64,000 bases of DNA. Source: Sphingobium sp. BYY-5. Its GTDB lineage: Bacteria; Pseudomonadota; Alphaproteobacteria; Sphingomonadales; Sphingomonadaceae. Each line of letters opens with the position of its first letter. The stretch's first letter is position 1. Shown here one piece after another: positions 1 to 64,000 of this stretch. The stretch covers positions 806,001 through 870,000 of the forward strand of contig NZ_JALEBH010000001.1 of assembly GCF_022758885.1 (NCBI RefSeq), given 5' to 3'. The notes under the pieces were generated by a model. That model was not told the origin of the DNA. It ran no database searches and was given only the letters and a program-made list of their open reading frames with translations. A program made the translations under genes and the position numbers.

Positions 1-480
1 CAGGCGGCGCGCGGCTTCGGAGATGTTGAAGTCGCTGTCTTTCAGCACTTCATGAATATGTTCCCATTCCAGCGTCTTGATCGACGTCGGGCGCGGAGCG
101 ATCTGGGTGGTGGGATCGCCGCCTGAACGCGCGAAGGCCGCTTCGATATCGTCGGTGTTGGATGGCTTGGCGAGGTAGTTGGTGGCGCCGAGTTTGATCG
201 CCTCCACGGCAGTCGCAATGCTGGCAAAGCCGGTCAGCACGACGATCAGCATCGCTGGATTATGAGCATGGAGGGCCTGAACGCAGGCCAATCCCGACTG
301 GGGGCCGAGTTTCAGGTCGACCACGGCGAAGTCTGGCTTGTGCGCGGCAAGCATTGCATTGACCGATTCGAGGCTGTCGGCGAGCAGGACGTCATAATCC
401 CGTCGCTCGAAGGAGCGCTTCAGGGTCTTGGCGAAGCTTTCGTCATCCTCGATGATCAAAAGCTGTCTTTCATTCGCCAT
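1..480 (-). CDS. regA: RegA/ActR/PrrA-family redox response regulator (C-terminus cut by window edge)
   Basis: Translating leftward from ATG at 480 gives a receiver domain with the acidic pair in IIEDDE, the phospho-acceptor Asp in VVDLKLG, Thr in VLTGFAS and Lys in YLAKPSN. A linker with prolines follows, then the start of a Fis-type helix-turn-helix (ISEAARRL) that runs off position 1. Single-domain-plus-Fis architecture without an AAA module is typical of RegA. It overlaps the regB stop by 11 bases, so the two are co-transcribed. RegA proteins control respiratory and other redox-linked genes; here the cyo operon just upstream is the obvious candidate target (inference). About 20 C-terminal residues are missing from the window. 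Confidence 0.9.
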   Translation of the reverse strand, partial: MANERQLLIIEDDESFAKTLKRSFERRDYDVLLADSLESVNAMLAAHKPDFAVVDLKLGPQSGLACVQALHAHNPAMLIVVLTGFASIATAVEAIKLGATNYLAKPSNTDDIEAAFARSGGDPTTQIAPRPTSIKTLEWEHIHEVLKDSDFNISEAARRL

Positions 481-1795
481 CCGTCATTTCCTCCAGCGCC
501 AGTGTGGCGAGGGGCAGGCGCAACTGGATCATCGCGCCGCCTTCCGCGCCATTGCTGGCATCCACTCGTCCGCCCAGCTTGCGGACCACATTGACGACCA
601 GAAACAGGCCAAGGCCGCTTCCTTGTTTGCCCTTGCTCGACCGATAGGGCTTGCCGACATCGCTCAACATGTCCGCGCTGAAGCCCCGTCCATTGTCCCG
701 CACGGCGATATGCAGCCACTGATTGTCACGGCTGACCATCATGTTGATATAGGTCGCACCCGCCTCGCGCGCATTGTCGAGCAGGTTGGTCACGGCCTGG
801 CGGATCACCGGATCGGCGATGATGCGCGGATAATCGTGAGGACCAAAATCGCAGCGTAGCGGCATCCCCGGATTGGCGGTGCGCCAGTCGCGGGCGATAT
901 ATTCGATGAAATTCTGGACGCTGGTGACTTCCGGCGCTTCTCCGCGTGCTTCGCCTGCGGACATCAATATGCCGCTCAGGATGGCCTTGCAGCGTTTGAC
1001 GGCGGCCTCCATCTCCCCCACTTCCTCGACAAGCGTGGGATGTTGATTGATTTCGGGCATGTGGCGCCAATCGCCCAGAACCACTGCCAACTGCGCGAGG
1101 GGGGTGCCCAGTTCATGCGCGGCGCCTGATGCGAGCAGGCCCATGCGGACGATATGCTCCTCTTCCGCTGCCTGCTGGCGCAGCCGCGCCAGATAGGCTT
1201 CCCGGACCTGGAGATTATGGGTGATGCGGGTCATGAAGAGAACCAGCAGCACCGCGATCATGGTGAAGCAGACCCAGGTGCCGACGATATGCAGGTCGAA
1301 GAGCCGCCCTTCCAGCGCGTCGCTGAGATTGAGGGGCCGATAGGCGAAGGCAAGGCCCGCCGCGCAGAAGGAAGATACGGTGACGATCCCCCAAGCGCTC
1401 CAGCGGTGCAGCAGCATGGCGCCAAGCGCGACCTGGACCAGATAGAGGGAAATGAAGGGATTGGTCGCGCCGCCGCTAAGATAAAGCTGGGTGGTAAGAG
1501 CAATGACGTCGAACAGCAGCGCCAGGAACAGTTCGGCATGGCTGATGTCGGTGCGGCCGCGCAGCACCATCAGGCTGCCCAGATTCATGGCGACGGCGAT
1601 GCTGGGAACCACCAGCATGGGGACCATGGGCAAATGGATGCCCATGCCATAATGAACGAGCAGGATCGTTGCGATCTGCCCCGCGATGGCAATCCAGCGA
1701 AGCTGGACCAGCAAGGCCATATTCTTGCGGCCGGCTGCATCGGCCGGCCATTGGCTGGGGAGCCAGCGCGCGCGGGTCGGCACCTTCGCGTTCAT
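470..1795 (-). CDS. regB: RegB/ActS/PrrB-family redox sensor histidine kinase
   Basis: 441 residues. The N-terminal half has about six hydrophobic segments and contains the RegB quinone-site signature GGATNPF near residue 109. The H-box reads AAHELGTPLA, and a Cys lies 42 residues after the phospho-His in a KRCKAI context, matching the position of the redox-active cysteine described in RegB. N box (NLLDNAREAG) and G boxes (DNGRGF, GSGLGL) are intact, so the kinase should be active. ATG at 1795 overlaps the SURF1 stop (ATGA). RegB normally senses the quinone pool and phosphorylates RegA, encoded directly downstream. Confidence 0.93.
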   Translation of the reverse strand: MNAKVPTRARWLPSQWPADAAGRKNMALLVQLRWIAIAGQIATILLVHYGMGIHLPMVPMLVVPSIAVAMNLGSLMVLRGRTDISHAELFLALLFDVIALTTQLYLSGGATNPFISLYLVQVALGAMLLHRWSAWGIVTVSSFCAAGLAFAYRPLNLSDALEGRLFDLHIVGTWVCFTMIAVLLVLFMTRITHNLQVREAYLARLRQQAAEEEHIVRMGLLASGAAHELGTPLAQLAVVLGDWRHMPEINQHPTLVEEVGEMEAAVKRCKAILSGILMSAGEARGEAPEVTSVQNFIEYIARDWRTANPGMPLRCDFGPHDYPRIIADPVIRQAVTNLLDNAREAGATYINMMVSRDNQWLHIAVRDNGRGFSADMLSDVGKPYRSSKGKQGSGLGLFLVVNVVRKLGGRVDASNGAEGGAMIQLRLPLATLALEEMTDGE

Positions 1796-2517
1796 TCCAG
1801 GCGGTCTTTTCCTGTCTGGCGCATCACCAGCATATAGGCGCCCAGGGTCATTGCCGCCAGCGTGAACCAGGTGACGGCATATTGCAGATGATTGTTGGGG
1901 AAGTTGATGACCGTGAGCCCGCCCACGGGGAGGGAATTGGGGGAGGGGTCAGCGTCCGCGTCAATGAAATAGCTGGAAATGGCGTTCGGCAACCCGCGTG
2001 CCGTGGCGATCGCTTTGACATCGCGCGAATACCAGCGATTAGCGGCAGGGTCATTGTCGCGCAGGAAGCCGCCGCCGGGTTCAGTCAGGCGGAGCAGGCC
2101 GGTGATCCGGACGGTGCTTTGCGGCCGGTCATAGCCGTTCCTGGCTTCAGGCGGTACGAAGCCGCGATTGATGAGGAGGATGGACCCGTCGGCACGCCGC
2201 AGGGGTGTCAGCACCCAGTAACCGGCTCCGCGCACGGTCGATGCCTGCACCAGCGCGCTCTTGTCGTGGAGGAAGGTGCCGGTCACGGTGACGCGGCGAT
2301 ATTCGTCGTCCCTGGTCGCGCTGGCGGGAATGGGGACGGGGGCGGCGTGGATGCGGCTGTCGACGCGGGCGATCAGGTCGCGCTTCCAGGCGAGGCGCTG
2401 GACCTGCCAGGCGCCCAGCGCGCAGAAACCGGAAAAGAGAAGGAGGGCGATCAGCGTCAGGCCGATCAGGAAGGCCGGGGAGCGCCTGCGGTGCCCCCCG
2501 GTTTCTGCCGTTTTCAC
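1792..2517 (-). CDS. SURF1-family oxidase assembly protein
   Basis: Two terminal membrane segments flank a periplasmic domain. The first (near residues 12-35) ends in the SURF1 signature LGAWQVQR, and the C-terminal one follows NNHLQYAVTWF. I chose GTG at 2517, which overlaps the cyoD stop as GTGA, rather than the longer frame to 2595, because that extension lies inside cyoD. SURF1 proteins help insert haem into haem-copper oxidases; lying in a quinol-oxidase operon, this one probably serves the bo3 enzyme, as Surf1q proteins do in Paracoccus. Confidence 0.9.
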   Translation of the reverse strand: MKTAETGGHRRRSPAFLIGLTLIALLLFSGFCALGAWQVQRLAWKRDLIARVDSRIHAAPVPIPASATRDDEYRRVTVTGTFLHDKSALVQASTVRGAGYWVLTPLRRADGSILLINRGFVPPEARNGYDRPQSTVRITGLLRLTEPGGGFLRDNDPAANRWYSRDVKAIATARGLPNAISSYFIDADADPSPNSLPVGGLTVINFPNNHLQYAVTWFTLAAMTLGAYMLVMRQTGKDRLE

Positions 2518-2915
2518 GGCATCTCGCTCATATGCTGCATGGTGCTCATGTCGCCATGCGGCATCATGTTGGCGTTGAGGTGATACATGACCCACATCGA
2601 ACCCGACAGGGTGATGACCACCAGAACGATGGTGAACATCATCGCCATGAAGGACCAGCCGTTTTCGACGCGGGTGTTCATGTGCAGGAAGTAGATCATA
2701 TGGACCACGATCTGCACTGCGGCGAAGGCCATGATGACGAAGCCGGTCAGTTGCGGATTGCCCAGTACGCCGGTCATCACAAGCCAGAAGGGGATGGCCG
2801 TCAGGATCACCGACAGGCCGAAACCGATCATATAGCTGCCGAAGCTGCCATGCGATCCTTCTTCATGATGGTCATCGTGATGATCGTGACCATGGGGATG
2901 GACGGCGTCGCTCAT
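2514..2915 (-). CDS. cyoD: Cytochrome bo3 quinol oxidase subunit IV (CyoD)
   Basis: 133 residues from ATG 2915, which overlaps the cyoC stop (ATGA). The N-terminus is very rich in His and Asp. Three hydrophobic helices follow, with a motif of the type QIVVHMIYFLHM that is typical of CyoD, and the C-terminus is Met/His rich. CyoD is a small membrane subunit needed for assembly of the Cu(B) site in subunit I. The His/Met-rich tails could bind metal, but that is inference. The longer open frame to 3140 runs inside cyoC and was not used. Confidence 0.93.
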   Translation of the reverse strand: MSDAVHPHGHDHHDDHHEEGSHGSFGSYMIGFGLSVILTAIPFWLVMTGVLGNPQLTGFVIMAFAAVQIVVHMIYFLHMNTRVENGWSFMAMMFTIVLVVITLSGSMWVMYHLNANMMPHGDMSTMQHMSEMP

Positions 2916-3535
2916 CGCAGCATTCCCATCAGATAGACAAAGGTGAAGACGCCGATCCAGATGACGTCGAGGAAGTGCCAGAACATGCTGAGGCACATCA
3001 GGCGGCGCTTGTTGGCGGGGATCAGCCCCTTCTTGGCGACCTGCACCATCAGCGTGATGAGCCAGATCGAGCCGAAGGTGACGTGCAGCCCGTGGGTGCC
3101 GACCAGGGTGAAGAAGGCCGACAGGAAGGCCGAACGCCATGGACCCGCGCCCTCATGGATGAGGTGCGAGAATTCATAGAGTTCGATGAACAGGAACGCC
3201 CCGCCGAACAGCAGCGTGACGACCAGCCAGCCCTGGGTGGCGCTGACCTTGTTCTTCTCCATCGCCAGCATGGCGAAGCCATAGGTGATCGACGAGAACA
3301 GCAGCATCGCGGTGTTGAGCGCGATAAGCGGCAGGTCGAACAGATCTTTCGGCCCCGGCCCGCCGGCAAAGCTGCCGCCGAGCACCGCATAGGTGGCGAA
3401 GAGGATGGCGAAGATGAGGCAGTCGCTCATCAGGTACATCCAAAAGCCCAGCATGGTGCTGTGGCCTTCATGGAGATGCGGTTCTTCGGGCAGATGATAT
3501 GTCCGAGGTTCCAGGTTCGCAGTTGCGCTGCTCAT
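2912..3535 (-). CDS. cyoC: Cytochrome bo3 quinol oxidase subunit III (CyoC)
   Basis: 207 residues with five predicted membrane helices, the CyoC/COX3 segment HEGAGPWRSAFLSAFF and the conserved THGLHV and WHFLDVIWI motifs. The start ATG 3535 lies five bases after the cyoB stop, in the middle of an operon with overlapping or near-abutting junctions. The frame stays open to 3685 inside cyoB but gives an arginine-rich non-family sequence. Subunit III stabilises the oxidase core and carries no redox centre. Confidence 0.94.
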   Translation of the reverse strand: MSSATANLEPRTYHLPEEPHLHEGHSTMLGFWMYLMSDCLIFAILFATYAVLGGSFAGGPGPKDLFDLPLIALNTAMLLFSSITYGFAMLAMEKNKVSATQGWLVVTLLFGGAFLFIELYEFSHLIHEGAGPWRSAFLSAFFTLVGTHGLHVTFGSIWLITLMVQVAKKGLIPANKRRLMCLSMFWHFLDVIWIGVFTFVYLMGMLR

Positions 3536-3540
3536 GTTGG

Positions 3541-5550
3541 TCAGACTCCCGCCGCGAGGATGCGCGTGCGCTCTTCCTCGGTGCGCGTCACGACATCCTG
3601 CGGGATGTAGAAGTCGCGCTTGTAGTTGAAGGTGTGGCCGATGGCGACGGCGAGCAGACCCAGGAAGCTGAGGCCCGCGAGCCACCAGATATACCAGATC
3701 AGTGCGAAGCCGCAGAGCGTGGCGAGGGCGGCCAGGATGACCCCGGCGCCGGTGCTGCTGGGCATGTGGATCGCCTGATAGCCGCTCAGCGGACGCTGAT
3801 AGCCGTTCTTCTTCATGTCGGCCCAGCTATCGGCGTCATAGATGACCGGGGTGAAGGCGAAATTATACTCCGGCGGGGGCGAGCTGGTCGCCCATTCCAG
3901 GGTACGGCCGTCCCAGGGATCGCCTTCCACCTTCAGTTCGTCACGCTTCCAGATGGAGACGGCGAACTGCACCAGCATCGCGCCGATGCCCGCCGCGACT
4001 ATGGCGGCGCCGATCGCGGCGATGACGAACCAGATTTGCAGGCTCGGATCGTCGAACACGCGCATCCGGCGGGTCACGCCCATCAGGCCCATGATGTAGA
4101 GCGGGGTGAAGGCCATCCAGAAACCGACCTGCCAGCACCAGAAGCTCACCTTGCCCCAGAAGACGTTCAGCTTGAAGCCGAAAGCCTTGGGCCACCAATA
4201 ATTGATCGCCGCGAACAGGCCGAACAGCACGCCGCCGATAATCACGTTATGGAAGTGCGCGATCAGGAACAGCGAGTTGTGCAGCACGAAGTCGGCGGGC
4301 GGAACCGCCAGCAGAACGCCAGTCATGCCGCCGACCGTGAAGGTCAGCATGAAGGCGATGGTCCACATCATCGGCAGCTCGAAACGGATTTTGCCGCGAT
4401 ACATGGTGAACAGCCAGTTGAACAGCTTCGCCCCCGTCGGGATCGAGATAATCATCGTCGTAATGCCGAAGAAGCTGTTGACGCTGGCCCCCGAACCCAT
4501 GGTGAAGAAGTGATGCAACCACACTAGGTAGGACAGGATCATGATAGTGCAGGTCGCATAGACCATCGAGGTGTAGCCGAATAAGCGCTTGCCTGAGAAG
4601 GTCGAGGTGACTTCGGAGAAGACGCCGAACAGCGGCAGGATGAGGATGTAGACTTCCGGGTGGCCCCAGATCCAGATCAGGTTCACGTACATCATCGGGT
4701 TGCCGCCGAAGTCGTTCGTGAAGAAGTTGGTGCCGACATAGCGGTCGAGCGAGAGCAGGACCAGGGTGGCGGTCAGGATCGGGAAGGACGCGACGATCAG
4801 GATGTTCGCGCAGAGCGAGGTCCAGGTGAACACTGGCATCTTCATCAGCGACATGCCGGGCGCGCGCATCTTCACGATGGTCGCGATCAGGTTGATGCCC
4901 GATAATGTGGTGCCGACACCGGCCACCTGTAGCGCCCAGATATAATAATCGACACCCGTGGCCGGGCTATAGTCGATCCCGGATAGCGGCGGATAGGCAA
5001 GCCAGCCGGTCTGGGCGAATTCGCCCAGGAACAGCGAACACATCACCAGCACCGCGCCGCCCGTGGTCATCCAGAACGAGAAATTGTTCAGGAAGGGGAA
5101 GCTGACGTCGCGCGCGCCGATCTGGAGCGGGACGATATAGTTCATCAGACCGGTGATGAACGGCATCGCCACGAAGAAGATCATGATGACGCCGTGCGCG
5201 GTGAACACCTGGTCATAATGGTGGGCGTTGAGATACCCTTCCGACCCGTTGAAGGCGAGCGCCTGTTGCAGGCGCATCATGATCGCGTCGGCAAAGCCGC
5301 GCAGGAACATGATGAGGCCCAGCACCATGTACATGATGCCGATCTTCTTGTGATCGACGCTGGTGAACCATTCCTTCCAGAGATAGCCCCAGAGCTTGAA
5401 ATAGGTCAGCGCTGCGACGACGGCTGCGCCGCCCAGCACCACCGCGACGAAGGTCGCCACGACGATGGGCTCATGCCATGGGAAGCTGTCCCATGTCAGA
5501 CGACCGAAGATCATCTGCGTTGTTGTCATTGTACCGGTCATGCTTCTCAC
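3541..5550 (-). CDS. cyoB: Cytochrome bo3 ubiquinol oxidase subunit I (CyoB)
   Basis: 669 residues, the normal CyoB size. It carries the haem-copper core: [20 protein letters not shown] (Cu(B) His and cross-linked Tyr), the LHHFFTMG His pair and the haem-binding [10 protein letters not shown]. The quinone-site residues known from E. coli are all visible (Arg and Asp in RGFADA, His and Gln in HHYDQ), so this is a quinol rather than a cytochrome c oxidase. The proton-channel region MNYIVP is present. GTG 5550 overlaps the cyoA stop (GTGA); ATG 5541 is an alternative start three codons in. Confidence 0.96.
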
Positions 5551-6656
5551 CGATGCTGCGCGTGCGCGTCAGCGCCGCTATGGGAGGAATGATCGGCGGC
5601 CGGAGCTTCCGTTGCGCCGGGCGCGCTGTGCACGCCCTTGCTGGGGTCGACCGGATCGATCACATGGCTGTTGGGATAGTCATATTGGAGGCCTTCGGTC
5701 TCCTTCGCCGACTCCTTGCCCGCCCCGCCCATCATGTTGATGTGCATCAACTCGCCCATGCAGCGTTGACCGGGCTTGGGGCAGAGGTTGACGACCGCAT
5801 CGAACAACTGCGGATCGACGGCGGAGTAATAGGCGACGGGCGCCTTCTCGCTCGGCTTGGCAAGGTTCAGGTAGAGGTTGCGGTCGAGGTTCGTGCCGCT
5901 GGCCTTCACCTTGGCGACCCAGGAGTCGAAACCGGCCTGATCCAGCGCCTTGTAACCGAAACGCATATGGCTGAAGCCCGCGCCCGAATAATTGGCGGAG
6001 AAGCCGGTGCTGGTGACGGGTGCGTTGGCCACGGCATGGAGTTGCGTCTTCATGCCGGGCATGGCGTAGATCTGGCCGGCAAGTTCGGGGACGTAGAAGC
6101 TGTTCATCACCGTTGAGGCGGTGATGTCGAAGCGAACCGGAACATTGGTCGGCAACGCCATCTCATTGACGGTCGCGATGCCCAATTCGGGGTAGATGAA
6201 GAGCCACTTCCAATCGAGCGCAACGACCTGGACGGTCAGCGGCTTGACCTTCGGGTCGATCGCGGTTTTCGCGTCGATCCGGTCGAGCGGACGATAGGGG
6301 TCCAGCTTGTGGGTGCTCACCCAGGTCAGCGCACCGAGGGCGATGATGATCAGCAGAGGGGCCGACCAGATCAGCAACTCCAGCTTGGTCGAGTGATCCC
6401 AGTCCGGATCATAGTCCTTCTCGGCCGCCTTGTTCGCCGCGCGATAGCGCCAGGCGAAATAGACGACGAGCGCCATGACGGGCACGACGATCAGGAGCAT
6501 CAGCGCAGTCGAGATCAGGATTAGATCGCGCTGTTGCACTGCAATATCGCCCGACGGGTTCATCACGACCCAGTTGCAGCCCGCCAAGGGCGCTGCAAGG
6601 ATCGGAGCGGACCAGCGCAAAAGCCTGATCCAGTTGGGTGAGTGAAGGTGTGACAT
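5547..6656 (-). CDS. cyoA: Cytochrome bo3 ubiquinol oxidase subunit II (CyoA), lipoprotein
   Basis: 369 residues from ATG 6656. The signal peptide ends in a lipobox (PLAGC), and two membrane helices precede a periplasmic cupredoxin domain. No Cu(A) cysteine pair is present (segment [17 protein letters not shown]), which separates it from cytochrome c oxidase subunit II and agrees with the quinol-site residues in CyoB. The C-terminus is His/Ala rich. It is the first gene of the cyoABCD-SURF1-regBA run. The frame extends to 6830, but that part gives no signal peptide and overlaps the divergent promoter region. Confidence 0.95.
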
Positions 6657-6838
6657 GGTGGCGCGCCTAACCATTCTGTACCGAGTCCGCCAGTGGGCAA
6701 TTTGTCCAATTGTGTGCGGCCGCAAAAAATGTTTGGGATGTGGGATACTGCTTAGACTCTGTGGGTTTTCTGTTATGTTGCCATTCTCTGGCCGTCGGAA
6801 AACCGAAAACAGGCGCCGTCGGCCCAGCAAGGGAGCGG
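6657..6838. promoter_or_regulatory. Divergent promoter region between cyoA and the MFS gene
   Basis: 182 bases separate two divergent start codons, so both promoters must lie here. A perfect 10-base palindrome, TGCGGCCGCA, sits near 6715-6725 next to an A-run and is the clearest operator candidate. I could not fit a convincing RegA site. AAGGGAGCGG precedes the MFS start as ribosome-binding site. Confidence 0.5.
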
Positions 6839-8176
6839 ATGCCTATGAGTTCAGAGGTCATTACCTTCACCTCCACGTCACTTGAGGATGATGCGCGCCG
6901 AATCAACGCGCGCGACCACAAGATCGCGCCGGGTGATATTTCCATCGGTGTGATCATTGGTCGCACCTCCGAATTCTTCGATTTCTTCGTCTATGCCATC
7001 GCTTCGGTGATCGTCTTTCCGAGCCTGGTCTTCCCCTATGTGGATGCGCTGACCGGCACCCTCTATTCCTTCGCGATCTTCGCCGTGGCCTTCATCACGC
7101 GGCCAATCGGCTCGTTGATCTTCATGGCGATCGACCGGCGCTATGGCCGTGGAACGAAACTGACCGCTGCCCTGTTCCTGCTAGGCGGATCGACCGCGTC
7201 AATCGCCTTCATGCCCGGTTATGCGACGATTGGCCACTATGCAGCGGTCGTTCTGATCATTTTGCGCGCCGCACAGGGCATTGCGCTCGGCGGGACATGG
7301 GACGGCCTCGCCTCGCTCTTGTCCCTGAACGCGCCCAAGCATCAACGCGGCTGGTACGCCATGGTGCCGCAGCTTGGTGCGCCCTTGGCGCTGCTGGTCG
7401 CCAGCGGCCTGTTCGCTTTCTTCCTGCTGACGCTGTCGAAGGCGGATTTCCTTGATTGGGGCTGGCGCTATCCCTTCTTCGTCGCCTTCGCGATCAACGT
7501 CGTGGCCCTGTTCGCCCGCCTGCGCATCGTGGTGACGCATGAGTTTGAGCGTCTGTTCGAGCAGAAGGATCTCCAGCCCTCCGAAGTGCTGCCCACCGTC
7601 AGGGCGGAGGGGCGCAACATCATCATCGGCGCTTTCGCCCCGTTGGCGAGCTTCGCGCTGTTCCACATGGTGACGGTGTTCCCGCTCTCCTGGATCGCGC
7701 TCTACACCGACCAGCCGATCGAGCGCTTTCTGGTGATCGAAATGATCGGCGCGTCCGTGGGCTTGCTCGCTATCGTCGTCTCAGGTTTCATTGCCGACCA
7801 GATCGGTCGCCGCTCGCTGCTTGGCTGGTCGGCGCTCGGCATTGCGATTTTCAGTGTCATGGCGCCATTGCTGCTGACCGGCGGGGATCTGGGCGAAGTC
7901 GCCTTCACGATCCTGGGCTTTATGCTGCTGGGGCTGGCTTTCGGCCAGTCATCGGGCGTGGTTGCGTCAAACTTCGCCACAGAAGCGCGTTATACCAGTT
8001 CGGCCTTGACATCTGACCTAGCCTGGCTGGTCGGCGCGGGCTTCGCTCCGCTGGTGGCGCTGCTGCTGACGGTGAAGTTCGGTCTGGCCGCGTCGGGCAT
8101 CTATCTGCTCTCCGGCGCGGTGGCGACCATGGTCGCGCTGTACGTCAACAAGGAACTGGCAGGCCGCGACCGTTAA
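6839..8176 (+). CDS. MFS transporter, metabolite:H+ symporter (ProP/ShiA-like) group
   Basis: 445 residues with about twelve membrane segments. The loop 2-3 motif appears as MAIDRRYGRGTKLT and its repeat as IADQIGRRSLL. The opening EFFDFFVYA and the segment RAAQGIALGGTWDG match the metabolite:H+ symporter family, in which this Gly-rich motif is hallmark. Substrate cannot be read from sequence; organic acids, betaine or shikimate are typical for the family. Start chosen at ATG 6839 because of a ribosome-binding site directly upstream; ATG 6845 is also possible. It faces away from cyoA and overlaps the convergent glycosyltransferase gene by four bases. Confidence 0.85.
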   Translation: MPMSSEVITFTSTSLEDDARRINARDHKIAPGDISIGVIIGRTSEFFDFFVYAIASVIVFPSLVFPYVDALTGTLYSFAIFAVAFITRPIGSLIFMAIDRRYGRGTKLTAALFLLGGSTASIAFMPGYATIGHYAAVVLIILRAAQGIALGGTWDGLASLLSLNAPKHQRGWYAMVPQLGAPLALLVASGLFAFFLLTLSKADFLDWGWRYPFFVAFAINVVALFARLRIVVTHEFERLFEQKDLQPSEVLPTVRAEGRNIIIGAFAPLASFALFHMVTVFPLSWIALYTDQPIERFLVIEMIGASVGLLAIVVSGFIADQIGRRSLLGWSALGIAIFSVMAPLLLTGGDLGEVAFTILGFMLLGLAFGQSSGVVASNFATEARYTSSALTSDLAWLVGAGFAPLVALLLTVKFGLAASGIYLLSGAVATMVALYVNKELAGRDR

Positions 8177-9018
8177 ATTGCTGCCCGCATCCGCCGAAGC
8201 GCCTTGCGGTCGAACCATCCGGTGAGACCGGGGCGCGAGCGGAAGCGGGGGAGCCATTGGGGATAAAGGCTTGATAGACGCGCGGGGAGGCCATCCGGCC
8301 CCTCGTGCGTCATGATATCCGACACGATCCGGTTCTGGAAGAAACGGACCGAATAGCTTGTCATGCGTCTATACTGCATCCCCCAGGTCGTGGGGCGGAA
8401 GAGGCTCACCTGCTCGCACAGGAAGCCCGCGCCATCGCAGGCAAGCACGCGCTCATCCACCCACTCGCTGTCGGCCTTCAGGTCGGTATGCGCCCAGGCC
8501 GCAACCAGTCCGTCATCGCCAATCAGATCGTCGGGCAGGCGCAGTCCGCGCTCGCGGATCGCCGCCACGAAGCGGCCCGACATGGCGTAAAGATCGCCGA
8601 ACAGGCCACCTTCGGCGCGCAATCCTTCACGATAGGTCTCCACCATTCGCCCGTTCATCGGCATTCCGGCGACAGCGTTGGCCATAGGATGCGCAGCCAG
8701 CTCCGCCACCAGCGCATCGATCGAACCGGCGGCGATCTGCGCGTCGCCATCCATGAAGATGATGGTTTCTTCTCCGCCAGTCAGCAGATGATGCACGAAA
8801 TGATTCCAGGTGCGCGACTTGCCGCCTTGGGCGATGTCATGAACGATGACGTTGATGCGCCCGCCTGCCGCCGTCATCGCCCGTTGTATAGTCGCATCGG
8901 TCGTGCCGTTCACCAGCACATGAAACAGCGTGTCCGGTCGGTCGAGTGGGAGCGAAGCGAGGCAGGCGCCGATCCGACGCTCCTCCTGATGCGCGAAGAT
9001 GGCGACGGCGACCGTCAT
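8173..9018 (-). CDS. Family 2 glycosyltransferase
   Basis: 281 residues with a GT-A fold start (VAVAIFAHQEERRI) and a DxD-like metal site in FMDGDAQ near residue 90. No membrane segments are visible. The later GDDGLVAAW segment resembles the acceptor-side ED region of GT2 enzymes. It probably transfers a sugar to a glycan or lipid; donor and acceptor are unknown. It converges on and overlaps the MFS gene by four bases and starts five bases downstream of amt, so it may be co-transcribed with amt although no shared function is obvious. Confidence 0.75.
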   Translation of the reverse strand: MTVAVAIFAHQEERRIGACLASLPLDRPDTLFHVLVNGTTDATIQRAMTAAGGRINVIVHDIAQGGKSRTWNHFVHHLLTGGEETIIFMDGDAQIAAGSIDALVAELAAHPMANAVAGMPMNGRMVETYREGLRAEGGLFGDLYAMSGRFVAAIRERGLRLPDDLIGDDGLVAAWAHTDLKADSEWVDERVLACDGAGFLCEQVSLFRPTTWGMQYRRMTSYSVRFFQNRIVSDIMTHEGPDGLPARLSSLYPQWLPRFRSRPGLTGWFDRKALRRMRAAI

Positions 9019-9023
9019 GACGC

Positions 9024-10295
9024 TTAGCGGAAATCCCAGCCCTGTTGACCATGCTGCGCGGCGTCGAGTCCCTCTGCCTCCGTTTGTGCATCAACTCGCA
9101 TCGGGATGATGATGGACACGGTCAGCGCGGCGATGGCGCTGCCGACCATCGCCCAGAGCGCAACAATGACGAGACCGATGGCCTGACTCGTCAGCGCCCC
9201 CGACAGGCTGATATTCGCGTCGAAACCGACGCCGCCGAGTAGGGGCAGGGCGAAGAGCGGGAGCAGCAACACACCCGTCGCGCCACCCAGCCCATGGATG
9301 ATGAAGATGCTCGCGTTATCGTCGACTCGCCGGTTTATGATGCTCGCGCCCAGGCGGCAGACGAGCGCCGCGATTGCGCCGATCATCATGGCGCCACCGG
9401 TTCCGACCAGCGCGGCCGAAGCGGAGATGGCGGCAATGCCCGCCAGAGCGCCTGACGGCACGCCGGTCGCGCTGCTCCGCGCGCCTAGCAGACGATCGAG
9501 CAAGGCCCAGACCAGCGCGGCGGCGCAGGCGGCGAAATGATAGTTCAGCAGAGCCGTCGCGGCGGCGTCGGTCGCCCCCAGCGCCCATCCGCCAACCAGG
9601 CCCGACAGGCCGATCCAGACCAGCGCACTCCCCGTGATGCTCAGCACGGCGCTATGGCCGGCATTGGACCGTTCGCGCCGTGCGCCGGCGATCAAGGTGA
9701 GGGCAAGGGCGGAAAAGCCTGCGACCATGTGGACGACCAGGCCTCCGGCGAAGTCCATGACGCCCAGATTGGCCAGCCAGCCTCCGGCCCATATGGCGTG
9801 GGCGACAGGCACATAGACCAGCAGCAGCCAAAGAAAAGCGAAGGGGAGAAGCCAGCCGATCCGTATTCGTTCCGCCACCGCGCCGACTAGCAGACTGACG
9901 GCGATCAGTGCTGGACCCATCTGAAACAGAACAAAGGCCGATTCCGGTACGGTTAGGCCATCGCGCAACTGCCCCAGATTGGCGAGGAGGATATTGGCAC
10001 CACCGCCCAGCAAATCGCTGCCCGGCGCATAGACGAGGCTATATCCGACGATTGCCCAGCCTAGCGACACCACTGCCATCACGCCTGTGCCCTGCGTCAT
10101 GACCGACAGGGCGTTGCGGACATTGGTTTGACCCGCATGACGCAACATCAGGCCCGGCAAAGCCGCGACCAGCATCAGCAGCGCGCATAGTATCATCCAT
10201 CCCGTATCGCCGCTGTCAGCCACGGCGACCTGCGCAAAGGCGGCCTGTGGTGCTGCCAGCATGACCAGGAAGGAAAGAATCGAAGGAAGGCGCAT
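9024..10295 (-). CDS. amt: Amt/MEP-family ammonium transporter
   Basis: 423 residues with a cleavable signal sequence ending AAFAQ and about eleven membrane helices. Both pore histidines are in place: DFAGGLVVHMVAG for the first and DDNASIFIIHGLGG for the second. The AERIRI and WAGGWLA segments match the Phe-gate and pore region. The C-terminus is short and ends in WDFR. No glnK/PII gene lies next to it, which is unusual for bacterial amt, so it may be constitutive or serve another amine. The sequence diverges from AmtB in the first helices. Confidence 0.88.
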   Translation of the reverse strand: MRLPSILSFLVMLAAPQAAFAQVAVADSGDTGWMILCALLMLVAALPGLMLRHAGQTNVRNALSVMTQGTGVMAVVSLGWAIVGYSLVYAPGSDLLGGGANILLANLGQLRDGLTVPESAFVLFQMGPALIAVSLLVGAVAERIRIGWLLPFAFLWLLLVYVPVAHAIWAGGWLANLGVMDFAGGLVVHMVAGFSALALTLIAGARRERSNAGHSAVLSITGSALVWIGLSGLVGGWALGATDAAATALLNYHFAACAAALVWALLDRLLGARSSATGVPSGALAGIAAISASAALVGTGGAMMIGAIAALVCRLGASIINRRVDDNASIFIIHGLGGATGVLLLPLFALPLLGGVGFDANISLSGALTSQAIGLVIVALWAMVGSAIAALTVSIIIPMRVDAQTEAEGLDAAQHGQQGWDFR

Positions 10296-10603
10296 CGTTG
10301 GGTCCGGAAAATCGACGATGGGTTCTCCTAGCCATTCGGGGTGAAGAATTTGATAAGGTGCCGCCGCATCAATGCCGTAGATGCCCGATGACCGGTGTTA
10401 GGGCACTCCGCATGATTTTCCCCAATGTGGAGCAATCTATATGGGGTGCATCGACCATAGAGGCGACGGCTGGCAAAGAAATCCCCGGCGGCGCTATCGC
10501 TTGAAGCGATTTTCGGGGGGCACTCCGCCGGGGATGGCTCCGCAGGTCGGGGGGTGCGGAACCTAAGCGAGGATCGCGGTAAATGTCCCGCGATCGATCA
10601 TGT
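10296..10603. other. Intergenic region with hairpins between the large glycosyltransferase and amt
   Basis: 308 bases without a credible gene. An inverted repeat pairs 10481-10491 (ATCCCCGGCGG) with 10525-10535, enclosing a 15-base palindrome at 10496-10510. A second hairpin, GATCGCGG/CCGCGATC, spans 10572-10595 just downstream of the glycosyltransferase stop. These are plausible transcript ends for the large gene; no clear T-run follows. The rest must contain the amt promoter. Confidence 0.5.
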
Positions 10604-13600
10604 TCAGGAAGACCACAGCAGTATATCGTCGCGATGGCAGGCGATCAGGTCCGGTGCATAGATGCAGGAGACGTCAGTCAGCGCGAAGGAGTCGAAATAG
10701 CGATCCATCATGTCGTCGATATCCCGCGTAAGCCCCGCCGAGATACGCATCCGTTCAACATTGTCAGCGGGAATGAAGAGATATTCGCGCGGAATGACCC
10801 GGCTCTTCTGCCCTGCAAGCGATGGGCTGATTGCCCAATCCTGGATATGGCTCTTGATCTTTTCCGGCATCAGATCGTGGTAGACGCTGCCGAAACGTGA
10901 ATGGGTCGATCGTTGGTACAGCCTGCCGGTGGCGGCCGAAATGCTCTGGAGTGACGGCAGCCGGTCGAACAGCCTGGCCCAATCGCCGCGAATGGCATGG
11001 TCGCTCCTGGCAATGAGCAGGGGGCGGATCACGTCGGAAGCGCTAATGCGCTCAAAGGCGCCGGTGATCGTAGCCAACTTCTCGACGTCCCAGGCCAAGT
11101 CGGTCTCATTCTTGCTCTGCTGGGCGTCAAAGGTGCAACTGCGAACGCCCGATTCATCGTTCCAGACGCCGACGACGGTGCCGACCGTCGAGTCGAGCAG
11201 GTTGCGATTGGCTTGAGTCCAGATACGCAGATCCTGTTCCGACGAGCAAAGCACGACGATATCCAGGCCACGGGCTGCGTGTGCAGTGGTCTGGATCGAC
11301 ATTGCCGGCGTAGCGATCCGCAAGCGGGCACGATTTCTGTTGAAATCTTCCGTCTCTGTGATCTGATTATGTGCCTTCCCGGCATGATAGCTCCCCAGCA
11401 ACGCCGGGACCATCAATGGGGGCCAGTCCTTTGTGTAGCGTAGGATCAGTTCCCAATCGACGAGCCGGCGAAGCTGATCGTCGAACCCGCCGTGAAGGCC
11501 ATGCAGCTTCCGACGATGCACGAAGATGTTCAGGTCGATGAAGTTGCGCTCTTCAAGCCTGCTGCGATTGAAGGGGCAAAGCCGGATCGATTTCTGTTCG
11601 ATCTTGCTACCGTGCCCGCCGTTTGTGGGCACGGTCTGGTAGACGATCTGTCCGGCATAGGCGGATTGATAGCCGGGACGATCCGTCAGGCAGGCCGTCA
11701 TGATGGCGAGATAATCCGCATCCCATTGATTGTCGGAATCAAGATAGGCGATGATTTCGCCCTTGGCCTCATGCAGGGCGTGGTTGCGCGCCGCGGAAAC
11801 GCCTTGATTGCTGGGCAAGCAAAGGAGGGTGATGCGGGGATCATCGAAGCTTGCAACGACCGCAGCGGTGTCATCCGTGCTGCCATCATCGACGATAATC
11901 AGCTCAAAATGTCTATAACTCTGCTCCAGCACGGACTGGATCGCGGCACTGATGATGTCCGCACGGTTGAAAGCGGGCATGATGACCGACACAAGGTCGG
12001 TTATATTCAGTTGATCCGCCCGCTGTTTGAGCAGGCGCTTTTCCATTTCAAACTGCCGCAGCAGACTGGTCGCCAGTTCCGATCGGCCAGCGCCCATCCT
12101 ATCCTCGCAATAGGCCCATTGCAGGAAGTCGCGCATCGAGAAATAGGGCGAAAAACCGCGATTGTCGTTCTGTACGGCGATGGTCGTTTTGGTGAGGCAC
12201 GCATCATTTCCGGTCAAACGCAATTCGACGTGCAGATTTTCCTGCAACAAATGCCTGTTTTGCAGCCGCAGTGCGAAGCCGTGGCGCCCATCACCGATGC
12301 GCGCCCGTTTGAGATCTTCCCGGTAAATATCGGCGCATAGATTTTCAGCAATCGCCTCATGCTCGATGCGAATGTCGAGGCCTATTTTGACATCGGGATG
12401 AGCGAGATCGGCAACCCATCCCTGAAGCAGTCCATCGGCGACACTGTCGATATGGGCCCTGATATACGGTTCTTGGGGCTGACCGAAAATATGGCTTGAA
12501 CTCCAGACATCCCCGTTGATCGTGTCGGAGACGGGCAAGCGACGCCCGTCCGCAAGAGTACGGATCTCGTAGGCATGTCGGTCCTCTCCTAAACGACGCG
12601 GAAAGGGCAGGGTGAAACCGGTTCCTTCGCAATAGCCGGCGTCCGCGACATCGGTGCGGGCGAGCGATGGCAAGATGGGGGCATGGGGTTTGCCGTCCCG
12701 AAACAACCAGGCCGAACCCGGTCGCCATTCGCCCGCCTGGGATGAATCCCGTTCAGCGATCCAGCCGCACAACTGGGCCTTGTCCTTGCGGTCGATGCGT
12801 CCGACGTTCTCGCATTCATCCGGCCGTTGAATTATATCGATCCGTTGACTGACGTCGATCATGCCCTTGGCATCCGCCTTGGCATCCTCCACCCCGGCTT
12901 CCACGCAACGTTCGAACAGCGGCAGAAACTCAGAGGCCGCTTTGGCGATCGCCTTGCGCAATGGCGCGATATAATGGCACTCTAGCCGGTCGAGGATAAT
13001 GTCGGGGGCGACTTGCTGATTTTTTCGCGCCCATTTGCGAGCAAGCTGAAATCGGCCCCGGATCTCATTATAAATGACGTCGATGCCTGGGAAGGGATTC
13101 GGCGAGGCCGGTTGCAGGTTGCGCGCGGCGATGCTTGGCTCGACAACCAGCGCCATCCCTTTTCGCTTGGCCGCCATGCTCCAGTCCAGCACCGCATGGG
13201 AAGCGGACAGCTCTTCGGAAAGTAAGCCGATCTGATCGATTGCGGCTATTGGAAAGAACAGAACGCGATGATCCAGCGCGTGAGCGGTGTAGGCATCGCG
13301 TTCCACCAGAGGATCGTCCCCCGCCAATAGAGGCTCTGTCTCCAGACAGCCGGAGTGATCGTGGAAACTACGATAGCCACCATGAGCGATCCGCCCATTG
13401 TCACCGACGATGACAGCGGAGACGATCGCATTGTCGCGGCGAACGGACAGCAGGGTGGACAGGGCATCTGCGTCAAGGTGCACGTTGGGATCCAGGAGCA
13501 GCACATGCTCGCATCCATCGTCGCGCATGATGGACAGCAATATATTGGTCGCTGCGGCTGTTCCCTTTCGGGCATCGGCATAGACCAGAACGTCAGCCAT

Positions 13601-15040
13601 CGTTTGCAAGCCGTAATGCGGAACGCCACCGGAGCAATCGTCGAATATATAAACATTGACGCTTGCGTCAGTCAGCTTGTGCAGCTCGGATAATTGCTCG
13701 CCGATCTGATCGACATTGCCGCTACCGATGATGCCAAGACCGATCTGTGCCGGGCCACCCGACTTGCGTATGGTCTCCACGGTTCGAGTCTTGCGGCCCA
13801 CGCGGATCGTTTCCGTCTGTGGGGCGATCGATTGGATCAAGGTGTCGCGGAGAATGTCGCTGATCTTGCTCCAGGCCCGACCGGAGGATAATTTTCGTCC
13901 GGCAATCGATATCGCGGCGCGTTTCTCGTGATCGAGATCAAGAGCTTGCTCCAGTGCATCGGTCAGGGCACCGGGCACGTCCGGTTCATAGAGAATGCCA
14001 AGATCCGCTTCATCCACCAGCGACAGGGCGGGCAGACGGGGCGCGACGACGGGCTTGCCGTAATTGGCGGCAAGCATGAGATTGCCGGATGTCAGAACAT
14101 CCCGATAAGGTAAGGCGATGATATCGGCCGCGCCAAAGAGCAGCGGCACTTTTGAATCCGGAACGAAGCCGTCCAGAATATGGATGCGGGGATTATTCTC
14201 TTCCATCAGCCGGGCATGTCCGGCGGTAAAACCGCCCATCGGCTTTCCGGCGATGAGCAAATGAACCTGATCCCGATCGGCACGGCTGGTGATGGCATGG
14301 AAGGCGCGGATCAGTTCATCCAGCCCCTTATATGGTCGGATCTGACCGAAGAAGAGGACCAGCGAGTCGACATCCTTGAGGCCGAGCAATTGCCGGCTCT
14401 GATATTTGCTGACAGCCTGCCCGTAACATCCCTCATAGCTGCCATGCGGTATGATGACGCATTTGCGTTCATCAAGTGCATAAAGTTCACGCACCTCTGC
14501 CAGGGCGGATTCGCTATGGAGATGGATGAGGTTGGCCGTTTCCGCCAGATGGCGATGAAATTCTGTGACCAATGTCCCGAACTGCGTATCGTGCGGCAGT
14601 CGGTTGTGAACCGTCCACAGGAAGATGCCGCCCGCCGCCTTGAAGGCTTTCACCGCTTGGAGGAAATTGCTGGCGCGAACCTGATAGTCGAAACCATCGA
14701 CAACGTCGGAGAAGAGCGGATCGGGCCAATGGAGGTGGAAGATGGTCCGCTGATTATGCTCCGCTGCGAAGACGAGTTCCAGCGCGCGTTGGATGGTCCC
14801 GAATTCGACGCTGCCCTTCGATCGGAAAGCGCCGTACAGGCCATTCTGATAGGGATTGGTTGCCGTATAGTCCGGATAGGCGACAATGGTCGCTCCCTTG
14901 AGCGGGTCCGGGTTGGTTATGACGGCTGGTAGCTGGGAAGCGCTGGCAATGGGCGCATGGTCTTCAACACAGGAAGGCGCTGATTCCATATTCTCTTCGA
15001 TCGACGGGACGTTGGGGAAAGATGCGACGTGCTGATCCAT
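10604..15040 (-). CDS. Giant multidomain glycosyltransferase (GT-B plus two GT2-like modules)
   Basis: 1478 residues. Roughly 45-410 form a GT1/GT4-like GT-B domain (LFFGQIRPYKGLDEL, LLIAGKP, and GNLMLAANYGKPVVAP near 320). Roughly 430-700 form a GT2-like domain (LLLDPNVHLDADAL near 515, the usual DxD replaced by DPN). Roughly 780-1000 are not recognised. Roughly 1012-1240 form a clear second GT2 domain (VSVIMPAFNRAD, VDDGSTDDT, YLDSDNQWD). The last 250 residues are not recognised. No membrane segments were seen, so it is probably cytosolic and builds a surface or S-layer/glycoprotein glycan. It follows the Hint-protein gene after 87 bases and a hairpin. Confidence 0.85.
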   Translation of the reverse strand: MDQHVASFPNVPSIEENMESAPSCVEDHAPIASASQLPAVITNPDPLKGATIVAYPDYTATNPYQNGLYGAFRSKGSVEFGTIQRALELVFAAEHNQRTIFHLHWPDPLFSDVVDGFDYQVRASNFLQAVKAFKAAGGIFLWTVHNRLPHDTQFGTLVTEFHRHLAETANLIHLHSESALAEVRELYALDERKCVIIPHGSYEGCYGQAVSKYQSRQLLGLKDVDSLVLFFGQIRPYKGLDELIRAFHAITSRADRDQVHLLIAGKPMGGFTAGHARLMEENNPRIHILDGFVPDSKVPLLFGAADIIALPYRDVLTSGNLMLAANYGKPVVAPRLPALSLVDEADLGILYEPDVPGALTDALEQALDLDHEKRAAISIAGRKLSSGRAWSKISDILRDTLIQSIAPQTETIRVGRKTRTVETIRKSGGPAQIGLGIIGSGNVDQIGEQLSELHKLTDASVNVYIFDDCSGGVPHYGLQTMADVLVYADARKGTAAATNILLSIMRDDGCEHVLLLDPNVHLDADALSTLLSVRRDNAIVSAVIVGDNGRIAHGGYRSFHDHSGCLETEPLLAGDDPLVERDAYTAHALDHRVLFFPIAAIDQIGLLSEELSASHAVLDWSMAAKRKGMALVVEPSIAARNLQPASPNPFPGIDVIYNEIRGRFQLARKWARKNQQVAPDIILDRLECHYIAPLRKAIAKAASEFLPLFERCVEAGVEDAKADAKGMIDVSQRIDIIQRPDECENVGRIDRKDKAQLCGWIAERDSSQAGEWRPGSAWLFRDGKPHAPILPSLARTDVADAGYCEGTGFTLPFPRRLGEDRHAYEIRTLADGRRLPVSDTINGDVWSSSHIFGQPQEPYIRAHIDSVADGLLQGWVADLAHPDVKIGLDIRIEHEAIAENLCADIYREDLKRARIGDGRHGFALRLQNRHLLQENLHVELRLTGNDACLTKTTIAVQNDNRGFSPYFSMRDFLQWAYCEDRMGAGRSELATSLLRQFEMEKRLLKQRADQLNITDLVSVIMPAFNRADIISAAIQSVLEQSYRHFELIIVDDGSTDDTAAVVASFDDPRITLLCLPSNQGVSAARNHALHEAKGEIIAYLDSDNQWDADYLAIMTACLTDRPGYQSAYAGQIVYQTVPTNGGHGSKIEQKSIRLCPFNRSRLEERNFIDLNIFVHRRKLHGLHGGFDDQLRRLVDWELILRYTKDWPPLMVPALLGSYHAGKAHNQITETEDFNRNRARLRIATPAMSIQTTAHAARGLDIVVLCSSEQDLRIWTQANRNLLDSTVGTVVGVWNDESGVRSCTFDAQQSKNETDLAWDVEKLATITGAFERISASDVIRPLLIARSDHAIRGDWARLFDRLPSLQSISAATGRLYQRSTHSRFGSVYHDLMPEKIKSHIQDWAISPSLAGQKSRVIPREYLFIPADNVERMRISAGLTRDIDDMMDRYFDSFALTDVSCIYAPDLIACHRDDILLWSS

Positions 15041-15089
15041 TTCATCCTCATCCCGGCCGGTCGCCAGAGCTGTGCATTGTCGGAAATAT

Positions 15090-15118
15090 CCGCGCCGGTC
15101 GTTGGAAGACCGGCGCGG
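15090..15118 (-). terminator. Strong hairpin between the Hint gene and the large glycosyltransferase
   Basis: A perfect 11-base stem (CCGCGCCGGTC / GACCGGCGCGG) with a 7-base loop lies ten bases beyond the Hint stop codon and 50 bases before the glycosyltransferase start. On the minus strand only a weak T-rich tail (ATATTT) follows, so it may be a partial terminator or attenuator setting the ratio of the two products. Confidence 0.6.
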
Positions 15119-15127
15119 AAGTATGCG

Positions 15128-16354
15128 TCAGGCGGAGCGCTTGAGCGGAAGCGCTTCATCGAGCTGGATCGCCCGATCAGCCAAACGCTTGTGGATGGCA
15201 TCGATCGTCTGCTGATCGCGTACAGCGTGGAAGCCGGGACGGCTGCCTTCGCGGCGGGTCCGGTCTTCTGGCTTCAGGCTGGTGACGTCGGCATTGTGGA
15301 AGAAGTCACGATTGCCGCCATCGGTGTAGGATTCCGAATAGATGCCATGAGCGTGGATCACGTCGAACTGATCGAGTTCGATATGATAATAGGAGAGCCG
15401 CTTCATGCCCTTGTCAGCGACGATGGTGGAACCGTTCACTAGATCCTTGGCGCGGATAAGCACGCCGTCGACATAGAGATGATGCCAGGGCGACACGCGA
15501 ATGTCCTTGCTCGGCACATTTTCGCTTACCGCATCTCTCTTGACAAGAATGGGCCAGAAATCGTCCAGTTTGTCCGAGGGGATGTTTTCCACCCAGTCAT
15601 GACGATAGCCGACCCAGCGAACTTCGCGCATACCGCTGCGTCCGCGTACCTTGTCGCCAGCCTGGATATCTTCCACGGCAATTTCGCCATTGTCCGTTTC
15701 GATCAACGTGCCGCGCAGGAAGCAGACCGGTGCGGTGAATACATCTGTGCTGCTGTTGAAGAAACTCGACGGATTGGCCTGGATCGCCGCCGCCAGTGAT
15801 GCGTTGATGCCGTTGATATTGTAGGTGAACTTGTCGGCACCGAACAGGCCACGCTCCAAAACCAGTGTGGCGTTGCCCGACACTGAATCATAGGTGAAGT
15901 TATCGAAGTCGTAGCCGCTGGCTCCCAGGCTATCGCCCCAACTGAAACCATTCACGTTGAACGAACTGACGGTGTCGATCAGCCCCTTGGTATAGGCGAA
16001 GGAACCGGAGCCGTTGCCAGAGAAATTGACCGTCTGGGTTCCGAGAGTAACCCCCAGCAGAGCGGGGCCGGTTACCGAAATGCTCGACGAGTCACCGACA
16101 TTATAGGATACTGCGGTGAGTGCGGATACGCCCGCAACACCATAATCGACTGTGAGACTACCGCCGTTGATTGCCGCGAAAGAAGGGGCTGCAGCGGCGC
16201 TGACATTCGCAAATGAACCGACTGTTGCGCTGACACCATCCACGGTCAGCGTATGCGACCCAACGGCAGTAAGATTGATGGTGTTAGTCGCATCAGCATT
16301 GCTGCTGTTGATCGTCTGATCGCTGCTACCAAGGTCTATACCTAGAATCGCCAT
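15128..16354 (-). CDS. Hint (hedgehog/intein) domain protein
   Basis: 408 residues. Residues 1-210 are rich in Ser, Thr, Gly, Ala and Asn, with beta-strand character like secreted adhesin repeats. From Cys211 a Hint domain begins (CFLRGTLIETDNG, VEDIQAGDKV) and continues through VSPWHHLYVDG, His291-His292, to HAHGIYSESY. Cys as first Hint residue is the nucleophile in self-processing members, so release of the N-terminal part is possible. No Sec signal is visible, and a type I or other leaderless route is inferred. AAGGGAG precedes the ATG. It shares a strand with the EAL gene and the large glycosyltransferase. Confidence 0.82.
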   Translation of the reverse strand: MAILGIDLGSSDQTINSSNADATNTINLTAVGSHTLTVDGVSATVGSFANVSAAAAPSFAAINGGSLTVDYGVAGVSALTAVSYNVGDSSSISVTGPALLGVTLGTQTVNFSGNGSGSFAYTKGLIDTVSSFNVNGFSWGDSLGASGYDFDNFTYDSVSGNATLVLERGLFGADKFTYNINGINASLAAAIQANPSSFFNSSTDVFTAPVCFLRGTLIETDNGEIAVEDIQAGDKVRGRSGMREVRWVGYRHDWVENIPSDKLDDFWPILVKRDAVSENVPSKDIRVSPWHHLYVDGVLIRAKDLVNGSTIVADKGMKRLSYYHIELDQFDVIHAHGIYSESYTDGGNRDFFHNADVTSLKPEDRTRREGSRPGFHAVRDQQTIDAIHKRLADRAIQLDEALPLKRSA

Positions 16355-16647
16355 TGTCTATCTCCCTTAAGTGGACATTCAATTTAACGTTCAATCAGCA
16401 TGCGGACCCATTTTATTGTTTGTTATGTAAGTAATGATATTGCTTGTTTGTCCAAAATGAACTTTTTTAGGCTCAAACTGGATTTATATGATTATTCCTT
16501 TTCCGGCAGACGGGTGATTGTTGACCAGGATTGGTTCGTCGCTTGATTCAGCGCGAAGCCTGCCAGGATATAGACAGGAACCGTCGAGGCGGTTTCCTGG
16601 GCAATTGCTTGGCCACTCCTGGATTGGGTAAAGAATGTACGCATCAT
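16355..16647. promoter_or_regulatory. AT-rich promoter region of the Hint gene
   Basis: About 290 bases between the EAL gene stop and the Hint start, clearly more AT-rich than its surroundings near 16380-16500. The Hint gene has a strong ribosome-binding site here, so it probably has its own promoter rather than relying on read-through. No defined operator was recognised. Confidence 0.4.
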
Positions 16648-17967
16648 TCAGGCGGCCCTCTGCGTGTCGCCATCGGGCGGCTGAAACAGGGACCGGAATT
16701 CCATCAATTTGCGCAGGCTGTCGCGATAATCCCAATCGACCCAGACGCGCGTCAGGCTGGGACGGCCGAGGTGATATCCTTGCAGCCAGGTGACACCCAG
16801 AGCGCAGGCGGCATCCCGCTGCTGAATGGTTTCCACACCTTCGACGACGACCGTATCGACCAGCGATTGCGCCAGTCCGACCAGATGCTCGAAAGTCGCA
16901 TAGGGGCGTGCAGAACGCGACGCTGCGCGCAGGAAAAAGGCGTCGATCTTCACAATGTCGGGATTGAGCGCGAGAATCTGACGTGTGGAGGTATGGCCCG
17001 CGCCAAAGTCATCGATCGCCACCCTGCATCCCAGAGCGCGCAGCTCGCTGACGAACTCAACCGCCTCCAGCAGTGAGGGTGGAGGTGCGGTTTCTGTAAT
17101 CTCGATCACCAATCGCCGCGCCAGACTGCGATCACGGGAAAGACGATCCCGCAGGTTCGACCAGCTACTATTATAGCCGTTGAGATGGAAAGAGGCGCTT
17201 TGCCCGGAAATGTTGAGGCCAAGACAGACGAGCGGATCAGCTTCCAGTTCATCGAGAATGATGGACATGGCGCGTTGGTCCAGCACGCGGGCCAGACCGA
17301 TCCGTTCCATCGCGCCAATAGAGGCGCCGCACGTCAGTTGCTGGCCGTCGGTCGACACCATCCGGAGCAGCGCTTCATAATAAAGGGCAGCTTCCTGTGC
17401 GATCGCGTTGCAAATGGGCTGCCATACGAAATGGGTTTCGCCGCGGTCGACACGATCAAGCAGAGCAACTGCCGCTTCCATGTCTGAGCGATATTGCTCG
17501 GTCCAATCCGCTTCTATCGTCACGGGATGTTCGGCGGGGCTCTTGGTGGCGCACAACATTACCTGTGCAGCCGAAAGAGCAGCGATGTCCCCCGCGCTGT
17601 CGGTATCGGAAACGAGATCATAGCCTATGGTCACTGACAACAAAAAGCGCTCGCCATCAAATTCGACCGGCCTCGCCATGACGAGTTGGCAGAATCCATC
17701 GATAACGGACGAGAGACTGGGTAGCTGCGCCCAGGAAGCCGCCGGGATCGACGCGGCGATCACGGCGCCGGATGACGGTTGAATCTGCGCACCCGGAAAA
17801 TGGCGGTCAAGGAGCGAGGCAACCGCATCGCGTGCAGCGAAAGCAGCGGCCTCGCCATAGGCCGAACGGATCAGATCGAGGTTGTCGATCCGTAAAGCGA
17901 GAACGAGACCGCCTGCGCAGAAGCAGTCGATCACATGTCCCGTGTCATCCGCCTCCGTGCTGGCCAT
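16648..17967 (-). CDS. EAL-domain cyclic-di-GMP phosphodiesterase with degenerate GGDEF-like N-terminus
   Basis: 439 residues. Residues 1-170 resemble a GGDEF fold but lack a GGDEF motif. The C-terminal EAL domain is catalytically complete: EALLR, Asn in GLNISG, EITET, IDDFGAG, Lys in VKID, VVEGVET and the closing QGYHLGRP. It should hydrolyse c-di-GMP. No membrane or sensor domain is apparent. It is followed by the Hint and glycosyltransferase genes on the same strand and lies close to a possible PilZ protein, so a role in surface or biofilm control is likely but inferred. Confidence 0.88.
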   Translation of the reverse strand: MASTEADDTGHVIDCFCAGGLVLALRIDNLDLIRSAYGEAAAFAARDAVASLLDRHFPGAQIQPSSGAVIAASIPAASWAQLPSLSSVIDGFCQLVMARPVEFDGERFLLSVTIGYDLVSDTDSAGDIAALSAAQVMLCATKSPAEHPVTIEADWTEQYRSDMEAAVALLDRVDRGETHFVWQPICNAIAQEAALYYEALLRMVSTDGQQLTCGASIGAMERIGLARVLDQRAMSIILDELEADPLVCLGLNISGQSASFHLNGYNSSWSNLRDRLSRDRSLARRLVIEITETAPPPSLLEAVEFVSELRALGCRVAIDDFGAGHTSTRQILALNPDIVKIDAFFLRAASRSARPYATFEHLVGLAQSLVDTVVVEGVETIQQRDAACALGVTWLQGYHLGRPSLTRVWVDWDYRDSLRKLMEFRSLFQPPDGDTQRAA

Positions 17968-18139
17968 GTCGCCTCCTGGATCAACTGGTCGAGTGACAGA
18001 ATAGTCAATTCTGTAACATCACGCAAGCGCAATGATTTTCAATGACAAAAATTATTCGCCGCGTCGATTACGTTAACCTTGAAAACTGGTCATATACGGC
18101 AAATTTTCCTATCCGGATGACCGATTCCATTTACCATCT

Positions 18140-18964
18140 TTACGCAGCTGCACGCTTGAGTTCATAAGTCGAATCTTCGCTCAACCAGGCCCTAGCCGCA
18201 ATCTCACGCTCCTCAGAGCCGCTCGCATTGGCATAGATAGCCGTAGTCTTCATATCGGCATGACCAAGCCAGCGTTGCACCAGATTGAGGGGTACGCCTG
18301 AATGGATCGCACGAACGCCAAAGGCGTGACGCAATCCTTTTGGCACAGCCCAAGGCCCGGAAATCCGTGCCTTTTCCATTACTCCCGTCACTTTTCGATA
18401 GGCCGTCATCCGCGACCAGGGCCAGAAACGGCCATCCTTGCTGAGCTTCCCTTTCCTCACCCATTCCTGAAGCCGATCAAGCATCTTGAGTGGAAGGGGA
18501 ACAGCTCGGAAAATCGCGCTATGACGCTTCTTCAGGCATTTGATAATTACATGACCAGAAGAAAAATCTATACTCTCTACCCCGATTGAGAGCGCTTCTG
18601 AAATCCTGCAACCGGTTACGGCCAGGAACCAGCAAAAGCTATATACATCTATACTTTCACTCTTTGCTACAGATAAGAATGATACAGTCTCGTTGTTCGT
18701 AAGATATTTTCGTTGCCCACCCCTGTCATGCATTGACCAAGGCACGTTCACCTCCATTTTATGTTCTTTGACATAAGGGAGATTGCCATTTTCTCGGTTA
18801 TCAAAATGCCTCTCGGACATCGTTGATACAGAATTGACTATTTTGTAACATACATTTACATTATATTTCATGAACTTAACCTTTGCGCGACCTTGTTTTT
18901 GGTTTTGTACGTGATTCGGTGCCGTTTTTTGATCTGATCGTTGGCATTTGCGAATTTCACGCAT
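18140..18964 (-). CDS. Short tyrosine recombinase / phage-type integrase
   Basis: The catalytic set is complete: Arg in TGCRISEAL, Lys in KCLKKRH, the KGLRH box, His in WLGHADM and Tyr in TTAIYAN. Ahead of the catalytic domain there are only about 60-90 residues, so the usual core-binding domain is shortened. The 5' part (about 18600-18964) is very AT-rich, unlike the catalytic part. ATG 18964 is the longest start; ATG 18871 has a better-spaced AAAGG, and ATG 18820 also exists. It could be the integrase of an island whose other end is the tRNA-Arg gene near 20.5 kb, although it sits some 1.5 kb from that tRNA. Confidence 0.82.
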   Translation of the reverse strand: MREIRKCQRSDQKTAPNHVQNQKQGRAKVKFMKYNVNVCYKIVNSVSTMSERHFDNRENGNLPYVKEHKMEVNVPWSMHDRGGQRKYLTNNETVSFLSVAKSESIDVYSFCWFLAVTGCRISEALSIGVESIDFSSGHVIIKCLKKRHSAIFRAVPLPLKMLDRLQEWVRKGKLSKDGRFWPWSRMTAYRKVTGVMEKARISGPWAVPKGLRHAFGVRAIHSGVPLNLVQRWLGHADMKTTAIYANASGSEEREIAARAWLSEDSTYELKRAAA

Positions 18965-19249
18965 TCCTCTTATTCTTGGTAATATTAAGTGCGTATGGAT
19001 GGATAGTTATTTTATCTATTCGCTAATCTGGGATTTATTCCAGATATCCGATGAAATATTCTATTTATTTATGCGAATAATCTTGTGGAAATTGTGAAAT
19101 TTCAGCCGTCCAGGCCCTTGTTGAAGGGCGTGGCAAAGGGACATGTACTGCGGTTCTTTGGTCGATCGAAGATGCTTCTCCCCTAAAGTTGCGCGGCGTT
19201 GGCAGGCCTGCCCTGCGCGGATTGATTTCATGCGGCAACATGTCCTAAA
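18965..19249. promoter_or_regulatory. Divergent intergenic region between integrase and LOV-HTH gene
   Basis: 285 bases, strongly AT-rich up to about 19080. An inverted repeat ATCTGG-N8-CCAGAT lies at 19026-19045 and could be an operator for the adjacent LuxR-type regulator. No credible ORF was found; the minus-strand open frame through this area lacks protein-like composition. Confidence 0.4.
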
Positions 19250-19870
19250 GTGCATGGAAGCGGTCGCTTTTATGGCTTTGGTATGTCCCTGGTAGATTTG
19301 ATTGGATCGAGTCCGATCGCGGCTCTGATCTGTGATCCGCAGCAGGTCGATAATCCGATTGTGGAATGCAATGCGGCGTTCGAGACGCTGACCGGCTATA
19401 CCCGTGAGGAGGTGGTGGGGGGCAGTTGCTGTTTGCTCGCGGGGGACGCTACGGAGCCTTGGCTGGCCGAAAACCTGCGTGCCGCAATTCGTGACCGTCG
19501 CCCGATCCTGATGGAAATCCTCAATTATAAGAAGGACGGAACGCCGTTCCGCAACGCCGTGCTGGTCGTCCCGATTTTCGACGAGACGGGTGCGTTGCTC
19601 TATTTCCTGGGATCGTTGACGGAGATTGAGGATCCCAAACTGGGACATGTCGCGAGGCGTTCAAACGCACAAAAGCGGATGGCGTTGTTGAGCAGGCGGC
19701 AACGCGAGGTGATGGTCCTCATGGCCGCGGGGCAACTCAATAAACAAATTGCCCATGCGCTGAATCTTTCGGAGCGCACTGTGAAAATGCACAAGGCTGG
19801 CCTGCTCAAGGCATTGGGGGTGACGAAGGCAGCCGATGCCATTCGGTTGGCCATAGAAGCCGGATATTGA
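19250..19870 (+). CDS. LOV-type PAS domain with LuxR HTH (EL222-like), variant flavin site
   Basis: 206 residues (195 from ATG 19283, which better matches the domain edge). The first 115 form a PAS domain very close to LOV photoreceptors: FETLTGYTREEVVG, then GGSCCLLAG where LOV proteins have GxNCRFLQ, then LNYKKDGTPFRN with both flavin-contacting Asn. The photo-adduct Cys aligns with Cys49 (19283 numbering). The late-strand signalling Gln is Leu (FLGSLTEI). The C-terminus is a LuxR HTH (LSRRQREVMVLMAAG, SERTVKMHKAGLL). Architecture and size match EL222 of Erythrobacter. Light sensing is plausible but altered; neither start has a strong ribosome-binding site. Confidence 0.8.
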   Translation: MHGSGRFYGFGMSLVDLIGSSPIAALICDPQQVDNPIVECNAAFETLTGYTREEVVGGSCCLLAGDATEPWLAENLRAAIRDRRPILMEILNYKKDGTPFRNAVLVVPIFDETGALLYFLGSLTEIEDPKLGHVARRSNAQKRMALLSRRQREVMVLMAAGQLNKQIAHALNLSERTVKMHKAGLLKALGVTKAADAIRLAIEAGY

Positions 19871-19914
19871 GGCGATCGGCTACATCCGTCTTCGTTCCTG
19901 TCCAGAATAGCCTT

Positions 19915-20184
19915 TCAGTAGGGGTCGTCGAGTTCGACCGGTCGGAGAAACTTGATCGAACATTGGATGTCGTTGCGCACCATAACGATGCCTTCGACGG
20001 CATAATGGTCGACGAAAACCGTTACTTGGGCATTATGGCGCGGGATATAGCTTCCAGTCACGACCATCCCGGTCGGTAGGACCTTTCGGATATTGATATC
20101 AGTTAAGGTAGGGCCGTCCTGAAGGAGGCCGGGAAAAGACAAGCGGCGTTGCCGAAAAGATTCATATATTGCTTTTGCATCCAT
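19915..20184 (-). CDS. Small protein, possibly PilZ-like
   Basis: 89 residues, converging on the LOV-HTH gene. The pattern of alternating hydrophobic strands (LTDINIRKVLPTGMVVTG, then VTVFVDHYAVEGIVMVRN and CSIKFLRPVEL) resembles a PilZ barrel, but the N-terminal RxxxR motif is not convincing (only FRQRR). If real it would bind c-di-GMP and fit the EAL gene nearby. The ribosome-binding site is weak. Composition is protein-like in this frame only. Confidence 0.45.
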   Translation of the reverse strand: MDAKAIYESFRQRRLSFPGLLQDGPTLTDINIRKVLPTGMVVTGSYIPRHNAQVTVFVDHYAVEGIVMVRNDIQCSIKFLRPVELDDPY

Positions 20185-20442
20185 TGGCAGCTTGGCGGAG
20201 ATTATGCCCCTTTGTTGTTGAAATAGGTTTCTGCTTATTAGCAGCGATCCATTGCTCGCGTAATAATATAGGAAAAACTAGTCAAATCGATATGGGTCCG
20301 TAATGAATTTATCAATTAATAACGGATAATTAATTGCCTGACATCGAAAATGGATTGCAGCCATGCCGCGTGACTTCACGAGAGGCGCGCAAGCGGACAG
20401 GCAACGTCGCGGACACTGCAAAGGTCAATCGCAGGGGAGAAA

Positions 20443-20519
20443 TGGTGCACCCAAGAGGATTCGAACCTCTGGCCTTTGCCTTCGGAGGGCAACGCTCTAT
20501 CCAGCTGAGCTATGGGTGC
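20443..20519 (-). tRNA. tRNA-Arg (anticodon CCG)
   Basis: On the minus strand the 77 bases fold as a full cloverleaf: acceptor stem GCACCCA/TGGGTGC, D-arm AGCTCAGCTGGATAGAGC, anticodon stem TTGCC/GGCAA with loop CTCCGAA (anticodon CCG) and T-loop GGTTCGAATCC. The 3' CCA is encoded (20443-20445). The 3' end faces the accessory block with the integrase, as is usual for island integration sites. Confidence 0.97.
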
Positions 20520-20593
20520 GTGACGCTGGTCAGAAGGCGCGGTTAGCAAAGTCCATCGTGCTGCGCCAGCACCAAAATCGTCTGCTGACGATC

Positions 20594-20980
20594 TTATTTT
20601 GCAGCCTTTTCCATCGGCTGGAATTTACCGAGGCCGCAGCTTGCACCCGGCTGGAGGCCGGGGCCGGCATTCCACAGCACGGTGATGATATCGACCGAGC
20701 AGAGCTGGGACAGGCTGGTACGGTAGGAGAAACGCTTCTCGAAACCCAGGCTGGGACAAGTGTTGGGCAGGGTGTTACGGTAGATTTTTCTGCCGTTCAT
20801 CACGAAATCGATCCTTTGGTCATCCCGCACATTGGTCGACCGGATCGATTGGATCGGAATGCAATCAACCGCTTCTCCCTTGGCCACATAGGGATCCGGG
20901 GTGTCCTTCGCGATCGCTGGAGCGATACCGCAAGCGAGAATAAGACCCAGAGCCAGGCGGGCCGGGTGACGGACGGACAT
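20594..20980 (-). CDS. DUF6491-family exported protein
   Basis: 128 residues from ATG 20980, preceded by AAGAGGAG. The signal peptide ends in AIA. The mature part has four cysteines, with segments CIPIQSIRST, DDQRIDFVM, YRNTLPNTCPSLGF and QLCSVDIITVL that match DUF6491 proteins of sphingomonads. Function is unknown. The cysteines suggest disulfides in the periplasm. It stands alone, 74 bases from the tRNA gene. A longer start at 21016 adds a charged stretch and loses the signal peptide. Confidence 0.8.
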   Translation of the reverse strand: MSVRHPARLALGLILACGIAPAIAKDTPDPYVAKGEAVDCIPIQSIRSTNVRDDQRIDFVMNGRKIYRNTLPNTCPSLGFEKRFSYRTSLSQLCSVDIITVLWNAGPGLQPGASCGLGKFQPMEKAAK

Positions 20981-21081
20981 GGTTTTTCTCCTCTTATCCT
21001 GGCGATTCGACGGCACGGACCGCCGATTTCCGTCACTTTATAGCATAATACCAAGATGCATTGATGAGAACTCATGCTGGC

Positions 21082-21151
21082 CTGTTCCCCGGCGAAGGTC
21101 GGGGTCCAGTTCGAACCGTGGAACTGGACCCCGGCCTTCGCCGGGGAACAG
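21082..21151. repeat. REP-like inverted repeat, CTGTTCCCCGG type
   Basis: Two 31-base arms (21082-21112 and 21121-21151) are inverted with one mismatch and an 8-base spacer. Each arm is itself a palindrome (CCCCGGC/GTCGGGG). A second member of this subtype lies at 62515-62584. It lies between the nth stop and the DUF6491 start and may act as a transcript end. Confidence 0.8.
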
Positions 21152-21229
21152 CAACCAGTCGATCTTGATGAGTCATTCTCTACGCCGCTCGGTATAAGGC
21201 GACTGAACCAGGAGATAATGGAGGAGGGG

Positions 21230-21877
21230 CTAAGCGGCCTTGGGAGCGGGCGTCTTCGGCTTATAGCGGCACAAATCCGCCACGATACAGCGCCAGCATT
21301 CGGGACGCCGCGCCTTGCAGACATAGCGGCCGTGCAGGATCAGCCAATGATGGGCATCGCGGCGGAACGGTCCCGGCACGCCCTTGTCCAGCTTCTGTTC
21401 GACCGCCAGCACCGTCTTGCCGGGGGCCAGGCCGGTGCGGTTCCCGACACGGAAAATATGGGTGTCGACCGCGAAAGTCTCCTGCCCGAAAGCGGTGTTC
21501 ACCACGACATTGGCGGTCTTGCGCCCGACGCCGGGCAGGGTGGTCAGCGTATCGCGATCCTGCGGCACCTCTCCACCGAAGTCACGGACCAGGATTTCGG
21601 ACAGGGCGATGACATTCTTCGCCTTGCCGTTGAACAGGCCGATGGTCCTGATGTGCTGCTTCAAGCCTTCTTCGCCGAGATCGATCATTTGCTGCGGCGT
21701 GGTGACATCGCGGAACAGGGCGCGTGTCGCCTTGTTGACGCCGACATCGGTCGCCTGCGCGGATAGCACGACGGCGACCAGCAACTGATAGTCATTGCCA
21801 TATTCCAGCTCGGTGCGCGGCGCGGGATTATCCTCCGCGAGGCGGCTGAAAAAGTCGAAGATCTGGGCTTTGTTCAT
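21230..21877 (-). CDS. nth: Endonuclease III
   Basis: 215 residues from ATG 21877. It has the helix-hairpin-helix LPGVGRKTANVV with catalytic Lys, the catalytic Asp in VDTHIFRV, and the C-terminal 4Fe-4S motif C-x6-C-x2-C-x5-C (CKARRPECWRC, then VADLC). It removes oxidised pyrimidines and nicks abasic sites. It begins five bases after the dapB stop, so the two are an operon. The long open frame upstream to 22246 is a shadow of dapB. Confidence 0.96.
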   Translation of the reverse strand: MNKAQIFDFFSRLAEDNPAPRTELEYGNDYQLLVAVVLSAQATDVGVNKATRALFRDVTTPQQMIDLGEEGLKQHIRTIGLFNGKAKNVIALSEILVRDFGGEVPQDRDTLTTLPGVGRKTANVVVNTAFGQETFAVDTHIFRVGNRTGLAPGKTVLAVEQKLDKGVPGPFRRDAHHWLILHGRYVCKARRPECWRCIVADLCRYKPKTPAPKAA

Positions 21878-21882
21878 GCGCG

Positions 21883-22647
21883 TCAGAGACCCAGCACGCC
21901 CTTCATGTCGTAGCGACCCGCGCTTTGACCCAGCAGCCATTGCGCACCCTTGATCGCGCCGCGGGCGAAGATGGCGCGGTTTTCGGCGCGGTGGCCCAGT
22001 TCGATCCGTTCGCCTTCGGTCGCGAAAATGACCTGATGATCGCCGGCGACCGACCCACCGCGCAAGGCAGCGAAGCCGATCGCGCCCTTGGCCCGCGCGC
22101 CGGTGATGCCGTCGCGGCCGCGTTCGCTCTTCTCGGCAAGCACGACGCCGCGTCCGCGAGCCGCAGCTTCGCCCAGCAACAGCGCGGTTCCGGAGGGGGC
22201 GTCCACCTTGTGCCGGTGATGCATCTCGACGATCTCGATGTCCCAATCATCGCCAAGGCCGGCGGCGGCCTTTTCGACCAATGCGGCGAGCAGGTTGACG
22301 CCCAGCGACGTGTTGCCGGTCTGGAGCACGGGAATGACTCTGGCCGCCTGATCGATCAGGGCGTGATGAACCGGCTCCAGGCCAGTGGTGCCGATCAGGA
22401 TCGGCTTTTTCGCGGTAATGCAGGCGTCGAGATGGGCGGAGAGGGCGCTGGGGATCGAAAAGTCGATCAGCACATCGCTTGCTTCGGCCAATGCAAGCGG
22501 ATCGGCGGTAATGGCGATGCCCGGCGCGAGTTCGCCGCCATTGCTGCGACCCGTGCCGCCGGCAATGCCGAGGCCGGATTCCGCCGCCACGGTGGCGATG
22601 GCGCGGCCCATGCGGCCGGCGGCTCCGAATATCCCGATGCTGGTCAT
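21883..22647 (-). CDS. dapB: 4-hydroxy-tetrahydrodipicolinate reductase
   Basis: 254 residues. The Rossmann motif GAAGRMGR opens the protein, and the DapB signature EMHHRHKVDAPSGTAL carries the catalytic His pair and Lys. It catalyses the NAD(P)H-dependent step of diaminopimelate/lysine synthesis in the cytosol. ATG 22647 was chosen because DapB proteins start directly at this Rossmann strand; the frame is open to 22707. Followed by nth. Confidence 0.96.
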   Translation of the reverse strand: MTSIGIFGAAGRMGRAIATVAAESGLGIAGGTGRSNGGELAPGIAITADPLALAEASDVLIDFSIPSALSAHLDACITAKKPILIGTTGLEPVHHALIDQAARVIPVLQTGNTSLGVNLLAALVEKAAAGLGDDWDIEIVEMHHRHKVDAPSGTALLLGEAAARGRGVVLAEKSERGRDGITGARAKGAIGFAALRGGSVAGDHQVIFATEGERIELGHRAENRAIFARGAIKGAQWLLGQSAGRYDMKGVLGL

Positions 22648-22726
22648 GATGTTGCTTGTCCTGAATGCTGTGACAGGCGCGATGCCAGAGCGACGGCGCT
22701 TTGTCATCCCCGTGCAAACGCCCCGG

Positions 22727-23254
22727 TCAGCGTTCGGTCAGGCGCGGCATCAGTTCGACGAAATTGCAGGGGCGGAAACGATTGTCGAGCTGGGTGACGA
22801 GAATGCCGTCCCAGGCGTCCTTCACCGCGCCGGTCGAGCCGGGCAACGCGAAGATATAGGTGCCGCGCGCGACGCAGGCAGTGGCGCGGGACTGGATGGT
22901 CGATGTGCCGATGCTTTGATAGCTGAGCCAACGGAACAGTTCGCCAAAGCCGGGGATTTCCTTGTCCTGCACCTGTGCCAGCGCCTCCGGCGTCACGTCG
23001 CGTCCGGTGACGCCTGTGCCCCCGGTGGTGAGGATGACGTCGATCTGCGGATCATCAATCCAGATATTCAGCCGGGCGACAATGGTAGACTTGTCGTCTT
23101 TCTCGATATGGCGCGCCGCCAGGACATGTCCCGCGCCTTCCAGCCGTTCGACCAGCGCGTCGCCGGAACGATCCTCCGCCAGGCTGCGCGTGTCGGAGAC
23201 GGTGAGGACGGCGATCCGAATGGGAATGAAGGTCCGGCTCTCATCGATCGGCAT
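22727..23254 (-). CDS. moaB: Molybdenum cofactor biosynthesis protein B (MoaB/MogA family)
   Basis: 175 residues with the molybdopterin-binding core: [26 protein letters not shown] and [17 protein letters not shown]. The family adenylylates molybdopterin before metal insertion. It starts one base into the stop codon of the upstream lytic transglycosylase (TGATG), so they are translationally coupled although their functions differ. Confidence 0.93.
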
Positions 23255-25032
23255 CAGTTGGAGCCGCCACCCATGGCAGCGCGGCCGTCCGCCTTACTGA
23301 GGCGCACGAGCTTCACCCCCTTGGCGTTGGGGAAGGTCGGCCACAGCCCCTGCGCCATGCCCGTCAGGCAATCGGCGCTGCCCTTCGCCTGAATCTGGTA
23401 CATCCAGTAGTTGCGCATGACGATGTTCACATAGGCGCGGGTTTCATAATAGGGCAGCGATTCGATGAAAAGCAGCGGATCGCCCTTGTCCTTGACCTGG
23501 GTGTTCCAGCGCTGGACCGGCAGCGGACCGGCGTTGTAGGCGGCCATCACCTTGGGCAGCAGGCCACCGGTGGCGCTCATGTCGCGCAGCGCTTCCAGAT
23601 AGCGCTGGCCATATTCCATGTTGGTCGACGGCACGAAGAGCTGGGACGTGGAGGTCATGCCGACATCTCCCGCCGTGCCGGGGCGGACCTGCATCAGGCC
23701 GCGCGCGCCCGCGCTGCTGACGACATCGGTGCGAAAGCCCGACTCTTGCAGAGTATGGGCGAAGATCAGCGACGGATCGACGCGCCAGCCGCCATCGGGA
23801 CGCCAGTCGGGCGCGGGGAAGCGGGCAAAGCTGCCGGGCTGGGTGCCGGCGGGTCCGTTATGCGCGAGGTAAAGCTGGGTTGCCGGCAGGTTGAGCGCGC
23901 TGGAAAGGCGCAACAGCGCGTCATATTGGTCGCTGCCGCCGATCTTCGCCTGATAGCGGAGCAGCTCGTCGGCTCGACCATTTTCGCCGATCGCCGAAAG
24001 CGCGATGGCGGCGCGGGCATTGGGGCTGTTCTTCAGCTTTTGCCATTCCAGCGCACCGAACCGGCTGCCGACCGGTGCGCTGCCCAGGGGCAGTCCCAGC
24101 GATTCACGAGCGAGCAGGCCGTAAAAGGTCTCCTCCGAACGCGCCGCGAGTTTCAGGTAATTCTCAACCTTTTCCGCTTCGCCACAGACCATATAGGCGC
24201 GCGACGCCCAATAGGCGCCGGCCGAGCGCATATCCGCATCTGTCGCGAAGGCCGCGACATTGGCGAAGGCGGGCGCGGCCGTCCGGCAATCATTCTGACG
24301 CCAGGAAGCGAGGCCCGTTGTCCAGTGCGCCTGCACCGTCCAGTCGCCGCCCATGCGGGTTTCCAGCGCGCGGGCGGCCATGCGCCGGGCGTTGCTGTCG
24401 TCATTCTCGATATAATAGGCCCAGGCGACGCGCTGCCGCACTTCGGTCAGGCCCTCCGGGGTCAGGCCCGCTTCGCCGGTAGTGAGCAGGCCTTCGGCGC
24501 CGATCGGATCGTCATTCTTGACGAAACCCTGTATCCGCCCGGCAAGTGCCTGGGCAAGCATATCGGTTTTGGTTGGGGAGACATATTGGCGGCGCGGCGC
24601 CGCGCCCAGCCAGACCATCTTCTGGATTTGCGGCAGGGTTGGCAGGATGGTGGCCCCACGCCTTTGCGCGAGACGGGACAACTGATCGGCCTTGGGCAGC
24701 CATGCGGCCTTGTTGATGAGGTCGAGCAGGTCGAACAGTTCGACCTTGGGCGAGTTACGGGCAAGATAAAGTTCCGACAGCGCCACGGCGCGCACCGCGT
24801 CCTGCGCATCGAGCGTCTGGATCATCGCCTTGGCGTCGATCCATCTTTCCGCGCGCAGGGCGGCAAAGATCGCATTATAGCGCGCCTTGTCCCCGTCGCT
24901 CAGAACCAGCGGTGACGTGTCGGACGTCGCGATCGGCAAGCCTGGAAGTGTTTCGGCGCTTTCGGCCGCGGCCGGCGTAGCCATTGCGGTTCCCAGGGCT
25001 AGCAGGGCCAGGCAGGTGGCGGCACGAATCAC
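23254..25032 (-). CDS. Soluble lytic murein transglycosylase (Slt70-like)
   Basis: 592 residues from GTG 25032, which overlaps the upstream stop (GTGA); the frame open to 25074 adds residues ahead of the signal peptide. A signal peptide ends PAAAE. A long alpha-helical superhelix region follows, and the C-terminal SLT domain has the catalytic Glu in LQESGF, then [13 protein letters not shown] and [12 protein letters not shown]. It cleaves peptidoglycan glycan strands in the periplasm. Confidence 0.9.
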
Positions 25033-25772
25033 GGACGATCTTCCTCGATCAGGCTTTGCAGGGTGCGCCAGCATTCCGCCTTCGCCGCAGGCTGGCTGAG
25101 CAGCAGGCGGGGGTGAAAGGTGGCGACGACGGGCACTGTGCCGCCATCATGATTGAAATCGCGTAAACTATGGCCCGATACGGCGCCGCTGTCGGTCGGC
25201 ATCAATGCGCGGATCGTCCGGTCTCCGAGCAGCAGCAGCCGGCGTGGCCGCGCCAGATGGACCTGGGTCCGCATCCGCGCGGCCGCAATGGCGAGATCGG
25301 CGGCTTCGACCATGCCGCCGGGTGGGCGGGCAAAAAACAGGGAGGCGATATAGGCCTGCGCCCGATCGATCCCGATGGCGCGCAGCATGGCGTCGAACAG
25401 GACGCCCTCGCGATCGGCAAGCAATGATCCGGCGGCGACATCCGCCGCATCGGGCATGTCAGTGACAACCATCAATGGTGAATCGACGGCGCCGGAGGGG
25501 TAGATGGGGGGCGTGGGCCAGCGTCGTTCAGGATGGCTCGATTCGCTTTCGAGCCAGCAATGAAAGGCCTCAAGATCCTGCGGTTTGGCTTGCGGTGCGA
25601 TTTCCGCCGGCTGCGGCGCGTGGGATGCGGAAACGGCCGCAGGCACGGGGCGCAACCAGTTATGCGGCGCTTCCGCTACGGCGCTCTCCACGCCGGCCAA
25701 CTGCCACCACGCCAGATAGGCGTCGGCGGTCAGCGCCGCATTGTCCTGCATTATTCCCCGCATCACAATCAT
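25029..25772 (-). CDS. Degenerate family-4-type uracil-DNA glycosylase-like protein
   Basis: 247 residues. The C-terminal 160 align with the UDG superfamily fold (PLMVVTDMP, ALLxAIGI-like helix, RPRRLLLLGDRTIRALM, ATFHPRLLL for the HPxxLL motif). However the active-site motif GEAPGxxED is replaced by TDMPDAADV, and only two isolated Cys are present, so the four-Cys 4Fe-4S cluster of family 4 is absent. The N-terminal 80 residues are Ala/Pro rich. It may bind DNA or bases without being an active glycosylase. ATG 25772; a later Met (25751) is possible. Coupled to the lytic transglycosylase gene. Confidence 0.7.
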   Translation of the reverse strand: MIVMRGIMQDNAALTADAYLAWWQLAGVESAVAEAPHNWLRPVPAAVSASHAPQPAEIAPQAKPQDLEAFHCWLESESSHPERRWPTPPIYPSGAVDSPLMVVTDMPDAADVAAGSLLADREGVLFDAMLRAIGIDRAQAYIASLFFARPPGGMVEAADLAIAAARMRTQVHLARPRRLLLLGDRTIRALMPTDSGAVSGHSLRDFNHDGGTVPVVATFHPRLLLSQPAAKAECWRTLQSLIEEDRP

Positions 25773-25894
25773 CTAGGGCCAGAGGTTGACGATCGGGTCA
25801 AGCTGCTTCATCGCCTTTAATGGTAAAGTGTTGGAGTAATGCGGCGATTGGATGACACGGGGTGCAGCCCGCCAATCGCCCGGAGGAGGGATGA

Positions 25895-27547
25895 ATGAGC
25901 GAACGGGAATCGATGCCCTATGACATCGTCATCGTCGGCGGAGGACCGGCGGGACTGTCTGCGGCGATCCGGCTGAAGCAGTTGGCGAACGATGCGGGTC
26001 AGGAACTGGCCGTCTGCGTGCTGGAGAAGGGGTCGGAAATCGGCGCCCATATCCTGTCGGGCGCGGTGATCGATCCCAGGGCACTGGACGAACTGCTGCC
26101 CGAATGGCGCGACATGGGCTGTTCGCTGGCGGACGTGCCGGTGACGGACAACCAGCATTGGTGGCTGACCAGGGGCGGCAAGATTGCGATGCCGCATATC
26201 ATGACGCCCGGCTGGATGCACAATAAGGGCACCTATACCGGATCGCTGGGCAATCTCTGCCGCTGGTTGGCTGAGCAGGCCGAGGGGCTGGGCGTGGAGA
26301 TATTCCCCGGCTTCGCGGCTGCGGAAATCCTCTACAATGAGGATGGCAGTGTGAAGGGCGTCGCGACCGGCGACATGGGCATCGCCCGCGATGGCGAGCA
26401 TAAGGGCGATTATCAGCCGGGGCTGGAACTGCACGCCAAATATACTTTCTTCGCCGAAGGCGCGCGCGGACATCTGACCAAGATTTTGAAGCGCCAGTTC
26501 GCGCTGGACGCCGACTGCGAACCGCAGGTCTATGGCCTGGGCATGAAGGAATTGTGGGATATCGATCCCGCCAAGCACAAGCCGGGCCTGGTCATCCACT
26601 CGCAGGGCTGGCCGCTGACCGACGCCTATGGTGGCGGCTTCCTCTATCATCAGGCTAATGGTCAGGTGGCTTTGGGCTTCGTCGTTGGGCTGGGCTATCG
26701 CAACCCGCATCTTTACCCGTTCGAGGAGTTCCAGCGCTGGAAACAGCATCCGGCAATCCGCCAGTTTCTGGAGGGCGGGCGCCGCGTTTCCTATGGCGCG
26801 CGCGCGATCAATGAGGGGGGCTGGCAGTCCATTCCAAAGCTGGTCTTCCCCGGCGGCGCGCTGATCGGCTGTTCGGCCGGCTTCGTCAACGTGCCGCGGA
26901 TCAAGGGGACGCATACCGCGATGAAATCCGGCATGTTGGCGGCTGAAGCGGCGTTCGAGGCGATCCAGAATGAGCGCGCCCGCGACGTGCTGCACGATTA
27001 TGATGATCGTGTGCGGTCGAGCTGGATCGCAACGGAATTGCAACTGGTCAAGAATGCCGAGCCGCTGCTGAGCAAGTTTGGCAACACGATCGGCACGTTG
27101 CTGGCGGGCATCGACATGTGGATGCGCACGCTCAAGATCGGCCTGCCCTTCACGATGAAGCACAAGCCCGACAATGAGAAGACCTGGCGCAAGGAACAGT
27201 GCGAGAAGATCGCCTATCCCAAGCCCGACAATGTCATCAGTTTCGATCGCCTGACATCGGTGTTCCTGTCGAATACCAATCATGAGGAGGATCAGCCGGT
27301 CCATCTGCAACTGAAAGACCCGGCAATCCCGATCAGCTACAACCTCCCCCTTTATGACGAACCGGCGCAGCGTTATTGTCCCGCCGGCGTCTATGAAGTG
27401 GTGGGGCTGGATGAGGGCGATCCCAAATTCCAGATCAACGCGCAGAATTGCGTCCATTGCAAGACATGCGACATCAAGGACCCGACCCAGAACATCAACT
27501 GGGTCGTTCCCGAAGGCGGCGGAGGACCAAATTATCCCAATATGTAA
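25895..27547 (+). CDS. etfD: Electron-transfer flavoprotein-ubiquinone oxidoreductase
   Basis: 550 residues. The FAD-binding motif is VGGGPAGLSAA, with the ETF-QO segments EKGSEIGAHILSGAV and GCSAGFVNVPRIKGTHTAMKSG. The C-terminal 4Fe-4S motif is NCVHCKTCDIKDPTQNINW. It passes electrons from ETF (fatty-acid, amino-acid and choline oxidation) to the quinone pool at the membrane. GGAGGAGGGATG precedes the start. It heads a seven-gene run. Confidence 0.96.
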   Translation: MSERESMPYDIVIVGGGPAGLSAAIRLKQLANDAGQELAVCVLEKGSEIGAHILSGAVIDPRALDELLPEWRDMGCSLADVPVTDNQHWWLTRGGKIAMPHIMTPGWMHNKGTYTGSLGNLCRWLAEQAEGLGVEIFPGFAAAEILYNEDGSVKGVATGDMGIARDGEHKGDYQPGLELHAKYTFFAEGARGHLTKILKRQFALDADCEPQVYGLGMKELWDIDPAKHKPGLVIHSQGWPLTDAYGGGFLYHQANGQVALGFVVGLGYRNPHLYPFEEFQRWKQHPAIRQFLEGGRRVSYGARAINEGGWQSIPKLVFPGGALIGCSAGFVNVPRIKGTHTAMKSGMLAAEAAFEAIQNERARDVLHDYDDRVRSSWIATELQLVKNAEPLLSKFGNTIGTLLAGIDMWMRTLKIGLPFTMKHKPDNEKTWRKEQCEKIAYPKPDNVISFDRLTSVFLSNTNHEEDQPVHLQLKDPAIPISYNLPLYDEPAQRYCPAGVYEVVGLDEGDPKFQINAQNCVHCKTCDIKDPTQNINWVVPEGGGGPNYPNM

Positions 27548-29175
27548 GCGCCTGATCCCGGTCCTGTTGCTGACGATCCCGGCGGTGGCCGAGGCGTCGG
27601 TCGATCCCGCCAGCGCGCTGCACGCCTATGCGCGGGCGCGGCTGGCGGATGGGGACGGCGCGCTGGGAAGCGCCGTGTCCAGCTACCGCGCTGCGCTCGC
27701 GTTCGATCCGGACAATACGGATATTGCGCGCCGTTCCTATGCGCAGGCACTGGAGAGTGGCGACCAGGCGCTGGCCATGCGATCGGCCGTCCTGCTCGAT
27801 GCGCAGGGCATGTTGCCGCGTGACGGAACCTTGCTGTGGGTCGGTGACGCGCTGACGCGCAAGGATTGGGCGGGCGCACGCATTTTGATCGATCGCATGG
27901 TGGCGGAGGGTAATTTCGCCTTCCTGGCGCCGATCGCGCGCAGTTGGATCACGCTGGGAGAGGGACAGTATGTTCCCCCCGTGATCGAGGAAAAGGGACA
28001 GTTTGCCGCGCTGGCCCACCGCTATCTGGATGAGCATGTGGCTTTCCAGGCGATCAGGTCGGGTGATCTGGCAACGGCCTTGTCCGCGATGCAGCGGGCG
28101 ATCAGCCTTCGCGCCAATGATAGCGCGGCCCTCCGGCTGAGCTTTGCGGGACAACTCGCCGCTCAGGGAGCGAAGGCGGAGGCGCTGGCGCTTCTGCCGG
28201 AGGGGAACGCGAATTTCACGATCGCGCGGACCGACATCAGTCGGGGCAAGGATAGTAAGGGGCGAACGGCTTTGTTGACCCCGGCGCAGGGCTTTGCGCG
28301 GCTGCTCTCGCGCCTCGCCGCCGACATCGCGTCGGACGAGGCGGGGATTACGCTTGGCATGCGGCTGGCGCGTATCGCCACCTTCGCCGATCCGCAAAGT
28401 GCGGAGGCCCATATCATCGCGGCCCAGTTGCTGACGATTGGCGGCTATCCGGCCTTTGGCGCTGCGGAGGCCGGGAAAGTACCGGTCAAAAGCTGGTATG
28501 GCGGATTGGCTCAGGCCGAACTGGTCAACGCGCAGGCCGAGACGGGCGACCGCAACGGCGCGATTGCCCTGGCCCGGACCCTCGCTGCCGAACCGGGCGC
28601 GGACGCCGAACGCCAGGTTCGGCTGGGCCGGTTGCTGGCGGATGCGAAGGATTTTACCGGGGCGGCGGCGGCGTTCAGGGCAGCGCAGGTCGGCTATGCC
28701 CCCGATGCCGTCCCCTGGACCCTTTTGCTGTTCGAAGGCAGCGCGCTGGAACAGGGAAAACGCTGGGACGAGGCACGAACCGTGCTGGAACGCGCCGCGA
28801 AACTGGCGCCCAATGAACCTGTGATCCTCAACTATCTGGGCTATGCGCAGATCGAACGGCGCCAGAATGTCGAGGAAGCGCTGAAACTGCTCAAGCGAGC
28901 GAGTGCGCTCAAGCCACAGGATGCGTCGATCACGGATTCGCTTGGCTGGGCGCAATATATATCCGGCGATGTCGCCGCCGCCGTGCCCGTGCTGGAACGG
29001 GCAGCGGCAGGAGCGCCGGGCGATCCAACGGTCAACGAGCATCTGGGCGATGCGCTGTGGGCGGCAGGACGTCGATATGAGGCGCGCTATGCCTGGAACG
29101 CCGCATCCGTCTATGCCGAAGGCGATGTCGCTGCGCGACTGGCGGCGAAGAGCAAGGAAGGATTGACGCCCGAAT

Positions 29176-29189
<14 letters not shown>
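27531..29189 (+). CDS. TPR-repeat exported protein with unclear, probably non-AUG, start
   Basis: About 550 residues of tetratricopeptide helices (for example ALEQGKRWDEARTVLERAAKLAP and EEALKLLKRASALKPQ). The N-terminal sequence ICKRLIPVLLLTIPAVAEA is a good signal peptide, but no ATG, GTG or TTG lies in front of it in this frame except deep within etfD. GGAGG at 27521-27525 is well spaced for ATT 27531 or ATC 27534. TTG 27567 or GTG 27585 would cut the signal peptide. I place the start at 27531 tentatively. Likely a periplasmic scaffold; function unknown. Confidence 0.75.
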
Positions 29190-30047
<858 letters not shown>

Positions 30048-30051
<4 letters not shown>

Positions 30052-30764
30052 GCGAGGCCTTTACCCAGATTGACGGCGGTGCGCTCGACCTGTTGATCGT
30101 CGCCGATCATGCTTCTGCCCATGTGCCGGACGATATCGACCTGGGTATCGACCCTGCGCTGCTTGGGGAGCATATTGCCGTCGACATCGGCGTGGCGGAG
30201 GTAAGCCGGCTCCTGGCGGCCCAACTGGGAGCCACCGCGATCCTTGGCGGCGTGTCGCGGCTGGTGATCGACCTCAATCGGGAAGACGATGCGCCGGGAC
30301 TGCTGCCGGTGATGAGCGACGGCCATGCCATTCCCGGCAATCGTGACGCCGACCTGGCCGAACGGATGCTCCGCTTCCACCATCCCTATCATCATCAGGT
30401 CGGCAGGCTGCTGGATGGCATGACGTCGCCCTTCATCCTGTCGGTCCACAGCTTCACGCCCCGGCTGACGAGCGATCCGGGGCAGCAGCGACCGTGGGAC
30501 ATCGGGATACTCTATAATCAGGATGATCGCGCCGCGCGGATCGCCATCCCCTTGCTGGAAACGGCGGGGCTTAAGGTCGGCGACCAATTGCCTTATTCAG
30601 GGCAGCTTCTGAACGCGACGATGAATCGTCATGCCGAAGCCAACGGCATCCCCTATCTGGGTATCGAGATGCGGCAGGATTTGGTGAACGACGCGGCTGG
30701 GCAGGCGCGTTTTGCCCGGATCATCGGGCCGGTTGCACTGGAATGCCGGGGACGGCTGGCATGA
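30048..30764 (+). CDS. N-formylglutamate amidohydrolase family protein
   Basis: 238 residues from ATG 30048 (ATGA overlap with ispE). Family segments are visible: VADHASAHVP, DLNREDDAPGLLP, HHPYHHQV, ILSVHSFTP and GIEMRQDLV. The family hydrolyses N-formyl-glutamate, classically the last step of histidine degradation, but no hut genes are nearby, so another N-acyl substrate is possible. Confidence 0.88.
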
Positions 30765-31126
30765 AAGGGCGGCTGATCGGGCTGGCGATGCTGATGGTGT
30801 TGGCCGGTTGCGATGGGCAGGCGCCAAAGGCGGACAGCGAAACGGACACCGGGCTAGTCGATGATGGCAAGGCCGACTGCATGACCGGCAGCGCGAAGCA
30901 ATGGGCGCGTGACTGCCTGGTCGAACGCCGGGGTGACACGCTTACCATCCGGCATCCCGACGGCGGGTTTCGCCGTTTCCGGGTGCTGGCGGATGGGCGC
31001 GGGCTGGAGTCGGCCGACGGAGCGGAACCGGCGACGCTCAGCATCACCGGGAAACGGCAGATCGACGTGGCGGCGGGCGACGACCGATATCGGCTGCCGG
31101 CGCAGATCGCGGATACGGTGAAATGA
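30761..31126 (+). CDS. Small hypothetical lipoprotein
   Basis: 121 residues from ATG 30761 (ATGA overlap). A signal peptide with lipobox VLAGC predicts lipid attachment at the envelope. The mature part contains two further Cys (ADCMTGS and RDCLVERR) and a short beta-rich C-terminus (LTIRHPDGGFRRFRVL). I do not recognise the family. It lies between an amidohydrolase and the NADHX repair gene with overlaps on both sides, so it is always co-expressed with them. Confidence 0.75.
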   Translation: MKGRLIGLAMLMVLAGCDGQAPKADSETDTGLVDDGKADCMTGSAKQWARDCLVERRGDTLTIRHPDGGFRRFRVLADGRGLESADGAEPATLSITGKRQIDVAAGDDRYRLPAQIADTVK

Positions 31127-32514
31127 CCGGCGGGCCGATTCTGACGGCGGCGCAGATGCGCGCTGCGGAACAGGCGGCTTTCGATGCGGGCGTTGACGAT
31201 TATGGCTTGATGGAGACTGCGGGCGCGGCGGCGGCGGAGATTATCTGGCGCGCGGGCCATCGGCGCGATGCGCTGATCCTGTGCGGGCCGGGCAATAATG
31301 GCGGTGACGGCTTCGTGATCGCACGGATATTGCGCGAGCGGGGCGTGGCGGTGCGAGTAGCGGCGCTGGGGGAGAGCCGGACCCTGTCGAGCCAGCGCGC
31401 CCGCGCGGCCTGGGCCGGGCCGGTCGAGGACATGATGACCGCTGAGCCGGCGACGCAGTTGGTGGATGCCTTGTTCGGTACGGGCCTGACCCGTGGGTTG
31501 GACGAAACGGTCGCAGCGCGACTGTGCGCGTTGGCGGATACGGCCATGCTGTCCCACGCCATAGACTTGCCAAGCGGAGTGGAGACGGACAGCGGGGCGC
31601 TGCTTTCGGCCATGCCGCGCTTTGGCACCTGCATCGCGCTAGGCGCCTTCAAGCCCGCTCATCTGCTCTACCCGGCGGCGGCGCGGATGGGCCGGTTGGT
31701 GCTGGCGGATATCGGCATCGCGATCCCAGATGCGGTGCATCGGTTGGCGCCGCCGCTGTTGCAGGCGCCGGGGGCCAATGCGCATAAATATAATCGCGGG
31801 CTGGTAGCGGTGATCGGTGGCGGAATGCCCGGCGCCAGCCTGCTCGCCAGCATCGCCGCCGCCCATTCGGGCGCGGGGACGGTGCGTCGTTTTGCCATCG
31901 ACCGCCCCGTCGCCGGACCACATGCCATCATCAACCAGCAGGTCGAGGCACCCGGCGCGATCAGCAAGGCGCTGGAGGACACACGGATCAATGTCGTGCT
32001 GGTGGGGCCGGGGCTTGGTCTGGATGCCGATGGCCGGGCGCGGCTGGATGCGGCTTTGGATGCGGGGCATCCCATGGTGCTGGATGCGGACGCACTGACG
32101 CTGCTGGGTCAGCCGGGCGCACGCGCCATTCCGACCGGGGCGATCCTGACCCCGCATGAAGGCGAGTTTCAGCGGCTGTTCGGCGATCTTCCCGGTAGCA
32201 AGATCGATCGCGCGCTGGCGGCAGCGCGCGCATCGGGCGCGGTTATCATCTACAAGGGCGCAGATAGCGTGATCGCCGCGCCGGACGGACGGGCGGCCGT
32301 GGCAGGCGGCGCATCATTCTGGCTTTCGACGGCCGGGACGGGCGATGTGCTGGCGGGGCTGGCCGCCGGGCGGCTGGCGGTGACGGGCGATCCCTTCCGG
32401 GCGGCGTGCGAGGCGGTGTGGCTGCATGGAGAGGCTGCGCGGCGGTCCGGTCCGGCCTTTGTTGCGGATGATTTGCTTGGAGCGCTGCCAGCGGCTATCG
32501 CCGCGCGATTGTGA
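31123..32514 (+). CDS. nnrD: Bifunctional NAD(P)H-hydrate epimerase / dehydratase
   Basis: 463 residues. The N-terminal YjeF epimerase domain (CGPGNNGGDGFVIAR, VDALFGTGL, AIDLPSGVETDSG) is fused to a C-terminal carbohydrate-kinase-like dehydratase (LVGPGLGLD, ILTPHEGEF, STAGTGDVLAG). The enzyme repairs damaged NADH/NADPH hydrates. ATGA overlap upstream and GTGA overlap downstream place it in the middle of the operon. Confidence 0.94.
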   Translation: MTGGPILTAAQMRAAEQAAFDAGVDDYGLMETAGAAAAEIIWRAGHRRDALILCGPGNNGGDGFVIARILRERGVAVRVAALGESRTLSSQRARAAWAGPVEDMMTAEPATQLVDALFGTGLTRGLDETVAARLCALADTAMLSHAIDLPSGVETDSGALLSAMPRFGTCIALGAFKPAHLLYPAAARMGRLVLADIGIAIPDAVHRLAPPLLQAPGANAHKYNRGLVAVIGGGMPGASLLASIAAAHSGAGTVRRFAIDRPVAGPHAIINQQVEAPGAISKALEDTRINVVLVGPGLGLDADGRARLDAALDAGHPMVLDADALTLLGQPGARAIPTGAILTPHEGEFQRLFGDLPGSKIDRALAAARASGAVIIYKGADSVIAAPDGRAAVAGGASFWLSTAGTGDVLAGLAAGRLAVTGDPFRAACEAVWLHGEAARRSGPAFVADDLLGALPAAIAARL

Positions 32515-33716
32515 CCGACACCGAAACAGACACCATCATCCGCGTCGCCGCCAAGGGCGATGGCGTTACCGCCGACGGCCGCCACTTTCCCCTGACCGCG
32601 CCGGGCGACCGGATCGGGCCGGATGGAGCTGTCCTGTTCGGTGTCCATCACGCTGCACCACCCTGCGACCATTTCCCGGCCTGCGGAGGGTGCCAGCTCC
32701 AGCATCTGGACGAGGTGAGCTATGCCGATTTCGTGACGGCGCGCGTCACTGGCGCACTGGCGGGGCAGGGCGTCACGCCCGACGCGGTGCTGCCGCCCCA
32801 TATCTCCCCGCCGATGACGCGGCGGCGCGCATCGCTGCGTGCGGCGCGGGCGGGCAATCGCATCACCATCGGCTTTGCCGAGGAGGGCAGTCACAAGCTG
32901 ATCGACCTGCAGATGTGCGCGGTACTCGATCCCCGGCTGTTCGCGCTGCTGGCGCCTTTGCGTGACCTGCTGGGACTGATCCTGCCGGATAAAAGGGCGG
33001 CGCATGTGCGCATGTCGCTGATCGATCAGGGCGTCGATCTGCTGCTCGAAGCTGTACGGGTCGATGGACTGGCGGCGGATGAGGCGCTGGGCGATTTCGC
33101 CCGCAGCCATGGGCTGGCGCGGCTTACCATCGATGAGGGCGACGGGCCGCAGACGCGCTGGGAGCCGGAGGCGGCGACAGTTAGCTTTGGCGGCGCGCCC
33201 GTGGGCTTTCCGCCTTTTTCATTCCTCCAGGCGACGCCCGACGGTGAGGCGGCCCTGGTGGGCGCGGTGCGGGAGGCTCTGCCGGAGACAGGGCCGATTG
33301 CCGACCTCTTCTGCGGCCTTGGCACTTTCGCTTTGGCATTGGGGGACAAACATGCGGTCTATGCAGCGGAGGGCGCGCGGGATGCCGTGTTGTCGCTGAA
33401 GCTGGCGGCGGCGCGGGCGCAGAGGCGTCTGATGGCGGATCATCGCGACCTGTTCCGCCGTCCGCTGACGCCCGAAGAATTGAGCCGTTTCGCCGCGGTC
33501 ATACTGGACCCGCCCCGCGCCGGCGCGCGCGAACAGGTGCTGCAACTGGCCGCGTCGAGCGTGCCGCTGATCGCCTATGTCTCCTGCAATCCCGCCAGTT
33601 TCGCACGTGACGCGGCGCATCTGGTCGGGGCGGGTTACAGGCTGGAAAGCGTCAAACCGGTTGGCCAGTTCCGCTGGACCACCCATGTCGAACTGGTCGG
33701 CATCTTCCGCAGATAA
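32511..33716 (+). CDS. TrmA/RlmD-family 23S rRNA or tRNA uracil-5 methyltransferase
   Basis: 401 residues from GTG 32511 (GTGA overlap). An Fe-S site is suggested by CDHFPACGGCQ plus Cys in MCAVLD. The SAM motif is ADLFCGLGTFALAL, and the catalytic Cys is in YVSCNPASFARD, followed by the family ending VELVGIFRR. It methylates uracil C5 in RNA; whether the target is U1939-like or another site cannot be told from sequence. Last gene of the etfD run, with a hairpin terminator just after it. Confidence 0.9.
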   Translation: MTDTETDTIIRVAAKGDGVTADGRHFPLTAPGDRIGPDGAVLFGVHHAAPPCDHFPACGGCQLQHLDEVSYADFVTARVTGALAGQGVTPDAVLPPHISPPMTRRRASLRAARAGNRITIGFAEEGSHKLIDLQMCAVLDPRLFALLAPLRDLLGLILPDKRAAHVRMSLIDQGVDLLLEAVRVDGLAADEALGDFARSHGLARLTIDEGDGPQTRWEPEAATVSFGGAPVGFPPFSFLQATPDGEAALVGAVREALPETGPIADLFCGLGTFALALGDKHAVYAAEGARDAVLSLKLAAARAQRRLMADHRDLFRRPLTPEELSRFAAVILDPPRAGAREQVLQLAASSVPLIAYVSCNPASFARDAAHLVGAGYRLESVKPVGQFRWTTHVELVGIFRR

Positions 33717-33721
33717 GAAAA

Positions 33722-33755
33722 ATCCCTCGCCGCAAGGGGGGAAGCGGCGAGGGAT
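33722..33755. terminator. Bidirectional hairpin terminator
   Basis: Perfect 12-base stem ATCCCTCGCCGC / GCGGCGAGGGAT with a 10-base loop, placed between two convergent genes and preceded by an A-rich stretch (AAGAAAAA), so it can end transcription from both sides. Confidence 0.85.
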
Positions 33756-33789
33756 GCTATCCTCTCCAACGGGGAAGCTGGAACCGGGC

Positions 33790-34989
33790 TTAGCCCAGTT
33801 TGATGACGGTTGCGCGACGACGGGCCGGAACGGTTTCGGTGTAGAGGCTGGCCATCGGCTCATCCTCAACCTCGATCGTCGATTCCGATGTGAAACCATT
33901 GAAACCGGTGCGCATGGCCGCGCCATAGGCGCCCAGCATCCCGATTTCGATATAGTCGCCGGTCTTCACGTCCGCAGGGAGCATGAAGGGGCCGACCATA
34001 TGGTCCATATCGTCGCAGGTCGGGCCGTAGAAGGAGAAGCCTTCCAGCTCCTCCTCGCTCTCTTCCTCGCGCAGCAGGGCGACGGGGAAGCGCCAGCCGA
34101 TATGCGCCGCGTCGAACAGCGCGCCATAGGCGCCGTCGTTGATATAGAGTTCCGTGCCACGGCGACGCTCCACGCGCACCAGGACCGAGCTATATTCAGC
34201 AGACAGCGCACGGCCGGGTTCGCACCACAGTTCGGACGAATAGCTGACCGGCAGGCTTTCGAAGCCGCGATGGATGGCGTCGAAATAATTTTCCAGCGCT
34301 ACCGGTTCCATGCCCGGATAGACGGACGGGAAGCCGCCGCCGACATCGATGATGTCGACCGTAACCGCCGCGTCGACGATTGCCGCACGGACGCGCTCGA
34401 TCGCGTCGCTATAGGCCTGCGGGCTCATCGCCTGGCTGCCGACATGGAAGCAGATGCCCAGCGCATCGGCGGCCTGACGGGTCGCCATCAGCAGTTCGCG
34501 GGTCTCGCCCAGCTCTGCGCCGAACTTGGACGCCAGGCTCAGTTCCGAATGCTCGGACGACACGCGCAGACGAACGCACAGTTCCAGATCGGTAGCGTCA
34601 TCCGTGGCGCGCATGATCTTTTCCAACTCGTCGATCGTGTCGAGCGAGAAGGTGCGCACGCCATGGACATGATAGGCTTCGGCGATTGCTTCCTCGGCCT
34701 TGACCGGGTGCATGAAGCAAAGCTTTACCTGATCCTCACCAACTAGCGTCTCGGCGACCAGGCGCACTTCTGCGATCGAGGCCACGTCGAAATGCGTGAT
34801 GCCCGAAGCGTACAGCGTGCGGATCAGATCGGGTGACGGGTTCGCCTTGACCGCATAGAGCGAGCGGCCCGGAAACTTCTCAACGAAGAATCGAGCGGCC
34901 CGCGCTGCGGCTGCGGGACGAATCAGCGTTACCGGTGCTGCCGGTGTGAGGGTGGTCGCTACCCCCAGCGCGCTAGGATGCTTGTGCAA
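33790..34989 (-). CDS. Ornithine/lysine decarboxylase (type III PLP, group IV)
   Basis: 399 residues. PLP Lys lies in YAVKANPSP, the Gly-rich loop is DVGGGFPS, followed by CEPGRALSAEY and the catalytic Cys in GPTCDDMD, as in eukaryote-like ODC. It makes putrescine. The start is TTG 34989, ten bases after GGAGG. It is the last of a three-gene polyamine set, all on the minus strand, supplying substrate for the carboxyspermidine route. Confidence 0.92.
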   Translation of the reverse strand: MHKHPSALGVATTLTPAAPVTLIRPAAAARAARFFVEKFPGRSLYAVKANPSPDLIRTLYASGITHFDVASIAEVRLVAETLVGEDQVKLCFMHPVKAEEAIAEAYHVHGVRTFSLDTIDELEKIMRATDDATDLELCVRLRVSSEHSELSLASKFGAELGETRELLMATRQAADALGICFHVGSQAMSPQAYSDAIERVRAAIVDAAVTVDIIDVGGGFPSVYPGMEPVALENYFDAIHRGFESLPVSYSSELWCEPGRALSAEYSSVLVRVERRRGTELYINDGAYGALFDAAHIGWRFPVALLREEESEEELEGFSFYGPTCDDMDHMVGPFMLPADVKTGDYIEIGMLGAYGAAMRTGFNGFTSESTIEVEDEPMASLYTETVPARRRATVIKLG

Positions 34990-35136
34990 TTCAAGGGACC
35001 TCCAGTGTAGTTCAGGGCGAAAAGCTGCCTTGCGGTGGAAGTCCCATGGGGCAGCGGACGGCCGATATATGCGGAGGGGTCCCCCCTGTAAAGCGCATAT
35101 GAAAATATTATTGCGCGACCCGCTATGAAACGTGCG
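34990..35136 (-). promoter_or_regulatory. Leader of the ornithine decarboxylase gene (possible speF-type RNA motif)
   Basis: 147 bases between two minus-strand genes. The leader is GC-rich, with a GGGGGGACCCC hairpin near 35070-35085, and is preceded by an AT-rich stretch flanked by GCGCA/TGCGC. Alphaproteobacterial ornithine decarboxylase genes are known to carry the conserved speF RNA motif at this place; I infer it here from position and could not align the consensus. Confidence 0.3.
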
Positions 35137-36324
35137 TCAGGAGAGGCGAGCCTTGAAGTCGGCGTAGGAAAAGGACCGGATTTCCTTGAGTTCGTCGGTT
35201 TCCGAGTTCCAAAGCCAGATGGCGGGCAGGGGAACGCCGTTGAATGTGTTGGTCTTCACCATCGAATAATGGGCCTGGTCCAGGAACGCGATCCGTGCAC
35301 CCGGTTCCGCGCCGCCGGGGACTCGATAATCGCCGATAATGTCGCCCGCCAGGCAGGAAGGGCCACCGAGTCGAGTGACCGGACCCTCCGCCGGCTCATG
35401 CAGCATGGCGGGGCGATAGGGCGCCTCGATCACGTCGGGCATATGGCAGGTGGCGGAGATGTCGGTGATGGCGACCGGCATCCCATTGTCGATGACGTCA
35501 AGGATTTCACCGACCAATATACCCGCGTCGAGCGCCATCGCCTCGCCCGGCTCGATATAAAGCTCCAGCCCCGTTTGCGCCTTGATCCGATGGAGGAAGG
35601 CGATGAGGTCGTCGATCTGATAATCGGCGCGGGTAACATGGTGGCCACCGCCGAAATTCAGCCATTTCAAGCCAGCAATATGCGGCATGACGCGCGGTTC
35701 GATCGCCGCCCAGGTGCGCTGAAGCGGCAGGAAATCCTGTTCGCACAGGTTATGCACATGAAGGCCGTCGACCCCTTCCAGATGTTCGGCGCGAAGCTGG
35801 TCGATCGGGAAGCCGAGACGGCTGTGCGGCTGTGACGGATCATATTTGGGAACCTCCCCCTCCGGATTGAGGGGATTGAGGCGCAGGCCGATGTCGAAAA
35901 CGCGGCCTTCGGCGCGGGCGGCGTCGATCACCGGTTTCATCCGCGCGATCTGACCGGGGCTGTTGAAGATCACATGGTCGGAAATCTTGAGGATTTCCGC
36001 CAGATCGTCGGGCTTGTAGGCGGCGCAGTAGGTCGCGACTTCCCTGTCTCCCTTGGGGCCACTATATTCCTCCCGCCCAAGGCGCGCCTCATAGATGCCG
36101 GAGGCGCAGACGCCGTCCAGATATTCGGCCACCACGCCCCCCAGCGACCACATGGAAAAGGCCTTGAGCGCGCCCAGCACTTTGATGCCCGCGCGGTCGC
36201 GAATGTCGCGCAGGACCGATAGGTTGCGCCGGATCGCTACCTCATCCACCACGAAAGCAGGCGAGGGGACGCGATACAGGTCGAAGCGGGCAAAGGCGGC
36301 GGGATCGCCGGCACGGGTTTCCAT
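35137..36324 (-). CDS. nspC: Carboxynorspermidine/carboxyspermidine decarboxylase
   Basis: 395 residues, PLP alanine-racemase fold. PLP Lys is in LGALKAFS, then HNLCEQDF, LNFGGGHHVT, IEPGEAM and the catalytic Cys loop GGPSCLAGDIIGDY. It decarboxylates carboxyspermidine to spermidine (or the nor-form). With the ornithine decarboxylase downstream and the dehydrogenase upstream it completes the SAM-decarboxylase-independent polyamine route. Confidence 0.94.
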   Translation of the reverse strand: METRAGDPAAFARFDLYRVPSPAFVVDEVAIRRNLSVLRDIRDRAGIKVLGALKAFSMWSLGGVVAEYLDGVCASGIYEARLGREEYSGPKGDREVATYCAAYKPDDLAEILKISDHVIFNSPGQIARMKPVIDAARAEGRVFDIGLRLNPLNPEGEVPKYDPSQPHSRLGFPIDQLRAEHLEGVDGLHVHNLCEQDFLPLQRTWAAIEPRVMPHIAGLKWLNFGGGHHVTRADYQIDDLIAFLHRIKAQTGLELYIEPGEAMALDAGILVGEILDVIDNGMPVAITDISATCHMPDVIEAPYRPAMLHEPAEGPVTRLGGPSCLAGDIIGDYRVPGGAEPGARIAFLDQAHYSMVKTNTFNGVPLPAIWLWNSETDELKEIRSFSYADFKARLS

Positions 36325-36337
36325 CTAGCAATAACTC

Positions 36338-36425
36338 CGTCATCCCCGCGAAGGCGGGGATCCATCTCCAACCCCATCCCCGGCGGGAGGTCGGGAGATG
36401 GGTTCCCGCCTTCGCGGGGATGACG
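36338..36425. repeat. REP-like inverted repeat, CGTCATCCCCGC type
   Basis: Arms 36338-36369 and 36394-36425 are inverted copies with a few mismatches; each arm is itself palindromic (ATCCCCGC/GCGGGGAT). It lies between the dehydrogenase and decarboxylase genes of the polyamine set, so the message between them can fold strongly. Confidence 0.85.
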
Positions 36426-36447
36426 ATGTTTTGAACGTCCGCGGCGC

Positions 36448-37653
36448 TTAAAAGGCCAGCGGTGCGTCCAGTTCCTTCACCTGCCAGGGCAGGCCATGCT
36501 TGTTCAGCATGTCCATGAAGGGATCGGGATCGAACTGTTCGATGTTGAACACGCCTTCACCCTTCCACGCGCCGGTCAGCATCATGGCGGCGCCGATCAT
36601 TGCGGGAACGCCGGTGGTGTAGCTGACCGCCTGATTGCCAGTTTCGGCATAGGCGTCCTCATGATCGCAGATATTGTAGACATAGACGGTCTTTTGCTGG
36701 CCGTCCTTCTCGCCGGTCGCGATGTCGCCGATATTGGTCTTGCCCTTGGTGGTGGAGCCCAGGCTGGACGGTTCGGGCAGCACGGCTTTCAGGAACTGGA
36801 GCGGAATGATCTCCTGGCCATTGTAAATGACCGGATCGATCCGGGTCATGCCGACATTCTGGAGGACTTCCAGATGCTTGAGGTAAGCGTCGCCGAAGGT
36901 CATCCAGAAACGGATGCGCTGGATTTCGGGATAATGGGTAGCGAGCGATTCCAGTTCCTCATGATACATGAGGTACATGTTCTTCTCGCCGACCTGATCG
37001 AAGTCGAACACCTGCTTGTGGCTGAGCGCCGGGCCTTCGACCCATTCCCCATTGGCCCAGTGGCGCGACGGCGCAGTCACTTCGCGAATGTTGATTTCCG
37101 GATTGAAGTTGGTGGCGAAATGCTGGCCATGGTCGCCGCCGTTGCAGTCGAGAATGTCGAGTGTATCGATCCGGTCGAGCAGATGCTTCTTGATGTAGCT
37201 GGCGAAGACGCTGGTCACGCCGGGGTCGAAACCGGACCCCAGCAGCGCCATGATGCCGGCTTCCTTGAAGCGCTCCTGATAGGCCCACTGCCAGCTATAT
37301 TCGAACTTGGCGGTGTCGCGCGGTTCGTAGTTGGCCGTGTCGAGATAATCGACCTTCGTCGCGAGGCAGGCGTCCATGATCGCCAAATCCTGATAGGGCA
37401 GGGCGAGATTCACGACCAGTTTGGGCTGGACCTTCTCGATCAGCGCGATCGTCTCTGCGACATTGTCGGCGTCGACCTGTGCCACGTCAATGGTGACGCC
37501 GGTGCGGGCCTTCACCGATTCGGCGACTTTCTCGCAACTCACGATCCGGCGGCTGGCGAGCGTGATATGGCTGAAGATGTCCGGGTTTTGAGCCATCTTG
37601 TGGACCGCGACAGACCCGACGCCGCCCGCGCCAATGACCAGAACCTTGCTCAA
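36448..37653 (-). CDS. Carboxynorspermidine/carboxyspermidine dehydrogenase (saccharopine dehydrogenase family)
   Basis: 401 residues. The NAD(P) motif is VIGAGGVGSVAVHKM, then ALPYQDLAIMDAC, YEPRDTAKFEY, GSGFDPGVTSVFA and ILDCNGGDHG, all typical of this family. It joins putrescine with aspartate semialdehyde to make carboxyspermidine. First gene of the polyamine set. A lysine-pathway saccharopine role is less likely given the partners. Confidence 0.92.
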   Translation of the reverse strand: MSKVLVIGAGGVGSVAVHKMAQNPDIFSHITLASRRIVSCEKVAESVKARTGVTIDVAQVDADNVAETIALIEKVQPKLVVNLALPYQDLAIMDACLATKVDYLDTANYEPRDTAKFEYSWQWAYQERFKEAGIMALLGSGFDPGVTSVFASYIKKHLLDRIDTLDILDCNGGDHGQHFATNFNPEINIREVTAPSRHWANGEWVEGPALSHKQVFDFDQVGEKNMYLMYHEELESLATHYPEIQRIRFWMTFGDAYLKHLEVLQNVGMTRIDPVIYNGQEIIPLQFLKAVLPEPSSLGSTTKGKTNIGDIATGEKDGQQKTVYVYNICDHEDAYAETGNQAVSYTTGVPAMIGAAMMLTGAWKGEGVFNIEQFDPDPFMDMLNKHGLPWQVKELDAPLAF

Positions 37654-37737
37654 TTCAACTGCTCCATGACTATGGTCGCGCCCGATGCGCGAAAGCGCCC
37701 ATATAGGGGCGTCGCGTGACAGCGCAAAGTCAGACTG

Positions 37738-38085
37738 TCAGAAGCTGGCGCCATCGACCTTTTGGATGCTGAGCGCGTCGATATCCACGGACGGCACGCA
37801 ACGCAGGTTGACGGCGCGCATCGGTCCGTTGGGGGTCTTGCCGAGCGCGAAGGCTTCCGTGCCGCAGGTCTTGCAGAACTGGTGCGTGATATTGTGCTTG
37901 TAAAAAAGATAGTCGGTGAGCTGGTCCTCGCCGCTTTCCAAAGTAAACTGGTCCGCTGGCACGAAGGTCAGCATGAAGCCTTTGCGACTGCAATGTGAGC
38001 AGTTGCATGTCATGGCTTCGGCCGGCGCGTCGGCGGCTACGGTGAAGGTAACAGCGCCGCAATGGCAGCTTCCGGTATAGGCCAT
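37738..38085 (-). CDS. GFA/CENP-V family zinc protein
   Basis: 115 residues with the GFA zinc ligands: CHCGAV, CNCSHCSRKG and FCKTCGTEAF. The family is named for glutathione-dependent formaldehyde activation, but most members have no proven activity. Single gene, 84 bases downstream of (and antisense to) nothing else; its promoter must lie in the 198 bases shared with btaA. Confidence 0.88.
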   Translation of the reverse strand: MAYTGSCHCGAVTFTVAADAPAEAMTCNCSHCSRKGFMLTFVPADQFTLESGEDQLTDYLFYKHNITHQFCKTCGTEAFALGKTPNGPMRAVNLRCVPSVDIDALSIQKVDGASF

Positions 38086-38204
38086 GATCTTGTCTCCCTT
38101 TATGCTGTTCCCTTATGATAGGAGGGGGAGGAAGAGAACGAAATGACCAATAGAAATATTTCCAGGCCACGCCTTCCGTAGGATCGTTCAGGCGCCGTCA
38201 TCGC

Positions 38205-38226
38205 CGCGTAACGCGCGCGTAACGCG
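38205..38226. promoter_or_regulatory. Tandem palindromic operator candidate upstream of btaA
   Basis: Two perfect, directly adjacent copies of CGCGTAACGCG, each a palindrome around a central A, end 57 bases before the btaA start. Tandem palindromes at this distance look like a two-dimer binding site for a repressor or activator. A CGTCATC just upstream recalls half a Pho box but is not repeated. Confidence 0.5.
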
Positions 38227-38283
38227 GGCGACATGCCATTGCCCTATCCGCGCCACCAACGACCCGGCAGCGAGGAGTGCGTC

Positions 38284-39507
38284 ATGGCAGCGACAGCCCA
38301 TCAAAAAGTCACGAACGCGGTGCACCGTCATCGCCACCTGTCGAAACAAGGGCTGCTGGAGCGCGCCTTCACTTTTGCGTTCCGCGGTCTCGTCTATGCC
38401 CAGATCTGGGAAGATCCGGCGGTGGATATGGAGGCGCTGGCGATCACGCCCGACAGCCATGTGGTGACGATCGCTTCGGGCGGTTGCAACGTGCTTTCTT
38501 ACCTGACCGCCGATCCGGTGAGGATCACCGCGATCGACCTCAACACCGCGCATATAGCGCTCAATCGGCTGAAGCTGATGGCGGCGCGGACCCTGCCCGA
38601 TCATGCCGCCTTTCACCGCTTTTTCGCGCAGGCGGACAACAAAGCGAACATCACCGCCTATCGCGCCTATGTCGCGCCGCACCTGGACGAAGCGACGCGC
38701 CGCTATTGGGAAGGGCGCGACCTGATCGGCCGTCGGCGGATCGGCGGTTTCGCGCGGGGCATCTATAAACATGGGTTGCTGGGGCGCTTCATCGGCGCGG
38801 CGCATCTGCTGGCGCGGCTGCATGGCGTGAACCCCAAGCGGATGCTGGATGCCCGGAGCCGCGAGGAACAGCGCGAAATCTTCGAGCGCGAACTGGCGCC
38901 GATCTTCGACAAGGGGTTCGTGCGCTGGCTGACCAGCCAGCCCGCCTCGCTCTTTGGCCTTGGCATCCCGCCCGCCCAGTTCCAGGCGCTGGCTGGCGAC
39001 GATCGGATGGATAATGTGCTGAAGGCACGGCTGGAAAAGCTCGCCTGCGACTTCGACCTCAAGGATAATTATTTCGCGGTGCAGGCGTTCGGGCGCGGTT
39101 ATGCCGGGGGCGAAGGGCCGCTGCCGCCTTATTTGCAGGCCGCCAATCACGAAGCGGTGCGGGCCAGAGCTGAACGGGTCGATGTACGGCATGTCAATTT
39201 CACCGACTTCCTGGCTAGCCAGCCGGCTGCGTCGGCGGATCGCTATATCCTGCTCGATGCGCAGGATTGGATGGATGACGATCAGTTGAATGCTCTGTGG
39301 GCGCAGATCACGCGGACGGCCAGGCCCGGCGCGCGTGTGCTGTTCCGTACGGCGGGCGAGCCGAGCATATTGCCGGGCCGGGTGGTTGATGCGGTGCTGA
39401 ACCGCTGGGCGTATCATGTGGAAGCATCGCTGGATTATACCGCGCGCGACCGGTCGGCCATCTATGGCGGCGTCCACCTCTATGTACTGAAGGACGACGC
39501 GGCGTGA
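38284..39507 (+). CDS. btaA: BtaA: SAM:diacylglycerol 3-amino-3-carboxypropyltransferase
   Basis: 407 residues of the DUF3419/BtaA family. The SAM-site segment VVTIASGGCNVLSYL and TAIDLNTAHIAL are visible, then GNPK-like NPKRMLDAR and DNYFAVQAF. The start at ATG 38284 follows GAGGAG. It makes diacylglyceryl-homoserine, the first step of betaine-lipid (DGTS) synthesis, typically induced by phosphate lack in other alphaproteobacteria. Overlaps btaB by four bases. Confidence 0.9.
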   Translation: MAATAHQKVTNAVHRHRHLSKQGLLERAFTFAFRGLVYAQIWEDPAVDMEALAITPDSHVVTIASGGCNVLSYLTADPVRITAIDLNTAHIALNRLKLMAARTLPDHAAFHRFFAQADNKANITAYRAYVAPHLDEATRRYWEGRDLIGRRRIGGFARGIYKHGLLGRFIGAAHLLARLHGVNPKRMLDARSREEQREIFERELAPIFDKGFVRWLTSQPASLFGLGIPPAQFQALAGDDRMDNVLKARLEKLACDFDLKDNYFAVQAFGRGYAGGEGPLPPYLQAANHEAVRARAERVDVRHVNFTDFLASQPAASADRYILLDAQDWMDDDQLNALWAQITRTARPGARVLFRTAGEPSILPGRVVDAVLNRWAYHVEASLDYTARDRSAIYGGVHLYVLKDDAA

Positions 39508-40148
39508 GCGGGCATCGCCAGTTGATGGACGGGGTCTATCGTTACCAGCGGCATATCTACGATCTGACCCGCAAATATTATCTGCTGGGGCGTGACGGCC
39601 TGATCGCCGATCTCGATCCGCCGGCGGGCGGAGCGGTGCTGGAGATAGGCTGCGGCACCGGGCGCAACCTGATTGCGGTGGGCAAGGCATGGCCCAAGGC
39701 GCGGCTCTATGGCGTCGACATCAGCGAGGCGATGCTGGAAACGGCGCGCCTGTCGGTGGCGAAAGCAGGGATGGGCGATCGGATGACGCTGGCGCAGGGG
39801 GATGCCTGCGGCTTCGATCCGGAGGCATTGTTCGGTCGGGCGCGGTTCGAGCGGGTGTTCATCAGCTATGCCCTGTCGATGATCCCGGAATGGGAAATGG
39901 CGCTGGCGCAGGCGGCGCGCTGCGTGGCACCGGGCGGCAAGCTGGAGATCGTCGATTTCGGCCAGCAGGACCGGCTACCAGCCATGTGGAGGCGGGCGCT
40001 GTTCGGATGGCTGGCGCGTTTCCATGTGTCGCCGAGGCGGGAGCTGGGGCCAGCGATCGAGCGGCTGGCACAGGATATGGGCGGCTTCCCGCACAGCCGG
40101 ACGCTCTATCGCGGCTATGCCGTACGGGGTGGGCTGATTAGGGTTTGA
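39504..40148 (+). CDS. btaB: BtaB-like SAM-dependent N-methyltransferase
   Basis: 214 residues from GTG 39504 (GTGA overlap). SAM motif I is VLEIGCGTGRNL, followed by GVDISEAML and ISYALSMIPEWE. It should trimethylate diacylglyceryl-homoserine to the betaine lipid DGTS. Assignment rests on the methyltransferase motifs and direct coupling to btaA. Confidence 0.88.
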   Translation: MSGHRQLMDGVYRYQRHIYDLTRKYYLLGRDGLIADLDPPAGGAVLEIGCGTGRNLIAVGKAWPKARLYGVDISEAMLETARLSVAKAGMGDRMTLAQGDACGFDPEALFGRARFERVFISYALSMIPEWEMALAQAARCVAPGGKLEIVDFGQQDRLPAMWRRALFGWLARFHVSPRRELGPAIERLAQDMGGFPHSRTLYRGYAVRGGLIRV

Positions 40149-40291
40149 TCGTTGCGGTCATGCTGCTGCTGCCCATGCATTGCGCCGGACGATGAGGGTC
40201 TTCATAAACGGCAGGATGATCTGTCGGACTTGCGTTAGAGCATGACCGACGGTTGCCGGGCGAAGGTCCACGGAATCCAAGGGCAAATCGT

Positions 40292-40711
40292 ATGAAAATG
40301 AAAGTTGTGATCGCGGCCGCATCTGCCGCCCTGCTTGCCGGACCAGGCCTGTCAGCCCAGCCGGATGCCGAACCGCTGATGGTTCGCATCGCAGAACTGG
40401 AAATCGATCCAGCGCAACTCGACGCCTACAAGGCCATCCTCGCCGAAGAGCAGGAGGCGTCCGTGCGATCGGAACCCGGCGTCCTGATGCTCCATTCGGT
40501 CGCGATCGCCGATAATCCGGCGCAGATTCGCTTGTTGGAAGTCTATGCGAGCCGGTCAGCTTATGAGACGCACATCAAAGCGCCGCATTTCATCAAGTAC
40601 AAGACATCGACCGAGAAGATGGTGAAGTCGCTGAGGCTGGTCGAGACGCAGCCGATCTTGCTGTGCGCCAAGTCGGCTGGGCGGGAAGGCGGTCCAGTCA
40701 TCTGCATGTGA
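40292..40711 (+). CDS. Exported antibiotic-biosynthesis-monooxygenase (ABM) domain protein
   Basis: 139 residues. A signal peptide (MKMKVVIAAASAALLAGPGLSA) is followed by a single ferredoxin-like ABM domain with RIAELEIDP, LAEEQEASVRSEPGVLM and the helix YETHIKAPHFIKYKT. Such domains often break down small aromatics or quinones without cofactor, but an exported one is unusual and its substrate unknown. Monocistronic, converging on hemA. Confidence 0.82.
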   Translation: MKMKVVIAAASAALLAGPGLSAQPDAEPLMVRIAELEIDPAQLDAYKAILAEEQEASVRSEPGVLMLHSVAIADNPAQIRLLEVYASRSAYETHIKAPHFIKYKTSTEKMVKSLRLVETQPILLCAKSAGREGGPVICM

Positions 40712-40751
40712 AGACTGGCAAGGGTGGACGACAATCCGCCCCATCGCCCTC

Positions 40752-41978
40752 TTACGCTGCCTGCCGCGCGGCCTTTTCCAGTTCCAGGCGATCCCAGATT
40801 TCCGCCAGCGCTGATACCAGGTCACGCATCATCTCTTCGGTGTGGGCCGGGCCGGGCGTGAAGCGCAAACGCTCGGTGCCGCGCGGGACGGTGGGATAGT
40901 TGATCGGCTGCACATAGGCGCCATATTCGGCGAGCAATATGTCGCTGATCCGCTTGGCCTTGATGGGATCGCCGACCATTAGCGGGACGATATGCGTGAC
41001 GGAGGGCATGACCGGCAGGCCGGCGTCGCGCATCAGTTGCTTGAGCGTGCTGGCCGAAGCCTGCTGGCCCTCACGCTCTTCACTGGAGCCTTTCAAGTGC
41101 CGCACGCTTGCCAGCACGCCCGCGACCAGCACTGGCGACAGTGAAGTGGTGAAGATGAAACCGGGCGCATAGCTGCGAATCACGTCCACGATCATCTGGT
41201 CGGCCGCGATATAGCCGCCCATGACGCCGAATGCCTTGCCCAGCGTGCCTTCGATGATGGTGATGCGACCGGCCACTTCGTCGCGTTCGGAAATGCCGCC
41301 GCCGCGCGCGCCATACATGCCGACCGCATGGACTTCGTCACAATAGGTCAGCGCATTATATTCGTCGGCTAGGTCGCAGATCGCGGCGATGGGGGCGATG
41401 TCGCCGTCCATCGAGTAAACGCTTTCGAAAGCGATCAGCTTGGGCGCATCGGGGTCTTCCGCATCAAGCAGTTCGCGCAGATGATCGGTGTCATTGTGGC
41501 GGAAGACACGCTTTTCGCATCCGGAATTGCGGATGCCCGCGATCATCGACGCATGGTTCAGTTCGTCGGAAAAGACGATGCAGCCCGGCAGCAGCTTGGC
41601 GAGCGTGGAGAGCGTCGCTTCGTTCGAGACATAACCTGATGTGAAAAGCAGCGCGCCTTCCTTGCCATGCAGGTCGGCCAGCTCGCCTTCCAGGTCGACA
41701 TGATAATGGGTGTTGCCGCCGATATTGCGGGTGCCGCCCGAACCAGCACCGACATCGTGCAGCGCCTCTTCCATTGCGGCGACGACCTTGGGATGCTGGC
41801 CCATGGCGAGATAGTCGTTGGAGCACCAGACGGTGATCGGCTTGGGCCCGTTATGGCCATGGAAGCAGCGCGCATTGGGATAGGACCCGCGATTGCGCAG
41901 GATATCGATGAACACGCGATACCGGCCTTCTTCATGGAGCCGGTCGATCGCCTGCGAAAAGATGTGTTTGTAGTTCAC
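40752..41978 (-). CDS. hemA: 5-aminolevulinate synthase
   Basis: 408 residues from GTG 41978; the N-terminus [20 protein letters not shown] lines up with other alphaproteobacterial ALAS, while the open frame to 42134 adds unrelated residues. Motifs include [21 protein letters not shown] and the PLP Lys in [11 protein letters not shown]. It condenses glycine and succinyl-CoA, the first committed step of haem synthesis by the C4 route, which marks alphaproteobacteria. Confidence 0.96.
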
Positions 41979-42155
41979 TACGCCTGTCTTCCCGTTTCCT
42001 CGCGCGCTCATTTTATGCTGCGCCATCCTCTTACCCGATGCCGCATTTACCTGCGCAGCCCCGTCATTACCAGCGATAACCGCTCGCAACTCTAGGGAGA
42101 AAAACCTATTATTGTGATAGAAGTAATTCGCCATTGGACAAATGGCCCATGGCTT

Positions 42156-42959
42156 TCACAGCGCATCGATCCGGGTGAGGCCATAGGTGGCGAGCGCCGG
42201 CCGGAGCGCCTCCACCTTGTCGTCGATGCGGGTGAAGACGGCAGTGCCGGATGACGGTGCGTCGGGCCAATATTGCCCCTGGGTCAGGAAAGCGATGCGC
42301 CGGGCGATGCCTTCGCCGCCATGGACGAAGCCCATCGGATGCGGTGCTGCGGCGGCAAGTTCCTCTTCCACCAGCGGAAAATGCGTGCAGGCGAGGACGA
42401 CCATATCCATCCGGTCGCCGCCGGGCTGATCGAGCAGGCCCGCCAGCGCATCCCGTGCGATCGCCGGGTCGAGCGTTTCGCCGCGCAGCTTCGCTTCGGC
42501 CAGTTGCACCAGCGCAGCGGAGCCATGGCGCAACATGATGCAATCCGCGCCATGTTCGGCAGCGAGGCGGTCCACATAGGGCTGGCGCACGGTGGCGTCC
42601 GTGCCGAGCACGCCGAAGACCCGGCTTTTCGAGAGAAGGGCTGCGGGTTTGATCGCTGGGACGGTGCCGACTACCGGGATGTCGAGCGCAGCGCGCACAT
42701 GGGGCAGGGCGATGGTCGACGCGGTGTTGCAGGCGATGACGGCGAGGCGCGGGCGATAACGTTCGACCAGGCGCCCCAGCAATGCGGGAACGCGCGCGGC
42801 GATTTCCGTCTCGCTCTTGGTGCCGTAGGGGAAACCGGCGCTGTCGGCGGCATAGACGATGGGTGCGGTCGGGAGCGCCGCGCGGGCCGGAGCGAGAATG
42901 GAAAGCCCGCCCACGCCGGAATCGAAGAAGAGGATGGGAGCATCTGGAGCGACCGTCAT
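42156..42959 (-). CDS. murI: Glutamate racemase
   Basis: 267 residues from ATG 42959. Both catalytic Cys are present (ACNTAS and LACTHFPL), as is FFDSGVGGLSIL. It makes D-glutamate for peptidoglycan. The open frame to 43211 is not protein-like. It lies upstream of hemA on the same strand, separated by 177 bases, so hemA probably has its own promoter. Confidence 0.95.
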   Translation of the reverse strand: MTVAPDAPILFFDSGVGGLSILAPARAALPTAPIVYAADSAGFPYGTKSETEIAARVPALLGRLVERYRPRLAVIACNTASTIALPHVRAALDIPVVGTVPAIKPAALLSKSRVFGVLGTDATVRQPYVDRLAAEHGADCIMLRHGSAALVQLAEAKLRGETLDPAIARDALAGLLDQPGGDRMDMVVLACTHFPLVEEELAAAAPHPMGFVHGGEGIARRIAFLTQGQYWPDAPSSGTAVFTRIDDKVEALRPALATYGLTRIDAL

Positions 42960-43082
42960 TATATTTCCTATTTCGCGGGCCGTTGCCGGACTGTCAACAT
43001 AAGGGCGGTACGCGGCCATTTGCGCCATTCCGTCAACCGGGCATAAGGTTCGCGTTGTTTCTGGAGCGGATGGGCTGTGACC

Positions 43083-43826
43083 ATGGGCAGATGGACAAGG
43101 ATCGGTATCTATTATCTGGTCGCAATCGGCATTTCCGCGTTGGCGCGCTATTATTGGCACACAGATCAGGCGACTTCCGTGGAGGCGGGCGCCTGGGCCA
43201 TGTATCTCCATCTGGTTGCCGGCGCCGGTCCTGCCTTAGGCGCAATGCTGGTCTGGTTGCTATTCCGCTATCGCAGTCGGTTCAGTCTGGGCGGGACTAA
43301 CCTTCCCCTTGCCCTCGTCATGGTCGCGGTTCCTGCGATCGTCATGGCAATCCGGGGCATTCCAAATGATTTCGGTATCGAGCCTCATCTTTTCGGCGTC
43401 CACATGGGGCTTTGGATCATGTTTTACGCCTTGTTGGAGGAAATCGGCTGGCGTGGTTATCTCCAGGATGAACTGGGAGGCCTGTCGGCGCCCGTTAAAT
43501 ACAGCATGGTCGGTTTGTTCTGGTATGCTTGGCATCTTTCCTGGCTGGGCGGCAATCCGTTGTCCAGTGAGCTTGCAACCCTGTTTTTCATGATCCTGGC
43601 CAGCGCAGGCATAGGTTTCGTGGCGGACCGCACCCGGTCCGTACTGGCGGCGACGGCCTTCCATATTCTTGGCAATATCATGGGCCTTACCACTGATTTT
43701 AAACGGATCATCCCTGACGATCATCACCGGATCATGATCTGCATTGTCTGCGTAGTGGCGTGGCTGGTGATATTGCGGGTTTGGCGGATATGGGATCGTC
43801 GCCGTCAGGCGGTGATTTCGGCATGA
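43083..43826 (+). CDS. CPBP-family intramembrane metalloprotease
   Basis: 247 residues with about seven membrane segments. The Abi/CPBP motifs are complete: EEIGWRGYL, FWYAWHL and AFHILGN. The family includes prenyl-protein-type proteases and bacteriocin self-immunity proteins; the substrate here is unknown. Start ATG 43083 or GTG 43077, both after GGAG. Stands alone between divergent murI and plsY. Confidence 0.88.
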   Translation: MGRWTRIGIYYLVAIGISALARYYWHTDQATSVEAGAWAMYLHLVAGAGPALGAMLVWLLFRYRSRFSLGGTNLPLALVMVAVPAIVMAIRGIPNDFGIEPHLFGVHMGLWIMFYALLEEIGWRGYLQDELGGLSAPVKYSMVGLFWYAWHLSWLGGNPLSSELATLFFMILASAGIGFVADRTRSVLAATAFHILGNIMGLTTDFKRIIPDDHHRIMICIVCVVAWLVILRVWRIWDRRRQAVISA

Positions 43827-43917
43827 AGTCACTCGCCATTGCTTCGCGGCTACAGCTCCCCATTGCTCCGCGCGCCCGTCACGCTATGGTCGCGCGCAAC
43901 TTCTATTGGCGAATTTC

Positions 43918-44532
43918 ATGACCCCTCCCTGGCTTCTTCCCGCATTCGTCCTGGTTCTGGGCTATCTGCTCGGTTCCATCCCTTTCGGCCTTCTGCTGAC
44001 GCGCTTTACGGGTGCGGGCGACCTGCGCAAAATCGGGTCGGGCAATATCGGCGCGACCAATGTGTTGCGCACGGGGCGCAAGGGGCTGGCGGCGACGACG
44101 CTGCTGCTTGATCTGTTCAAGGGGGCGGCGGCGGTGCTGATCGGCGCGGCGCTGATCGACGGTGGCGGGCCGATGGCTGGCGCGATGGCCTTTATCGGCC
44201 ATTGCTACCCGGTCTGGCTGCGCTTTGCCGGGGGCAAGGGCGTGGCGACGATGATGGGCGTGGTGACGGCCATGTACTGGCCTGCTGGCATCACCTTCGC
44301 GGTCGTGTGGCTGGGGGCGCTGTTCGGAACCAAATGGTCGTCGGTGGGCGGCATGGCGGCCGCGGTGAGTGCGCCTATTGCCATGTGGGCCTTTGGTCGG
44401 CTGGATATTGTCCCGGTTTCGCTTGCGCTGGCGTTGATCGTGCTGTGGCGTCACCGGGCAAATATCGCCCGCCTGATGAAGGGCGAAGAACCCAAGGTGG
44501 GCAAGTCCAGGCTTGGAGCTTCGCCGGAGTGA
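43918..44532 (+). CDS. plsY: Glycerol-3-phosphate acyltransferase PlsY
   Basis: 204 residues, five to six membrane helices. PlsY signatures are visible: YLLGSIPFG, GSGNIGATNVLRTGRK, LLLDLFKG and FAGGKGVATMMG. It acylates glycerol-3-phosphate from acyl-phosphate to start phospholipid synthesis. TTG 43906 would add four residues; ATG 43918 preferred. Coupled to dprA by GTGA. Confidence 0.94.
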   Translation: MTPPWLLPAFVLVLGYLLGSIPFGLLLTRFTGAGDLRKIGSGNIGATNVLRTGRKGLAATTLLLDLFKGAAAVLIGAALIDGGGPMAGAMAFIGHCYPVWLRFAGGKGVATMMGVVTAMYWPAGITFAVVWLGALFGTKWSSVGGMAAAVSAPIAMWAFGRLDIVPVSLALALIVLWRHRANIARLMKGEEPKVGKSRLGASPE

Positions 44533-45620
44533 GCGATCAGGAGCGGTTCGACCGGCTGCGTCTCATACGCTCCCCCCGGATCGGTCCGGTCAGTTATCGG
44601 CAGTTGCTCGCGCGCTTCGGCACGGCGGGCGAGGCGTTGCGCGCCATTCCCGATCTTGCCGCGCGCGGCGGCGGCCGGGCGAGCGTCGCCGATGCGGGCG
44701 CGGTAGAGCGGGAAATCGCGGCCAGCCGGGCATTGGGTGCGCGTTACTTGCTGATGGGCGATGCTGATTATCCCGCGCTGCTTGACCAGATGGAGGGTGC
44801 ACCGCCCGCCCTGATCGTGCGGGGGGATGCGGCGCTGGCGGCCCGGTCCTGCGTCGCGATGGTCGGCGCGCGCAATGCGTCGGCGGCGGCCTGCCGCTTT
44901 GCGCGGATGCTGGCGCAGGAACTGGGGCAGCACGGTGCGGTCGTGGTGTCGGGTCTGGCGCGCGGCATCGATACGGAGGCGCATCGCGGATCGCTGGAAA
45001 GCGGGACGATCGGCGTGATCGCCAGCGGCATCGACATCGTTTTTCCGCCGGAAAATGCGGCTTTGCAGCGGCAGGTGGCGGAGGGCGGGCTGCTCGTCAC
45101 CGAACATCCGCCCGGCACTCAGCCCCTGGCCCGGCATTTCCCGGCGCGCAACCGCATCATCGCGGGGCTGGCGCTGGGAACGGTGGTGGTCGAGGCTGCG
45201 CCCAGATCCGGATCGCTCATCACCGCGCGATTGGCGGGCGAGGCGGGGCGCGAGGTAATGGCAGTGCCCGGATCGCCGCTCGATCCGCGCGCTCAGGGGT
45301 GCAACGCGCTGATCCGAGAGGGCGCGATGCTGGTGCAGGGCGCAGCGGATATCATGGAGGCGATCGGCGGCTTCGATCCGCGGATGGTGCGGCAGGGCAG
45401 GTTCGACTTCATCGGTGAACCGGTGTCGAGCGACGTGGCGGCTCAGGATCGTACAGCGGTGATAGCCTTGCTGGGGCCCGCGCCCGTGCCGGTGGACGAA
45501 ATCATCCGGTTGTCCGGTCTGTCGCCAGCGGTGGTGCAGACGGTGCTGCTGGAACTGGAACTGGCCGACCGGCTGGAACGACATGCCGGTGGGCGTATCA
45601 GTGGAAGAGAATTGACATGA
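44529..45620 (+). CDS. dprA: DNA-processing protein DprA
   Basis: 363 residues from GTG 44529 (GTGA overlap with plsY). The Rossmann-like DprA core shows MVGARNASAAA, VVSGLARGIDTEAH, ARNRIIAGL and RSGSLITARLA. A C-terminal winged-helix-like domain (VPVDEIIRLSGL, VVQTVLLELELADRLERH) is present. It loads RecA on incoming single-stranded DNA during transformation. The large open frame starting at 44202 is a shadow of plsY. Confidence 0.95.
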   Translation: MSDQERFDRLRLIRSPRIGPVSYRQLLARFGTAGEALRAIPDLAARGGGRASVADAGAVEREIAASRALGARYLLMGDADYPALLDQMEGAPPALIVRGDAALAARSCVAMVGARNASAAACRFARMLAQELGQHGAVVVSGLARGIDTEAHRGSLESGTIGVIASGIDIVFPPENAALQRQVAEGGLLVTEHPPGTQPLARHFPARNRIIAGLALGTVVVEAAPRSGSLITARLAGEAGREVMAVPGSPLDPRAQGCNALIREGAMLVQGAADIMEAIGGFDPRMVRQGRFDFIGEPVSSDVAAQDRTAVIALLGPAPVPVDEIIRLSGLSPAVVQTVLLELELADRLERHAGGRISGRELT

Positions 45621-46261
45621 TCCCGGTGCGATCAAGGATCATCATCGACGAAAGCCGCAGGATCATGTCGATGATCGCTCAGCCCTTCTTTCTGGCGATC
45701 CTTCTGTTGAGCGGCATGGGCAGCGTTCTCTATGTTTATGTCGATGTGCGTGCCGGTGATTTATTCAGTAATATCGGCGTCTTCGTTGCTGGCGCGGTGC
45801 TGAATTATCTGGCCGTCCGGGCCGTGTCGGGCGATGATTCCCTGACCCCGCGACTGACCGGCTTGTTCGGCCTCAGCATATTATCCGGACTTGCGACCCT
45901 GCTTGGCCTGCTGTTGCTGATCTTGCCGGGGTTGTTCCTCTATCTGCGCTGGTTCATGGCCTGGCCCATATTTGTCGGGGAACGGACGAATATTATCGAA
46001 GCGATGAAAATCAGTTGGCAACGAATGAAGGGATGGGAAGTGGCTGCGGGTTTGCCTGTCGGCGCGCTTCTCCTTCTGTTTCTGGCTGGCTTAATCGGTC
46101 TGGATTATTTCGGCCATGCACCGGACAGGCCCAGCGGATTGATCGACGCATTTATCGGGAACGCCTTCATGAATGCACTTATCTTGCTGACTTATGTCGT
46201 CAGCGTCGCGAGTTATGCTTGCGTCGCTCGCGAAACGGCGGACTTGACCACTGGCGCTTGA
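45617..46261 (+). CDS. Hypothetical integral membrane protein
   Basis: 214 residues, start ATG 45617 (ATGA overlap with dprA). Five or six hydrophobic segments occur, with LLLILPGLFLYLRWFMAWPIFVGE followed by IEAMKISWQRMKG, a pattern seen in glycerophosphodiesterase-type membrane domains and DUF975-like proteins. No catalytic motif was seen. Function unknown; coupling with dprA may be only positional. Confidence 0.75.
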   Translation: MIPVRSRIIIDESRRIMSMIAQPFFLAILLLSGMGSVLYVYVDVRAGDLFSNIGVFVAGAVLNYLAVRAVSGDDSLTPRLTGLFGLSILSGLATLLGLLLLILPGLFLYLRWFMAWPIFVGERTNIIEAMKISWQRMKGWEVAAGLPVGALLLLFLAGLIGLDYFGHAPDRPSGLIDAFIGNAFMNALILLTYVVSVASYACVARETADLTTGA

Positions 46262-46325
46262 CGCATACCTCCACCACCCTACACACTCGCGCGTATACGT
46301 GAGAGATTTTGAAACCGGGGCCTGA

Positions 46326-48881
46326 ATGCAGCTTGTCATCGTCGAATCGCCCGCCAAGGCGAAGACCATCGAAAAATATCTGGGCGGCGATTTCCATGTG
46401 CTCGCCAGCTACGGTCATATCCGCGACCTGCCGGCCAAGGACGGGTCAGTGGACCCGGACGACGGCTTTGCCATGTCGTGGGAAAATTATGGCGACAAGG
46501 GCAAGCAGCTCAAGGCGATCGCTGACGAGGCGAAGAAGGCGACGCGCCTGATCCTCGCGACTGACCCGGATCGCGAAGGGGAAGCGATAAGCTGGCATGT
46601 ACAGGAGGTGCTGCGCGCCAAGAAGGCGTTGCCCTCGGTCGTCGATCGGGTGACGTTCAATGCGATCACCAAGGCGGCGGTGCTGGATGCGATGGCGAAG
46701 CCCCGCGCGCTGGACGAGGATCTGATCGACGCTTACCGGGCGCGCCGTGCGCTCGACTATCTGGTCGGCTTCACTCTGTCGCCCGTGCTGTGGCGCAAAC
46801 TGCCCGGCGCCAAGTCGGCGGGCCGCGTCCAGTCGGTGGCGCTTCGCCTGGTGGTGGAGCGTGAGCGCGAGATTGAGAGCTTTACGCCCCAGGAATATTG
46901 GTCGGTCGCTGCCGAGATGGAGCAGGGCGGGCAGGGCTTCACCGCGCGCCTGGTCCGCTGGAAGGGCGAGAAGATCGATCGCCTGACGATCGGCAAGGAA
47001 GGCGACGCCATGGCCGCGAAGGCGGACGTGGAGGCCGGCCGCTTCACCGTCGAGAAGGTGGAGACCAAGCCGGTCAGCCGCAATCCTCCCGCGCCTTTCA
47101 CCACATCGACGCTGCAACAGGAGGCTGCGCGCAAGCTGGGCTTTTCCGCCAGCCATACGATGCGGATCGCGCAGCAGCTTTATGAGGATGGCGCGATCAC
47201 CTATATGCGTACCGACGGTGTGCAGATGGATGGCAGCGCCATCTCCGCCGCACGCAAGGCGATCGCGGAGCGTTATGACGGCGGTTATCTGCCCGAAAAG
47301 CCGCGCCAGTATCAGACCAAGGCCAAGAATGCGCAGGAAGCGCATGAAGCGATTCGTCCGACTGAGTTCGGCCGGGACAAGGTGGGGTCGGGCGATCATG
47401 CGCGCCTCTATGACCTGATCTTCAAGCGGGCGCTGGCGAGCCAGATGGCCTCCGCACGGCTGGAGCGCACCACGATCGACCTGGTCGATGGCAGCGGGAG
47501 CCATGCGCTGCGCGCCACGGGGCAGGTGGTGATCTTCCCCGGCTTCCTCGCTCTATATGAGGAAGGCCGCGACGACAGCGACGATGATGATAGCAAGCTG
47601 CTGCCGCGCCTGAACGAAGGTGACGCGCCCGCCAAGAAGAAGGTAACGGCCGAGCAGCATTTCACCCAGCCGCCGCCGCGCTATTCCGAAGCCAGCCTGG
47701 TCAAGCGACTGGAGGAACTGGGGATCGGTCGCCCATCCACCTATGCCTCGACGCTTCAGGTGCTCAAGGATCGCGACTATGTGCGGATCGAGAAGAACCG
47801 CTTCTTCGCGGAGGAGAGCGGCCGGCTGGTGACGGCCTTCCTCGAACGTTTCTTCGAACGCTATGTCTCTTATGACTTTACAGCGGGTCTGGAAGACGAG
47901 TTGGACGATATTTCCGGCGGCCGCGCGCAATGGCAGGCGGTGCTGGAAGCCTTCTGGCGCGACTTCAAGCCCAAGACCGCCGAGGTCATGGAGCAGAAGC
48001 CGTCGGACATCACCGCGGCACTCGACAAGTTCCTGGAGCCGATGCTGTTCCCGCCCAAGGCGGACGGCAGCAACCCGCGCGCCTGCCCGCTGTGCGGCGA
48101 CGGGCAGCTTTCATTGCGTGGTGGCCGCTTCGGTGCGTTCATCGCCTGCTCCAACTATCCGGAATGTAAATTCACCCGCAAGTTCGGTCAGCCGGGCAGT
48201 AGCGGGGACGGCGCGGACACCGGGCCGGAGGTGCTGGGCCAGCATCCCGAAACCGGGCAGGATATCGTCAAGAAGTCGGGACGCTTCGGCCCTTATATCG
48301 AAATGGGTGAAGGCAAGGAGGCCAAGCGCGGCTCCATCCCCAAGGATCTGCCCGATGGCGAAATGACGCTCGACTGGGCGGTGAAACTGCTGAGTCTGCC
48401 GCGTGAAGTCGGCCTGCATCCTGAGACCGGCCTGCCGATCGTCGCCAATATCGGCCGCTTCGGTCCCTATTTGCTGCACGACGGCAAATATGGCCGGCTG
48501 TCCTCGACCGCCGAGATTTTCGAGGTCGGCATGAACAGCGCCGTGGTGAAGCTGGCCGAAGCCGCGAACAAGGGTGGCCGAGGTGGATCGTCGCGCGAGC
48601 CGCTCAAGGTGCTGGGCAAGCATCCGCGCACGGAAGCCGAGATCAAGCTGATGGCGGGACGCTATGGCCCCTATGTCACTGACGGCACAACCAATGCGAC
48701 CCTGCCCAAGACGATCGAGCAGGACGCGCTGACGCTGGAAGAAGCGGCGCAACTGATCGATGCGCGGGCGGCGGCGGCGCCGGCCAAGAAGGGCAAGAAG
48801 AAGGCCGCGCCCAAGAAAGCAGCGACGAAGAAGCCCGCCGCCAAGACAACGCCGGCCAAGAAGAAGGCGGCGGCGGAGTAA
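46326..48881 (+). CDS. topA: DNA topoisomerase I
   Basis: 851 residues. The TOPRIM domain (VIVESPAKAKTIEKYLG, ATDPDREGEAISWH) and the catalytic Tyr in ITYMRTDGV are intact, and SAGRVQSVALRL is present. One four-Cys zinc ribbon remains (CPLCGDGQL, ACSNYPEC), followed by repeats containing GRFGPY, and a Lys/Ala/Pro-rich tail of about 40 residues that should bind DNA non-specifically. It relaxes negative supercoils. Confidence 0.97.
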   Translation: MQLVIVESPAKAKTIEKYLGGDFHVLASYGHIRDLPAKDGSVDPDDGFAMSWENYGDKGKQLKAIADEAKKATRLILATDPDREGEAISWHVQEVLRAKKALPSVVDRVTFNAITKAAVLDAMAKPRALDEDLIDAYRARRALDYLVGFTLSPVLWRKLPGAKSAGRVQSVALRLVVEREREIESFTPQEYWSVAAEMEQGGQGFTARLVRWKGEKIDRLTIGKEGDAMAAKADVEAGRFTVEKVETKPVSRNPPAPFTTSTLQQEAARKLGFSASHTMRIAQQLYEDGAITYMRTDGVQMDGSAISAARKAIAERYDGGYLPEKPRQYQTKAKNAQEAHEAIRPTEFGRDKVGSGDHARLYDLIFKRALASQMASARLERTTIDLVDGSGSHALRATGQVVIFPGFLALYEEGRDDSDDDDSKLLPRLNEGDAPAKKKVTAEQHFTQPPPRYSEASLVKRLEELGIGRPSTYASTLQVLKDRDYVRIEKNRFFAEESGRLVTAFLERFFERYVSYDFTAGLEDELDDISGGRAQWQAVLEAFWRDFKPKTAEVMEQKPSDITAALDKFLEPMLFPPKADGSNPRACPLCGDGQLSLRGGRFGAFIACSNYPECKFTRKFGQPGSSGDGADTGPEVLGQHPETGQDIVKKSGRFGPYIEMGEGKEAKRGSIPKDLPDGEMTLDWAVKLLSLPREVGLHPETGLPIVANIGRFGPYLLHDGKYGRLSSTAEIFEVGMNSAVVKLAEAANKGGRGGSSREPLKVLGKHPRTEAEIKLMAGRYGPYVTDGTTNATLPKTIEQDALTLEEAAQLIDARAAAAPAKKGKKKAAPKKAATKKPAAKTTPAKKKAAAE

Positions 48882-48914
48882 CCCGCTACCGCCGTCATTT
48901 CCATTCGGCGGGTG

Positions 48915-49886
48915 TCAGAAACGCTCGCCTACCAACTCCTCGCTGGTGATCCAGAGCGCTTCGGCCTTGATCGGGTCGAGCGCGTAGCTGCGCACGCCGC
49001 CTCTGATTGCGAAGCTGTCGTCATTGTCGTCGGCCAGTTCCGCGACATGGCAATCCTCGCAATAGCGGCCACCTACCGTGTCAGCATCGGCCACGACCGC
49101 GGCCCAGACCGAGGTCGCTGCGCCCTGTGGGATGGACTTGAACTCGAAGGCCGGTCGGCCGGCGGCGGCATTCGCTTCGTTCAGATTGTTGAGCAGGGCG
49201 GCCATATGTTCTTCGCGCATATGGCGGGTAAGCTCGGTGTGGATACCGCCTGGATGCACGGCCGTCGCGCGGACGCCGCGGTTGCGATGGCGACGGTCGA
49301 ACTCAACGGCAAACAGGGCGTTCGCCGTCTTGGAGCGGCCATAGGCAAGAAATTCCTCATAAGGGCTATGGTCGAAATTGGGATCGTCTAGATCGACATC
49401 GGCGAAACGATGTCCGGCGGAAGAGAGGTTCACCAGTCGGCCGCCGTCCCTAATCAGCCCCGCGATCCGGTTGACGAACAGGAAATGGCCCAGATGGTTG
49501 GTGCCGAACTGGATTTCGAACCCGTCGATCGTCTTGCCGAAGGGGCAGGCCATGACCCCGGCATTGCAGATGACGATATCGAAGAGTCGACCATCGGCAT
49601 GGAGCGCATCGGTACAGGCGCGCACGCTGGCGAGCGATGCGAGATCGAGTTCGATCAGTTCGAGCGAACCGCCTTGCGGGCCGGGGGCGATCTGCGCTGT
49701 GGCTCGATGAGCCTTGTCGAGGTCACGGGCGGTGCCGACGATATCAGCGCCATGGGCGACGAGCGTGCGGGCCGTTTCAACGCCGAGACCCGCCGACACG
49801 CCCGTCACCAGGATGCGCTTGCCGCTGAGGTCTAGGCCATCCAGCACCTCGTCCGTGGTGGAATATTGTCCGAAAATCTGGCTCAT
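48915..49886 (-). CDS. Short-chain dehydrogenase/reductase (WWOX/retinol-dehydrogenase-like)
   Basis: 323 residues from ATG 49886. The NAD(P) motif is VTGVSAGLGVETA, then ICNAGVMACP, NHLGHF, LVNLSSAGH and the catalytic YGRSK. Substrate unknown. It is divergent from an AraC regulator 110 bases away, a common arrangement for a regulator and its target. The frame open to 50015 overlaps the regulator start and was not used. Confidence 0.88.
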   Translation of the reverse strand: MSQIFGQYSTTDEVLDGLDLSGKRILVTGVSAGLGVETARTLVAHGADIVGTARDLDKAHRATAQIAPGPQGGSLELIELDLASLASVRACTDALHADGRLFDIVICNAGVMACPFGKTIDGFEIQFGTNHLGHFLFVNRIAGLIRDGGRLVNLSSAGHRFADVDLDDPNFDHSPYEEFLAYGRSKTANALFAVEFDRRHRNRGVRATAVHPGGIHTELTRHMREEHMAALLNNLNEANAAAGRPAFEFKSIPQGAATSVWAAVVADADTVGGRYCEDCHVAELADDNDDSFAIRGGVRSYALDPIKAEALWITSEELVGERF

Positions 49887-49996
49887 TGCATTCTCCTTGT
49901 CGATCGGGAACGAGCGCCAGATGGCGATGAGGCCGATCCATCGCGCGCCTGATCGGATCGAACTCTTGCCTGATCCTCTCAAATTAAGCCCGGCCG

Positions 49997-50926
49997 ATGC
50001 CGGTCGCCCTTGCATCTATGCAGCCGCTTGCCGATCTTGGCGCCATGCAGGATCAACTCGACAGGCTTTGCGCCATCGCCTTGCGTCATTCGGGCAAATA
50101 TGTGCCCGGAGATAGGCCGCGCGTCGGCGTGTATGTCGGTCATCAGACCGCTCTGCCGGAGGCCAGCATGTATGAGCCGATGGTTTGCGTGGTGCTGCAG
50201 GGCGCCAAGCAGGTGACGATCGGCGATCGGGTACTGCGCTATGATCCGGCCAGTTATTTCGTTGCCGCGCTAGATCTGCCGGCGCACGGTTGCATCATCG
50301 AAGCTTCGGCCGACAAGCCCTATATTGCCGCCGCCATGACGCTGAACCGGGAGGTGCTGGCCGAATTGCTATGCACGGCGCCCGAACGATCATCGGGCGA
50401 GGCCGCGGGCTTCCAGGTGAGCGCGATGACACCCGAACTGCTGGAGGCCTGGCTGCGCCTGTTGTCGCTGTTCGACCGACCGGAGGAAGTAGCCATATTG
50501 GGGCCGTTGATCGAGCGGGAAATCCTCTATCGGCTGTTGCACGGGCCGCAGGGGCACATGCTGCGACAGGCGGCGCAGACCGACAGTCGCCTGTCGCGTA
50601 TCCGCTCTGCGATCGGCTGGATCAGGGCGCACTTCACGGCGCCGCTGCGGATTGAGGCGCTGGCCGAGATCGCCGGGATGAGCGCCCCTTCCTTCCACCG
50701 CCATTTCAAGGCAGCGACGGCGATGAGTCCGCTGCAATATCAGAAGGCGCTGCGCTTGCAGGAAGCGCGTCGGCTGCTGGTAGCATATGGCGATGCCGCC
50801 GCGACCGCCTATCGCGTTGGTTATGAAAGTCCGTCGCAATTCAGCCGTGAATATGCCCGCATGTTCGGTAACTCGCCGCTGCGCGATGCGGCGTTGCTGC
50901 GCGGGGCGGAGCCGCAGGTCGCTTAG
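49997..50926 (+). CDS. AraC-family transcriptional regulator
   Basis: 309 residues. The N-terminal cupin-like AraC_N domain (VCVVLQGAKQVTIGDRV, YDPASYFVAALDLP) is followed by two HTH motifs (RIEALAEIAGMSAPSFHRHFKAATAMSPLQYQKALRLQEARRLL split over residues 215-260, and VGYESPSQFSREYARMFG). It probably regulates the divergent SDR gene. Its TAG stop codon overlaps the edge of the MITE-like element that follows. Confidence 0.9.
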   Translation: MPVALASMQPLADLGAMQDQLDRLCAIALRHSGKYVPGDRPRVGVYVGHQTALPEASMYEPMVCVVLQGAKQVTIGDRVLRYDPASYFVAALDLPAHGCIIEASADKPYIAAAMTLNREVLAELLCTAPERSSGEAAGFQVSAMTPELLEAWLRLLSLFDRPEEVAILGPLIEREILYRLLHGPQGHMLRQAAQTDSRLSRIRSAIGWIRAHFTAPLRIEALAEIAGMSAPSFHRHFKAATAMSPLQYQKALRLQEARRLLVAYGDAAATAYRVGYESPSQFSREYARMFGNSPLRDAALLRGAEPQVA

Positions 50927-51078
50927 AGTCTGTTTGAAAATGCGCGGAAGAGCGCATTTTGAGACCGTACCGGCCCACACCCCCACCCGGCCACCCATAG
51001 AATATAGCCGTTGGGTGGCCGGGTGGGGGAGAGGGCCGGTGCCGCAATGCGCCGATAGGCGCATTTTCAAACAGACTC
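50926..51078. mobile_element. MITE-like element with 20-bp terminal inverted repeats and TTA target duplication
   Basis: 153 bases. The ends GAGTCTGTTTGAAAATGCGC and its exact inverse match over 20 bases, and TTA flanks both sides (50923-50925 and 51079-51081), consistent with a 3-base target duplication. Inside, a perfect 18-base inverted repeat (50980-50997 with 51012-51029) leaves a 14-base loop, and ACCGGCCC/GGGCCGGT pair around it, so nearly the whole element folds into one hairpin. No ORF. It must be moved by a transposase supplied elsewhere. Confidence 0.75.
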
Positions 51079-51120
51079 TTAGGCCAGATCGACATTCACG
51101 GTTTTAGGTGCTTCCTAAGC

Positions 51121-51203
51121 CGTCATGCCGGACTTGATCCGGCATCCAGGGCACAAAGGGTGGCGCCTGCGACTCTGGATGCCGGATCAGGTCCGGCATG
51201 ACG
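51121..51203. repeat. REP-like inverted repeat, CGTCATGCCGGA type
   Basis: Arms of 29 bases (51121-51149 and 51175-51203) are inverted with a single mismatch. Each arm is a palindrome ATGCCGGA/TCCGGCAT. It sits between the MITE-like element and the UbiB-like gene. Confidence 0.85.
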
Positions 51204-51251
51204 TTGAAAATGAGGCTGAGGCTTCTGCTTTAACCTGAATGTCGATCCGCC

Positions 51252-52748
51252 CTAGGCCAGCACCAGTGCGCCGGCGATGAGCGCGCCAGCCAGCAGGATT
51301 GCCGCCGCGATCCAGCGTGCGCCATTGGTATTTGCGTGGCTTTGCGAAGGCGGGTTTTCCTCCAGCTTTCGTGTCAGTGCGCGGAGCAGGCGGGGAGCAT
51401 CGTCGGCGATGCGGGAAAGTTCGAGCAGCAGCGCGACCGCCTTGTCCGGCGCATGGGCCGCCGTCACGCGGTTCATCACCAATCGCCCGCGCGCCTTTTG
51501 CAGCGCATCGGACAGGTCGAAACCGGGCTGAATCGCGCTCAACACTCCGTCCATCGTGATGAGCGCCTTGAAGATCAGGGCGAGGTCGGGCGGCAGCACC
51601 AACCCTTCCTTACGCAGCAACGGGAAGAAATCCGCCACCATGCGGCCCAGTATCAACGGGCCGCTGCCATGGCGGGCGACCAGGAAATCGGCGGCGGTCA
51701 GCACGCGCTCGCGGCTGGGCGTACTGCCTTGCGACCAGGCAATCAGAGTGTCGGCCAGCGTTTGTGCGTCGCCGGAACGGAGCGAGAGGATGAAGGTCAG
51801 AAATTCCTGCTGCCGCCGCGCGCTGACATGGCCGATGAGGCCGAGGTCGAGCAGCGCCAGGCGATTGCCGGGCAGGCACAGCAGATTGCCGGGATGCGGA
51901 TCGCCATGGAAGCGGCCGTTCACCAGCACCATGTCGAGCACCAGCGCGGCGCCCAGGTCCGCGATGGCGGCGGGATCGATACCGACGGCGCGCAGCGTGT
52001 CGCCGTCACGCGGAGGCACGCCTTCGACATAATCCATGACCAGCACGGTTTCGGCGCAATAGCGCCAGTGGATTGCGGGGACGACTATAGCGCGATTGGT
52101 GGCCAGGTCTTCGCGCAGCCGGTCGGCGTTGCGGCCCTCATTGGTGAAGTCCAGTTCCTCCAGTACCGTGTCGAGCAATTGCTGGACGAGCGCCTGGGGC
52201 TGGAAGCGGCGCGCTTCCTTGCTGCCGGCTTCGACGATGCCGGCGAGATGGGTGATGAGGCGCAGGTCGGCCTGCATACGCTGGCGAATGCCGGGGCGGC
52301 GGATTTTCACCACCACCTGCCGCCCGTCGTGCAGGGTGGCGCGATGCACTTGCGCCATGGAGGCGGCGGCGAGCGGTTGCGGGTCGAATGAGGCGAAGGC
52401 AGTTTCGGGCGGTTCGCCCAGCGCCTCCTCAAGCCGTGGGCGCAGCGTTTCGAAGGGCAAGGTCGGCGCGGCGCTGTGGAGCTTTTCGAACTCGGCGATC
52501 CAGGGTTCGGGAAGCAGGTCCTGCCGGGTGGCGAGGATTTGGCCGAGCTTCACATAGGTGGGACCGAGCGCTTCGAGCGCCTGGCGAGTGCGGCGGGGGA
52601 GGTCGGGAACGCTGTCCGCCTGCGCCCTGTCTCCCTTTGCCAATCCCAGCCGGGCGAGCAGCATGTCGAGACCGAAGCGGGTGGTGATGGCGGTGATTTC
52701 GGCCAGCCGTTCCCGGTCGCGGGCGGCCACGATGATCGTTTTCAGCAT
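51252..52748 (-). CDS. ABC1/AarF/UbiB-family atypical kinase
   Basis: 498 residues. The family KxGQ motif is YVKLGQILATRQDLLP, the Ala-rich loop is AAASMAQVH, the nucleotide Lys is in VVVKIRRPG and the catalytic/metal loop is GDPHPGN. Two C-terminal hydrophobic helices after SHANTNG anchor it to the membrane. UbiB-like proteins support ubiquinone synthesis or lipid trafficking. No other ubi gene is near. Confidence 0.9.
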   Translation of the reverse strand: MLKTIIVAARDRERLAEITAITTRFGLDMLLARLGLAKGDRAQADSVPDLPRRTRQALEALGPTYVKLGQILATRQDLLPEPWIAEFEKLHSAAPTLPFETLRPRLEEALGEPPETAFASFDPQPLAAASMAQVHRATLHDGRQVVVKIRRPGIRQRMQADLRLITHLAGIVEAGSKEARRFQPQALVQQLLDTVLEELDFTNEGRNADRLREDLATNRAIVVPAIHWRYCAETVLVMDYVEGVPPRDGDTLRAVGIDPAAIADLGAALVLDMVLVNGRFHGDPHPGNLLCLPGNRLALLDLGLIGHVSARRQQEFLTFILSLRSGDAQTLADTLIAWSQGSTPSRERVLTAADFLVARHGSGPLILGRMVADFFPLLRKEGLVLPPDLALIFKALITMDGVLSAIQPGFDLSDALQKARGRLVMNRVTAAHAPDKAVALLLELSRIADDAPRLLRALTRKLEENPPSQSHANTNGARWIAAAILLAGALIAGALVLA

Positions 52749-52814
52749 GGAGGCTCAACGATCATCTATGGCCAAATGTTTCGGGTGAGGAATGTCTTTT
52801 ATAGCATGGGCGGA

Positions 52815-53723
52815 TCAGTCCACCCAGTCCAGCCCGATGTCGCGATAGATGAAGCGGTCGTCCTCCCAATCCTCCTTCACCTTGACATGGAGGTAGAGGT
52901 GGACCTTGACGCCCAGCAGGTTGGCCAGTTCGGCGCGGGCTGTTGAGCCGATTTCCTTGAGGCGCTGGCCGCCCTTGCCCAACACGATGGCGCGCTGGGT
53001 CGGGCGGGCGACCAGGATTTGCTGGTGGATTTCGACGGATCCGTCATCGCGCTCCTTATATTGTTCGGTGTCGACAGCAGCGGCGTAGGGGAGTTCAGCG
53101 TGGAGTTGGTGATAGAGCTGCTCGCGGGTGATTTCCGCCGCCATCATCCGGTCGGTGGCGTCGGACACCTGATCCTCCGGGAAGTGCCATGGCCCCTCCG
53201 GCATGGCCTTGGCGAAGGCGGTCTTGAGTTCGGCAAGCCCATCCCCGGTCGCGGCGGAGATGAAGAAAGTCTCCTCGAAGCCGATCCGTTCGTACAGCTT
53301 CTGGGTATGGACCAGCAGCTTTTCCTTGATCGAAATGTCGACCTTGTTGAGGATCAGCCATTTGCGTTCCGGGCGGTGGATGAGCGCTTCGACGATCGGC
53401 TCCATCTTGGGGCCAAGGCCCGCCTTGCCGTCCACGATGAGCGCAATCAGGTCCGCGCCCTGCGCGCCGCCCCAGGCGGCCTGCACCATCGCGCGATCCA
53501 GCCGCCGCTTGGGCGCGAAGATGCCGGGCGTATCGACCAGCACGAGTTGTGCGTCGCCCTCAATCGCGACGCCCATGACGCGGGTCCGCGTGGTTTGCGC
53601 CTTGGGGCTGGTGATCGCCACCTTTTGCCCCACCAGCGCGTTCACCAGCGTCGATTTTCCCGCATTGGGCGCACCGACGATCGCGATAACGCCGCAGTGC
53701 TGGGAATTCATATCAGTTGTCAA
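52815..53723 (-). CDS. era: GTPase Era
   Basis: 302 residues. G1 is GAPNAGKST, G2 has TTRTRVMG, G3 DTPG, G4 NKVD, and a C-terminal KH domain has VLGKGGQRLKEIG. Era assists 16S rRNA maturation and 30S assembly. The start is either TTG 53723, with GGAG six bases upstream that lies at the edge of the REP-like repeat, or ATG 53711 with no visible ribosome-binding site. It should follow rnc directly but is separated from it by the GIY-YIG cassette. Confidence 0.95.
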   Translation of the reverse strand: MTTDMNSQHCGVIAIVGAPNAGKSTLVNALVGQKVAITSPKAQTTRTRVMGVAIEGDAQLVLVDTPGIFAPKRRLDRAMVQAAWGGAQGADLIALIVDGKAGLGPKMEPIVEALIHRPERKWLILNKVDISIKEKLLVHTQKLYERIGFEETFFISAATGDGLAELKTAFAKAMPEGPWHFPEDQVSDATDRMMAAEITREQLYHQLHAELPYAAAVDTEQYKERDDGSVEIHQQILVARPTQRAIVLGKGGQRLKEIGSTARAELANLLGVKVHLYLHVKVKEDWEDDRFIYRDIGLDWVD

Positions 53724-53732
53724 ATAACACTC

Positions 53733-53758
53733 CGTTCGCCCTGAGCTTGTCGAAGGGC
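53733..53758. repeat. REP-like palindrome, left flank of the GIY-YIG ORF
   Basis: CGTTCGCCCTGAGCTTGTCG followed by AAGGGC. It directly adjoins the GIY-YIG stop codon (53760) and is the inverted counterpart of 54071-54097 with one interior mismatch. Confidence 0.85.
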
Positions 53759-53759
53759 C

Positions 53760-54047
53760 TTACTTTTCTTTGTGTGATCGCGCCAAGCTGGAGATCAATG
53801 TCCAATCCTCACGGATAAGAGCGAGCTTCTTAGCCCGGCTCCAGCCCTTGATCTGCCGTTCGGCCTCAAGCGCCTCCATACGCATGTCGAACGATTGCGA
53901 CCAGACCAGTTTTATGGGCAGGCGTGTCTGGGTGTAGCCGGGGATTCCACCCTGGTCATGCTGGCCAATCCGTTGTTCCAGATTGTCGGTATGCCCGACG
54001 TAGAAACTACGGTCCGCGCAATGGAGCATGTAGGTCCAGAAGGCCAT
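53760..54047 (-). CDS. Small GIY-YIG endonuclease domain protein
   Basis: 95 residues. The GIY-YIG core is complete: the first motif as TYMLHCAD, the second as FYVGHT, catalytic Arg in LEQRIGQH, and the metal-binding Glu in ALEAERQIKGWSRAKK. It is a stand-alone nuclease domain of the UPF0213/YhbQ size class. It sits between rnc and era, flanked on both sides by inverted copies of a REP-like repeat, which suggests it is a mobile cassette rather than a native operon member. Known function: none proven for this subgroup. Confidence 0.9.
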   Translation of the reverse strand: MAFWTYMLHCADRSFYVGHTDNLEQRIGQHDQGGIPGYTQTRLPIKLVWSQSFDMRMEALEAERQIKGWSRAKKLALIREDWTLISSLARSHKEK

Positions 54048-54070
54048 GCTTGGAGTAAAGAGGAAATAAA

Positions 54071-54097
54071 GCCCTCCGACAAGCTCAGGGCGAACGG
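54071..54097. repeat. REP-like palindrome, right flank of the GIY-YIG ORF
   Basis: Inverted copy of 53733-53758 (begins GCCCTCCGACAAGCTCAGGG), 24 bases upstream of the GIY-YIG start and 16 bases from the rnc stop. A short palindrome GGGAATTTCCC (54103-54113) fills the remaining gap to rnc. Confidence 0.85.
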
Positions 54098-54113
54098 GTT
54101 CTGGGAATTTCCC

Positions 54114-54785
54114 TTAACCCGCCAGCTTCTCCAACAGCGCTTTGGCCGCCGCCGTCTCCGCTTCCTGCTTCGATGCGCCGGTGGCGCTCGCTTCGCCTGC
54201 GCCCTTGATCGACACCGTTACGGTGAAGCGCAGCGCGTGTTGCGGGCCGGAGCGGTCGGTCAGTGCATATTCGGGGGGCTTGCGCTTGTTGGCGGCGGCC
54301 CATTCCTGAAGGTAGGATTTGGGGTGGCGCGGCGCGCTGGTCTGGGTATCGACCCGGCTGCCCCACAGGCGGCGGACGAGCGCGCGTGCCTCCTCCAGCC
54401 CGGCTTCCAGATAGAGGGCGCCGATCAGCGCCTCCATCACGTCGCCCAACACATTGTCACTGTCCGCGGCGCCATCGTCGCGGGCCTGCTTGCCCAGGAT
54501 CAGATGCGTAGGCACGCCGGCGGCGCGCGCCACGTCGGCGCAGGTCTCGCCCGACACCAGCGCATTGTAGCGGCGGGAGAGCTTGCCTTCCGGCTCGTCG
54601 ACGAAGCGTTCATAGACCCATTCGCCGATCAGCAGGCCGAGGATGCGATCGCCCAGGAACTCCAGCCGCTCATAGTTCAGCGCCTTGGCGCTGCCATGGG
54701 TTAGCGCCTGTTCGAACGCCGCCCGGTTCTTGGGCGCGCGGCCGATCAGTTCCTTCAGCCAGCCATCGGTGTCAGGCTTACTCAA
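54114..54785 (-). CDS. rnc: Ribonuclease III
   Basis: 223 residues. The catalytic signature NYERLEFLGDRILGL and second acidic site DNVLGDVMEALIGA are intact, and a C-terminal double-stranded RNA-binding domain ends in AAAKALLEKLAG. The start is TTG 54785, overlapping the lepB stop as TTGA; the longer frame to 54833 lies in lepB. It processes rRNA and structured RNAs. Confidence 0.95.
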   Translation of the reverse strand: MSKPDTDGWLKELIGRAPKNRAAFEQALTHGSAKALNYERLEFLGDRILGLLIGEWVYERFVDEPEGKLSRRYNALVSGETCADVARAAGVPTHLILGKQARDDGAADSDNVLGDVMEALIGALYLEAGLEEARALVRRLWGSRVDTQTSAPRHPKSYLQEWAAANKRKPPEYALTDRSGPQHALRFTVTVSIKGAGEASATGASKQEAETAAAKALLEKLAG

Positions 54786-55606
54786 AAGCCTTCCCCGATG
54801 CGGCTCCAGCGAGCGGCGGTGAACCAGGTCCAAGGGAGCAACCAGTTGGCGCTGCCATCGGTGGAGAAGACGGAGATCATCGCCTTGCCGACCAAATTCT
54901 CTTCCGGGACCAGGCCGATGCCACCGTTCTCGACCGCCGGAAAGCGGCTGTCGGCGCTGCGATCGCGATTATCGCCCATCATGAAGAGATGACCTTGAGG
55001 CACCAGCACCGTGTCGCGATCATCCGCCGCGCCGTCCTGAACCAGGTCGAGGACGTTGTAGCTTTTGCCGCCGGGCAGGGTTTCGCGGAACTGGGGATAG
55101 CGGCACTGTTTGCCGCCGCCGGGTGCGGCTTCTTCAAATTCGGGGCGATAGCAGGGGTAAGGGTTGCCTTCCTTGGTGGCGGCGGCCTCCATATTGGGCG
55201 TCACCGGTATGACCAGGTCGGCGACCTTCTGCTTGGGTATTGCCTGGCCGTTCAGATAGACGGTCCCGCCGCGCACCGCGATCATGTCGCCGGGCAGGCC
55301 GATGACGCGCTTGATATAGTCATTCTTCTGGCTCGGCGGGGCCTTGAACACCACCACGTCGCCGCGCTGGGGCGTGGAGGCGAAGATGCGGCCGGGGATC
55401 AGCGGGATGCTGAACGGCAGCGAATAGCGCGAATAGCCATAGGGCCATTTGGCGACCAGCAGATAATCGCCGATCAAAAGGCGCGGCTGCATCGATTCCG
55501 ACGGGATGTTGAAGGGCGATATGATGAAGCTGCGCAGGATGAAGACGAACAGGCCCAGCTTGGCGAGAAACCAGATGAAGTCCCGCGTTTCGGATTTGGC
55601 TGTCAT
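54782..55606 (-). CDS. lepB: Signal peptidase I
   Basis: 274 residues from ATG 55606. One N-terminal membrane helix precedes the catalytic Ser in NIPSESMQP; the general-base Lys is in DYIKRVIGLPGD, and the later boxes GHLFMMGDNRDRSADSR are present. Two Cys in the inserted loop (YPCYRPEF, KQCRYPQF) may form a periplasmic disulfide. It cleaves signal peptides of exported proteins. First gene of lepB-rnc-era. Confidence 0.95.
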   Translation of the reverse strand: MTAKSETRDFIWFLAKLGLFVFILRSFIISPFNIPSESMQPRLLIGDYLLVAKWPYGYSRYSLPFSIPLIPGRIFASTPQRGDVVVFKAPPSQKNDYIKRVIGLPGDMIAVRGGTVYLNGQAIPKQKVADLVIPVTPNMEAAATKEGNPYPCYRPEFEEAAPGGGKQCRYPQFRETLPGGKSYNVLDLVQDGAADDRDTVLVPQGHLFMMGDNRDRSADSRFPAVENGGIGLVPEENLVGKAMISVFSTDGSANWLLPWTWFTAARWSRIGEGF

Positions 55607-55780
55607 GAGTGTCCGTCTTTTCCTTCGCTCTGCCTCAAAAAGAGGCCGTCGCGGCTTTTGCGGTGTCCTAAAGGCCGCGTCAAGCACGCCGGATGGTGCA
55701 TTGCACGCCGGACCTGTCTAAGCAGAGGGAGAATCGACCGGTGCAGCGTCGATCTCGACCAACGTCATAGAGGATATCGC

Positions 55781-57286
55781 ATGACCAGCCCTGCACTGGC
55801 AGCCATTGCCGCGCTCCCGCAAGCTGACCTCAAGTCCATTTTCTCCACCGATCCCGATCGCCTGTCCAAGCTGGTGCTGAGCCAGGGGCCAATCCGGTTC
55901 GACTGGTCCAAGACCCATCTGACCGACGATCTGCTGGCCGGCTTCCTGAAGCTGGCCGAGGATCAGGGTTTCGCCGCCCGGCGCGATGCGCTGTTCGCGG
56001 GCGAGGCCGTGAACAATACCGAAGGCCGCGCCGCGGAACATCCCGCCGAACGGGGCGAGGGCAATGCCGAAAGCGTGGCCTTGGCCAAGGCGCTGCATAG
56101 CCGGATGCGCGCGCTGATCGACGCGATCGAGGTGGGGGCGCTGGGCGAGGTTCGCCATATCCTGCATATCGGTATCGGCGGGTCGGCGCTTGGCCCCAAG
56201 CTGATCGTCGATGCGCTGGACGGCGACGGCGTGCGGTACGACGTGGCGATCGTGTCCAACGTCGACGGCACGGCGCTGGAGCGGGCGATCGAGGGTTTCG
56301 ATCCGCACGCTACGCTGATCGCGGTCGCGTCCAAGACCTTCACCACCACCGAAACCATGCTGAACGCGGCGAGCGCGATCAACTGGATGGTCGAGGCGGG
56401 CGTGGAAGATCCCTATGGCCGGGTGATCGCGCTGACCGCCGCGCCGGAAAAGGCGATGGAATGGGGTGTCGATGAAACCCGCATCCTGCCCTTCGCCGAG
56501 TCGGTGGGCGGGCGCTATTCGCTCTGGTCCTCGATCGGGTTCCCGGCCGCGCTGGCGCTGGGCTGGGATGCGTTCGAGAGCCTGCTGGAGGGCGCGGCGG
56601 CGATGGACCGCCATTTCCGCCTGTCCGCGCCGCACGAGAATGCACCGCTGATCGCGTCCTTCGTCGACCAATATTATACGCGAGTGCTGGGCTGCCAGAC
56701 GCGCGCGCTGTTCGCCTATGACGAGCGGTTGGGGCTGCTGCCGTCCTACCTTCAGCAACTGGAGATGGAGAGCAACGGCAAGAGCGTGCAGCGGGACGGT
56801 ACGCCGGTGGACGGGCCGACGGCAGCGATCACCTGGGGCGGGGTCGGCACCGATGCGCAACACGCGGTGTTCCAGTTGCTGCATCAGGGGACGATCCTGA
56901 CGCCGGTGGAGTTCATCGCGTCGATCGAGCCGGGCAATGCGCTGGACCCGGCCCATCATCGCGCGCTGCTGGTCAACTGTTTCGCCCAGGGGGCGGCGCT
57001 CCTGCGCGGCAAGGAGAATGACGCCGATCCGGCGCGCGCCTATCCCGGCAACCGGCCGTCGACCACCATCCTGCTGGACGATGTGACGCCTGAGGCTTTG
57101 GGTGCGCTGATTGCCTTCTACGAGCATCGGACCTTCGCCAATGCGGTGCTGATGGGGATCAACCCCTTCGACCAGTTCGGTGTGGAACTGGGCAAGGAAA
57201 TCGCCAAGTCCATCGAGGCCAATGGACCGGTCGGCTTCGATCCGTCGACCATGGCGCTGATCGACCTGGCGCTCGGCGGGGAGTGA
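55781..57286 (+). CDS. pgi: Glucose-6-phosphate isomerase
   Basis: 501 residues. Motifs include GIGGSALGPKL, SKTFTTTETM, GGRYSLWSSIGFP, the catalytic Glu in MESNGKSV and the conserved QGTILTPVEFIA. It interconverts glucose-6-P and fructose-6-P. ATG 55781 follows GAGG weakly; the open frame from 54989 is the lepB shadow. Confidence 0.96.
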   Translation: MTSPALAAIAALPQADLKSIFSTDPDRLSKLVLSQGPIRFDWSKTHLTDDLLAGFLKLAEDQGFAARRDALFAGEAVNNTEGRAAEHPAERGEGNAESVALAKALHSRMRALIDAIEVGALGEVRHILHIGIGGSALGPKLIVDALDGDGVRYDVAIVSNVDGTALERAIEGFDPHATLIAVASKTFTTTETMLNAASAINWMVEAGVEDPYGRVIALTAAPEKAMEWGVDETRILPFAESVGGRYSLWSSIGFPAALALGWDAFESLLEGAAAMDRHFRLSAPHENAPLIASFVDQYYTRVLGCQTRALFAYDERLGLLPSYLQQLEMESNGKSVQRDGTPVDGPTAAITWGGVGTDAQHAVFQLLHQGTILTPVEFIASIEPGNALDPAHHRALLVNCFAQGAALLRGKENDADPARAYPGNRPSTTILLDDVTPEALGALIAFYEHRTFANAVLMGINPFDQFGVELGKEIAKSIEANGPVGFDPSTMALIDLALGGE

Positions 57287-57584
57287 CCTAAATTAAGCCC
57301 CTCCCTTTCAAGGGAGGGGCTGCCCTTGCAGGCGGGTTATTGCATATGGAGAGAGGCTATCCATTTTCGTCACCCTGAACTTGTTTCAGGGTCCATTTCG
57401 CCACTCGAACCATCAGACCCGACGGCGAGATGGATGCTGAAACAAGTTCAGCATGACGGAATGAAAATGGGCGAAGGTCCATATGCGATAGCCCTCCCTT
57501 GAAAGGGAAGGGGGTATTGAGATTCCCATTTGTAACTCGCGCCTTCACCCGCCATATCCGCCCTCACCCTAGCGGAGGCCAAGC
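57287..57584. repeat. Nested inverted repeats between pgi and gor
   Basis: 298 bases without a gene. A palindrome CCCCTCCCTT-TC-AAGGGAGGGG at 57298-57319 follows pgi and can act as its terminator, and a near-inverse stands at 57492-57514. TGCATATGGA (57343 region) pairs with TCCATATGCG (57478 region). In the centre, 57368-57396 and 57430-57458 are inverted REP-like palindromes of the CCTGAACTTGTTTCAGG type. Confidence 0.8.
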
Positions 57585-58931
57585 ATGAGCGAGTTTGATT
57601 TCGACCTTTTCGTCATCGGCGCCGGATCGGGCGGTGTGCGGGCGTCGCGGGTCGCGGCGGCGCATGGCGCGAAGGTTGCGGTGGCCGAGGAGTACCGGGT
57701 CGGGGGCACCTGCGTCATTCGTGGTTGCGTGCCCAAGAAGCTGCTCATCTACGGCGCGCATTTCGCCGAGGATCTGAAGGATGCGCGGCGCTTCGGCTGG
57801 AACGTGCCGGATTGCGGGTTCGAATGGACCACGCTGCGCGACAATGTGCTGGGCGAGGTCGATCGGCTCGAAGGCCTCTATGGCAACACGCTGAACAGCC
57901 ATAAGGTGGAGGTAATCCGGGAGCGTGCGACCGTCACGGGGCCGCATGGCGTCAAGCTGGCCAGCGGGCGCGAGATCACGGCGAAGGTCATATTGATCGC
58001 GACCGGCGCCTGGCCGATCGTGCCGGAGATAGACGGTGCGGAGCATGGCATCACCTCCAACGAGGTGTTCCATCTGGACGAATGCCCCAGCCGCATCGTC
58101 ATCGTCGGCGGCGGCTATATCGCCAATGAGTTCGCCGGCATCTTCCACCAGTTCGGTGCCCAAGTGACCATGGTCAATCGCGGCAGCGACCTGCTGCGCG
58201 GTTATGACGAACAGATCCGCGACCGGCTGCTCCAGATTTCCATGACCAAGGGGATCAACTTCCGCTTCAACGCGAAGATGGAACGGATCGAGAAGCGGGA
58301 CGACGGTACGCTCTGCCTCCATTTCGAGAGCGGTGATCCGATCGCGGCCGACATCATCCTCTTCGCTACCGGGCGCAGGCCGCATAGCGACGGACTGGGG
58401 CTGGAGACGGCCGGGGTCGAACTGAACGAGAAGGGCGCGATCAAGGTCGATGAGTATAGCCGGACAAGCTGCGAGAGCATCTATGCCGTGGGTGACGTCA
58501 CCGACCGGCTGCAACTGACGCCAGTGGCGATCCGCGAAGGCCATGCCTTTGCCGACACGGTGTTCGGCGGCAACAAGCGCAAGGTTGATTATAGCTGTGT
58601 GCCGTCGGCCGTGTTCAGCCATCCGCCGCTGGCGGGCGTGGGCCTGACCGAGGCGCAGGCGAAGAACCAATATGGCACGGTGAAGGTCTATACCTCCGAC
58701 TTTCGGCCGATGAAGAATGTGCTGGCCGGGCGGGAGGAGCGGGCGCTCTACAAGATGGTGGTCGACGCGAGCACGGACAAGGTTGTTGGTCTGCACATGA
58801 TCGGCCCGGATGCGCCGGAGATTTTGCAGGCGGCGGCGGTCGCGGTAAAGGCCGGCCTGACCAAGCAGGATTTCGACGATACCGTCGCGCTGCATCCCAG
58901 CATGGCGGAAGAGTTGGTGCTGTTGAAATAA
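57585..58931 (+). CDS. gor: Glutathione-disulfide reductase
   Basis: 448 residues. FAD motif VIGAGSGGVRASR, redox pair GGTCVIRGCVPKK, NAD(P) motif VVGGGYIANEFAG, and C-terminal HPSMAEELV with the catalytic His. The NRGSDLLRG strand end with Arg suits NADPH. It keeps glutathione reduced. Single gene between repeat clusters. Confidence 0.95.
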   Translation: MSEFDFDLFVIGAGSGGVRASRVAAAHGAKVAVAEEYRVGGTCVIRGCVPKKLLIYGAHFAEDLKDARRFGWNVPDCGFEWTTLRDNVLGEVDRLEGLYGNTLNSHKVEVIRERATVTGPHGVKLASGREITAKVILIATGAWPIVPEIDGAEHGITSNEVFHLDECPSRIVIVGGGYIANEFAGIFHQFGAQVTMVNRGSDLLRGYDEQIRDRLLQISMTKGINFRFNAKMERIEKRDDGTLCLHFESGDPIAADIILFATGRRPHSDGLGLETAGVELNEKGAIKVDEYSRTSCESIYAVGDVTDRLQLTPVAIREGHAFADTVFGGNKRKVDYSCVPSAVFSHPPLAGVGLTEAQAKNQYGTVKVYTSDFRPMKNVLAGREERALYKMVVDASTDKVVGLHMIGPDAPEILQAAAVAVKAGLTKQDFDDTVALHPSMAEELVLLK

Positions 58932-58934
58932 TCC

Positions 58935-59045
58935 TCCCCGCTCGCGAAGCGAGTGGTGGAGGGGGGATGGGGCGCAATGCTGCCCTATATGGCCACCCCC
59001 CCTCCGTCAGCCCTGCGGGCTGCCACCTCCCCGTGCCGGGGAGGA
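58935..59045. repeat. GC-rich composite inverted repeat (CCTCCCC type)
   Basis: Pairs CCTCCCCG/CGGGGAGG and internal hairpins such as CTCGCGAAGCGAG and AGCCCTGCGGGCT around a centre near 58990. It reaches from just after the gor stop into the 3' end of the 2OG-oxygenase gene and supplies the last codons and stop of that gene. Confidence 0.75.
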
Positions 59046-59747
59046 TATGAACGTCACGACCAGCGCGTCGCGCCATGCCGGTTGCGTCGGGTCTACGGCA
59101 TGGATTTCAGTCACGCCATGTAGGATGCGGTGGTCGTCGATCAGCATCGTGTCGCCAGGCTGGACCAGCGTGAATTCGCCCAGCGGCGTGCCGTCGGGTG
59201 CGCCGATGCGGGTGACGCCTTCGCGGACGTTGCGGCGCTCGACCAGCATCACCAGCACATGGTCGACGCCGTCGCGGTGCATCCCTTCGGGAGTAGGGCG
59301 GCCGCTCTGGTCAGGCTTCGCCTCGATGCGGAACTGGTGGAGTTCGACATGCCAGTCGCCCTTGCGCCTGGGGTCGAAGCTGGCGGCGCAATAGGCGAGG
59401 ATGGCCTGCATCGCGGGCATGTCGATCGTGGCCTGCTCCACCGGATCGAACCAGCGCTGCACGTCCCCGTTGAGCGGGTTATAGTCGCGGCTTTGATAAT
59501 GGGGCTGGTGGGCCATGCGGGTGAAGCGGCCGCCGGCGCAGCGGAAGGTGGCATGGCGGCGGCGGCGATAACGCCCGCCGTCGGCCATGAAGAGATCGGG
59601 ACCGAGATCGTCCCATGTTCGGGCGAAGCCGTTCCAGTCCGCTTCGGAAATGCCGAGTTGCGCCAGCATGTCCGGGCCGGGCAGGCGGGCATAGCCCTGC
59701 CGGGCCAGGATGTCTTCGATCGAGGAAAGGCTGTCCGTGTCGCTCAT
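59007..59747 (-). CDS. 2OG-Fe(II) oxygenase family protein (PF10014-like)
   Basis: 246 residues from ATG 59747 (ATG 59756 also possible). The iron site is HRDGVDH (HxD) with a distal His in RILHGVTEI, and WHVELHQFRIE and PGDTMLIDD fit the jelly-roll core. Related proteins hydroxylate free amino acids such as Ile; the substrate here is unknown. The last ten or so residues (SPARGGGSPQG) come from the adjoining intergenic repeat rather than from conserved sequence. Confidence 0.82.
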   Translation of the reverse strand: MSDTDSLSSIEDILARQGYARLPGPDMLAQLGISEADWNGFARTWDDLGPDLFMADGGRYRRRRHATFRCAGGRFTRMAHQPHYQSRDYNPLNGDVQRWFDPVEQATIDMPAMQAILAYCAASFDPRRKGDWHVELHQFRIEAKPDQSGRPTPEGMHRDGVDHVLVMLVERRNVREGVTRIGAPDGTPLGEFTLVQPGDTMLIDDHRILHGVTEIHAVDPTQPAWRDALVVTFISSPARGGGSPQG

Positions 59748-59837
59748 CCTGTTCATCCTAATGGAGGCGTGAGACGAGCGACAGGGCCAGTTTCCGCAAG
59801 GCGGATTTTCCATACCCCGTTCGTTTGGAGCCTGTCG

Positions 59838-60617
59838 TCAGGCGATCGTCGGGATCATCCCGCCTTCGACCCGAAGCGCCGCGCCGTTGGTGGCGGCGGC
59901 GAGCGGGCTGGCGAGATAGGCGACCATCGCGCCGACCTCGTCCGCCTCGATCAGCCGCTTGATGAGCGAGAGGGGACGCATCCTGGTGAAGAACTCGGCT
60001 TCGCGGTCGGCTTCGGGGGCGTCCTTATTCTCGACCACGGAGCGGATGAAATCGACGATCCCCTCTGATCGGGTCGGGCCGGGGAGGACCGAATTGACTG
60101 TAACGCCGGTGCCGCGAGTATGTTCGGCAAGGCCGCGCGAGATGGAAAGCTGGGCCGACTTGGTCATGCCGTAATGGATCATCTCGGCGGGCGGCAGCAG
60201 GCCGCTCTCGCTGGCGATGAAGATCACCCGGCCCCAGTTCCGTTCCAGCATTCCGGGGAAATAATGGCGGGAAAGGCGAGCGCCGCTGACGACGTTGACC
60301 TCGAACAGATGGTGCCAGTCCGCGTCGCTGATATCGGCGAAATCCTTCGCTTCGTAGATGCCCAGATTGTTGACGAGGATGTCGGTGGCAGGGGCGGCGG
60401 CGATCAGCGCTGCGGCGCCTTGCGCCGTCGCGGGATCGGCGAGGACGGCGTTCACCGAGGCGCCGATCTCCGCGATGGCGGCGTCCAGCTTGGCCTGGCT
60501 GCGGCCGGTGATGGTGACGGCGACGCCTTCTTCGGCAAGGCGTCTGGCGATGGCGAGGCCGATGCCGGCGGTCGATCCGGTGACGATGGCGCTCTTGCCG
60601 CTAAGTTTCAGATCCAT
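59838..60617 (-). CDS. SDR-family oxidoreductase
   Basis: 259 residues from ATG 60617. Cofactor motif VTGSTAGIGLAIA, NNLGIYEA in place of NNAG, Ser in IASESG and YGMTKSAQ as the catalytic YxxxK. Substrate unknown. It is divergent from a LysR-type regulator 104 bases away and probably its target. Confidence 0.9.
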   Translation of the reverse strand: MDLKLSGKSAIVTGSTAGIGLAIARRLAEEGVAVTITGRSQAKLDAAIAEIGASVNAVLADPATAQGAAALIAAAPATDILVNNLGIYEAKDFADISDADWHHLFEVNVVSGARLSRHYFPGMLERNWGRVIFIASESGLLPPAEMIHYGMTKSAQLSISRGLAEHTRGTGVTVNSVLPGPTRSEGIVDFIRSVVENKDAPEADREAEFFTRMRPLSLIKRLIEADEVGAMVAYLASPLAAATNGAALRVEGGMIPTIA

Positions 60618-60720
60618 AAGCTGTTTCCTCCTTGAAGTGGACAACAAGACGGACACAAGATAGCAGATGCGCAATTGATGATTAGAGCGCACCTTGTCAC
60701 TTTAGAAGTGAATTATAATC

Positions 60721-61617
60721 ATGGATAACCGGTTCGGCGATATCGAAATCTTCCTGACGGTGTCGAGCGAAGGGAGCTTTGCGGCGGCGGCCAAGGCGCT
60801 GCGGTTGACGCCATCGGCGGTCAGCCGGTCGATCGCGCGGCTGGAGCAGCGGCTGGGCGTGTCGCTGTTCCGGCGGACGACGCGCGCGCTGGCGCTGACG
60901 CGCGAGGGGCTGGCCTATCGTGACCGGATGGCGGTGCTGATCGGCGACATGATGGATGTGGAGGCAAGCCTCAGCCAGGACCGGAACGAGCCGCGCGGGC
61001 TGCTGCGGGTCAACGCTTCTCCCTCCTTCGGGGTCGAATGCCTCATCCCCTTGCTGCCGCGCTTTGCCGAGCGCTATCCAGCGGTGACGGTGGACCTGAG
61101 CCTGTCCGACATGATCGTCGACCTGGTCGAGGAGCGCGCCGACATCGCCATCCGCATCGGGCCGCTGCGCGATACGCGGCTGCGCGCAAAGAAGCTGGGG
61201 CATAGCCGCATGGCGCTGGTCGCCAGTCCCGACTATCTGGCGCGATGCGGGACGCCACAGACGCCCGACGACCTGGACGGGCATGACTGCCTGCGCTTCA
61301 GTTTTCGCCGGTCGGTCGACGGCTGGCCGTTCCGTGTGGGGAAGCGCGTGGTGCAGCGTCCGGTGGAGGGTAGTTTTTTCGGCAATTCGGGCGAAGTGGT
61401 GCGGCAGATGGCGATTGCGGGCTGCGGTATTGCGCGGCACGGCTATTTCCATGTCGCCAGCGATGTGAAGGCGGGGCGGCTGGTAGAGGTGCTGGAGGCG
61501 TATAATCCCGGCGATGGCGAGGATATCCACGCCCTCTACGCGGCGGAAGACCGGTCGGCGGCGCGGGTGCGCGCGTTTCTGGACTTTCTGGACGAGGCGA
61601 TGGTGATTGCGGAGTGA
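60721..61617 (+). CDS. LysR-family transcriptional regulator
   Basis: 298 residues. The N-terminal winged HTH (FAAAAKALRLTPSAVSRSIARLEQ) is followed by a substrate-binding domain with GLLRVNASPSFGVECL and the usual IGPLRD. It likely autoregulates and controls the divergent SDR gene; inducer unknown. Confidence 0.92.
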   Translation: MDNRFGDIEIFLTVSSEGSFAAAAKALRLTPSAVSRSIARLEQRLGVSLFRRTTRALALTREGLAYRDRMAVLIGDMMDVEASLSQDRNEPRGLLRVNASPSFGVECLIPLLPRFAERYPAVTVDLSLSDMIVDLVEERADIAIRIGPLRDTRLRAKKLGHSRMALVASPDYLARCGTPQTPDDLDGHDCLRFSFRRSVDGWPFRVGKRVVQRPVEGSFFGNSGEVVRQMAIAGCGIARHGYFHVASDVKAGRLVEVLEAYNPGDGEDIHALYAAEDRSAARVRAFLDFLDEAMVIAE

Positions 61618-61658
61618 GGGCGATTATCGGCAGGCTGCCCGCTTCTCACCCGTCCCCC

Positions 61659-62342
61659 TCAATGTCGGAAGAATAATGTCACCGACGCCACATGGTTGAC
61701 GCGGGTGTTGCCCGCGCGCTGGTTGATGAGTTGGTTGAGATAGCCGATTTCGAGCGTCGAGGCGCCGGGCAGGCCGACTTCGGCGCCGACGAAGCTGCGT
61801 AGCTGGTCGAAGCCGCTGCGGGCGCCCCAGTCGGTGTCGTTGAGCGCGGCGAAACCCTCCGCATAGACGAGCGCGTTCACCGCGTCGCTGTCGGCCTTGA
61901 GCGGTTTTTCGTAGCGGATCATCTCACGCAGGCGCCAGCCCATATCGTCGCCGTCCGATCTCCAGCGCTGTTCGAGGCGCGTGCGGGACGAAAGTTCGCC
62001 GCCCCAGGGCTTGCCCAGCGTCCAGCTCAATTGTTGGAAGCTGCGTTCCTCATTGACGTCCTTGCGACCATCCATCGGCACGACGACATGGGCGTAACCC
62101 TGATAGACAGTGAGCGTGGGCGAGAGTTTCCAGCCCAGCGCGCCGCGGAAGATGGACTGGTCGATGCGGGAGACGCCGTCACCAATGCGCGGCTGGATCT
62201 CGACAAAATAGACCAGTTCGTCCTTGATCGATCCCATCGCGGTCAGGTTGATCCAGAGCTGTTCATCCTCGCTGGTGGCGGCGCGGACGGGGACGGAGAG
62301 CAGCGCGAGGCAGGCGGACAGGCAGAAAGCGAGGCGGCGCAT
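61659..62342 (-). CDS. DUF2490-family outer-membrane-like protein
   Basis: 227 residues from ATG 62342. The signal peptide ends in VRA. Many alternating strands with aromatic ends and the closing VTLFFRH terminal Phe suggest a small beta-barrel. Segments ELVYFVEIQPRIG and RTRLEQRW fit DUF2490. Function unknown. Open frame to 62513 lacks a signal peptide. Confidence 0.82.
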   Translation of the reverse strand: MRRLAFCLSACLALLSVPVRAATSEDEQLWINLTAMGSIKDELVYFVEIQPRIGDGVSRIDQSIFRGALGWKLSPTLTVYQGYAHVVVPMDGRKDVNEERSFQQLSWTLGKPWGGELSSRTRLEQRWRSDGDDMGWRLREMIRYEKPLKADSDAVNALVYAEGFAALNDTDWGARSGFDQLRSFVGAEVGLPGASTLEIGYLNQLINQRAGNTRVNHVASVTLFFRH

Positions 62343-62473
62343 GGGGTTCCTAGACACGGAAAGAAAGGTGAGCGGCCGGACTGCGGCTGCCATTCTCCCT
62401 AATGCGGGTGCGTTTCTATCTTGTTTCCCGGATGTTAGTTTGTGTCCAGTGCAAGAGAGGGTTGCATGGAGAC

Positions 62474-62498
62474 ACAAGCCTCTCCCGTTCAGGCTTGT
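62474..62498 (-). terminator. Hairpin downstream of pgm
   Basis: ACAAGCCT / AGGCTTGT with a 9-base loop lies about 95 bases past the pgm stop on the minus strand and after the REP-like repeat. Without a T-run it is a weak terminator candidate. Confidence 0.4.
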
Positions 62499-62514
62499 AC
62501 TGATTGAAACCAAC

Positions 62515-62584
62515 CTGTTCCTCGGCGTAAGCCGGGGTCCAGTCCGACGGTTCGAACTGGACCCCGGCCTGCTCCGGGGAACAG
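62515..62584. repeat. REP-like inverted repeat, CTGTTCCCCGG type
   Basis: Arms of about 32 bases (62515-62546 and 62553-62584) share the CTGTTCC...CGGGGTCCAGT layout of the copy at 21082-21151. They end seven bases beyond the pgm stop codon. Confidence 0.8.
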
Positions 62585-62590
62585 ATACCG

Positions 62591-64000
<1,410 letters not shown>

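Follow-up and report, generated by a model that had tools for sequence, protein, structure and literature searches.

We found that a gene for a small GIY-YIG nuclease lies between rnc and era in Sphingobium sp. BYY-5, enclosed by inverted copies of a palindrome from a dispersed REP-type family. The cassette is likely a minimal REP-nuclease unit, in which the stand-alone GIY-YIG protein is the dedicated enzyme of the flanking TTCG-tagged family, while other families, in particular that of the CGTC-tagged REPs, have sister proteins as their enzymes.

Anatomy of the cassette in the rnc-era gap

The window, i.e. the whole stretch of 64,000 nucleotides that was analysed, carries the nuclease gene on the minus strand at 53760..54047 as an ORF of 95 amino acids plus stop codon. 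The flanking host genes, era (52815..53723) and rnc (54114..54833), are also on the minus strand; the identity of era follows from the same gene at this junction in relatives and from its annotation as era at locus L334. The left palindrome (53732..53758, plus strand) points with its head away from the gene, and the right one, an inverted copy (54071..54097, minus strand), lies upstream of the ATG of the nuclease gene, its head likewise outward. The original prediction of a GIY-YIG ORF between inverted palindromes in the rnc-era gap is real: the ORF, the repeat arms and both neighbours were recovered, and so were the short distances, with 1 base between the left palindrome and the stop codon of the nuclease gene and 16 bases between the right palindrome and the rnc stop. 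Read from outside to inside, the left palindrome consists of the head CCGTTCG and the stem-loop GCCCT-GAGCTTGTCGA-AGGGC, the last G of the head doubling as the first base of the stem; the right copy differs by a single change on the loop side (GAGCTTGTCGG). The inverted arms extend to 34 nt (53732-53765 and 54064-54097, 91% complementary) and are the longest of the eight inverted pairs listed for the 1-kb region. Altogether, the cassette measures 366 bp and occupies most of the gap.

The protein matches the Pfam GIY-YIG domain (E 3.1e-18), and Pfam revealed no extra domain beyond this core within the 95 amino acids; an NCBIfam search gave no match over the cut-offs. Tyr, Arg, His and Glu are the catalytic residues of the GIY-YIG domain. 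In alignments of 54 and 53 rows, Y6, G18, R26, H30 and E63 are invariant and Y16 is nearly so; with Y6, R26, H30 and E63 all in place, the protein is predicted to be a catalytically intact member of the family, as had been proposed. Its closest PDB entries by sequence are the UPF0213 proteins 1zg2 (BH0048) and 1ywl (EF2693). Its homologues number 1,076, a large set of proteins named just ‘GIY-YIG nuclease family protein’. A pattern scan of viral contigs matched 2 and 15 stretches, none of them a relative. The C-terminal tails of P0061, P0087, P0105 and others, e.g. LRQAQDER, resemble a translated palindrome, which seems to have been absorbed into the reading frame there.

The shape of the palindrome was analysed with 106 distinct units, in which the loop is nearly invariant and the stem varies in step. 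Stem pair 7-25 is paired in 89 of the 106 units compared to a maximum of 60 after shuffling, and stem pair 8-24 in 85 (shuffled maximum 59). Conservation of the loop is partly built in, because the units were chosen by their core, which does not apply to the stem. The subset from the own genome is small (17 distinct units from 30 loci), and its covariation is not decisive alone. Since the 5-bp stem folds weakly by itself (z -0.7), recognition of the folded palindrome by the nuclease is likely rather than certain.

Four repeat families of one genome, each with a GIY-YIG gene

Allowing up to two mismatches, the core 14-mer of the palindrome occurs in the 64-kb window at the two cassette sites only. 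The expected number is 0.33, and because two sites were reached in 6 of 100 shuffles, the count alone is weak evidence and it is the arrangement that carries the evidence. Throughout the genome, we identified 98 sites with at most one mismatch compared to 1 for a reversed-pattern control. The claim that such palindromes are scattered through the window was therefore wrong; they are scattered genome-wide, and the window carries different REP families instead, among them the pairs 36338/36408, 21087/21129 and 62520/62562. The pair at 36338-36425 is gene-less, head-out and CGTC-tagged, and its family also flanks a cassette of the same genome at the junction that we take to be lysE-pheS. Palindromes of the CCCCGGCG type, for which the window gave 7 matches and 0.26 are expected, form one pair at 21087-21146 and another at 62520-62579; they are akin to the family flanking a GIY-YIG gene at C1:1731756.

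Four small GIY-YIG genes of the genome are enclosed by inverted palindrome pairs, with a different family for each gene. Besides the TTCG-tagged family of the window cassette with its 98 sites, these are the CGTC-tagged family CGTCATCCCCGCG... (83 sites, cassette copies at C1:2335768 and 2336162), the CACCCCGGCG... family (46 sites, cassette copies at 1731657 and 1732007) and the GTGCTCCTGCG... family (32 matches in 29 places, cassette copies at 1726238 and 1726575); reversed-pattern controls for the latter three gave 0 each. In all four families, head-out pairs at a short, fixed distance predominate, and every family has one wider pair with a distinct GIY-YIG gene inside. Among TTCG core sites at most 100 bp apart, 30 of 32 are arranged plus-then-minus with heads outward and 42-62 nt from start to start, so that the gene-less pairs have the geometry of the cassette minus the gene. 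The head-out order was likewise found in 26 of 27 (CGTCATCCCCGCG), 14 of 14 (CACCCCGGCG) and 12 of 12 (GTGCTCCTGCG) cases for sites less than 100 bp apart; the spacing is 64-74 nt in 25 of the 26 CGTC pairs, and 40-41 and 49-56 nt in the remaining two families. The CACCCC pairs are mostly of a TTCCCC variant, two mismatches off the cassette's own copies. We also observed that CACCCCGGCG-type and CGTCATTCCGG-type palindromes are paired 55-61 nt apart, i.e. two tags can share one pair (G000:C1 391921-391998, 416904-416981, 1838578-1838656, 3320329-3320407 and 3374666-3374743).

In total, the genome encodes ten GIY-YIG domains. Repeats of the type CGTCATTGCGAGCG... enclose a degenerate fifth copy (L038, one TGA), and a weak TTCG-like pair (score 14.5) encloses a sixth (L031). 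No flanking repeat was detected at score 14 for L034, L035 and L040; L039, a GIY-YIG domain within a 663-aa frame, was left out of the scoring. A second gene of the clade of the window protein (W clade), 55% identical, is found at C1:577211. Strict single copy is not universal, since some genomes carry up to three W-clade genes, for only part of which the repeats were examined; overall, the nuclease gene seems to be low-copy and mostly inherited at few sites.

A search for the Y1 transposase (PF01797) gave no match in this genome, and the same search was positive in 5 of 14 control genomes. We therefore rejected the idea that the palindromes are a property of RAYTs. The analogy to RAYTs drawn at the outset is strengthened by these data, as four families each have a distinct cassette in a genome without a RAYT.

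Flanking repeats in homologues

Named genomes yielded 321 homologue loci, of which we kept the best 80 as a sample of the W clade and scored 78 (L053 and L055 were dropped for short flanks). Inverted repeats joining both flanks with a score of 14 or more, hereafter strong, surround 66 of the 78 genes and are absent in the other 12; among 780 windows placed at random in these loci, 1 had them. The objection that random windows are an unfair control, since their flanks fall into coding DNA, was dismissed by a gene-based control, in which none of the 325 further genes that do not border the cassette had such flanks. With the bordering genes included, 416 genes gave five positives, each a cassette neighbour sharing its palindromes. 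The arrangement is thus above chance. In 61 of the 80 loci, the core (up to two mismatches) lies no farther than 500 bp from the gene on one side or both, with 47 loci having it on both; other loci have variant palindromes. Cores on both sides were found in Sphingobium, Sphingomonas, Erythrobacter, Gallionella, Methylobacter and a contig filed as Dadabacteria.

The 80 loci represent about 24 neighbourhoods, a count that short contigs may inflate. Only 15 sit at rnc-era, one of them judged from the era side alone, which argues against a pattern peculiar to this junction and contradicts the notion that homologues are always at rnc-era and free of palindromes. A Sphingomonas replicon filed as a plasmid carries a cassette with flanking repeats (L333); strong flanking repeats are missing from a second plasmid-filed Sphingomonas gene (L334), which is located at rnc-era. 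Distant GIY-YIG proteins (L144-L150 and yazA of B. subtilis, L337) had no repeat at that level.

A search of 299 Pseudomonadota genomes with a CGTC-linked protein as query was positive in 134. Flanks of 90 loci of this C clade were examined and 88 scored (L302 and L314 were dropped for short flanks). Strong inverted repeats flank 56 of 88 genes compared to 4 of 880 windows, or 54 of 86 after removal of two genes fetched twice, and are absent in 32 of 88. Many of these repeats have the CGTC tag, short stem and paired units of CGTC-tagged REPs, which are further characterized by a loop of 4-5 nt; an example is CGTCATCCCCGCGAAAGCGGGGACCC at L036, and the hairpin has a 7-bp stem and a 4-nt loop. 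In two Neisseria gonorrhoeae records, a relative lies among dRS3-like repeats, and neisserial dRS3 resembles the CGTC-tagged REPs; the tags of the nearest copies point toward the gene, opposite to the orientation in sphingomonads. For CGTC-tagged REPs, stems of 8-9 bp are given in a table of PMC3733652. A C-type gene in a plasmid record of Planktothrix agardhii (L336) has GTCATTCTGAG-type repeats nearby, with an MmeI-type restriction gene on one side and drmA on the other.

Repeat type tracks protein clade

We compared protein clade and repeat type in a table of 212 rows of GIY-YIG genes, which correspond to 207 distinct loci (L035/L271, L078/L122, L110/L125, L249/L273 and L251/L285 were entered twice). 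The W clade comprises 73 TTCG rows, none with CGTC only, 7 matching both expressions, 8 with other repeats and 25 with none. The C clade comprises 52 CGTC rows, none with TTCG only, 1 matching both, 17 with other repeats and 29 with none. The labels are strict, as a looser TTCG expression took in eight C-clade repeats that are non-TTCG by eye; the clade of a row was set by the query used, and the totals match an assignment by best BLAST score except for two undecided rows. Hence, the two protein clades track the two repeat superfamilies, with crossing not clear in any row. Within the TTCG superfamily, the subtypes A, B and C require eight changes on the protein tree (n = 80), fewer than in any of 200 shuffles (mean 23.4, lowest value 20); the tree itself is poorly resolved (23 of 204 forks starred).

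The association is also evident at the level of genomes, where presence of a clade was defined as E below 1e-20. Within the order, a W-clade member is encoded by 23 of 147 genomes, and at least 20 core copies were counted in 18 of these 23 compared to 8 of the 124 others (p 7e-13, uncorrected for phylogeny). The palindromes are thus not equally common in genomes lacking the protein, yet copy-rich genomes without it exist: G097 (148 copies), G118 (84), G130 (73), G074 (36), G140 (33), G123 (28; same genus), G138 (28) and G136 (23). Conversely, G043, G126, G124, G112 and G143 encode the protein and have 0-8 canonical copies; the repeats at L136 (G143) and L137 (G124) are of a different subtype missed by the core pattern. 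For the CGTC pattern, at least ten copies were present in 23 of 66 genomes with and 21 of 233 genomes without a C-clade protein (p 1.5e-6), the latter including G325 with 771 copies because its split hits (5.9e-19) miss the cut-off.

Presence and absence of cassettes at host junctions

Junctions lacking the cassette were to be sought in related genomes, and they exist. Of 94 genomes of the genus, we obtained 90 rnc-era junctions (all except those of G164, G204, G210 and G230). The gene is present in 23 junctions, in some of them in pieces, palindromes only in 2 and neither of both, by these tests, in 62; three were not scorable, including L183 with the gene on a cut contig. One of the two palindrome-only junctions, L222 (G123), holds a gene-less pair. 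The CGTC cassette occupies the lysE-pheS junction in 16 of 30 fetched genomes, and the gap is 434-467 nt long with the cassette (15 measured) and 70-148 nt without (12 measured). According to inspection by eye, many gene-less junctions of both kinds retain bases resembling element ends and may therefore be remnants or targets; no target duplication was identified. In the congeners L155, L156, L165, L168, L177, L188 and L189, the rnc-era gap holds other palindrome families and no cassette. The gap is a recurrent landing or retention site for palindromes.

Proposed mechanism and alternative explanations

From the established anatomy, the specific pairing, the pair geometry, the covariation and the presence or absence of cassettes, we infer how such a unit might recognize, cut and mobilize its repeats. 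In single-stranded form, the palindrome would fold into a hairpin, of which the nuclease would recognize the conserved head and loop, leaving the stem free to vary as long as pairing holds. It may then nick or cut at the element ends, at the head of the palindrome, and host repair could copy or move the REPIN-like head-out pairs that lack a gene and are spaced by about 40-75 nt. GIY-YIG enzymes hydrolyse DNA, and covalent strand transfer is not expected of them; for this reason, completion of the spread is assigned to the host. We know of no GIY-YIG enzyme with strand-transfer activity.

This last point also weighs on a reading in which the 366-bp cassette jumps autonomously, the palindromes being its terminal repeats and the gene-less pairs its MITE-like deletion derivatives. 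The number of neighbourhoods, the cassette with flanking repeats on the plasmid-filed replicon (L333) and the end geometry kept in gene-less pairs speak for it. Given the low copy number of the gene, the rnc-era position common to many Sphingobium, the plasmid-filed L334 at that same junction with no strong repeat, and junctions that by eye display no target-site duplication, we regard it as rather doubtful, although it overlaps with the REP-nuclease unit and the two are not mutually exclusive. A free-standing homing endonuclease that cuts cassette-less rnc-era alleles and is copied in by repair would fit the present and absent alleles at this single site, and the GIY-YIG fold does occur in homing enzymes (PMC1564403). 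We consider this very unlikely, as Pfam shows the GIY-YIG core only, sister cassettes occupy many sites and the repeat at the flanks belongs to a dispersed family instead of being a site-specific target.

The nuclease might also be an ordinary resident gene whose dispensable intergenic flanks accumulate REPs that are moved by other means. REPs are indeed described as mostly intergenic (PMC3733652), and the rnc-era gap gathers other families in congeners. Such a passive hotspot is improbable in view of matching families in inverted order on both flanks, an order that none of the 325 non-adjacent genes has, of repeat types that follow the protein clade, of four families in one genome that each hold their own GIY-YIG gene, and of the absence of a Y1 transposase from that genome. 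About equally improbable is a role as regulator or caretaker, in which the nuclease trims hairpins of palindromes in DNA or RNA, the flanks serve autoregulation and the repeat is not spread; cruciform repair, mRNA processing and self-regulation belong here. Stem covariation fits a hairpin in either nucleic acid, and one palindrome is located in the 5' leader and the other at the stop codon. Neither the fixed-spacing head-out pairs across the genome nor the presence and absence of the cassette among congeners is explained by such a role itself.

Relation to known repeat systems

The REP-nuclease unit closely parallels REP/REPIN-RAYT systems and GTAG REPtrons (PMC3116915, PMC8266576, PMC3733652). 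REPINs, pairs of palindromes in inverted order with preferred spacing, were described in Pseudomonas, where each RAYT is a distinct, single-copy nuclease beside its own repeat family (PMC3116915). As judged from the accounts in these papers, the two have in common a distinct nuclease for every such family of the own genome, encoded between palindromes of that family, inverted pairs that are dispersed and keep a preferred spacing (30 of 32 head-out here, with three other families likewise) and an unpaired tag beside the hairpin. A distinct single-copy nuclease was found for each of four families in the own genome. They differ in the enzyme, which is GIY-YIG rather than HUH/Y1 and whose activity on the repeats is here a proposal, and in the tag, which is CCGTTCG, or CGTC in the C clade, and not GTAG. 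The repeats lie next to no Y1/HUH transposase (PF01797) and no GTAG tag stands beside the palindrome. The cassette system would thus work like a RAYT and is none, as both the defining enzyme and the tag are different.

CGTC-tagged REPs are known from several phyla and were reported to be apparently devoid of a dedicated transposase (Di Nocera 2013, PMC3733652). The same tag and hairpin flank many C-clade genes, and in the own genome also form head-out pairs; as far as the relevant parts of that paper go, it names no transposase gene, whereas we find a GIY-YIG partner. UPF0213 proteins (1zg2 BH0048, 1ywl EF2693, B. subtilis YazA) share the small GIY-YIG domain, but yazA lies between trmNF and rsmI and has no strong flanking inverted repeat. 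MITEs resemble the present elements in their gene-less inverted-repeat pairs and a possible coding partner; here, however, the ends are themselves hairpins, no target duplication was seen and the enzyme is no known transposase. Among the PMC papers listed, we found no link between GIY-YIG proteins and REP-type repeats by title, term counts and the start of abstracts, a scope outside which lie most subscription papers and the bioRxiv preprints, so that a prior report is possible; a term search of PMC12306157 and PMC1564403 likewise gave no such link in the text covered.

We conclude that the GIY-YIG proteins are dedicated nucleases of REP families without a RAYT, RAYT-like and of unrelated fold, which would cut and mobilize their repeats. 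Beyond this, we lean slightly towards the broader view that dispersed non-GTAG palindromes (CGTC REPs, the TTCG family and probably others) are propagated by dedicated GIY-YIG nucleases that co-evolve with them family by family across Pseudomonadota, as a second, independently evolved RAYT-like solution. Our results provide a specific pairing of enzyme and repeat, with several independent pairs inside one genome, and suggest that small nucleases between their own palindromes are an overlooked class of enzyme-plus-repeat selfish DNA. If this holds true, REP-type repeats would have originated two or more times around nucleases that are unrelated, and a likely role could be assigned to a large number of ‘GIY-YIG nuclease family protein’ entries.
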